From Phycisphaerales bacterium (GTDB lineage Bacteria > Planctomycetota > Phycisphaerae > UBA1845 > PWPN01), in NCBI GenBank assembly GCA_012729595.1, contig JAAYCU010000008.1, positions 1-36,170 on the forward strand: a DNA stretch of 36,170 bases, given 5' to 3'. The notes under the pieces are model-generated. The model ran no database searches. It saw nothing but the letters and a program-made list of their open reading frames with translations, and was not told the origin of the DNA. Position 1 is the first letter of the stretch. Each line of letters starts with the position of its first letter. The translations under genes and the position numbers were made by a program. This document shows positions 1 through 36,170 of the stretch, in pieces.

Positions 1-70
1 ACAGGGTGGGTATTTTTTATTTGCCACACGGGTATTCAGGTCTCGCTTGGGGCTCCCGAATATCATATGA

Positions 71-105
71 AAGGCCGGGTCCGAACACCTGTCGGACCCG
101 GCCTT
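71..105 (-). terminator. Strong hairpin, probable terminator of the Cys-rich gene
   Basis: A perfect 14-bp inverted repeat (71-84 with 92-105) encloses a 7-base loop. It lies about 70 bases past the stop of the minus-strand cysteine-rich gene. Short T-runs follow the stem on both strands (four T on plus, three on minus), so it may end transcription in both directions. A plus-strand gene lying to the left of the window could equally own it. Confidence 0.6.
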
Positions 106-174
106 TTATTAATCATAGACTATCCGCTGCTATGGCATAACCCATGGCAGCTTTATCCAGTATCGCGGTCAGGG

Positions 175-477
175 TTATTTTTTACCCTTGCAACCGCCGC
201 GATCCCCACAACGGGGCTTCTCGCAGCCTTCGCTCTTCGCGGAAATATCGCGAAGCTCGCAACCCGCGCCCTTCTTGGGGCAGGGGCATTCGTCGCCGCA
301 TTGACACTTGTCACCGCATTGACATTTGTCGACGCAGGGGCATTGATCGCCGCAAGGACAATTCACGCACATTTTGTCGGCTTTGGCATCATCCGTTGCG
401 TACCCAGTCGAAAGGGCTGGTACCAGAAATGCCGCAACCGCCACAATAGCCAATCCTATCAGTACTCTACGCTTCAT
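175..477 (-). CDS. Small exported cysteine-rich protein
   Basis: This 100-residue protein begins with a typical Sec signal peptide (MKRRVLIGLAIVAVAAFLV) cut near ALSTGYA. A dense block of cysteines follows, built on a repeated C-x-C-G-D/V-x-C pattern with Asp/Glu/Lys between the cysteines, and the tail is basic and Gly/Lys-rich. The start at 477 is preferred over an upstream in-frame start at 558 because a GAGGAG ribosome site sits about 8 bases before it and it opens the signal peptide. Such Cys spacing suits thiolate metal binding, as in metallothionein-like or copper-binding exported proteins, but I recognise no named family. The next upstream gene is also exported and Cys-rich. Metal binding in the envelope is inference. 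Confidence 0.75.
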   Translation of the reverse strand: MKRRVLIGLAIVAVAAFLVPALSTGYATDDAKADKMCVNCPCGDQCPCVDKCQCGDKCQCGDECPCPKKGAGCELRDISAKSEGCEKPRCGDRGGCKGKK

Positions 478-589
478 GTTTATTACTCCTCGTACGTTAA
501 GCAAGATTATAAACGAACAGACAATCCGTCGATGACAGTCACTATCAGGAGTGACCAAGTGATTACACTGCGAATTGGTCCAGTATATC

Positions 590-1009
590 TCACTTCAACC
601 AGACCGCCAGCATAGCTTGTCTGGTGGAATGCGTACTCCAAGGCCAGCTCCATGGCGCATCCAGTAGATCCGCGGAACCGGTCGAGGTAGTTTCCAGTCC
701 ACCGGTTTCGACCAATGCACACCATAAAGCTGTATTGTCGGGTAACAGACGCTGCTGACGAACAACAATATAAGGTTGGTCGGCTGCGCGTTTGGATATG
801 CAGGGGCACGCTGGGACTGAGTTCTCTTCTGATTCCTTCGTTGTGCAAGCACAGCAACCGGAAGGCACCGGCTCTTGGGCCAACAATCGCTGAGCAGCTT
901 CGCGGCCATAGGCGAAAGCCGTCGCCTCCGCGGCGGCGCATAAACAGATTCCCCAAGGAACTAATCCCTGAAGCACTATGCACAGGATGGCAACACCTTT
1001 GGAAATCAT
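590..1009 (-). CDS. Exported hypothetical protein with Cys cluster
   Basis: A 139-residue protein of unknown function. Residues 1-30 form a hydrophobic signal peptide (GVAILCIVLQGLVPWGICL) with cleavage likely after the CAAAEA stretch. The mature part has a local CCAC motif and, about 16 residues later, a C-P-C pair separated from it by an acidic Glu-rich segment, which could form a small metal or disulfide site. The C-terminal half is Trp-rich and unremarkable. No clear Shine-Dalgarno site precedes the start. A TATACT hexamer lies only some 15 bases upstream, so the message might have a very short leader. It lies 112 bases upstream of the 175-477 gene on the same strand and may share its role. 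Confidence 0.6.
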   Translation of the reverse strand: MISKGVAILCIVLQGLVPWGICLCAAAEATAFAYGREAAQRLLAQEPVPSGCCACTTKESEENSVPACPCISKRAADQPYIVVRQQRLLPDNTALWCALVETGGLETTSTGSADLLDAPWSWPWSTHSTRQAMLAVWLK

Positions 1010-1086
1010 CTTGATTTATTCTAGTATACCATACACCACGAAACAATCCTTTATATACACTCTATACGGTCGAAAAGGTGTGCATT

Positions 1087-2334
1087 CTAGTCCGTTTTAT
1101 AGGAGCCAGGGTCATGTTCGTTTCTGAGGCGCGCCCTGATCTCGGCAGCCAGCGATTCTGGGGCGGTAAGATCCGATTGATGTATAAACCATCCCGGCGA
1201 TTCGCGCTTGAAAAGATAATGGCTGACCAGCCAGATATGTTCGCTACGTAGGCGTAGGCTGCTTTCGTCCACGGCATCGGCCGCTACGGCCAAGGGACCG
1301 GCTATCGCTGCCGACCACTCGGCCGTCGCCCGGTCCAGATCCTTGAGGGCCACCGCTTCGCCCGGCGTGATCCACCCTTTGCGGATGAAAAACGGCTTGA
1401 CCCGACGGCGGCCGCCGACCCGTTGCACTACGAGATAATTAAAATCCTTTACCGGTCTAACGTATCGGTAGGACTCCTGTACCATCTCGCGGGCGCGCAG
1501 CAGAATTTGCTTGAAATGCCCCGCATACTCGTATTCCTGCCGGGTGGCCGCCGAGGCCATACGGGCCTGCCAGTCGCTCAGTTGTTCAGCTCGTTGGCCG
1601 CTGGCGAATGCCCACGCCGCCCGCACCATTTCCCGATAAAGCGCCATCGGCAGTGAGCCATCGCACGGAGCCGGGCATTTGCCCATCTCGAAATACGCGC
1701 AGGCCTGTCCGTGCGGCGTCTTTTCCAAAATGTACTCATACCGGCAGAGATCGAATATATCCTGCAAAACCTGCACGAACCGGTTTGCCGCGGCCTGCGT
1801 CGGGAACGGCCCCAGGTCGTGGCTGCACGGGTCTATCAACCATGTGCCCACCGAAAAACGCGGGATCGCCGATGCCGGGTCCGCATGTATAAACCATGCC
1901 GGACCGAACGCCAGGTTTGCCAGATACTCTTTCGGGATCAGTTCGCGGGCGATACGCAGGTATTCATAGTTCAGCTCAAACGGCGAGTCCGCTCGTTTCC
2001 AGCGAATTCGGCGAACGATCTCGTGCAGGTTCAAGCGCAGGCGGGATCGCCGCGGATGTCCGGAGTCCGATCCCTCGGTTGGCTCGGCCAGCTCGGCCGT
2101 CGCTTCCAACAGCCGGTGCCCCAATGCCCGGCGCATATCCGCCGCCGAGGACAGCAGGATCACCCGATCGGCTTCGTCGGTTAGCAGGTAGACCCCTCCG
2201 CAACCGGGGAAACGCCGTTCGGAATCGCGGACATCTTTTCCGCCAGTGGAAGAACTCTCCACCGCCACCACTTCCGGCCGATCGGTCGGAAACGGATACG
2301 TCATCTGTTCGTCGAAAAGGTCATCTCGCGGCAT
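1087..2334 (-). CDS. UvrC N-terminal-half-like protein (no RNase H-like domain)
   Basis: A 415-residue protein resembling the N-terminal part of excinuclease subunit UvrC. Residues 44-75 look like a degenerate GIY-YIG domain: the GVY is kept, but the usual Y-x-G-K is replaced by LLSSAA. Residues 197-224 carry four cysteines spaced C-x14-C-x7-C-x3-C, close to the iron-sulfur cysteines of UvrC (C-x11-C-x7-C-x3-C as I recall it for E. coli). Residues 255-285 resemble the UVR (UvrB-binding) helix. The C-terminal endonuclease and helix-hairpin-helix domains of true UvrC (about 600 residues) are absent, so it cannot replace UvrC. Its product may bind UvrB or DNA without cutting. No good ribosome site fixes the start; Met11 is an alternative. 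Confidence 0.75.
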   Translation of the reverse strand: MPRDDLFDEQMTYPFPTDRPEVVAVESSSTGGKDVRDSERRFPGCGGVYLLTDEADRVILLSSAADMRRALGHRLLEATAELAEPTEGSDSGHPRRSRLRLNLHEIVRRIRWKRADSPFELNYEYLRIARELIPKEYLANLAFGPAWFIHADPASAIPRFSVGTWLIDPCSHDLGPFPTQAAANRFVQVLQDIFDLCRYEYILEKTPHGQACAYFEMGKCPAPCDGSLPMALYREMVRAAWAFASGQRAEQLSDWQARMASAATRQEYEYAGHFKQILLRAREMVQESYRYVRPVKDFNYLVVQRVGGRRRVKPFFIRKGWITPGEAVALKDLDRATAEWSAAIAGPLAVAADAVDESSLRLRSEHIWLVSHYLFKRESPGWFIHQSDLTAPESLAAEIRARLRNEHDPGSYKTD

Positions 2335-2403
2335 GGTGGTAGTCTACCATTGTTCCATGACCGCTTGCCAACCCCCGGTGGCCGGGTTAATCTGTAAAGC
2401 ATC

Positions 2404-2595
2404 ATGACCGAGAAAAATACATCATCGTCCGTCGCGTCTTTCGCGCAGGGTCGATCCATCTGGGATAACGATCTCCCCGCCGGCGATTCTCCGCCGCTGC
2501 CCCGCTGGCCGCTGATCGCCTCCATAGTTGTTTACTGTCTCTGGATGGTGTTTCTGATCGCCATGTTGATCGTTCGCCTGACTTATACCGGATGA
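2404..2595 (+). CDS. Small single-pass membrane protein
   Basis: A 63-residue protein with a polar N-terminus (1-33) and one clear transmembrane helix (about 36-58, LIASIVVYCLWMVFLIAML), ending in a short tail. It is divergent from the UvrC-like gene, with starts 69 bases apart, and lies 25 bases before the glycosyltransferase-like gene, so cotranscription with that gene is likely. No strong ribosome site is seen. The function is unknown. The coherent helix and tight spacing favour a real gene, but a protein this short cannot be confirmed from one sequence. Confidence 0.55.
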   Translation: MTEKNTSSSVASFAQGRSIWDNDLPAGDSPPLPRWPLIASIVVYCLWMVFLIAMLIVRLTYTG

Positions 2596-2620
2596 ATTCC
2601 CCGATGTCTCCGATCCGCCC

Positions 2621-4486
2621 ATGAACCTGACCAGCCCAGTCACGCTTGTGCCGGATGTCCTCGAACGCAATCTTGCCGCCCTTCGCCGACACGATCCCGA
2701 CTTGGCCGAGCGCATTATCCTTCTGCGACAGGAAACCTTTGCCGCCGACCATCCGCCGGTCCCGATCGCGACTCGCGATGGTCGAATCAACTTTCGTTTT
2801 CATAGCCCGGACCAGGCCGATCGCTGGTTTGGACGCACTTCCATTCCATCGGTGCGCGCCGAGGCGGTATTGGCCAGATTCGATGCCGGGCAGGGCAACG
2901 TGTTTATTGCCGGGCTCGGCGAAGGTTCAGAAGTGCTGCTGCTCAGTCAGCGGTTGGGAATACATCGGGCCATTTTCGTTTGGGAAGAAGACCCGCGGAC
3001 GATTATGTTAGCTCTGCATCTGCATGACTACGCTCAGGCCCTGGCCCAGGAGCGAGTCGTTTTTATAACTGGCCCATTGACAGAGTTGAGCCACGCTCTG
3101 GCAACCTGGCTGAAACGGCATCCAGGGCACCTTTGCCCCAATCGTCTCATGCTTTGGCCCTGGCAGATTCCCTTGGACCTCGCCGACGTGCAAGCCGCTG
3201 TCGAATCCGCTCATGCCCATTGCGATCAGCAACGCCAGCAAGCCCTCCAGGAGTTCCAAGAGCGTATGGCGGCTTTGCCTGTCGTTGCATGGGATGATGC
3301 GTCGGCCCATATCGCCTTGCTTGCGAACCGGTCGGATCCGGAAACCTGGTTCATGGTGGATGCTTTGGCGAAAGGGGCTTTGGACTCAGGATGGTCATCG
3401 GTTACCGTTGATATTCGCGGGCCGGGTGACGTATATCCGCTGGCCCGTGCTGAGAAATTGACTGATTCGCGGACGCGATTGCCGGCTCTGGCCCTTCTGA
3501 TGGATATTCATCGCCATGAAGTCGGGGCCTTTCTGCCGGAAAAAATACCGACGGTTACCTGGCTCTCCTCTCGGGCACGGGGCAAGGATTTACATCCCGA
3601 GCGGCTGGCAATAACTGATACCGTAGCTGTTACCAGCCCCTATCTGAGAGACGACTTGCTCCAGAAGGGGGTCAGTGATCGGCGAATATTCGTCATTCCG
3701 CCGCCCTGCCTGGTAGCTCTTGAAAACTCCCAGGCCGATCACATTGAAGAACGACCTATCGATGTGGCCATCTTTGCCGATCTTGGACCAACTGATGCCG
3801 CCGTCTTCGGTTTCACCCTGACGACCCCGAGGAATATCTGGAACTCTGTAGTCGATATGCTTGGTACTCAGATCGAGGCATACAATGGCCAGCCGGGTAG
3901 AATAGAAGCCTTGTTGAGCAGGGCAGAGGATATATTGCGGGTTCGCATCGAGGATGAGCTATTACGGAAGTCGATGGTCGAATCCTTGGAACACTGGGTT
4001 GCCCCCAGACTACTCTGGAAGCATATCGTCCAAGGCCTTATAGAAGCGGATATTGCGATTCATATACATGGTGCGGGTTGGCCGAGGCAGACCGCTGCCC
4101 ATATACATCCACCGGCAACACTGGAACAACAGGTGGCGGTTTTGCGTCAATCAAAATTATTGGTGCATGCTGACCTGAACGGGGCGGTCTCTGCGACGGC
4201 GATGTTGGCCGCCGGCAATGGCGCAGTTCTTGTTGCCCGGTTACATCCAAGAGATGGAGATCCGGGTGGATTGGGAACCTTGCTTAAAAATAACGAAGAA
4301 ATGGTCGGTTTTTCGCATGTTCGCGATATGATACATACGATCCGTCGCCTGTTACGCAACGACGCCAAACGTGAGAAAATTGCCGTGAATGCGATACATC
4401 GCTGCCAGACCGAGCATTTGCCGGCAGACCGCCTGAAACAGGCTACAATTGCCGCAACTTCATTTTTTCGGTTTTTGAACCCCTGA
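2621..4486 (+). CDS. Putative glycosyltransferase, Maf/CgeB-like
   Basis: A 621-residue soluble protein. Residues about 90-150 contain a glycine motif (GLGEGSEV) followed by hydrophobic strand, acidic turn (WEEDP) and another strand ending in FITG. This resembles the N-terminal domain of the motility-associated factor (Maf, DUF115) glycosyltransferases. The C-terminal half (about 230-615) has alternating strands and helices ending in the late part of a GT-B fold: HIHGAGW, a LLVHADLNG segment, and a Gly/Ala-rich helix before a Leu/Arg-rich tail, as in CgeB-like or group 1 glycosyltransferases. Acceptor and sugar are unknown. No flagellar genes are nearby, so protein or surface glycan modification is only inferred. 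It starts 25 bases after the small membrane gene. Confidence 0.5.
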   Translation: MNLTSPVTLVPDVLERNLAALRRHDPDLAERIILLRQETFAADHPPVPIATRDGRINFRFHSPDQADRWFGRTSIPSVRAEAVLARFDAGQGNVFIAGLGEGSEVLLLSQRLGIHRAIFVWEEDPRTIMLALHLHDYAQALAQERVVFITGPLTELSHALATWLKRHPGHLCPNRLMLWPWQIPLDLADVQAAVESAHAHCDQQRQQALQEFQERMAALPVVAWDDASAHIALLANRSDPETWFMVDALAKGALDSGWSSVTVDIRGPGDVYPLARAEKLTDSRTRLPALALLMDIHRHEVGAFLPEKIPTVTWLSSRARGKDLHPERLAITDTVAVTSPYLRDDLLQKGVSDRRIFVIPPPCLVALENSQADHIEERPIDVAIFADLGPTDAAVFGFTLTTPRNIWNSVVDMLGTQIEAYNGQPGRIEALLSRAEDILRVRIEDELLRKSMVESLEHWVAPRLLWKHIVQGLIEADIAIHIHGAGWPRQTAAHIHPPATLEQQVAVLRQSKLLVHADLNGAVSATAMLAAGNGAVLVARLHPRDGDPGGLGTLLKNNEEMVGFSHVRDMIHTIRRLLRNDAKREKIAVNAIHRCQTEHLPADRLKQATIAATSFFRFLNP

Positions 4487-4592
4487 CCTAAGTTATGGGA
4501 CTATAAGGATTTGCAATACCTTTCAGGTCCGGTAAAGTTTTGCGCCTCTACCGACCGATAAAAGCGCCATAATGAGCATTGTTGTTGGGATA

Positions 4593-4616
4593 GTTAGCGC
4601 GCTATGCGCAGTTAAC
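4593..4616. promoter_or_regulatory. Small inverted repeat upstream of parA-like gene
   Basis: GTTAGCGC (4593-4600) can pair with GCGC (4606-4609) plus TAAC (4613-4616), leaving a 5-base loop and a 3-base bulge. It lies about 30 bases before the ATG of the ParA-like gene. ParA proteins often repress their own genes, so an operator is possible, but nothing else supports this. Confidence 0.2.
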
Positions 4617-4645
4617 CGTTCATTTCGTGGAAGGTTGCGACCATC

Positions 4646-5857
4646 ATGAGAACCATCGCCGTCGCCAATCAGAAGGGCGGATGTGGCAAAACCACCGTTA
4701 GTATCAACCTTGCCGCCTGTTTGGCGCGCGAAGGGCGACGTACACTACTGGTGGACATGGACCCTCAGGGGCATTGCGCCTTGGGGCTTGCCGTTCCGGA
4801 AGATCAAATCGAGGTCAGCATTTACGATGTGCTCGTATATCGGAATAATGGTGACCGGGTGGATATCGGACGCAGTATCTGGCAGATTACCGCCAACTTC
4901 GATTTGGCCCCCTCGACGACCAAGCTGGCGGAATTCGAGCCGATGCAGCAGTCTTTATCGGACTGGGAAGAGCGGCTGGCTGACGCTTTGTCTACGGTGG
5001 CCGGAAAATACGATTTCGCCGTCATCGACTGTCCGCCGCACATCGGTACCTTGACCCATAATGCTCTCTATGCCGCCAGCGAGGTAATTATTCCGGTGGA
5101 TACCGGATATTTCTCCTTGCAGGGGCTGAGCAAGCAACTGGAAACCATCGAATCGCTGCGCTCCCGGCGGGACAATCCCTTGGATGTGCGGGTTCTGGCC
5201 AATCTTTATGACGTGCGCACCAAGCTTGGTCGAGAGATACTGAACGAGCTGAAACGCAAGTTTGGGCCGCTCATGAGCCATACCTTCATCAATTTCAACA
5301 CCAAGTTGCGTGAAGGGGCCAGTTTCGGGCAGCCGATCACCGAATACGATCCCGGCAGTATGGGCTTCCGCGATTTTGTCCGTCTAGCTCGCGAGCTGAT
5401 TTCCTCTGGCGGGCCGGACATGGTGCCTACTACCTTATTACGTCAGGCCGACGAACTGGCCGAGCAGGCCGAACGCCTGTTGGCCACTACCAAGCCCCTC
5501 TTCGCCAATAACAAGAACCTTGATGAGGGCGAGCCTCCACCGGCCACCCCAGAGGAAATCCAACAGAAAATAGACGAGATCTACGGTGTGCATGCCACTA
5601 ATGATGGTGTGCTGTTCGTGACCGATGCTCCAGGGGCCGGCAGCGTGCACTTGGCTGGCGATTTCAACAACTGGTCTCCGGAAGCGACCCCGATGATGCG
5701 GACTAATGAGAACGCCTTCAAGGCCTTGCTACCCCTGGCCCCGGGTCGGTATTGTTATCGGCTGGTGGTCGATGGGCAATGGCTCAACGATCCGCACAAT
5801 AACTACGTCGAGTCGAACCCCTTTGGCGAACTAAACTCCGTAGTAGAAGTTCATTAA
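4646..5857 (+). CDS. ParA-family ATPase fused to a glycogen-binding (CBM48) domain
   Basis: A 403-residue two-domain protein. Residues 1-260 form a ParA/MinD-type ATPase with a deviant Walker A (KGGCGKTT, 10-17, including the signature Lys10), Walker A' (DMDPQG, 38-42) and Walker B (VIDCPP, Asp128). Residues 262-315 form an Ala/Glu-rich helical linker. Residues about 316-403 match the AMPK-beta/CBM48 glycogen-binding fold: VHLAGDFNNWSP, then PGRYCYRLVVDGQW, LNDP and N-x-VVEVH, with both sugar-stacking tryptophans present. No ParB gene or parS-like site is adjacent. ParA proteins move or place cargo on the nucleoid. The fusion suggests glycogen or another alpha-glucan as cargo, which is inference. 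Its stop abuts the stop of the opposite-strand hydrolase. Confidence 0.9.
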   Translation: MRTIAVANQKGGCGKTTVSINLAACLAREGRRTLLVDMDPQGHCALGLAVPEDQIEVSIYDVLVYRNNGDRVDIGRSIWQITANFDLAPSTTKLAEFEPMQQSLSDWEERLADALSTVAGKYDFAVIDCPPHIGTLTHNALYAASEVIIPVDTGYFSLQGLSKQLETIESLRSRRDNPLDVRVLANLYDVRTKLGREILNELKRKFGPLMSHTFINFNTKLREGASFGQPITEYDPGSMGFRDFVRLARELISSGGPDMVPTTLLRQADELAEQAERLLATTKPLFANNKNLDEGEPPPATPEEIQQKIDEIYGVHATNDGVLFVTDAPGAGSVHLAGDFNNWSPEATPMMRTNENAFKALLPLAPGRYCYRLVVDGQWLNDPHNNYVESNPFGELNSVVEVH

Positions 5858-6733
5858 TCATTCCTGCTGTCCACTTTCGCTTCTCATGGACCGACGGGGT
5901 CGGTCCATCAGGACGGTTATCCGCTCGAGGTCCGTCTTCGGGAGTACTTGTTCCAACATCCGTTTGCTTTCCCTGATCCCAGTGCGTCGTGTCAGATGGA
6001 ACAATACCACGTTCGGGCTGCGAACCCGGCCCATCAGTTCGGGAAAATCGCGCAGGTGGGTATGTTGCCCCTTGCGGGCTCGCTCGAGGTGGTCTTCGTC
6101 GATAAACGTGCATTCGACCAAGAGCACTTCCGCGTTACGTACGAAGTCGTGCTCGAGATAGTTGCCCAACGCGGAGTCGGCACAGTATGCCACGCGGGGT
6201 ATCTCCAACCGGTTTTCCACGGGAATGTTCTGCTTTTTGAGTTCCACGATTTGTTGGCCGGAAAGGTCGGCATACTCGGGTTTAAGCTTTTTACGCACTT
6301 CGATTATGGAGAAACCCAGGGTGGGGCCTGGATGGCGGACGCGAAATGGCCGAATAACCAGGCCTCGGTGTACCGTGAAATCCTCGCCCTCATCCACGCC
6401 TATGAACCGGAACGGGGAGACATGCCCCTCGATACGTCCCCAGACCTGCATCAGGTCTTCCAGTGGCCTGACCAGCTTATGATGGACCAAGGCGCAGCCG
6501 TTGTTAATACCCTGAAAATTGCGTTGCGAGAAGTAATAGGCGATGCCCGCGGAGTGATCCATGTGCCCATGAGATAAGCAGATATGGTCGACATGGACCG
6601 CTTCCCGGGGGGCTCGGCCGATATCGAAAGCCACATTCAGATCGGGGAGGACAATGACCGTTTCTTCCCCGGCCAGGCTGAATCCCTGGATCCGGACCTC
6701 TCCGACCGTCTTTTCAGTTAATCTGGAAGCCAT
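5858..6733 (-). CDS. RNase Z-like metallo-beta-lactamase hydrolase
   Basis: A 291-residue metallo-beta-lactamase-fold protein. The metal motif HGHMDH lies at residues 55-60. Downstream are further likely ligands: RHPG, YCADS (the Asp position), an acidic ECTFIDEDH stretch, H-T-H-L and FHLTRR. Order and spacing resemble ribonuclease Z and its relatives rather than class B lactamases, so tRNA 3'-end processing or another phosphodiesterase role is likely. I choose Met at 6733. A longer frame runs to 6898, but its extra 55 residues look like translated promoter DNA and would end 3 bases from the nrdR start. The gene is divergent from nrdR and convergent with the ParA fusion, with no gap between the stops. 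Confidence 0.8.
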   Translation of the reverse strand: MASRLTEKTVGEVRIQGFSLAGEETVIVLPDLNVAFDIGRAPREAVHVDHICLSHGHMDHSAGIAYYFSQRNFQGINNGCALVHHKLVRPLEDLMQVWGRIEGHVSPFRFIGVDEGEDFTVHRGLVIRPFRVRHPGPTLGFSIIEVRKKLKPEYADLSGQQIVELKKQNIPVENRLEIPRVAYCADSALGNYLEHDFVRNAEVLLVECTFIDEDHLERARKGQHTHLRDFPELMGRVRSPNVVLFHLTRRTGIRESKRMLEQVLPKTDLERITVLMDRPRRSMRSESGQQE

Positions 6734-6836
6734 CGCGACACTATCGCCCAAACTGGTTCTTTTGCCAACCCCCGACGCCCGCAAACGAAAAAAAATCGTG
6801 TCCACCTCTATGTCGTAGGAGAATTTACGGTATACT

Positions 6837-6846
6837 CCATATATGG
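6837..6846. promoter_or_regulatory. CCATATATGG palindrome in the nrdR upstream region
   Basis: A perfect 10-bp palindrome sits 55 bases before the nrdR start, directly after a TATACT hexamer (6831-6836) that could be a -10 element. It could be an operator overlapping the start of transcription. No clear -35 hexamer accompanies it, and the full NrdR-box consensus is not evident. Confidence 0.2.
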
Positions 6847-6900
6847 CCCCCCCAAGAAGGATGGGTGCCCGTCTAATAACGTAGCTGGAAGCCGGCAATC

Positions 6901-7398
6901 ATGCGCTGTCCATACTGTACAGAAGGCAATTCCGACAAGGTTATCGACTCACGGTTGAGTGAGGGTGGGTCAGTAATCCGTCGCCGCAGGGTTTGCCAGG
7001 CCTGCAAGAAACGCTTCACAACCAAGGAACGTGTGGAAAACGATGTTAAGTTGATGGTCATCAAAAACGGTGGCGGGCGGGTGCCCTACGATCGCAACAA
7101 AATCCTGGCCGGCATACAGCGGGCCTGTTATAAACGCCCGGTCAACGAGACGGCCATGCTCAGGCTGGTCGAGGAAGTGGAGGACGTGGTTTTCAAGGAG
7201 TACGATCGCGAGGTCAGCAGTAAACAGATCGGCTCCCTGGTCTGCGACCGACTTCGCGACCTGGATCAGATCGCATACGTCCGCTTCGCCAGCGTATACC
7301 GCTCATTCCGCGACCTTGGGGAGCTGATCGACGAGGCCAGGGATGTCATGGATCGCCAGAAAATCCGCAGTCCCGGACAACAGAAACTCTTCGATTAA
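6901..7398 (+). CDS. nrdR: Transcriptional repressor NrdR
   Basis: A 165-residue protein of the usual NrdR size. The N-terminal zinc ribbon has CPYC (Cys3/Cys6) and C-x2-C (Cys32/Cys35), with the family's VIDSR and GGSVIRRRR stretches between them and CKKRFTTKE after. Residues about 49-139 form the ATP-cone, beginning VIKNGGGRVPYDRNKI. In other bacteria NrdR senses ATP/dATP and represses ribonucleotide reductase genes. No nrd gene lies in this window, so the targets are elsewhere. A GGAAG ribosome site precedes the ATG. Identification is essentially certain. Confidence 0.97.
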   Translation: MRCPYCTEGNSDKVIDSRLSEGGSVIRRRRVCQACKKRFTTKERVENDVKLMVIKNGGGRVPYDRNKILAGIQRACYKRPVNETAMLRLVEEVEDVVFKEYDREVSSKQIGSLVCDRLRDLDQIAYVRFASVYRSFRDLGELIDEARDVMDRQKIRSPGQQKLFD

Positions 7399-7585
7399 CA
7401 TGTTCCGCCGTCGGGATGCCGGTGGCTCGGCGTAGCCCTTCAAGAACTCTTGCCATCAATTCCACGCAACCGATTAAGCCGCGCAATTGCCTTTTGGACA
7501 GTGTGCATGACCGGTCGGGTTGTGGACACATTTCCGGCGTTGGCCGTGGTCCTGGCACGCAAGACCCGTTTTCGAAGCGATCCGC

Positions 7586-8368
7586 CTAACGGGCACGGCA
7601 AGTATTTTTCTGGCAAAGAGGGCGAACGTAAATATCCTTAAATCGCACCTTCATGGCATCACCGGAGTGTAATTGCAGGGCCAGGCGTCCGGTGGGGGCG
7701 AATTCGTAATTGTCGATCTCGCTGACCAATGTGTCGTTCAGGCGCACGAGTACATGCTGGCCAACGACTTTGATGTATAGATCGTTCCATTCTTGCCACT
7801 TATGGGCCTGATGCATGGCCTCGGTAAACTGATCCTGGGTGATCCATCGGCCGTGGGTGGAGTCGTAGAGGGCCCCGGTATACTGGTTGGGGGGGGCGAA
7901 TTCCGCCTGCATGCCGGTAATATGCACACGCTGCCGGTAGGGTAATGACGCGATAGTTTCTCCGGTCGAGGGGTGCTTGAATTCGGTCGCATCCTCCGGA
8001 AGATCGCGAGCTACGATGTCGGGATTAAGTACCTGGGGGGGAAACGCACAACGGAAAAATATGCCGCTGTTACCGTCCTCGGAATCAAAGATCATCCGGA
8101 GTTTCAGCTCAAAGTCGGTAAATTTTTCTTCGGTGACGAGATATGCGTATGGCGAGGACTCGACCAGTTCGCCGACGATCGCTCCGTCTTCGACCCGCCA
8201 AACGCGTTGCTTGCCGATTTCGTGCCAGCCGTCGAGGGTTGTGCCGTCGAACAGCGACTGCCATCCATCATTCGAATGGCAACCCGAGGCTAAACTAAGG
8301 ACCATTAAAACGCTGCCGGTGAGAGTCAGCCGCCCACAATAAGTCCTGCCTACCAGCAAATCGCGCAT
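7586..8368 (-). CDS. DUF1080 (3-keto-disaccharide hydrolase-like) lipoprotein
   Basis: A 260-residue lipoprotein. The signal peptide ends in a lipobox (LASGC) with the lipidated Cys at residue 30. The rest is a single DUF1080/laminin-G-like beta-sandwich, recognised from W-x-SLFDGTTLDGW near the start of the mature part, then the VEDGAIVGE, FELKLRM and NSGIFFRC strands and a C-terminal LQLHSGDAMKVRFKDI. Family members include 3-keto-disaccharide hydrolases and are abundant in planctomycetes. Activity here is unproven. The start at 8368 is fixed by AGGAGG seven bases upstream; an in-frame Met six codons earlier lacks this. It is tail-to-tail with nrdR across 187 bases that show no gene. Confidence 0.88.
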   Translation of the reverse strand: MRDLLVGRTYCGRLTLTGSVLMVLSLASGCHSNDGWQSLFDGTTLDGWHEIGKQRVWRVEDGAIVGELVESSPYAYLVTEEKFTDFELKLRMIFDSEDGNSGIFFRCAFPPQVLNPDIVARDLPEDATEFKHPSTGETIASLPYRQRVHITGMQAEFAPPNQYTGALYDSTHGRWITQDQFTEAMHQAHKWQEWNDLYIKVVGQHVLVRLNDTLVSEIDNYEFAPTGRLALQLHSGDAMKVRFKDIYVRPLCQKNTCRAR

Positions 8369-8447
8369 GATTGTTCCTCCTGGCATTGCCTCGTTAGCCT
8401 GTATCGTCCTACGATCTTGTCCGTTCGTCAGCGGATAGTATGACTAA

Positions 8448-8530
8448 AACCGCATTTTCTTCAACCCTTCGGAGATGGACCAGCATGAAGGAGCCCCGGG
8501 CCGTTCGGCAACGGGCTTTTTGCTGCGGTT
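8448..8530 (+). ncRNA. Candidate structured RNA or leader upstream of metH
   Basis: An outer stem AACCGCA (8448-8454) with TGCGGTT (8524-8530) encloses two hairpins. The first pairs CCTTC (8466-8470) with GAAGG (8487-8491). The second runs from 8492 to 8517, a GC-rich stem with a GTTC loop, and is followed by a T-run (8517-8521), so it looks like an intrinsic terminator. A weak promoter-like TTGTCC/TATGAC pair lies at 8417-8444. It could be a short RNA, an attenuator or riboswitch-like leader of metH, or a stray terminator. I cannot match it to the SAM, SAH or cobalamin riboswitch consensus. The rest of 8369-8741 shows only the metH promoter. Confidence 0.3.
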
Positions 8531-8674
8531 GGGTATGGGGGGCTGTCCAACGATGGCCTGCGCGGGTTTGAATAATAGGCTGCTCTTGTATGGTCATTCA
8601 GCAGCTTAAATCCAGGAGCCGACTCCGGTGTAAGGCTGTCCATGCGATTTTAGTGGCCTTGACGGACTGAGGCT

Positions 8675-8706
8675 TTGCCAGGGGCTAACCGATAAACTAC
8701 TATAAT
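8675..8706 (+). promoter_or_regulatory. Probable metH promoter
   Basis: TTGCCA (8675-8680) is followed after 17 bases by TACTAT (8698-8703), which overlaps a perfect TATAAT (8701-8706). The -10 region lies 36 bases before the metH ATG, which allows a short leader. If this is the main promoter, the structured element at 8448-8530 would not be part of the metH message. Confidence 0.4.
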
Positions 8707-8741
8707 CTGTTGGAACGAGCCTGATACAGGCCGGAGTGTCC

Positions 8742-11700
8742 ATGCGTAACCGTTTTCTTGACACGTTGGAGCAGCGCGTACTGGTTGCTGACGGGGCCAT
8801 GGGGACCAGTGTGCATGCTCTGGACCTGTCTCTTGCTGACTTTGAGGGTCTGGAAAACTGCACGGAAATTCTCACCTTTACACGTCCGGATGTCATACGT
8901 GACATCCATGCTCGTTTTCTTGAGGTCGGCTGCGACGCGGTCGAGACTAATACGTTCGGGGCGAACAAGCTGGTAATGGCCGAATTCGGTCTTGCCGAGA
9001 GGGTCCGGGAAATGAACCGCCGCGCGGCGGAGATTGCCCGCGAGGCCTGCGACAAATACGATTCGTCCGATTGGCCGCGGTTTGTTATCGGATCGGCCGG
9101 TCCCGGTACCCGGCTGGTCTCCTTGCGGCAGACGACTTTCGATGCCTTGTCTGACAGTTACGCCGAACAGATGCGCGGCCTTTTGGAAGGCGGGGTCGAT
9201 GTCCTGTTGATTGAGACCTGTCAGGATGTCTTGCAGGCCAAGGCGGCGATTGCCGGGGCGGAAACCGCCTTTGCCGAAGCTCAGCGGCGTGTCCCCCTTA
9301 TGGTGCAGGTTACACTGGAAACCACGGGTAAGATGCTGGTGGGCACGGACATGGCCGCCGCTCTGGTCACGCTGGAGGCCTATCCGCAAATCGCGGTGAT
9401 CGGCCTGAACTGCGCTACCGGCCCGGACCAGATGAGCGAGCACCTGCTTTACCTGGCCGAGCATTGCACGCGAAAAATCAGTGTCATGCCCAACGCCGGG
9501 TTGCCGGAAGTTGTCGATGGGAAAACCCATTATCCTCTGAACCCGGATGGTTTGGCCCGGTGGCTCGTCGAGTTCGTCGAGCAGGCGGGGGTAAATATCG
9601 TGGGCGGATGCTGCGGTACGACGCCGGAGCATATGGCCCGGGTGGTGCAGGCTATCGGTCGCCGCCGGCCTGTGCCTCGCCGACCGATCATTGAGGCGAG
9701 CGTCTCCTCCCTTTATCAGTCCACCACGATTCGTCAAGACAACAGCTTCTTGATCGTGGGCGAGCGGACCAATGCCAATGGCTCGAAAAAGTTTCGCGAA
9801 CTGCTGGCCGCCGAGGATATCGATGGCATGGTCCGCATGGCTAAGGAGCAGGCGCGGACTGGTTGCCACATGCTCGACGTGTGTGTCGCTTACGTCGGCC
9901 GGGACGAGCGGACGGACATGGAAAGGCTGATGACTCGCCTGTCCACGGAAGTAACCGTCCCGCTGATGATCGATTCGACCGAAACGGAGGTGATTGAATC
10001 CGCCCTCAAACTGACCGGTGGTAAATGTGTCGTTAACAGCGTAAATCTGGAAGACGGGGAAAAGCGTTGCGCGGAAGTTCTGCCCCTCTGTCGCAAGTTT
10101 GGGGCGGCCGTGGTCGCCTTGACCATCGATGAAGAAGGGATGGCCAAGACCTGGTCCCGCAAGGTGGCCGTCGCCGAACGGCTTTATCGGCTGGCTACGG
10201 AACAATACGGACTGGCTCCCGGTGATCTGCTTTTCGATCCGTTGACCTTCACCATCGGCACGGGCAAGGAGGACGACCGCCGGCTGGGTCTGGAAACTTT
10301 ACAGGCCATCCGAGAAATCAAGCAGCGATTTCCCGCTAGTCATATTATGCTCGGCGTGAGCAACATCAGCTTTGGGCTCAAGCCGGCCGTTCGCCATGTG
10401 CTCAACAGCGTTTTTCTGCATTACGCCCGCGAGGCTGGACTGGATGCGGCCATTGTGCACGCCGCGGGTATTCAGCCGTTATATCGAATCGATGAAAATC
10501 TGCGCGAAATCGCCCGCAAGCTGATCTTTGACGAGCGCTCGCCCGATTACGATCCGCTTACCGACTTGTTGCGGCAATTTTCCGACGATGGTGGGGCGGC
10601 CAGAGAGGCCGTCCCACGCAGTACGGCCGTGGAAGAGCGGCTTCGTCAACGAATTATCGACGGTGACCGTGCGGGCCTCGAGGGCGATCTGGCCGAGGCC
10701 CTGAGGAAACATGCTCCGCTGGCCATTATCAACGATATCCTGCTGGCGGGCATGAAGGTGGTCGGTGATTTGTTCGGCTCCGGAGAGATGCAGTTGCCAT
10801 TTGTGTTGCAATCGGCCGAAACGATGAAGGCGGCCGTCGCCTGCCTCGAACCGCATATGGAAAAAACACATGACCGCGGCAAAGGGTCAATGGTCCTGGC
10901 CACGGTCAAGGGCGATGTTCACGATATCGGCAAGAATCTTGTTGATATCCTGCTGACCAACAACGGCTATCGGGTGCATAACCTCGGAATCCGCCAGCCG
11001 ATTAACAATATCGTCGAGGCGTGGCAGGCCCATCAGACCGACGCGATCGGGTTATCCGGCCTGCTGGTCAAGAGCACGCTGGTGATGCGCGACAATCTGA
11101 TCACGTTGAACGAACGCGGGTTGACTCCTCCGGTAATCCTGGGGGGGGCGGCCCTGACGCGCAAATATGTCGAACAGGATTTGAGACAGTTGTATAAGGG
11201 GCCTTTGTTCTACGCGAAGGACGCTTTCGAGGGCCTTGCCCTGATGGCTAGGATTATGGCCGGCGAAAAGCCCGGGCCGATTCCCGCCGTGGAAATCGTG
11301 ACGGCCGACTCGAAAGAAGAGACCTCTGTTCCGGTCGTCGAGCGGACCGAACGCAGCGAAAAAATCGCGGCCGATGTGCCCATTCCAATGCCGCCGTTCT
11401 GGGGTTCACGGGTGCTGGAGAATATTCCGCTGAAAGAAGCGATGACTTTCATTAATGAGGTCATGCTCTTCCAGGTCCAATGGCAGTACAAGAAAAAAGG
11501 ACGGCCGCAGGAGGAATTCGAGCAGTATCTCGAAACCGAGGTGCGGCCGATCTATCGCGACTTGGTCGAGCGCTGCCGGCGGGAGAAGATCCTTGAGTGC
11601 AAAGCCGTATACGGTTATTGGCCTTGCCAGAGCGACGGGAATGCGTTGATTCTCTATCATCCCGAGGATCGCTCGCGGAAAGTGGGGCGTTTTGATTTTC

Positions 11701-12176
11701 CGCGGCAGAAAAAAGAGCCCTTCTGGTGCCTGGCCGACTTCTGGCGTCCGAAATCCAGCGGCGAGTACGACGTGGTGGCCTTGTCTATGGTAACCGTGGG
11801 CGAGCAGGCCAGCACGGTAGCCCGCGAGTGGTTCGCCGCCGATAGGTATCGCGACTATCTACATCTGCACGGCCTGAGCGTGGAGACTGCCGAGGCCCTG
11901 GCTGAATATGTCCACAAGAAAATCCGTCAGGAGTTAGGTGTCGCCGACCAGGACGATCCGGAGTTGCGCAAGCTGTTTCAGCAGGGTTATCGGGGCAGCC
12001 GTTTCAGTTTTGGTTATCCCGCTTGTCCCAGTTTGGAGGACCAGAAAAAACTCTGGCCTCTGCTCGAACCGCAGCGCATCGGTATCAACCTGACCGAGGA
12101 GTTCCAACTGGAGCCGGAACAATCCACTTCTGCTATTGTCACCCACCATCCCCAGGCTAAGTACTTTAAGGCATAA
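8742..12176 (+). CDS. metH: Cobalamin-dependent methionine synthase MetH
   Basis: A full-length (1144-residue) MetH that transfers the methyl group of methyltetrahydrofolate to homocysteine. The domains run in canonical order. The homocysteine domain opens with DGAMGT and has zinc cysteines in GLNCATGP (about 223) and GGCCGT (about 289-290). The pterin domain starts at IVGERTNANGSKKF. The cobalamin cap and Rossmann modules include DVHDIG, whose His727 is the lower cobalt ligand. The AdoMet reactivation domain has GYPACP and ends EPEQSTSAIVTHHP. The ATG at 8742 is chosen over a GTG at 8736 because GGAG (8733-8736) is the ribosome site. No metF or folate gene is adjacent. Confidence 0.97.
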   Translation: MRNRFLDTLEQRVLVADGAMGTSVHALDLSLADFEGLENCTEILTFTRPDVIRDIHARFLEVGCDAVETNTFGANKLVMAEFGLAERVREMNRRAAEIAREACDKYDSSDWPRFVIGSAGPGTRLVSLRQTTFDALSDSYAEQMRGLLEGGVDVLLIETCQDVLQAKAAIAGAETAFAEAQRRVPLMVQVTLETTGKMLVGTDMAAALVTLEAYPQIAVIGLNCATGPDQMSEHLLYLAEHCTRKISVMPNAGLPEVVDGKTHYPLNPDGLARWLVEFVEQAGVNIVGGCCGTTPEHMARVVQAIGRRRPVPRRPIIEASVSSLYQSTTIRQDNSFLIVGERTNANGSKKFRELLAAEDIDGMVRMAKEQARTGCHMLDVCVAYVGRDERTDMERLMTRLSTEVTVPLMIDSTETEVIESALKLTGGKCVVNSVNLEDGEKRCAEVLPLCRKFGAAVVALTIDEEGMAKTWSRKVAVAERLYRLATEQYGLAPGDLLFDPLTFTIGTGKEDDRRLGLETLQAIREIKQRFPASHIMLGVSNISFGLKPAVRHVLNSVFLHYAREAGLDAAIVHAAGIQPLYRIDENLREIARKLIFDERSPDYDPLTDLLRQFSDDGGAAREAVPRSTAVEERLRQRIIDGDRAGLEGDLAEALRKHAPLAIINDILLAGMKVVGDLFGSGEMQLPFVLQSAETMKAAVACLEPHMEKTHDRGKGSMVLATVKGDVHDIGKNLVDILLTNNGYRVHNLGIRQPINNIVEAWQAHQTDAIGLSGLLVKSTLVMRDNLITLNERGLTPPVILGGAALTRKYVEQDLRQLYKGPLFYAKDAFEGLALMARIMAGEKPGPIPAVEIVTADSKEETSVPVVERTERSEKIAADVPIPMPPFWGSRVLENIPLKEAMTFINEVMLFQVQWQYKKKGRPQEEFEQYLETEVRPIYRDLVERCRREKILECKAVYGYWPCQSDGNALILYHPEDRSRKVGRFDFPRQKKEPFWCLADFWRPKSSGEYDVVALSMVTVGEQASTVAREWFAADRYRDYLHLHGLSVETAEALAEYVHKKIRQELGVADQDDPELRKLFQQGYRGSRFSFGYPACPSLEDQKKLWPLLEPQRIGINLTEEFQLEPEQSTSAIVTHHPQAKYFKA

Positions 12177-12352
12177 GGGGCGTCTCCCCCCATTACGGAT
12201 CGTGAGAATACGAGCTTCCCCTGTTTTCTTCGGAGGTCATCGGTCGGTTGGCGGTACGCGGTAAGGCACCATCGAACCGGCTTTTGACATGATGGCACCG
12301 CGTGCGGGATACTGGCGACGTAACGATAGTGCTATTCGGAATGGGGTAACGG

Positions 12353-14641
12353 ATGATGACGGCCAAGGATTCCGGTCCTCTGTTATGGAAAGATACGCCG
12401 CAACTGCGCATCGGTCCGGTGGCCCGCGTAGTGATGGCGGCGGTGGTGGAGGGGCAGTACACCTTCACCGTTCCGGATGAGCTGGCCGCCCAGGTTGAGC
12501 CTGGTAAAAGGCTGTTGGTTCCGTTCGGCCGAAACCGCAAGCCGGCTCCGGCGTTCTGTGTAGCCGTCGGCCGTGAGCCCTGGACCGCGACGCTCAAGCC
12601 GGTGGTCGGAGTGCTCGACGATGAGCGACTGCTTAGCGACGCCCTGATCGAGCTGGGCCAGTGGATGGCCCGCTATTACTGCTGCCCGCCGGGGCGGACC
12701 CTGGCGGCCATGGTGCCCGAGCCGATCCGGCGTCAGAGCGGTTTTCGCGTGGTACGGACGGTCCACCTGGCCCGCGGGCGCAGCGAACAGGATTCCTGGT
12801 CCGCGAAACGGGCAACCGTGGTCGAGGTGATGCGGATGCACCCGGAAGGGCTCGACCTCGAAACCCTTATCGAGCACGCCCACGCAAGCAAGGCCATAGT
12901 CTCGGCGATGATCAAGTCCGGCCTCCTTTCAGTGACCACTCGTCGTGAACCGATGCCGGCGCCGAATTTTGACAGTCCCGGAACGGAGCCGGTTTTCGAG
13001 CTGAACGAAGAGCAGCGGGCGGCCATCACCCGGATCGAACAGGCGACCAAGGACGGAGTGTTTAAGGCCCTGTTGTTGTTCGGGGTCAGCGGCAGCGGCA
13101 AGACCGAGGTGTACATCCGGGCGATCCGCTCGGTGCTGGCCGCCGGCAAGCAGGCCATCCTGCTCGTGCCGGAAATCGCCTTGACCACGCAGATAGTCAC
13201 CCGATTGGCCAGTCGTTTCCGCGACGTGGCCGTTATTCATAGTGGGTTGACCGGCGTGCAGCGCTCGCTGACGTTTGCCGCCCTTGCCCGCGGCGAAAAA
13301 AAAGTTGTCATCGGGACGCGTAGCGCGGTTTTTGCCCCCTGCCCGAACCTCGGCCTGATCGTGGTCGACGAGGAACAGGAGGCCAGCTATAAAAATCAGC
13401 AGTCGCCGCGTTTCAATACGCGGGACGTGGCCCTCAAACGCGCGCAGATGGCTCACATACCGGTTGTATTGGGGTCGGCCACGCCGTCGCTGGAGACTTG
13501 GTGCAACTGCGATCGATTCAGTCATTTCGAGCGGATTATTCTTCCACGCCGCATTGCCGGGTTATCCATGCCGCGAGTCAGTGTCGTGGACATGCAGTTC
13601 GAGCAGCGACAGCGCAAGGGCGTGCATCTCTTGTCTCAGGAAATGGAAAAGCAACTGGGCGAAACTTTGGCCGCCGGGCAGCAAGCGGTCTTGTTTCTCA
13701 ATCGCCGCGGGTACGCGACCTATCTATTCTGCAGCCAATGCAAGACGCCCATCGTATGCCTCAACTGCCGGGTGAATATGGTATTTCACCAGACTACGGG
13801 CAAAGCCATCTGTCATCATTGCCAAGCCAGTATGGTTGTTCCGAAACGTTGTGGAGATGCCACTTGCGGGGGAACACTGGTGCGCTTCGGGATGGGTACC
13901 CAACGGCTGGAGGAGGAGTTACGCATCAAGCTGCCCGATGCCCGGTTGGCCCGGGCGGACAGCGACACCATGCGACATGTCCGCGATTACGAGCAGACCA
14001 TTGAACGCTTCACTCGCCGGGAGATCGACATTCTGATCGGTACGCAGATGATCGCCAAGGGGCTCGATTTTCCGTTCGTCTCCTTTGTTGGGGTAATCAA
14101 CGCGGATACATCGCTGGCTGTGCCTGACTTTCGGGCGGCCGAGCGGACGTTTCAGTTGGTTACCCAGGTCGCCGGGCGGGCGGGCCGGGCGGAATCGAGC
14201 GGGACGAACGGCGGGCCGGGCGTGGTAGTGCAGAGCTTATCGGGGCTGAGCCCGGCCCTGCAATTCGCGGCCAATCATGATTTTGAATCGTTTGCCCGGC
14301 ACGAGCTGGTAATCCGTCAAAGGTTGCATTGGCCGCCGTACTGTCGATTGGCCCGGTTCCTGATAAATCATAAAATGCAATCGCAGGCCTCCACTATGGC
14401 CGATGCTTTAGCCGAGCGCATCCGCGAATACCTCGCTACCCAGGCCCTGTCCGCCGAGGTTCTCGGTCCCCAGCCGGCGCCGCTGTCGCGCTTGCGCAAT
14501 CAGTATCGCTTCGACTTCCTGCTCCGGGCCGCCGATGCCGGCCAACTCATGAAAATTCTCGAACAACTGCGTCATGCCGATGGACTCATTCCCCATTCGA
14601 AAAACATACAAATCGACGTTGATCCGGTTTCCTTGCTTTAA
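12353..14641 (+). CDS. priA: Primosomal helicase PriA
   Basis: A 762-residue superfamily 2 helicase that restarts replication at stalled forks. An N-terminal DNA-binding region (about 20-130, with GKRLLVPFGRNRK) is followed by a winged-helix-like linker. The helicase core has Walker A (GVSGSGKTEVY), a DEEQ box (commonly DEEH in PriA) followed by EASYKNQQSPRFNTRD, and GSATPSLE. The zinc-binding insert has about eight cysteines (CSQC, CLNC, CHHC and a CGDATCGG pair). The C-terminal helicase motifs include GTQMIAKGLDFPFV and QVAGRAGR. All catalytic motifs are present. It lies 176 bases after metH, a gap with only a small GGGG/CCCC hairpin (12178-12190), and may be transcribed separately. Confidence 0.97.
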   Translation: MMTAKDSGPLLWKDTPQLRIGPVARVVMAAVVEGQYTFTVPDELAAQVEPGKRLLVPFGRNRKPAPAFCVAVGREPWTATLKPVVGVLDDERLLSDALIELGQWMARYYCCPPGRTLAAMVPEPIRRQSGFRVVRTVHLARGRSEQDSWSAKRATVVEVMRMHPEGLDLETLIEHAHASKAIVSAMIKSGLLSVTTRREPMPAPNFDSPGTEPVFELNEEQRAAITRIEQATKDGVFKALLLFGVSGSGKTEVYIRAIRSVLAAGKQAILLVPEIALTTQIVTRLASRFRDVAVIHSGLTGVQRSLTFAALARGEKKVVIGTRSAVFAPCPNLGLIVVDEEQEASYKNQQSPRFNTRDVALKRAQMAHIPVVLGSATPSLETWCNCDRFSHFERIILPRRIAGLSMPRVSVVDMQFEQRQRKGVHLLSQEMEKQLGETLAAGQQAVLFLNRRGYATYLFCSQCKTPIVCLNCRVNMVFHQTTGKAICHHCQASMVVPKRCGDATCGGTLVRFGMGTQRLEEELRIKLPDARLARADSDTMRHVRDYEQTIERFTRREIDILIGTQMIAKGLDFPFVSFVGVINADTSLAVPDFRAAERTFQLVTQVAGRAGRAESSGTNGGPGVVVQSLSGLSPALQFAANHDFESFARHELVIRQRLHWPPYCRLARFLINHKMQSQASTMADALAERIREYLATQALSAEVLGPQPAPLSRLRNQYRFDFLLRAADAGQLMKILEQLRHADGLIPHSKNIQIDVDPVSLL

Positions 14642-15005
14642 TGCCGAATAGGCAACAGGCCATTGTGGACGAGCAGGCTGACCGAATGTCGGGAGTGCCC
14701 CTCGATATGCCGGTATCCGGGTGTAATGTTTGATATGCTCTTCCCCGGTTAATCGGTGGAACCGGTTCGCCTGATGACGCGGCAAAGGTTTATTAAACAA
14801 GGGGATATGGAATATCTTTGGCCTGATTAGTCTCCCTCTGCAATCGTTGGGTCCATACCGCCGTATCTTTCTCGGGTTTGCCGCGCCCGCCCGACCCCGC
14901 TATCAAGACGCGCCCTGCCGGTAGCCGGAAGACATTTCGAATATGGGCGGATAACCCATGCCGTGGGGCTTGGCGATTTCATGGTTTTGGGGCATGATAG
15001 AGTGC
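14642..15005. other. Intergenic gap priA-mreD, no gene seen
   Basis: The 364 bases between priA and the mreD-like gene show no convincing reading frame on either strand. I see no remnant of mreC or mreB and no strong hairpin. The promoter of the mreD-mrdA-rodA genes probably lies here, but I cannot pick out its hexamers. Confidence 0.4.
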
Positions 15006-15518
15006 ATGAAGTGGTTTCCGTTCGCTATTCTGGCTTTGCTGACCATTGTGTTTCAAACCACCGTGGTCCAGGCGATGGCTATTCACTCGGTCTGGCCGAA
15101 CTGGATGTTTATTCTCGCGGTTCATTACGCTCTGTGGGGGCCCTGGCCGGACGCGGCCATGGCCGCCTGGACGCTCGGCCTGATCGTTGACCTTTTCGGG
15201 GGGGGACGCATCGGCCTGAACGCTTTCTGTTTCGGGGGGGCGGCCTGGGCGATCATGCACCTTAGGCAGGTCATGTTCCGAGATCACCCTATGACCCAGA
15301 TTCTGGTGACCCTTCTGTTCATGCTGGTCGTCCAGGGTATTACCGGTCTCTATTACTGCTGGGACGCGTCGGCAGAGGTGCCCTGGAAAAGTCTAGGATG
15401 GTCGGCTTTTTTCACTGCGGTATATACCGCGGCCTGGGCTCCTTACTTGCATTGGCCGTTGATTCGTATGGAGCGTTGGACGGGTTTGCGGGGGACGCTG
15501 GATACTATGTGGCGATGA
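15006..15518 (+). CDS. mreD: Rod-shape-determining protein MreD-like
   Basis: A 170-residue, almost wholly hydrophobic protein with five or six transmembrane helices. It opens MKWFPFAILALLTIVFQTT, as MreD proteins typically do, and contains the helical segment WTLGLIVDLFGGGRIGLNAF, similar to the D-x-x-S/G-G-x-x-G-x-x-A/F stretch of the family. MreD is an integral membrane part of the elongasome that shapes side-wall peptidoglycan synthesis. Assignment leans on context: mrdA starts 60 bases later and rodA follows. The start at 15006 places the first helix at the N-terminus; Met codons at 14958 and 14994 are alternatives. mreB and mreC are not adjacent, which is unusual for this gene. Confidence 0.78.
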   Translation: MKWFPFAILALLTIVFQTTVVQAMAIHSVWPNWMFILAVHYALWGPWPDAAMAAWTLGLIVDLFGGGRIGLNAFCFGGAAWAIMHLRQVMFRDHPMTQILVTLLFMLVVQGITGLYYCWDASAEVPWKSLGWSAFFTAVYTAAWAPYLHWPLIRMERWTGLRGTLDTMWR

Positions 15519-15578
15519 GTCTGTCGTTGATTCTCGCCTGCCGGGATCGGGGTTTAGTCCTTCCTTCGATGAGCTGCC

Positions 15579-17522
15579 ATGTTTGAACGTCGTTTACGAA
15601 TTATGTTGCTGATTCTGGCCCTGCCAGTCGCGACGGTGGCCTATCGGATCGTGGACTTGCAGGTCCGACACGCCGATAAGTACCGCGAGGCGACGGAAAA
15701 CATGCTTTACCTGGAACCGGTCTTTTTCCCTTGCCTGCGCGGGGATATCTCCGACCGGAACGGCGTCCGTCTGGCCTATGACGCACCGGCCTGGGATATC
15801 GGAATCCGCTACGAGGCCATTTCCGGGAATGATCGCTATCTGCGTCGCCTGGCCAGACTACTCGCGGTGCCGTCTGAAGTTGTCACGCCTGCAAGAATTG
15901 AGGAATCTTTTGAGATCCTCGCGGAGATCGCCGGGCGTCCGCCCTCCGAAATCCGCGACCAGGTTGCCGGCATTCGCCGCAACGTCGAAAGAATCAGAGA
16001 AAATGTCGCTATCCGGTACGGTTATGAGATGGAGGTCAGAGAGGAACGGTGGGTCCATACTCTGGTCAGCGGCTTGGACCGACAGCAGCAACTGACCGCC
16101 CGGGAAAAATTGGCTGCCTACCCTTGGCTTGAAGTCCTGGCCGGCAAAATTCGCCGGTATGAGGGCGGTCCGGCCTTCGGACATGTGCTGGGCCGGATGG
16201 CGCCGGTAAGCCTGGATGATCTTCGAAACGATCCCCATGCCGAGGATTCGCTTACCCGATATCGGTTGGATGATGTTCGGGGGGTACGCGGGGCCGAGGC
16301 TTTAGGAGAGGGTTATATCCCAACCGCAGGTCGGCGCTGGTTACGAGGCCGGCGCGGGCGTGTACACGAGGACCGTAAAAAACGCCCACTCAGTCCGCCC
16401 GTCGAGCCCATCGATGGTGAAAATCTGATAATGACCATCGACGCTGAATTGCAAAGAACTCTTTACGAGCAACTGCGCGAGGCTGTTCTGGGCAACCCGT
16501 TCAGCAGCGGTGGATCAGTCGTCCTCCTGCACACGCGAACCCGGGAAGTCCTGGCCTTGGTCGATTACCCTTCTTATGACGCCAACATTTCGTATGCGGA
16601 ATTGCTCGACTTGGCGAAAAAGGACACCTGGGGTAAGCCCCATGTATGCCGTGCGATCGGTGGAGATTATCCGCCCGGCTCCACGGTCAAGCCGATGATC
16701 CTGGCGGCGGCCTTGTCGGCGGGAAAAGTGACTGCTTCCACCTCATATTATTGCGCGGGTCGATTGTTTCCGGATCTCCCTGGAAGATGGGGATGCACAT
16801 CGCATCATGGCGACATGGGCCCCATACCGGCCCTTCAAAAAAGCTGCAACGTCTATTTTTATCACACGGGAGAGATAATGGGGACGGCCAACCTGGCTAC
16901 GTGGTTGCCACGGTTCGGGTTCAGCCGACTTAACGGTACGGGTTTACCCGAGGAACGGTCACGCCCGTACCGTCCGCCGTCAACCGTCGGAGCGGCGCGG
17001 CACACGGCCATCGGCCAGTTTCCCTTTACCGCGACGCCGCTGCAGGTCGCCAACATGATGGCTACTATCGCCACTGGCGAATATCGGCCGGTGGTCCTCT
17101 GGTCCAACGATCCACGACCGCGACCTTCGGCCGAACGATTGCCCGTGTCCGAGGCCCACTGGGCTATCGTACGCGAGGGATTATTCGAGGCGGTCAATAT
17201 GCCCGGGGGCACCGCCTATCGGAATGTCAATCTTAGCGATATGTCAGATTACGTGCTTCTGGGAAAGACCGGTAGCGCTGAGACGGGCCGGCCGTTACCG
17301 ACCCATGCCTGGTTCGTCGGCTATCTGACGGATCGGGGGCGGTATCGGTCGTCGTCGGCTACCTGCGAAGCCAGCGTGGCTATCGCCCTGGTCATCGAGC
17401 TGGCCGGACACGGCGGCGACAGGGCCGTGCCGGTCGTAAGTGAAATGTTGCGTACCTATTTGAAGCGGTATTGGCCGGAATCGTTGTCGTCCTCGGCGAA
17501 ATCGCGGGAGGATGCGTTTTGA
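15579..17522 (+). CDS. mrdA: Penicillin-binding protein 2 (elongasome transpeptidase)
   Basis: A 647-residue class B penicillin-binding protein that cross-links peptidoglycan during elongation. Residues 7-25 are the membrane anchor. The dimerisation or pedestal domain begins near 50 with RGDISDRNGVRLAYD, which is diagnostic of PBP2. The transpeptidase domain (about 280-625) has all three active-site motifs: SxxK as STVK (nucleophile Ser368), SxN as SCN (422-424) and KTG (563-565). The order mreD-mrdA-rodA and the 4-base overlap with rodA support cotranscription and joint work with RodA, the partner glycosyltransferase. FtsI (PBP3) is the main alternative, but RodA-type context and domain layout favour PBP2. 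Confidence 0.95.
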   Translation: MFERRLRIMLLILALPVATVAYRIVDLQVRHADKYREATENMLYLEPVFFPCLRGDISDRNGVRLAYDAPAWDIGIRYEAISGNDRYLRRLARLLAVPSEVVTPARIEESFEILAEIAGRPPSEIRDQVAGIRRNVERIRENVAIRYGYEMEVREERWVHTLVSGLDRQQQLTAREKLAAYPWLEVLAGKIRRYEGGPAFGHVLGRMAPVSLDDLRNDPHAEDSLTRYRLDDVRGVRGAEALGEGYIPTAGRRWLRGRRGRVHEDRKKRPLSPPVEPIDGENLIMTIDAELQRTLYEQLREAVLGNPFSSGGSVVLLHTRTREVLALVDYPSYDANISYAELLDLAKKDTWGKPHVCRAIGGDYPPGSTVKPMILAAALSAGKVTASTSYYCAGRLFPDLPGRWGCTSHHGDMGPIPALQKSCNVYFYHTGEIMGTANLATWLPRFGFSRLNGTGLPEERSRPYRPPSTVGAARHTAIGQFPFTATPLQVANMMATIATGEYRPVVLWSNDPRPRPSAERLPVSEAHWAIVREGLFEAVNMPGGTAYRNVNLSDMSDYVLLGKTGSAETGRPLPTHAWFVGYLTDRGRYRSSSATCEASVAIALVIELAGHGGDRAVPVVSEMLRTYLKRYWPESLSSSAKSREDAF

Positions 17523-18889
17523 ACCTTCCTTTGCCAACACGTCACGGATGGCTGTTGTTATTTCCCGTTCTGATGCTTTGCACCGCGGGAGTGTTGACTC
17601 TGCAGGCCACGGAAATGCCGGTGGAAGCGGGTTTGCTCGCGGACCGGGCCATGCGGCAATTACTCTACATATTTGTCGGGTTGGCCGGAATGCTGGCGGT
17701 TATGATGGTGGGCTACCATCGGTTGGGGCGGTGGTCCTATCTACTGTTCGCCGTCTGCCTGGTTTTACTTGTGTATCTTCTTCTCGGTAGATGGGTAGCG
17801 CAACTTCCGCTGGTCAAGGCCATTCGTGGCACCCGCCGATGGCTGTTTGTCGGGCCGATCCCGCTTCAGCCCTCCGAACTGGCCAAGATCGCTTATGTTC
17901 TGGCCTTGGCCTGGTACCTGCGATATCGTCGAAACTATCGCACGTTCATGGGCTTATTCGTGCCGTTCGCGATTACCCTGGTGCCGATGGGCCTGATTCT
18001 GATCCAGCCCGATCTGGGCACGGTACTTCTGTTTCTGCCGGTGCTGTTTGCGATGTTGTTCGCCGCCGGGGCGAGAGTGCGACACCTGCTGTTGATTGTT
18101 TGTATGGGCATCTGTTGCCTGCCTTTGTTCTGGCTAAAAATCGCGGACTATCAGCGGCTCCGTATTACCGGAGTGCTGCTCCAGGATTCCAGGTTGCGCG
18201 ACTATCTGGTCCAGGAGCCGCCGGCGTCCCCAGAGGATTCTTCGTATTGGGATCGTGTCAAAAGCCTGTTTACGGAACCGGTCCAGACGCAACCGGCCGA
18301 GGATATCCCGACGGCCCCGAGCGTCTTATCTCGAACCCGTCCCATGCGTTGGGACTGGCTCTGTCCGAAGGGGACGGCCCCGGGACTGTGGCGACAGGAG
18401 TTGGTGGAATGGGAGAACCGGTCTGGTTATCAGTTGGTCGCCAGCAAGAACGCGATCGGTAGCGGCGGCCTGACCGGTCAAGGCTGGGGTCGGGGTATTT
18501 TCTTCGAATACGACTTTCTTCCCGAAGCGCATAACGATTTTATTTTCGCCTTGATCGCCCATCAGTGGGGTGTGCTTGGCTCTTTGGTGGTATTGGCGGG
18601 GTTTGCCCTGATCTTTCTCGTGGGTTTGATCATCGCCTCGCTGACCGTCGATCCGTTCGGCAGGCTCGTGGCTGTCGGCCTGGCTACGATGATTCTTGTT
18701 CAAGCCTTGGTCAATTTGGCCATGACGATCGGGTTTGGTCCGATTACCGGTATGACGCTGCCCTTCGTCAGCGCTGGTGGTAGCAGCCTGATGGCCAGCT
18801 TTATCAGTATCGGACTGCTTGTCAGCGTTGCCCAGCGCCGCCCGCGAACCCTGGCTACCCGATCGTTCGAGTTCGACGATTTGGAATGA
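17519..18889 (+). CDS. rodA: RodA peptidoglycan polymerase (SEDS family)
   Basis: A 456-residue SEDS-family glycosyltransferase with about ten transmembrane helices. It shows RGTRRWLFVGPIPLQPSELAKI, IQPDLGT, SKNAIGSGGLTGQGWGRG, FLPEAHNDFIFALIAHQWG and LPFVSAGGSSL. I place the start at a TTG (17519) sharing bases with the mrdA stop, because GGGAGG lies seven bases upstream; an ATG at 17471 inside mrdA has no comparable site. The large extracytoplasmic loop between DYQRLRI and GYQLV is about 86 residues, versus about 14 in E. coli RodA as I recall it. The insert is rich in Pro, Glu and Trp. RodA polymerises lipid II for its partner PBP2, encoded just upstream. Confidence 0.93.
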   Translation: MNLPLPTRHGWLLLFPVLMLCTAGVLTLQATEMPVEAGLLADRAMRQLLYIFVGLAGMLAVMMVGYHRLGRWSYLLFAVCLVLLVYLLLGRWVAQLPLVKAIRGTRRWLFVGPIPLQPSELAKIAYVLALAWYLRYRRNYRTFMGLFVPFAITLVPMGLILIQPDLGTVLLFLPVLFAMLFAAGARVRHLLLIVCMGICCLPLFWLKIADYQRLRITGVLLQDSRLRDYLVQEPPASPEDSSYWDRVKSLFTEPVQTQPAEDIPTAPSVLSRTRPMRWDWLCPKGTAPGLWRQELVEWENRSGYQLVASKNAIGSGGLTGQGWGRGIFFEYDFLPEAHNDFIFALIAHQWGVLGSLVVLAGFALIFLVGLIIASLTVDPFGRLVAVGLATMILVQALVNLAMTIGFGPITGMTLPFVSAGGSSLMASFISIGLLVSVAQRRPRTLATRSFEFDDLE

Positions 18890-19196
18890 TTCCGATTGTT
18901 GGAGGAGACGAGAGTGAGTGGTCTGGTCAGTCTTCATTTAATCGCGAGTCATTGATGGCTCGTGCAGTTGTTCGCATTGGTTATATTCGATCCCGTTTTG
19001 GATTATGATATGAGCATATAGCCGGACGGACCTGCCCAAGCCGTAGCCAGGGAATGCGCTTTAGCTTTCTGGTCTGAGGGTGGTGACGGTTAGTCTGGTG
19101 AGGGCAAGAGCTCGATAGGGTTGTAGACGGCTTTTCCCTGTTTATTTATGTGCAGGCATTACTCACTGATGCCCAGGCGAACAGAGGAGTGTGTTC
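18890..19196. other. Intergenic gap rodA-FKBP gene, no gene seen
   Basis: The 307 bases hold no supported protein gene. A GGAGG (18901-18905) precedes a GTG that opens only a 13-codon frame, too little to call. The promoter of the FKBP gene is expected in the AT-richer part around 18975-19020, but its hexamers are not clear. Confidence 0.4.
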
Positions 19197-19685
19197 ATGC
19201 CCGGAAAAACTAATACGAGTGCGTTGCCCCTGGTTGTCGGCGTGGGGATTCTACTCTCGATCGTGGGCGCTTCGTTGTATTTCGCGTATCGGCCGGCGGC
19301 CCCGTCGCCGAACAACGGACAGTACCCTGGTTGGGCGGCCGGTGGCGAACCGGTTACAACGCCTTCCGGGCTGAAGTATTACGATATCGAGGTGGGCACG
19401 GGCAGGAGACCGGCCGGCCCGGCCAACCAAGTGCGTGTTCATTACACGGGTTATCTCGTCGATGGCACGAAGTTTGACGCTTCCGCCGATCATGGTGGCC
19501 CGCAGACCTTCGGGTTGAGCGGCGTTGTGCCTGGTTTCGCGGAAGGGATTCTGAGTATGAATGTGGGCGGTAAACGCAAAATCATTATTCCGCCAAGCCT
19601 CGGCTACGGCCCCCAGGCCCAAGGCCGGATTCCCCCTAACTCTACCCTGGTCTTCGATATCGAGTTACTGGCAGTGCTCGATTAG
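19197..19685 (+). CDS. Membrane-anchored FKBP-type peptidyl-prolyl isomerase
   Basis: A 162-residue protein with one N-terminal transmembrane helix (about 9-31, ALPLVVGVGILLSIVGASL) and a C-terminal FKBP domain (about 57-162). The family's core is intact: VRVHYTGYLVDGTKFDAS, then GVVPGFAEGILSMNVGGKR, the IPPSLGYG loop and TLVFDIELL. It should catalyse Xaa-Pro isomerisation, probably outside the cytoplasmic membrane given the anchor. The ATG at 19197 is favoured over a GTG two codons earlier by a GAGGAG site seven bases upstream. Its stop overlaps the stop of the opposite-strand hydrolase by 4 bases. Confidence 0.92.
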   Translation: MPGKTNTSALPLVVGVGILLSIVGASLYFAYRPAAPSPNNGQYPGWAAGGEPVTTPSGLKYYDIEVGTGRRPAGPANQVRVHYTGYLVDGTKFDASADHGGPQTFGLSGVVPGFAEGILSMNVGGKRKIIIPPSLGYGPQAQGRIPPNSTLVFDIELLAVLD

Positions 19686-20440
19686 ACCGTCAAGATTTCG
19701 CCCACTCCATAGCGGGAGGCGACATAAAGGGGCAGTTCGCGGCCCACGCTCCGGCGATTGGTTTCGAGAGCCAGGCGGGGATCGTTGTTGTCCTCGCTGA
19801 GATGGGCCAGGGCCGCCCATCGTAGACGCCGCCCACACCCACGCAGCAAGTTGGCGGCTTCCTGGTTAGACAGATGCCCATTCGGTCCGCTAATCCGCTG
19901 TTTCAAGGGCCATGGGTAGTCTCCCTTGTTCAGCATCTCCGGATCGTAATTACTTTCCAGGAATACGGCATCAAGCGTGCCTAACACATCGCTCAATCCT
20001 CGGAACGGGTGTCCCAGATCGGTAAAAATGCCCAGTCGTTTGTCGTTATGCTCGACGACGAAGGCGACTCCGTCCGCGGCGTCGTGCGCGGTTGGGATCG
20101 TATGTACGGCCACGTTGCCAAAGCGCATCACTCCGCCTGACTGAAAATAATGTACATCCTGGAGCGGTCCCAGAGAGCAGTACGTAGCCTCTTGCGTGCG
20201 GCGGGTCAGGTAGACCGGCATATTGTACTTACGCTGATAAATACCCGCGCAACGAATGTGGTCGGTGTGGTCGTGGGAGACGAGCAGGGCATCAATCTTC
20301 CGGATATCACGCTGATGAACTCGCAGGCGCCCCTCGGCCTGCGCGCCGGAAATACCCGCATCAAACAGCAGACGCACCCCGTCAGCCTCTACGTAAATTG
20401 CATTCCCATTGGAACCGCTTTGCAGAGAGATACAGATCAT
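19682..20440 (-). CDS. YycJ/WalJ-like MBL-fold hydrolase
   Basis: A 252-residue single-domain metallo-beta-lactamase-fold protein. It opens with SLQSGSNGNAIYVE, typical of the YycJ (WalJ) and related MBL phosphohydrolases, then has LLFDAGIS, the metal motif SHDHTDH, a TAHDAADGV His/Asp site, FTDLGH and SNYDPEML, and near the end GHLSNQEAANLL and ALAHLSEDNNDP. In other bacteria relatives are implicated in DNA-related 5' exonuclease activity and cell-wall coordination. The substrate here is unknown. GGAGG lies 12 bases before the start, rather far. It is convergent with the FKBP gene. Confidence 0.85.
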   Translation of the reverse strand: MICISLQSGSNGNAIYVEADGVRLLFDAGISGAQAEGRLRVHQRDIRKIDALLVSHDHTDHIRCAGIYQRKYNMPVYLTRRTQEATYCSLGPLQDVHYFQSGGVMRFGNVAVHTIPTAHDAADGVAFVVEHNDKRLGIFTDLGHPFRGLSDVLGTLDAVFLESNYDPEMLNKGDYPWPLKQRISGPNGHLSNQEAANLLRGCGRRLRWAALAHLSEDNNDPRLALETNRRSVGRELPLYVASRYGVGEILTV

Positions 20441-20631
20441 ACCAACCGCTTACCTCCGCCGGATATCATATCTTCGCAAATCTCGATCGCCAACCGAAAA
20501 GGCCGATAAGCCGAGCGATTCCACAGGTATATAAGCCGTCAGCGATCTGGTGAGATACGGAGTGTGGCTGCGCTCTCACGGCTAGGCTGAATCATTACAC
20601 AAACGAGCGTCATTACTGCGGAGGCATTATG

Positions 20632-20657
20632 GGGCCTTGATTGGTTTATCAGGGCCC
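20632..20657. repeat. Hairpin in the 20441-20889 intergenic region
   Basis: GGGCCTTGAT (20632-20641) pairs with ATCAGGGCCC (20648-20657) around a 6-base loop, with one G-U pair. No T-run follows on the plus strand. It lies in the 449-base gap between the divergently transcribed YycJ-like and PEP-CTERM genes, which otherwise shows no gene. It may be a regulatory site or a leader structure. Confidence 0.35.
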
Positions 20658-20889
20658 TGCCTTCCTGTGTTCATATAAAACCTTGCCTGTCCGCGTTTTA
20701 AGGCAATTCGTGTCATGTGGACGATTTCCTCTCCCTGTCCGGGCAGCATGATTCAACTATTACATAACAAGAGATATTTTGCTCGCTATTTTTCGTCATG
20801 GAGAAATTGTGCATATGGGTGCATACAATTTATGGCACCGCAGGCTGAAGTGGTCTGCGTGGTTATCGTCAATCAGCAGGGGGGAATAT

Positions 20890-21594
20890 ATGAGCAGTCG
20901 TCTTGGAGTCAGCGGGGGAATAGTCTTTACGCTCACCTTGATAACAATTGGCGTGTTTTCCATGCCTTCCCAAGCGGAACCGATTCTGGGATCAACCAAT
21001 ATGGTCGTGAACGGAGGATTTGATTCCGAGTGGGATTCGTGGGAATACGGAAGCGGTCTGACTTTTGGTTATGATTATGGCGTTGATCCCGTGAACCGTT
21101 GTGTTATGTGCCTGGTACCCATGTCGGACCTTCTGCTCCGGCAGGTTGTTGATTTCCGCACTAACCCGCTCTGGAACGAAGACTATCATTCCATGGTTAT
21201 CGATCTGACGGTGGATATCTGGGTTGAAAAGGCGGTAGCCGGTTACGGCATAACCTTCTGGATCGATTGGTGGAACGAGGATAAGAACTCGATTGATGAT
21301 CCCAGCCTGTTGGGTGCTCCGGATGGCATATCCGTCGGCGTGACCTACATGTTCACCGAGATTCCGGGGTATGTGTCAAAAACCTGGAGCACGGTAAACC
21401 CGTTCAACCAAGACATTGATTTGTTTGCCGATTTTCAGCCGCGCTGGGTGTCCGTCGAGGCGGAATTGATTCAGCCCGGGGGCTATGGCGTCGGTGTGGA
21501 TAATTTCATCCTGACCGGTCAGTGCATTCCTGAGCCCGCTACGTTGTCATGGCTGCTCCTGGGCAGCTTGGCGTTACTGCGACGCAGGGGATAA
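20890..21594 (+). CDS. PEP-CTERM sorted exported protein
   Basis: A 234-residue secreted protein. It has a signal peptide (about 1-29, ending SMPSQA), a beta-rich body that starts NMVVNGGFDSEWDSW (the carbohydrate-binding-like start common in such proteins), and a C-terminal sorting signal: IPEPAT, then a hydrophobic helix and the RRRG tail. PEP-CTERM proteins are processed by exosortases and often belong to extracellular matrix. No exosortase gene is in this window. The start at 20890 is fixed by AGGGGGGA just upstream and by the signal peptide. Longer frames upstream have no such support. The role of the body domain is unknown. Confidence 0.88.
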   Translation: MSSRLGVSGGIVFTLTLITIGVFSMPSQAEPILGSTNMVVNGGFDSEWDSWEYGSGLTFGYDYGVDPVNRCVMCLVPMSDLLLRQVVDFRTNPLWNEDYHSMVIDLTVDIWVEKAVAGYGITFWIDWWNEDKNSIDDPSLLGAPDGISVGVTYMFTEIPGYVSKTWSTVNPFNQDIDLFADFQPRWVSVEAELIQPGGYGVGVDNFILTGQCIPEPATLSWLLLGSLALLRRRG

Positions 21595-21603
21595 CAGGGT
21601 GGA

Positions 21604-21737
21604 GTAGCTGTTTACCGCAAGCAGCGTAAACCGCCTCTGATTAAAAGCCTCCGTATCGCCGGCGGACAAGCGCCACAACACGGAGCAGGCAGTTATTCGC
21701 TGGCTTTTCGGGGATATCGACGACGGTAAACAGCTAC
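21604..21737. repeat. 134-bp nested inverted repeat
   Basis: Ten bases after the PEP-CTERM stop, GTAGCTGTTTACCG (21604-21617) is perfectly repeated inverted at 21724-21737. Nested inside are AAAAGCC/GGCTTTT (21643-21649 with 21702-21708), CTCCGT/ACGGAG (21649-21654 with 21680-21685) and GGCG/CGCC (21661-21664 with 21671-21674). The left arm can alternatively form a local hairpin with 21624-21631. No T-run or flanking target-site duplication is visible. It could be a structured RNA, a 3' end element, or a MITE-like remnant. Confidence 0.6.
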
Positions 21738-21850
21738 GCAAACCGGCTGGCTGGTTCGGATGTACCCCGGCGTCCGGTCAGCCTCTTTCCCGAATCAACA
21801 TAATATTATGTCGATGTTCTCCTGCGGAACAAGACATGATTTCCCGCGGA

Positions 21851-22285
21851 TCAAGCGAGTACCGGCTCCGCGTATTCCCGCGAGTGTCGGACGGTGCCGA
21901 ATTTTTCGACGAAGTCGTCCAGGGCCGTCTGGAAACATGTATCAGCCCACGATGCGTCGATATCCGTAAGGGCGCTTCTCAGGTTGTCTCCACCGATATG
22001 GCCCTGGCCCGGCAGGCAGCATTCATAGGCGCAATCCATTTGGTCGATGCCCGTCAGGCGGAAACCGATCAATACATAGCCGTCCTCGGTTAAGGCGAAC
22101 TTGTACGAATGCAGACCGGGGTGCGATTGCGGCACGCTGGCCACGAAATGCCATTGGGTTAAGAACTCGGTCAGCCGTTCGAAGGCCGGCACGACTACCT
22201 CTTCCATTTTCTCCTGATAACGCCGGACGGATTGCTCGCGTAAGGTTTCCATTTTCCGCGAGAATCTCTGTTGCCAATCGTTCAT
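21851..22285 (-). CDS. Hypothetical 144-residue protein
   Basis: I do not recognise this protein. It is soluble, opens with a charged amphipathic helix (about 1-45, rich in Arg/Lys/Glu) and continues as a mixed strand/helix domain with the segments HSYKFALTEDGYVLIGFRL, YECCLPGQGHIG and ADTCFQTALDDFVEKF. A AGAGGGA ribosome site precedes the ATG, which supports expression. It stands alone on the minus strand, between the nested repeat and the 22727 operon. The 441 bases upstream (22286-22726) hold no other gene. They have one imperfect TTTTTCTCGA/TCGAAAAAAA hairpin around 22600-22621 and probably the promoters of both flanking units. Confidence 0.65.
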   Translation of the reverse strand: MNDWQQRFSRKMETLREQSVRRYQEKMEEVVVPAFERLTEFLTQWHFVASVPQSHPGLHSYKFALTEDGYVLIGFRLTGIDQMDCAYECCLPGQGHIGGDNLRSALTDIDASWADTCFQTALDDFVEKFGTVRHSREYAEPVLA

Positions 22286-22726
22286 GCCTTATCCCTCTTA
22301 TGTAGGGTGTACGGTGGGACACCCGATAAACCAATCTACCGAATACCTTTTCGGCCGACCTTTCTCTATTACGATACAACCCGGCCCGGGTGCAAATGAG
22401 CGACAGCCCGAGCTAGGTATTCGCGAACCATGGTCCGGATTCAATAGCCGTGATGCTGAATTTCCGCTCCTGTTCCCCGCCGTTTTACCATGGCTCCGTC
22501 ATCCTTGGCGTTCCTTGCCCGCCCGCCACTTCGGGCAAACTGCCACGGACTGGTATGCGCGGAAACGGACGTGCAGCTATCGGACGCAGAAAAAAAGGGT
22601 TTTTCTCGACGCCTCGAAAAAAGAAATTGTATATTCTCAGGGTTGACCTTGTGGTTAAGCCCAATGTTGAAGCATGCGGATATGAGCCGTTGATTCACCC
22701 GACGCCGTGTAGTTGAACAGGGACCG

Positions 22727-23248
22727 ATGGATTCTCAAGCCTTGGACATTACTCAGGTTCACGTACCGCAAGACGATGGCTCGCTGAGTCGCGCTATCGC
22801 GGAGCTGGAAGCCATGTTGTCGGCTTACTCCGCTTCCCTGCGTACCGTTCATAAGCGGGTGCGGGAAACGGGTGTAGTCGAAGCAGCGGCCGTAGAGCCG
22901 GCGGCCGTAACGATTCCCGCGCCGATGCCATCGGCCGAGCCGCAGGAGACTGCCTCGGCCCCATCCGTGCCGGAAGTCGAACCCATCAAACCGGTAATTG
23001 AGGAAGCTTCAACATTATGCGTAGAGGTCGTCCCGCCGTCCCCGGAAACCTCCCCGGTATCGGCCGAGGAAAATGAAGAAGCTCTGTTGGCTTCATTGGA
23101 TGCGGTGACGGCCGAGCGTGTTCGGGTTTTACGTCGCCTGTGCGACCGGAAAAAGAGCGTGCGCGAGTTATTAAGCGAGTTGGAGACGACCAAACCTTCA
23201 CCGCCGCCCGCGCAGGCTAAAAAGAGATCGTGGTTCTTGAAGGGGTAG
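22727..23248 (+). CDS. Helix-linker-helix hypothetical protein, first gene of the GTPase operon
   Basis: A 173-residue protein of unknown function. Residues 18-48 form a probable coiled coil (SRAIAELEAMLSAYSASLRT). Residues about 50-120 are a low-complexity Pro/Ala/Glu/Val linker, and 120-155 are another charged helix (ERVRVLRRLCDRKKSVRELL). The tail is basic and aromatic (KKRSWFLKG) and could touch membrane or nucleic acid. AGGGA precedes the ATG. The next gene, a long coiled coil, begins 7 bases after the stop, so translation is probably coupled. It looks like a structural or adaptor subunit of whatever the operon builds. Confidence 0.7.
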   Translation: MDSQALDITQVHVPQDDGSLSRAIAELEAMLSAYSASLRTVHKRVRETGVVEAAAVEPAAVTIPAPMPSAEPQETASAPSVPEVEPIKPVIEEASTLCVEVVPPSPETSPVSAEENEEALLASLDAVTAERVRVLRRLCDRKKSVRELLSELETTKPSPPPAQAKKRSWFLKG

Positions 23249-23255
23249 GATCGCC

Positions 23256-24140
23256 ATGAGCCAGACACGAAGCGAGGAAAAAACAGCGGTGATGGATGCC
23301 GTTTCGCCGGCGGAAGTCGAACATCTGGAAACTTTGGGTCAACAGGTGGTCTCGGCTATGCAGGCCGTACGCGAATTGCTTGAGGCCCGAGCCGGCGCCT
23401 TGGAATCTTGCCGGACCGCTCTCGAGGAACATCACCAGAAACTCATCGAGCAACGCGAGGCCCTGGCGGGCCAGGAACTCGAGCTATGCACGCAATACGA
23501 GGCCCGCGAAGCCGCTCTGTCCGAGCGCGAAAAAGAATGCGCCCGTATACAGGACGAGCTGGATCAGTTGGAGTTACAACGTCGCCAGCTCCAGGAGCAG
23601 GAGGCCGAACTGGTCGACCGCCAGAAAGCTCTCGAACAGCAGGCGGAGCAGATACAGCAACAGAGCGATGATCTGGAATTGCACAAGCTCGCCTTGGAGG
23701 AGCAACGCGCTGAAATCGAGGCTGCCCGGGATTCGGTAAGCCGGGCCTCGACGGATTTCGAACTGGAACGGAAGCAGTGGCTCACCGATCGGGAATCCTA
23801 CGACGATGCCGAAAAAGAATTGAATCGGCAGAGGGCGGACTTGGCCGCTGAACGCGAGGAGTTGGAGAAAATGCGTTTGGAGTGGGAGACGCGGATGCGC
23901 GAGGTGACCGCCGCCCGCGACAGCTTGGCCGCCCTCCAGAAACAGTTGGACGCCGAATTGAACGCGGTGATCGAACAGAAGAATGATTTATTGCCCAAAT
24001 ATGGGCTGGAAGAAAATATTGCCGGAGCGAAGGCCGATCGAGGCGTCCCCAGTGTCGCCGATCAGGAGGCCCGCGGTTCATTGGAACGGTTCCAGAAACT
24101 ATGTCGAGACGCCAAGCGAAAGGCATTGGGGAATGTGTAG
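23256..24140 (+). CDS. Long coiled-coil protein
   Basis: A 294-residue protein that is almost entirely coiled coil from about residue 20 to 250, with heptads rich in Glu, Gln, Arg, Leu and Ala (for example ELVDRQKALEQQAEQIQQQ). A short C-terminal region (about 250-294) follows and ends in a basic helix (FQKLCRDAKRKALGNV). No catalytic motif is visible. AGGA lies before the ATG. It follows the helix-linker gene by 7 bases and precedes the FGE-fold gene by 105 bases. A scaffold or filament-forming partner of the GTPase is plausible but not shown. Confidence 0.75.
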   Translation: MSQTRSEEKTAVMDAVSPAEVEHLETLGQQVVSAMQAVRELLEARAGALESCRTALEEHHQKLIEQREALAGQELELCTQYEAREAALSEREKECARIQDELDQLELQRRQLQEQEAELVDRQKALEQQAEQIQQQSDDLELHKLALEEQRAEIEAARDSVSRASTDFELERKQWLTDRESYDDAEKELNRQRADLAAEREELEKMRLEWETRMREVTAARDSLAALQKQLDAELNAVIEQKNDLLPKYGLEENIAGAKADRGVPSVADQEARGSLERFQKLCRDAKRKALGNV

Positions 24141-24151
24141 GAACTCTTGAG

Positions 24152-24176
24152 AGGCCGCTCATAATGGCGGCGGCCT
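24152..24176 (+). repeat. Hairpin between operon genes
   Basis: AGGCCGC (24152-24158) pairs with GCGGCCT (24170-24176) around an 11-base loop, 12 bases after the coiled-coil stop. No T-run follows, so full termination is unlikely. It may set the ratio between the coiled-coil part and the downstream FGE-GTPase part, or stabilise the upstream message. Confidence 0.35.
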
Positions 24177-24245
24177 AAGTCAGGGCTGGGTCAGGGCCCT
24201 CCGGGTTCTTCGGGACTTGCGAGGGAAGATGAATCGAGGGGAAGT

Positions 24246-25271
24246 ATGGTACTGAATCTGTTATCGCGTAAGAAGAATCGGCATACGAGTGCCACGGATA
24301 GTGCCCCATCTGTTAAACCTATCATTCGGAAGTGTCCGGATTATCAGCCTGCCGCGCCCGTCAAACTGTCCGATGATTCCTTGCTACGCTGTCTGCAACT
24401 GGGGCGTTGGGGGTTTATGATCGGCCATCATCAGCGTTGGCGACAACACCCCGAGGCGGAAAAGGCGTATCAGGCTGCCGGCGCCGCGATCGACGAGAAT
24501 TACGCTCTCGTGCCGGAGGGCTTTGCTTCATTGCCGATGACCGTTATCGATACGCCCGGCGCAGCCGAGATCGACTTCGATACCGAACCCTTCCTGCTAG
24601 GCCGCTGCGTGGTAACCAATGTCCAGTATCAAGGGTTTGTCGATGCCGGTGGGTATGAGGATCTTGACGTCTGGCCGCAGGATATATGGCCGCACCTGAT
24701 CGATTTCACGGATTTGACCGGTACCCCCGGTCCGCGTTTCTGGCGGGACGGCCGACATGACCGTCGCCTGGCCGATCACCCCGTGGTGGGTATATGTTTC
24801 TACGAGGCGGTTGCCTATGCCGCCTGGGCCGGTTTTCGCCTGCCGACCGAAGCCGAGTGGCAGATGGCCGCCAGTTGGCGGATTCGCAGTTCCGCCCATG
24901 TCTTACGACGCTATCCGTGGGGCGACGCCTTGGACAAGGATCGTTGCAACATATGGGCTTCGGGGATCGGACATACCGAGCCGGTCGAGGCCTATCCCGG
25001 AGGGGCCGCCCCGAACGGGATACGGCAACTGATTGGAAACGTGTGGGAATGGACTGACTCCGATTACGAGGTTACCGACAGCGAAGGCCGTCCGGTCGTA
25101 GGCGTGATGCAGATGAAAAGCATTCGCGGCGGGGCCTTCGATACTTATTTCGCATCCCAGGCTACCAGTTGTTTTCGCACCGGCTTGGTCAGCCTGAGCC
25201 GGACAAATAACGTCGGCTTCCGCTGCGCCCTGGATTTGCCCTCATTATCGAACGGAGAAAGCGGGTCATGA
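24246..25271 (+). CDS. FGE-sulfatase (SUMF1/EgtB/PvdO) fold protein, catalytic cysteines missing
   Basis: A 341-residue protein whose residues about 95-335 form an FGE-sulfatase domain: LGRCVVTNVQYQGFVDAGG, DHPVVGICFYEAVAYAAWAG, RLPTEAEWQMAA, YPWGD, GNVWEWTDS, IRGGAFDT and NVGFRCALD. True formylglycine-generating enzymes have two copper-binding cysteines after the final GGS (GGS-x-x-C...C). Here the aligned positions are Thr and Gln, so sulfatase activation is unlikely. In other systems such domains bind ligands or nucleic acids or act as sensors. The first 95 residues are a charged lead with KCPDYQP. GAGGGGAAGT precedes the start. The stop overlaps the GTPase start (ATGA), so translation is coupled. 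Confidence 0.85.
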   Translation: MVLNLLSRKKNRHTSATDSAPSVKPIIRKCPDYQPAAPVKLSDDSLLRCLQLGRWGFMIGHHQRWRQHPEAEKAYQAAGAAIDENYALVPEGFASLPMTVIDTPGAAEIDFDTEPFLLGRCVVTNVQYQGFVDAGGYEDLDVWPQDIWPHLIDFTDLTGTPGPRFWRDGRHDRRLADHPVVGICFYEAVAYAAWAGFRLPTEAEWQMAASWRIRSSAHVLRRYPWGDALDKDRCNIWASGIGHTEPVEAYPGGAAPNGIRQLIGNVWEWTDSDYEVTDSEGRPVVGVMQMKSIRGGAFDTYFASQATSCFRTGLVSLSRTNNVGFRCALDLPSLSNGESGS

Positions 25272-26152
25272 CTAAAACCATTCCGATCAACACCGACGCC
25301 GCGCCCTGTCTGATCTGCGGTAAAACCAATATGGCCAGCGCGGCGGTCTGCGTGGATTGTGGGGCGCCGATGGCTATTGCGCACGATATCATTGCCCAGA
25401 AGCGTGAGCCGCAGATTGTCAGCATTATCGGCGAGAGCAACGTGGGTAAAACCGTGTATCTTGGTTTTCTGCTGGATATGCTGACCCAGCGGGCCGGGGA
25501 CTTCGAGGCCATCCCCCGCGGGGCGTATTCCGTCGATTTGCAGCAGACGGTGATCAGCCACATGGCCCAGCGTTCATTCCCACCAAAAACACCCATGGAA
25601 ATGAACCAGTGGTATTGGGCCTATTACCAGGTATTTCAGAAATACCCACGGCCCAAGTGGGTGGATTTGCTGATGCCGGACATGGCCGGTGAATCGTTGG
25701 CCGCCGAGGTGGCCGCCCCCAGCACGTTCCGGCCGATCCGCGATCTGTTGACCCGCTCGGCCGGCCTGATGCTGCTGGTCGACGCCGCCCTGGCCGCCAA
25801 TGGATCGGCCCGTCCGGATTTCTTCGCGGTTAAGATGCTCAGTTATCTTTATTCAATGTGTGGGGTGCGCGGTGATGAACGGATCGATACCCCGGTCGCC
25901 ATTGTTCTGTGCAAGGCGGACTATTGTCCTGAATGTTTCGATCATCCGCGAAGGTTTGTCCAGGCCAACCTGACTCGTTTATGGAACCTTTGCGAGAACC
26001 GGCTCACCAACGTCGAGTTTTTCGCTTGCAGCGTAGTCGGCTCGCTGGCCTACGCCACTGCGCCGGGCGACGATTACGTGGTGCCTATTCCGATGCATAC
26101 TGCCCTGCAGGGAGTACTGGAACCGTTCGAATGGATCGTGGAGACACTTTAG
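25268..26152 (+). CDS. Zinc-ribbon TRAFAC-like GTPase (double-GTPase type)
   Basis: A 294-residue protein. An N-terminal zinc ribbon (Cys14/17 and Cys28/31, CLICG and CVDCG) is joined to a P-loop GTPase: G1 GESNVGKT (55-62), G3 DMAGE (138-142, DxxG) and a G4-like CKAD (215-218, usually NKxD). The pattern fits the TRAFAC-clade double-GTPase families that occur beside GTPase-associated protein 1 genes. From memory, such pairs have been predicted as parts of bacterial NTP-dependent conflict systems. No GTPase activity is shown here. It overlaps the FGE-fold gene by 4 bases and the next gene by 22, so all three should be made together. Confidence 0.8.
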   Translation: MTKTIPINTDAAPCLICGKTNMASAAVCVDCGAPMAIAHDIIAQKREPQIVSIIGESNVGKTVYLGFLLDMLTQRAGDFEAIPRGAYSVDLQQTVISHMAQRSFPPKTPMEMNQWYWAYYQVFQKYPRPKWVDLLMPDMAGESLAAEVAAPSTFRPIRDLLTRSAGLMLLVDAALAANGSARPDFFAVKMLSYLYSMCGVRGDERIDTPVAIVLCKADYCPECFDHPRRFVQANLTRLWNLCENRLTNVEFFACSVVGSLAYATAPGDDYVVPIPMHTALQGVLEPFEWIVETL

Positions 26153-27045
26153 TTGAGATCGGCGCGCCTGGGGTCGGCGCCGTGGAAGCGCTGCTGGCGT
26201 GCGATCAGGCGGTTTTCACCTCGATCCGGACACCAACCGGCGAGGGGTATCGCGTGATCGCCGCCAGCGTGGCCGTGGGTGGCGATGAACGGGCGGAAAT
26301 CACCCGGCGTGCTCCCGCGCACGGCAGTCTGTGCGATGTGGAGACCGCCGCTGTCGGGCTGGACAGCTATCGGCTGGAACGCGGACGTAGATGCGTGGCG
26401 TACACCACCTATGCCGGGACGGAGCATACCGCCCGTGGTGGTGGACGGGTATATACCCACTTTGCTTTGCTGCAAGAGGCGGATTTCCGCAAGCTGGATG
26501 CGGACCCGTTGCGTGCGCATTGGGTTCTGGGGGAAATCTTCCACACGCACGGACCGATCCTCAAGCCTCCACCACAACTTGATCCGTTACATATCCCCAT
26601 CGCTGATTCCGTACCCCTGCTCCCTGAGCCCATCGAGCATTCGCCCCTCGCTGCTCCGGTGTCGGACTGGCTCTGGCCGGCGGTGGCCGAACTGCTCAAG
26701 GGTGGGCGGGTTGTGCTGGTCGGCTCGAATCTGTCTTTGGAACTGGCTCGTTTGATCCTGCTCTGCTTGCCGCTGGCAATGCGCGAAACTCTTGACGTTA
26801 CCTTTGGTCTTAAACCATCCGCCACACGCGCCGCGCATCTGTTCATTGCCCAAACTTTGGATCTGCGCTCGCGGCAATTTCTTCAGGGGCAGGGACTTTC
26901 GATATGGGACACCGCCCATGCCCCACCGCTCGACGATGAGCCTTTACCGCCGTGGTTAGACCTCTTACGCACATGGTGGGATGCAGGTTCTTGGGCCGAG
27001 ATTACCGATTTTTTTGCGAACGCCCGCGATCAGGCCAGCCCATAG
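26131..27045 (+). CDS. GTPase-associated protein 1 (GAP1)-like
   Basis: A 304-residue protein partnered with the zinc-ribbon GTPase. The N-terminal domain (about 26-120) has QAVFTSIRTPTGEGYRVIAAS, ERAEITRRAPAHGSL and TEHTARGGGRVYTHFALL. This resembles the GAP1 N-terminal domain found next to double-GTPases. The rest has helices and a LSLELARLILLCLPLAMRE stretch, with a short C-terminal domain. It lacks catalytic motifs I can name, and may be a regulator or effector of the GTPase. I place the start at 26131, inside the GTPase gene (22-base overlap); a GTG near 26181 is an alternative. It ends the operon, tail-to-tail with a metallophosphoesterase. Confidence 0.68.
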   Translation: MDRGDTLVEIGAPGVGAVEALLACDQAVFTSIRTPTGEGYRVIAASVAVGGDERAEITRRAPAHGSLCDVETAAVGLDSYRLERGRRCVAYTTYAGTEHTARGGGRVYTHFALLQEADFRKLDADPLRAHWVLGEIFHTHGPILKPPPQLDPLHIPIADSVPLLPEPIEHSPLAAPVSDWLWPAVAELLKGGRVVLVGSNLSLELARLILLCLPLAMRETLDVTFGLKPSATRAAHLFIAQTLDLRSRQFLQGQGLSIWDTAHAPPLDDEPLPPWLDLLRTWWDAGSWAEITDFFANARDQASP

Positions 27046-27131
27046 TGCGGCACCGACCACCACCGCACGTCAAAGGACTCATGCCCAACAGGACAACCTG
27101 TTCGTCTCAGGGGTATAGGTGCCTCGCCTGT

Positions 27132-28001
27132 TCATACTTCCAGAATATCATATCTTTTCTGTACATAGGTGCAGCCGACGTTAAGGCAGATCAAGTGCTC
27201 CTTGCGTACGCCCATTGCCCGGTGGCTATGCCCGCACAGAACATACCCGACTTTCGGCTCGGCCAACAACGCCCGGCCGAAAAGTTCGCTCCCCATGAAG
27301 GCGGAGGCGAAGGCGAAGGTCGGATCCTGGCTGGTCGGGACCAATTCCATGAATGGTAAGTGGTGCATGGCCACCACGATTTTTCGGCTGCGGGCGGCTT
27401 CGCTTGCCAGATGACCCCGGAACCTTTCGAGCAGGTAGTCGCAAAACGAAGTGTCGCTCATGCCGAGAATGGCATACGCTCCGTCCATCCAGCGGGCCCC
27501 GTAGGAGTAGGCATCCTCGGGGATGTCGGCGGTTTGCTTGAGGAGGTGGCCGAACCCCTTGATGCGGGCAGCGGCTCCCGGGGCGATTTTATGTTCGTAG
27601 AAACGTAAGGGCAGGCCCAGCCATTCAGACCGAAAACTGTAATCGTACCAGCCGACCGTTCCGACTAGACCGACACCGTCCATGTTGGCGGATTCGATAT
27701 CCAACGGCCAGAAATCCGCTTCCCGACAGACCGCGGGTACCAACTCCTCCAGCCGGTAGAGCGAGCTTTCGCCAGGGCAGGCCCACAATTCATGATTGCC
27801 GGACACGAAGAATTTACGCCCGGCGAAACGGTCGAAAAGATGCAGACAATCGCGTAAAATGCCCACGTCTCGGCCGGCGGCGTCGCCCAACAGCAGCAAG
27901 GCATCGGCGGACAAGGCGCAGATTTCGTCGGCCAACTCTCGAGTTGGCTCAACGCTGCGGGCGATGTCGTAATGCAGGTCGGACGTTACCACGATTTTCA
28001 T
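27132..28001 (-). CDS. Calcineurin-like metallophosphoesterase
   Basis: A 289-residue protein with all metallophosphoesterase motifs in order: SDLHYD (residue 8 onward, D-x-H), LLLGDAAG (GD), SGNHELW (GNHE), MHHLP and CGHSH (GHxH near the C-terminus). Two metal ions should be bound. The substrate could be a nucleotide, phosphoprotein or nucleic acid and cannot be told. An AAGGAAA site precedes the ATG. It faces the GTPase operon end-to-end and is divergent from the ABC genes across 294 bases (28002-28295) in which I see no further gene, so it is probably a monocistronic gene unrelated to either. Confidence 0.92.
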   Translation of the reverse strand: MKIVVTSDLHYDIARSVEPTRELADEICALSADALLLLGDAAGRDVGILRDCLHLFDRFAGRKFFVSGNHELWACPGESSLYRLEELVPAVCREADFWPLDIESANMDGVGLVGTVGWYDYSFRSEWLGLPLRFYEHKIAPGAAARIKGFGHLLKQTADIPEDAYSYGARWMDGAYAILGMSDTSFCDYLLERFRGHLASEAARSRKIVVAMHHLPFMELVPTSQDPTFAFASAFMGSELFGRALLAEPKVGYVLCGHSHRAMGVRKEHLICLNVGCTYVQKRYDILEV

Positions 28002-28295
28002 GGACGGTTTCCTTGCGTGGCTGCGGCTCTTATACTGAACCTCGCGTACCGCCTGCGAGGATAGTATTCCATGACCTTGTGCCTCGACGGCAAGCCGGCA
28101 CCGCCTTAGTGTAAAACAACGAACGGGCGGTCACAACGTGGGCGTTATCCGCGACCGGCCGCTAAAGGCTTGGCGACACGGAGAAGATATTTATCAGAAT
28201 TCGGTGCGCAAGCGACGGGCCGAATGCAACCGAAGCTACGAAAGCGGACACAGAACCCGGGTTTAGCAGTAGCATGCTCCGACATAGGGGAGGCG

Positions 28296-29033
28296 ATGAA
28301 TACCATCCTTCAGGTTAATCAGGTGTCCAAAACCTACCGCAGCGGTGGGACCAGGGTCCGGGCGGTCCACGAGGTGTCCTTGTCGGTCGAGCCCGGGCGC
28401 ATGGTAGCCATCATGGGAGCCAGCGGATCGGGTAAGAGTACTCTGCTGCACCTTATCGGCGGGCTGGATGTGCCTGATGCCGGTCAGGTAATGGTCGACG
28501 GCCAGGATATTACCCGTATGTCCGATCGCCGGCGAACCCTTTTCCGCCGCAGGAACATGGGCATAATCTTTCAGACTTTTAACCTGCTCCCAACCTTGAC
28601 GGCCAGTGAAAATATCGCCGTCCCCTTGCTGGTGGACGGTATGAAGAGCGCGGCGATTGGTTCCCGGGTAGAGGAGATGACTCGCCTTGTCCATCTGGAG
28701 CAGCGGGCTAACCATCGGCCGCAGGCTATGTCCGGCGGAGAACAGCAGCGGGTAGCCATCGCTCGGGCCTTGCTCAACGATCCGATTTTGGTATTGGCCG
28801 ATGAGCCCACGGGTAATCTTGACTCCATTAGCGCATCTGAAATCTGGGGCCTATTGGCCCGGTTGGCCCGTGAATTCGGCAAAACCGTGCTTATGGTCAC
28901 TCACGAGCCGGCCGCCGCCGCCCGGGCGGATCGGATTTATGTACTCAAGGACGGTTCCATTGTCGGAACAATCGACGAGGTGAACGGCGATGCGGCATTG
29001 GTCGCTGCTAGGTATACGCAACTGGCGGGTTAA
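28296..29033 (+). CDS. ABC transporter ATP-binding protein, MacB/LolD type
   Basis: A 245-residue ATPase with Walker A (GASGSGKST), Q-loop (IFQTFNLLPTLTA), signature SGGEQQ, Walker B (LVLADEPTGN) and the switch His (VTHEP). The FQTFNLLP and TGNLDS stretches are those of the MacB/LolD/FtsE group, whose permeases are FtsX-like and export or extract lipoproteins or peptides by mechanotransmission. I start at 28296 because AGGGGAGG lies just before it and it opens at the conserved first strand (MNTILQVNQVSKTY). A longer frame from 28170 adds unrelated residues. The gene overlaps the permease start by 44 bases, so the two form one transporter. Confidence 0.93.
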   Translation: MNTILQVNQVSKTYRSGGTRVRAVHEVSLSVEPGRMVAIMGASGSGKSTLLHLIGGLDVPDAGQVMVDGQDITRMSDRRRTLFRRRNMGIIFQTFNLLPTLTASENIAVPLLVDGMKSAAIGSRVEEMTRLVHLEQRANHRPQAMSGGEQQRVAIARALLNDPILVLADEPTGNLDSISASEIWGLLARLAREFGKTVLMVTHEPAAAARADRIYVLKDGSIVGTIDEVNGDAALVAARYTQLAG

Positions 29034-31932
29034 GCCCGGTCGCGCCGCTGGAGCCGTCGGGGCGATCGCCCTCGGCGTTGGCGTGGTTGTCTGGGTCACC
29101 TGCGCTTACGAATCGGTGCGCATGGCCCTGCGCGACCAGATGTGGTTATGGGTTGGGCGCAGCCACCTGTCCGTCGAGTCGAAATTCGGGGCCAACGGGA
29201 CGGTCTTTCATTCGATAGCCGAGGAAGTCCAGGCCCTGGATAATGTGTTGTACGTAACCGCCCAGCTCAAATATCCCATGCAGTTGCGCCGCATCCAGGC
29301 GCCCGCGACAACCCCAGCCGATCTGCCGCTGACCGCCGAGGTCCAGGCCGTAGGGATCGAACCGCTTAGTGAGTACCACTTTCGCGATTACGACACGCGC
29401 CGATTCAGCGCGGGCAGCCGGTCGCTGGAGCCGGATGATCGCGATGTAGCCATGATGGAAGCGTTGTTGGCCGACCAGATCGGGCTGAAAATCGGCGACC
29501 GGTTTGAGTTGCGCACCGTGCAAACTGACCTTTTGGGTAACGAACGCATCAAGCAGGCCGAGTTCACTCTGGTTGGCATCTTCGAGCACCGTCGGGTGGC
29601 CAGGCAACAACCTCCCGTCGTGGTGATTCCGATGGACAACGCGAAAAGACTCGCCCAGTTCGAGGACAAGCTTGATCGGGTAACCAAGATCGACGTTATT
29701 CTCCAGGATTCCTCCAGTTCCGCACTGCGTAAAACCGAGCGAGAGCTTCGCCAACTGGTCAATCGGCACCGGCAGAATTTCATGGTTACCTCCGCGGAGG
29801 GCAAGCTCCGCCAGGCGGAAGCCGCCGAGCGACACTCCAATCTGGTCATGTTGATGCTTTCAAGCGTAGCTCTGTTCACCGCGTTCTTCATCATTCTGTC
29901 CACGCTGAGCATGGGCATGGTCGAGCGGATCGAGCAGTTGGGCACCCTGCGCTGCCTGGGGGTCACCCGGTGGCAAATGGCGTTTCTGATGCTCAGCGAA
30001 GCCGTCCCCCTGGGGATGACGGGGATGATTTTGGGTATCCCCGTAGGTTTGCTGCTGGCGCGCCTGAGCGTCTGGATGGCCCCGCAGTATATCGGCCAAT
30101 TAGTCGTCAGTTATACCGGTATCCTGCTGGCCTTGAGCGGTGGGGCGGTGACCACGCTGGCCGGCGCGGGTTTGCCGGCCTTGCAGGCCATGCGCGTTTC
30201 TCCGCTCAGCGCTTCCCGCCCGCAATCTAAGCCGGCGCCCGCGGCTTTGGCCTGGCTGGCCGCTATGCTTGGCGCGGGCATGATCGTCGGGCACGTGCTG
30301 CTGATCGAACGCCTCCCGGTCAACCTTTGGGTGGCCCAGGCCCAATACGCCATACTCGGCGTGACGTTGCTATACTGCGGATATGCCCTGCTGACTCCCT
30401 TGCTGATCCGGGTGGCCGGTTGGGCGGCGGTATATGTGACGGCCGCCGCCCTGCGTTTGCGCTATCCATTGTTAAGCGATCAGGTCGGACGGGCCCCGTG
30501 GCGGTCCGCGGCGATTTGTAGTGGGCTGATGGTGGGCCTGTCCCTGATTGTTTCCCTGCTGGTTTACAGCAAGTCTCTGGCTAGTGCGTGGGATTTTCCC
30601 CGCGATTTCGCCGAGGCATTCGTCTTCGTCGATCCGCCCATTTCGCCCGCCCGAGCCCGCGAGGTCCGCACGATTCCGGGCGTATCCGAACGCGGCAGTC
30701 TGGTCAACGAGGGGATCAATTGCACGGTCTACGGCCGAGTATTGTGGTGGCCTTTCTGCCGTTTCATCGTCGGCGACCCGGACGAGTTTTTCGAGCTGTT
30801 CAAGGTGGAGTTTGTCGAGGGCGAGAAAGACCAGGCCATCGCCCGGCTGCGGGAAGGTGGCGCGATCCTGGTTACGCCTGAGTTTACCCGGGCGACCGGT
30901 TGGGGCTTTGGCGAGCAAGTACCTATCAGGGTTACGCAAGGCCGCGGCGGCCAACATCGCTTCGAGATTGCCGGCGTGGTCACCTCGCCTTCCCTGCAGA
31001 TGGCGGCCAACTACTTCAATATCGGTGGCGAGTTGACCCAGGCCTCGATTTTCGGTGTGCTGGGTACTTTTGCGGATGCGAAACAGCTTTTTGGTATACC
31101 CGAGCGGGTGAGCCTCTACCTGATCAACTTCGATTTAGAGTATACCGAGCCGCCGTCCGAATTCTACGAGGATCGCCCCCCTCTGACGGGCGATCCGGTG
31201 GCCTTGGTCGAAATGCTGCGCAGGTGGCAAGGTGCCTTGCCGGAACGGGCCGTCGAGTTGCACAGGATCATCGAACAATACGATTTGCTGATTGCCCGGA
31301 ACGTCGCACCGCAGTGGGATAACCTGCCACTGCTTAGACATTTTGCCGAGGCCATGACCGCCGGTGGCCTGCGTGATGTCTGGCGATCCCTGAACGCCGA
31401 ACAACGTTGGGAAATCTTTCGCGAAAACCTGGTGATGATCCTGGTGGCTTCCTATAGCGGGGCGGTAGATACGCAATATGCTTCCGTGCGGGGCTTGAAG
31501 ATGCAGATCGACCGTGATCTGCGCCGGGCGACGCTGCTGCTGAGTACGGTGCCGCTGGTGGCCTTGCTGGTGGCGGCGTTGGGGGTGGGCAACCTGATGA
31601 TGACCAACGTCACCGCTCGCCGCCGGCAGATCGCCACCTTGCGGGCGCTGGGGGCGACCCGTTGGCAAGTCGTTCGCCTGGTAGTGGGCGAGGCCTTGGT
31701 GTTGGGGGTGATTGGCAGCCTGATGGGCGTCCTGCTCGGCGGGCACGCCGCCCATAGTATGGGCGCGATCACCGGCATGATCTGGGGCTTCCAACTGAGC
31801 TTTACCGATATCCCCTGGAGCTGGGTGGCCCTGAGTATTGCTTTCACTCTGGCGGTCTGTCTGATTGCCGGCCTGATGCCCGCCCGCAATGCCGCCCAAA
31901 GCAATGTAATCAACGCCCTGCAGACTACTTGA
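28990..31932 (+). CDS. Two-unit FtsX/MacB-type ABC permease
   Basis: A 980-residue permease that pairs with the ATPase just upstream. The architecture is one N-terminal helix (about 20-40), a large extracytoplasmic MacB-like periplasmic domain, an FtsX helix set (about 280-400), further helices at 420-550, a second extracytoplasmic domain (about 550-830), and a final FtsX set (about 855-975) ending VCLIAGLMPARNAAQSNVI. The duplicated FtsX domains allow it to work as a single chain instead of a dimer. The GAGGTGA site before the ATG lies inside the ATPase gene. The likely cargo is a lipoprotein, lipid or peptide leaving the outer face of the membrane. No outer-membrane partner is adjacent. Confidence 0.92.
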   Translation: MRHWSLLGIRNWRVKPGRAAGAVGAIALGVGVVVWVTCAYESVRMALRDQMWLWVGRSHLSVESKFGANGTVFHSIAEEVQALDNVLYVTAQLKYPMQLRRIQAPATTPADLPLTAEVQAVGIEPLSEYHFRDYDTRRFSAGSRSLEPDDRDVAMMEALLADQIGLKIGDRFELRTVQTDLLGNERIKQAEFTLVGIFEHRRVARQQPPVVVIPMDNAKRLAQFEDKLDRVTKIDVILQDSSSSALRKTERELRQLVNRHRQNFMVTSAEGKLRQAEAAERHSNLVMLMLSSVALFTAFFIILSTLSMGMVERIEQLGTLRCLGVTRWQMAFLMLSEAVPLGMTGMILGIPVGLLLARLSVWMAPQYIGQLVVSYTGILLALSGGAVTTLAGAGLPALQAMRVSPLSASRPQSKPAPAALAWLAAMLGAGMIVGHVLLIERLPVNLWVAQAQYAILGVTLLYCGYALLTPLLIRVAGWAAVYVTAAALRLRYPLLSDQVGRAPWRSAAICSGLMVGLSLIVSLLVYSKSLASAWDFPRDFAEAFVFVDPPISPARAREVRTIPGVSERGSLVNEGINCTVYGRVLWWPFCRFIVGDPDEFFELFKVEFVEGEKDQAIARLREGGAILVTPEFTRATGWGFGEQVPIRVTQGRGGQHRFEIAGVVTSPSLQMAANYFNIGGELTQASIFGVLGTFADAKQLFGIPERVSLYLINFDLEYTEPPSEFYEDRPPLTGDPVALVEMLRRWQGALPERAVELHRIIEQYDLLIARNVAPQWDNLPLLRHFAEAMTAGGLRDVWRSLNAEQRWEIFRENLVMILVASYSGAVDTQYASVRGLKMQIDRDLRRATLLLSTVPLVALLVAALGVGNLMMTNVTARRRQIATLRALGATRWQVVRLVVGEALVLGVIGSLMGVLLGGHAAHSMGAITGMIWGFQLSFTDIPWSWVALSIAFTLAVCLIAGLMPARNAAQSNVINALQTT

Positions 31933-31974
31933 GCAGGTTTGTCACCGCTGAGCATGACGTTGCTCGCCTGATGC

Positions 31975-33597
31975 TCATTTATTCGTAGATCGCGCTGCGG
32001 CCATGATCCGCACGATCAACCACAGATAGACGCCGAAACAAACCAAATTCACTCCTAGCCAGCCGAGTAATAGAAGATACTCATAATTCGCGTGTGTAGC
32101 CACGCTGTGCATGGTAGTGGAGAAATATGATCCCAAGGATAACATCCACCATAATGTCATGGCCGCGCTCGCGGCCACGGCATTGATGATCGACCAGAAC
32201 ACGATATAACCGCTCAGATAACAGGCCGCCTGGATGGTCCCGCTTAATAAATTACGTGTTTCAGAGATTCGGTAATAGATGCCGACCAGGCCCGCGGCCA
32301 GAAGCAGAATGGCCACAACGCAGACCCCATTGATATATCCGAACGCGGGACCGGCGAACAGAAGTAACTCTGCACTGTGAATTTCTTCGTTGTCACCGGT
32401 CGCCCAATTGTGGCCCTGGACCATGCCGAGCAACATGGCGTAGCCGATAAGGAAGAAAATGGGCAGATACGACGCAAAAAACCAACGATGCGCGGTGCCG
32501 GGAGTAATGAGTCTGATCTGTCGGCCGATAGTTTGCGGCCGAAAGACGGCATCGACACTGCATCGCCACCATGCTTTCAAGAATCCGACCTCCCGCCGAT
32601 GCTCCCAGGGCGTTCCCGGCCGTACGTCGGGAGCCAGCGAATTCAGTACCGGCTCGCCGCACTCGGGGCAACGGCTATCCATCGGCGTGACCAGAAGATT
32701 GTACCCACAGAATTCACACGTCGGCGGGTGTGGAATGGGGGCAATGCTACGCTTGGCCCCCGCCGCTCGCAGCAGAATCCACAATAACCAGGCAAACGTT
32801 AGACAAATGGTATAACCGATAATCGTGCCGCCATGCCGAACATGCCACGGCCGGCGACGGTACGCCTCATCCCACATCTCATTCCACATCCTTGAGTGCT
32901 GATCGTTCCATTCCGCCATGGCCTTATTAAAATCTTCAAGCTCTTGCGTGGTCGGATTGGTGGTCGTCAATTCCGGCTGGGCCGGCATTTGTGCTTCTAT
33001 TTGCTCATACCAATTCGAGTTGTTTCGATAAAAGGACTCGTGTGCCCGACCTAAGGGAATGATCACGGCGCTGACCAGCAGAATAATCGGCAACGCATCA
33101 GCGGTATACAACCAGCATTGACGCAGCGCCGCGGCGTAACTGGAACGCATTTTCTCATCGGCGGCTCCCCACGGCATCAATAGGAAGGCCAATACAAGGA
33201 ACCCGGCCTCGATCGACAGGGCAACCAATCCGGTCACTACCGCTGACTCAAGGGGCTGATCGACGAACTCGCTGACCATGTCCATGGCGAAGTCGTCGAG
33301 CCAGATCGCCAACACGTATCTTTCATCACTGAAGCTCTGCGACAGAGAAGCCAGAAAGCTGACCAACAGGACGGCCAGGACGGCCGCGACCAAGTGTATG
33401 AGCCACGCTTTCCGCAACGTAACGTGTTGGGTCCGCCGGGCCGTGACGGCCGGCCGCCACACGCCGGTAAAAAACACCATCCACGCCGACCAGCGTTTCT
33501 CCGTATCCGCCACCGGCGCTTCCCCCGCCGGAATGCTTGGGGAACCCGACTCACCGGCCCCGGGTAAACCTCTCGATGTTGGATCAGTAACTTCCAT
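31975..33597 (-). CDS. Multi-pass membrane protein with internal zinc ribbon
   Basis: A 540-residue membrane protein of unknown function. Hydrophobic helices lie at about 62-84, 115-142, 165-185, 258-280, 370-390, 410-430 and near the C-terminus. A zinc-ribbon-like CEFCGYN / CPECGEP (Cys294/297 and 310/313) sits in the middle of the chain in a soluble loop, a layout often seen in Phycisphaerae membrane proteins. A long charged loop rich in Met/Trp/Asn (about 190-250) precedes it. The start at 33597 is favoured by AAGG shortly upstream, with GGAGG a little further back; a TTG 19 codons earlier lacks support. It is convergent with the ABC permease and divergent from the debranching enzyme. Confidence 0.78.
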   Translation of the reverse strand: MEVTDPTSRGLPGAGESGSPSIPAGEAPVADTEKRWSAWMVFFTGVWRPAVTARRTQHVTLRKAWLIHLVAAVLAVLLVSFLASLSQSFSDERYVLAIWLDDFAMDMVSEFVDQPLESAVVTGLVALSIEAGFLVLAFLLMPWGAADEKMRSSYAAALRQCWLYTADALPIILLVSAVIIPLGRAHESFYRNNSNWYEQIEAQMPAQPELTTTNPTTQELEDFNKAMAEWNDQHSRMWNEMWDEAYRRRPWHVRHGGTIIGYTICLTFAWLLWILLRAAGAKRSIAPIPHPPTCEFCGYNLLVTPMDSRCPECGEPVLNSLAPDVRPGTPWEHRREVGFLKAWWRCSVDAVFRPQTIGRQIRLITPGTAHRWFFASYLPIFFLIGYAMLLGMVQGHNWATGDNEEIHSAELLLFAGPAFGYINGVCVVAILLLAAGLVGIYYRISETRNLLSGTIQAACYLSGYIVFWSIINAVAASAAMTLWWMLSLGSYFSTTMHSVATHANYEYLLLLGWLGVNLVCFGVYLWLIVRIMAAARSTNK

Positions 33598-33994
33598 CAA
33601 AACCTTTTTACCTCCAGTGCGTGCTTGCGAACCCGGCATAATACCGAATAACAACGCGCAAACAAGCTTCGGCAGGGTGGCATGGGTAGGCCCTGGTCAC
33701 GCCTCGGCGGGACCATGGTTTGCCCGTGCTTTTTCGGTAGAACCAATACGTAGTAAGATCTTCAGGCAAGTCGGAAAGTGCCGGTGCCATCATTTATCGG
33801 ATGCGCCCCTCTCGCCAAACCGCCAGGCTACCCCCCCCTTGCCCGACTGTATTTTTCTGTCGGTCTAGGCCATAATACGCCCCAGGGGAGAAGTTTGCTT
33901 GCCCATTTGTGCAGCGGTGTCGATGAATAGGCACGGCGAGCCGGTGTGGCTGATCACCGGGACCATCATTAATCCTCAAGGGAGTAATAAAAGC
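33598..33994. other. Divergent intergenic region before the debranching enzyme
   Basis: The 397 bases between the two divergent starts hold no supported gene. An in-frame extension of the debranching enzyme to 33899 (32 extra residues) is possible but lacks a ribosome site. A TAATAC hexamer at about 33872-33877 could be a -10 element for the plus-strand gene, but no well-spaced -35 accompanies it. Confidence 0.35.
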
Positions 33995-36010
33995 ATGGCC
34001 CAGGCATATCAAACTTTGAGCGATTGGGAAGTGATCCATCCGGCCGACGATTTCGATGCCCAAATCCAACGGGAATGGCTGCTGACTAATGGTCTGGGTG
34101 GTTATGCGTCGGGTACGGTGTTGGGAATTCCTGCTCGAAGATATCACGGTCTGCTGGTCGCCGCCGCCCGTCCGCCATTGGAACGCTGGTTGCTCCTGTC
34201 GGCCGTCCTCGAACGTATCGGCTCGGACGGTAGAGTATATGAACTACCAGGCTTTGAATTCGGCGGGAAGATTCACCCGGTTGGCTACCAGTATTTGACC
34301 GGCTTCGCGGTCCAGAATGACCCGCGGCATCCCGCGGTATGGTTCGAATACCAGATCGATGATTTGCGTCTGCTCAAGCAGGTGGTTTTACCTTATGGTC
34401 AGGACGAGGTTTCTATTAGATACCGGCTGACCGGGCCGGCCGGGCAACCGTTATCGCTGGATCTGGCCCCGTTCCTGGCTATGCGCGATTTTCATGCTCT
34501 CACCCATGCGTTTGCCCCCGGATACGCCGTCGAGCAGACCGCCGATTGGGTGGCCGTCGATGCTTTTGCCGATGGTCCGAGGATTTGGATGCAGGCTCGC
34601 TGGAGCAGCGAAGGTTCGCCGGTGGCTTTTGAGGGCCGACCGGATTGGTGGTATCGCATTACCTATCGCGAGGAAGCGGCTCGGGGCCAGGACCATCAGG
34701 AAGACCTCTATACTCCCGGCTGGTTCCAGGCTCAAGGTTCCGGATCAATAGAGGTCGAACTGCGGGCCGTGGCGGATTTTTCCGGCCGGGCCCATCCGCT
34801 TCCGGCTTCGACCGCCCCGGCCGCCGCCGCTGAACCGGAAATCGGCCCGTGCATCGCGGAGCAACAGTTACGCACGGCCGCCTCCGCCTTCGTAGTCCGC
34901 CGCCGCCGACCGGATAACGCCGATCTGACCACCATCCTGGCCGGCTACCCCTGGTTCGGCGACTGGGGGCGGGATACGTTTATCGCCTTACCCGGCCTGC
35001 TCTTGGAGACGGAGCGGTTCGCCGAGGCCCTTCAGGTATTAGAGGTATTCGCATCCGCCCAGCAGGACGGACTAATCCCCAACCGTTTCAGCGATTACGG
35101 TGATGGCCGGGATTACAACAGCGTGGACGCCAGCCTGTGGTTCATGCATGCGGCCGATGCCTATGTCCAGGCCAGCGGTGACGAGTACGCCTGGAAGGAA
35201 ATTCTCGCTCCGGCCTGCGCCCGGGTGGTGGACGCTTTCGTGGCCGGAACCCGGTTCAATATCCGCGTTGAGGACGACGGGCTGCTGACCTGCGGCGACG
35301 CGACTACCCAACTTACCTGGATGGACGCCAAGTGCGGAGATATCGTGTTCACTCCTCGGCACGGCAAACCGGTCGAGGTAAATGCTCTCTGGTATCATGA
35401 TCTGATGACTCTGGCCGAACGGGCGCGGCGTAATGGCTCGTCCCAGGCGATAGATTATCTCAAGCTGGCCGAAAACTGTCGCCAATCTTTCGTCGAAACC
35501 TTCTGGAACGATGATTATCAATGCCTCTACGATGTGGTACGCAGCGATTGGAAGGACATGGCCATTCGCCCTAACCAGATTTTCGCGGTCAGCCTGGCCC
35601 ATTCCCCGCTCAGCCAGGCTCGCCAACAGGCCGTCTTGCGTTGCGTGGAGCGTGAATTGTTGACTCCATACGGTCTGCGCTCGTTATCGCCCCACCATCC
35701 ATCCTATCGCGGCCGCTACGAGGGTGGCCCCTTCGATCGCGACAGCGTTTATCATCAGGGCACGGTCTGGGGTTGGCTGATCGGCCCGTTCGTTGAAGCT
35801 TATCTGCGTGTACACAAGTTTTCGAACCACGCAAAGAAACAAATGCGCAAGCAACTGGGGCCGCTGTTGGAGCATCTGCAAACCGCTGGCATCGGTTCGA
35901 TCAGTGAGATATTCGATGGTGATTCGCCGCATACCCCGCGTGGCTGTATTGCCCAGGCGTGGAGCGTGTCCGAACTGCTCCGTGCCTGGCACCTGACCGA
36001 ACTGGAATAA
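33995..36010 (+). CDS. Glycogen debranching enzyme (amylo-alpha-1,6-glucosidase, GH133-like)
   Basis: A 671-residue two-part enzyme. The N-terminal domain (about 20-270) opens REWLLTNGLGGYASGTVLG, RRYHGLLVAA, as in bacterial and archaeal GDE N-terminal domains. The C-terminal (alpha/alpha)6 catalytic domain (about 300-665) has GYPWFGDWGRDTFIALPGLLL, NRFSDYGDGRDYNSVDASLW, LTWMDAK, RHGKPVEVNALWYHDL, RPNQIFAVSL, YHQGTVWGWLIGPF and PRGCIAQAWSV. Both Asp/Glu-rich catalytic regions are intact. It should cut alpha-1,6 branch points of glycogen. The ATG at 33995 is backed by GGGAG ten bases upstream. No glgP, glgA or glgB is adjacent. It is functionally linked by substrate to the ParA-CBM48 fusion at 4646-5857. 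Confidence 0.93.
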   Translation: MAQAYQTLSDWEVIHPADDFDAQIQREWLLTNGLGGYASGTVLGIPARRYHGLLVAAARPPLERWLLLSAVLERIGSDGRVYELPGFEFGGKIHPVGYQYLTGFAVQNDPRHPAVWFEYQIDDLRLLKQVVLPYGQDEVSIRYRLTGPAGQPLSLDLAPFLAMRDFHALTHAFAPGYAVEQTADWVAVDAFADGPRIWMQARWSSEGSPVAFEGRPDWWYRITYREEAARGQDHQEDLYTPGWFQAQGSGSIEVELRAVADFSGRAHPLPASTAPAAAAEPEIGPCIAEQQLRTAASAFVVRRRRPDNADLTTILAGYPWFGDWGRDTFIALPGLLLETERFAEALQVLEVFASAQQDGLIPNRFSDYGDGRDYNSVDASLWFMHAADAYVQASGDEYAWKEILAPACARVVDAFVAGTRFNIRVEDDGLLTCGDATTQLTWMDAKCGDIVFTPRHGKPVEVNALWYHDLMTLAERARRNGSSQAIDYLKLAENCRQSFVETFWNDDYQCLYDVVRSDWKDMAIRPNQIFAVSLAHSPLSQARQQAVLRCVERELLTPYGLRSLSPHHPSYRGRYEGGPFDRDSVYHQGTVWGWLIGPFVEAYLRVHKFSNHAKKQMRKQLGPLLEHLQTAGIGSISEIFDGDSPHTPRGCIAQAWSVSELLRAWHLTELE

Positions 36011-36170
36011 ACGCTCCGGCTGTCCTTGTCCCTATGCTTCCTCGTATTCCGTAAAGGAAACATGCGAGCCAGAGTGCCCGTGCGCCCAGGCAAGGTTTCG
36101 CGGCCGGGCGGGGTGTTCTGTCAGGGATCAACGAGGAGTAGCGTGCCGATCAGTTTTCCGGTGTAAATCG

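Follow-up and report, generated by a model that had tools for sequence, protein, structure and literature searches.

Does a ParA-type ATPase that carries a carbohydrate-binding tail place a glycan body within the cell, and is this body glycogen? The question is raised by a gene in a stretch of 36,170 nucleotides from a Phycisphaerales bacterium, the whole of which is called the window in the following.

The fusion gene and its domains

The gene is located at 4646..5857 on the plus strand and consists of a single open reading frame of 403 amino acids, which starts with ATG and is preceded by the sequence GGAAGG. Comparison of the protein with Pfam (hmmscan) revealed matches to AAA_31 at residues 1-179 (E 2.9e-48), to CBM_48 at residues 313-377 (E 1.5e-8), and to AMPK1_CBM at residues 330-403 (E 4.6e-12), all of which were above the curated cut-offs of the respective families. 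An earlier note, made from the sequence alone, had read the gene as an intact ParA ATPase joined to a C-terminal CBM48/AMPK-beta domain, and the reading frame, the Pfam matches and the presence of the Walker motifs agree with this reading. The two domains are connected by a linker of about residues 262-312 (5429..5581, plus strand), which contains a helix at 262-281, a low-confidence segment at 282-296, and a second helix at 302-312.

The AlphaFold2 model of the protein, based on 57 homologues, had a mean pLDDT of 87 and a pTM of 0.64. Both the ATPase domain and the C-terminal domain were modelled confidently, the latter in the region for which the earlier note had proposed a structure prediction. 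The linker was poorly defined at 282-296, and the length of this segment differs among homologues. The ParA-CBM48 fusion is a genuine, conserved gene; an assembly artefact as its origin could be ruled out, because full-length homologues in a single frame are present in more than 80 independent loci.

The ATPase domain

The Soj/ParA ATPase domain comprises residues 1-255 (4646..5410, plus strand) and belongs to the deviant Walker A type KGGxGKT[ST]. The Walker A (KGGCGKTT, residues 10-17), A' (DMDPQG, residues 37-42) and Walker B (VIDCPP, residues 126-131) motifs are all intact, and K10, K15, D37, D39 and D128 are invariant in the 122 homologue rows that cover these positions (122/122). Three further residues mark the subfamily, namely W79 (123/123), H43 (122/122) and C13 (117/123). 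A mechanistic meaning of His43, which is found at the position of the catalytic Asn, was considered and dropped, as the other ParA of the genome also has a His at this position.

The structural comparison (VIA-align), in which the listed matches were confined to ParA domains and which thus covers the ATPase fold, revealed a close similarity to Bacillus subtilis Soj (9a6n; Z 38.8, rmsd 1.4, 41% identity) and to Myxococcus xanthus ParA (8ray; Z 37.7). The structure with the best match, 9a6n, is a crosslinking model of Soj with NrdR that stems from a different organism, and an nrdR gene is located 1 kb from the fusion gene, at 6901-7398 of the window. It is near the fusion gene in only five loci, and its proximity is probably a coincidence.

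The non-specific DNA binding of M. xanthus ParA is abolished by the exchange R238E (PMC12462528). K220 of the fusion protein aligns with R238, and K or R is present at this position in 112 of 123 homologues. In the same M. xanthus protein, Y81, E82, D110 and E117 form the response site for Arg13 of ParB. The equivalent of Y81, Y60 of the fusion protein, is a tyrosine in only 35/123 homologues, the equivalents of D110 and E117 (the latter is M100) are variable, and only the position of E82 stays acidic. The fact that Y81, D110 and E117 are not kept argues against a standard ParB as partner. Moreover, no ParB domain was found among the nearby genes that were scanned, and no parS-like site with three or fewer mismatches is present in the window, in line with the earlier note. 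A separate, canonical Soj-type ParA is encoded elsewhere in the genome (C32:685-1638).

Distribution of the fusion gene

A scan of contigs yielded 80 loci with the fusion gene, including two in complete genomes (L041, L080), and nearly all were labelled Phycisphaerae or Planctomycetota. At a threshold of E 1e-60 or better, a close relative of the fusion protein was present in 34 of the 41 genomes sampled from Phycisphaerae, the class of the window, versus none of 351 genomes of other planctomycetes. Among these matches, three of the loci that were read in detail (L133, L135, L138) have the ATPase domain but not the CBM. The gene is, therefore, specific to the class, of old origin and vertically inherited. 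Within the window's order the fusion was found in 43 of 61 genomes, and one family, f4 (14 genomes), is entirely devoid of it. The class includes isolated members (PMC11266412). No description of the architecture or of the partner protein described below was found in the open-access literature.

Some loci were unusual. One contig is labelled Alphaproteobacteria (L014) and three are labelled Actinomycetes or Actinomycetota (L035, L073, L074), and all four have Phycisphaerae-type loci. Their synteny, including a shared PFK gene and other neighbours, is also Phycisphaerae-like, and the public MAG labels look doubtful. In G440 the ParA-CBM frame (L146:5572-9063) is open for 1163 amino acids, with about 700 residues preceding the ATPase domain, and may represent a longer fusion or merely an extended open frame. 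In another genome the fusion is split across two overlapping frames (G014:C20:18806-20015), probably due to a sequencing or assembly frameshift.

Neighbouring genes and a downstream partner

Upstream of the fusion gene, at 2621..4486 on the plus strand, lies a glycosyltransferase-like gene (PF13524). As only the window's family (7 loci) conserves its position beside the fusion gene, it probably does not belong to the core system. Its assignment as a flagellin Maf protein was rejected, as the match to Maf_flag10_N was non-significant (E 0.16). The recurrent neighbours aroB, pfkA, lpxK, maf and a repeat-bearing protein (c3) were likewise discarded as cargo genes, since they are lineage-specific housekeeping genes or of unknown function and no cargo is shared. 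Thus, no conserved cargo gene was found among the neighbours examined, and no microcompartment genes were found among those scanned.

Clustering of the neighbouring genes revealed a partner gene, of which the earlier note makes no mention. It is located directly downstream of the fusion gene on the same strand and often overlaps it or follows after a few bases. Among the 78 loci for which enough sequence was available, 34 had the gene, as did 24 of 30 additional loci of the class. The encoded proteins have lengths of 220-870 amino acids. At the N-terminus they share a short conserved helix with the sequence LSEIAHLFLS or a variant of it; they also have disordered linkers, and most of them a C-terminal domain. 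They had no match in Pfam or NCBIfam. A profile of 30 members matched FlhG (4rz2, E 9.3e-15) and FleN (5j1j, E 2.3e-10), and FlhG was also the best Foldseek match of the predicted structure (2.4e-9), with a low TM-score. The similarity comprises the C-terminal half of the MinD-like domain. In contrast to FlhG and FleN, the partner has no Walker A motif, which is missing in 59/59 distinct sequences, and it differs from them also by its disordered linker, its additional C-terminal domain and another N-terminal motif. By analogy, the partner is probably a pseudo-ATPase regulator or adaptor of the fusion protein. The ParA of M. xanthus is activated by an N-terminal helix of ParB with aliphatic and basic residues (PMC12462528), and from this likeness we infer that the N-terminal helix of the partner may contact the ATPase domain of the fusion protein.

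In the tree of the ATPase domain, partner-bearing loci are found on several deep branches, and a few clades are without partner. The closest relatives of the window's locus lack the partner gene, whereas their sister L010 has it, which indicates a loss in the window's lineage. A profile search of the window's own genome retrieved only an FlhG-like open reading frame elsewhere, with a match in the range of FlhG itself. The idea that the fusion protein acts without a ParB thus needs to be qualified: no ParB is encoded near the fusion gene, but a dedicated partner adjoins it in most lineages. Two groups of apparent partners were discarded. Downstream plus-strand open reading frames in six loci (L004, L006, L009, L021, L057, L079) were not retrieved by the partner profile and, on inspection by eye, are not homologues of the partner, and matches of the profile within the fusion protein itself (L059, L014) are due to low-complexity linkers.

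The sugar site of the CBM48 domain

The AMPK-beta-type CBM48 domain comprises residues 313-403 (5582..5854, plus strand) and aligns with the glycogen-binding domain of AMPK beta-1 (1z0n) with an E-value of 3e-12. The glycogen contacts of AMPK beta-1, W100, K126, W133 and N150, correspond to W343, R372, W379 and N397 of the fusion protein in this alignment. The sugar-stacking tryptophans noticed earlier, W343 and W379, are thus the equivalents of W100 and W133. In 120 CBM-bearing homologues W343 is present in 119, R372 in all 120, W379 in 117 and N397 in 102, while the median frequency of the top residue across the domain is 60%. As Y371, D382, N385 and G394 are equally fixed, part of this conservation could be structural. 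As judged from the alignment, the conservation of the four residues is the pattern expected of a carbohydrate site in use.

The site has not been kept in all lineages. The ATPase is present and the CBM absent in L133, L135 and L138; W379 is lost in L140, L145 and L146, and L140 is also without W343. According to the ATPase-domain tree, the CBM was lost at least three times. The partner gene was retained in all of these loci with the exception of L138. Glycan binding is, therefore, not required for the core role in every case; the ATPase and its partner can work without it in some lineages. Small proteins of about 100-180 amino acids that consist of an AMPK-type CBM48 alone are also common in these genomes, e.g., G000:C101:28335-28592.

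Possible linkage to glycogen metabolism

The earlier note had suggested glycogen granules as possible cargo and the co-occurrence with glycogen genes as a check. GlgA, GlgB, GT35, GDE and GH57 were surveyed in 61 relatives of the order, and GlgB and GT35 in 40 members of the class. A canonical GlgA above the cut-off was found in none of the 61 genomes. GlgB-type enzymes (E 1e-40 or better) were found in 21 of the 43 fusion carriers, but GlgB-type matches were present in all 14 genomes of the fusion-less family f4, 13 of them at the E 1e-40 level and one (G025) in fragments. GlgB is thus commoner without the fusion (Fisher test, p 0.0004), which is not a proof, because f4 represents a single clade. 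The expected co-occurrence did not emerge, and its outcome as support for glycogen is neutral to negative.

At least one of GlgB, GDE and GH57 is encoded in 40 of the 43 carriers in the order. The window's own genome, although devoid of GlgB, encodes a phosphorylase of family GT35, a GH57 enzyme and a GDE of the archaeal type, and may well handle an alpha-glucan. The remaining three carriers have none of GlgB, GDE and GH57, and two of them, G060 (94% complete) and G024 (80%), are also without GT35. Two further genomes that are 99% complete, G416 in 2 contigs and G428 in a single one, yielded neither a branching-enzyme-like GH13 nor a GT35 phosphorylase, but W343, R372 and W379 are kept in both. 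The absence of glycogen genes from carriers, which the earlier note had named as an argument against its own proposal, was therefore found in part, i.e., in G416, G428 and G060. Conversely, glucan genes are still found in genomes whose CBM has disappeared or degenerated, which happened several times: branching-enzyme-like genes are present in the CBM-degenerate G311, G424 and G440 and in the CBM-less G420.

The glycogen debranching enzyme that the earlier note had seen in the window is indeed encoded there, at 33899-36010 (gde_arch, E 9.6e-118), but 28 kb from the fusion gene. In five other genomes that have both genes on one contig (G006, G018, G022, G032, G059) they are 1.4-2.6 Mb apart, and, thus, a linkage of the two genes was rejected. 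Glycogen as specific ligand is possible in the window's genome, but it is not supported as a general role, and the genome comparisons do not single out glycogen granules as the cargo.

Comparison with known systems

The fusion protein shares the whole ATPase domain, the fold, the P-loop motifs and the basic residue at the R238 position with the Soj/ParA proteins of chromosomal ParABS systems (9a6n, 8ray, and Helicobacter pylori Soj, 6iub). It differs from them by the C-terminal CBM48, the invariant W79, a His at the position of the catalytic Asn64, the missing ParB and parS in the vicinity, and the non-conserved response site for ParB Arg13. McdA, which positions carboxysomes (6non, 6nop), likewise belongs to the ParA-type ATPases, and the gene next to it encodes a dedicated protein that is partly disordered and poorly conserved, as is the case for the fusion in most lineages. 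However, the identity is only 20%, the partner of the fusion is FlhG-like and not McdB-like, and microcompartment genes do not adjoin it. BcsQ (6yar) has the MinD/ParA fold and a role in polysaccharide machinery, but it has no CBM, the identity is about 20%, the fusion protein scored 83 bits and thus below the NCBIfam cut-off for BcsQ of 157.9, and no bcs genes are present. The CBM48 fold, as judged by sequence, and the residues W/R/W/N in place of W100/K126/W133/N150 link the tail to the glycogen-binding domain of AMPK beta (1z0n, 4yef). Unlike the latter it is attached to an ATPase and not to a kinase scaffold, the position of L146 is F or Y, and T148 is replaced by E. Judged by its sequence the fusion protein works like a positioning ATPase, but it is not a member of the ParABS or the Mcd systems. 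Polyhydroxyalkanoate granules, which the earlier note had listed among the cargoes of ParA-type proteins, do not belong there, as, according to a 2025 review (PMC13052382), the Pha proteins that position PHB granules are not homologous to ParA.

Possible function

We favor the explanation, with a probability of roughly 0.4, that the protein is a ParA-type positioning ATPase which is bound to the nucleoid, holds an alpha-glucan-like ligand with its own tail and was ancestrally regulated by the pseudo-FlhG partner. The Soj-like domain would bind ATP, dimerise and bind non-specifically to the nucleoid. The CBM48 tail would grip a ligand that resembles an alpha-glucan, be it a particle or a cargo decorated with glucan, and, by this, the ATPase would carry its own contact to the cargo or ligand that it may move. 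The ancestral downstream partner, which is FlhG/FleN-like but catalytically dead and has a disordered linker as well as a short, amphipathic helix at its N-terminus, would act as regulator or adaptor, comparable to ParB for ParA and McdB for McdA. The window's lineage, having lost the partner, would have to rely on its CBM only or on a partner encoded elsewhere. The losses of the CBM or of its tryptophans, the absence of detectable glycogen genes from G416, G428 and G060, the lack of conserved cargo neighbours, and the absence of the partner from the own genome count against this explanation.

The alternatives differ in what the CBM48 would be used for. It might read the level of an alpha-glucan or oligosaccharide and modulate the ATPase, which, together with the pseudo-FlhG, would control chromosome, division or motility functions instead of moving cargo. 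This fits to the regulatory AMPK-beta domain as closest relative of the CBM, to the long and variable linker, and to the resemblance of the partner to FlhG/FleN, regulators of flagellar number and gene expression. Nevertheless, glucan sensing is rather doubtful, because a conserved signalling or cell-cycle neighbour was not found, and because the ATPase has the DNA-contact position of positioning proteins and not a membrane-targeting helix. If the CBM48 were instead a protein-protein module that binds no glucan, with its tryptophans needed for folding or for the surface facing a partner, its retention in genomes that have no detectable glycogen genes would be explained. CBM48 domains of PTST-type plant proteins also act through protein partners, which offers a parallel. 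We regard this as unlikely, since the sugar-contact residues W, R, W and N are conserved beyond the rest of the domain, as carbohydrate binding predicts.

The proposal that the CBM48 binds stored glycogen, and that a ParA gradient spaces the granules so that both daughter cells inherit them, overlaps with the favored explanation. The conserved AMPK-like sugar site and the glucan genes of the window's genome and of 40 of the 43 carriers make an alpha-glucan store plausible. Still, glycogen as the cargo is quite unlikely in view of the missing canonical GlgA, the missing GlgB in the own genome, glucan genes that are at least as frequent in genomes devoid of the fusion, the unlinked GDE, and the intact site in three genomes without detectable glycogen genes. 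Lastly, an ordinary chromosome- or plasmid-partition ParA with an incidental extra domain is highly improbable: the ATPase is Soj-like, with 37-41% identity to chromosomal Soj/ParA structures, but the genome has a separate canonical ParA, ParB and parS are missing near the fusion, the positions of Y81 and E117 are not conserved, and the protein is below the NCBIfam cut-offs for partition proteins.

In known ParA-type systems the cargo is recognized via separate adaptor proteins, and a ParA that itself contains a module for carbohydrate binding would directly link the positioning machinery to a carbohydrate. It would offer a handle on the deliberate placement and inheritance of glucan stores in bacteria. 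The far-reaching version of the favored explanation, a class-wide, undescribed positioning system in which a ParA with its own glycan tether, governed by the pseudo-FlhG, places an alpha-glucan body on the nucleoid, is in our view rather unlikely; if true, the inheritance of carbohydrate stores would be an active process. The conserved pseudo-ATPase partner would be a concrete and testable regulator, which was invisible from one genome. Examples of this undescribed family are encoded at L017:11330-12829 and L010:4857-6086, and about 60 further loci also contain a member.
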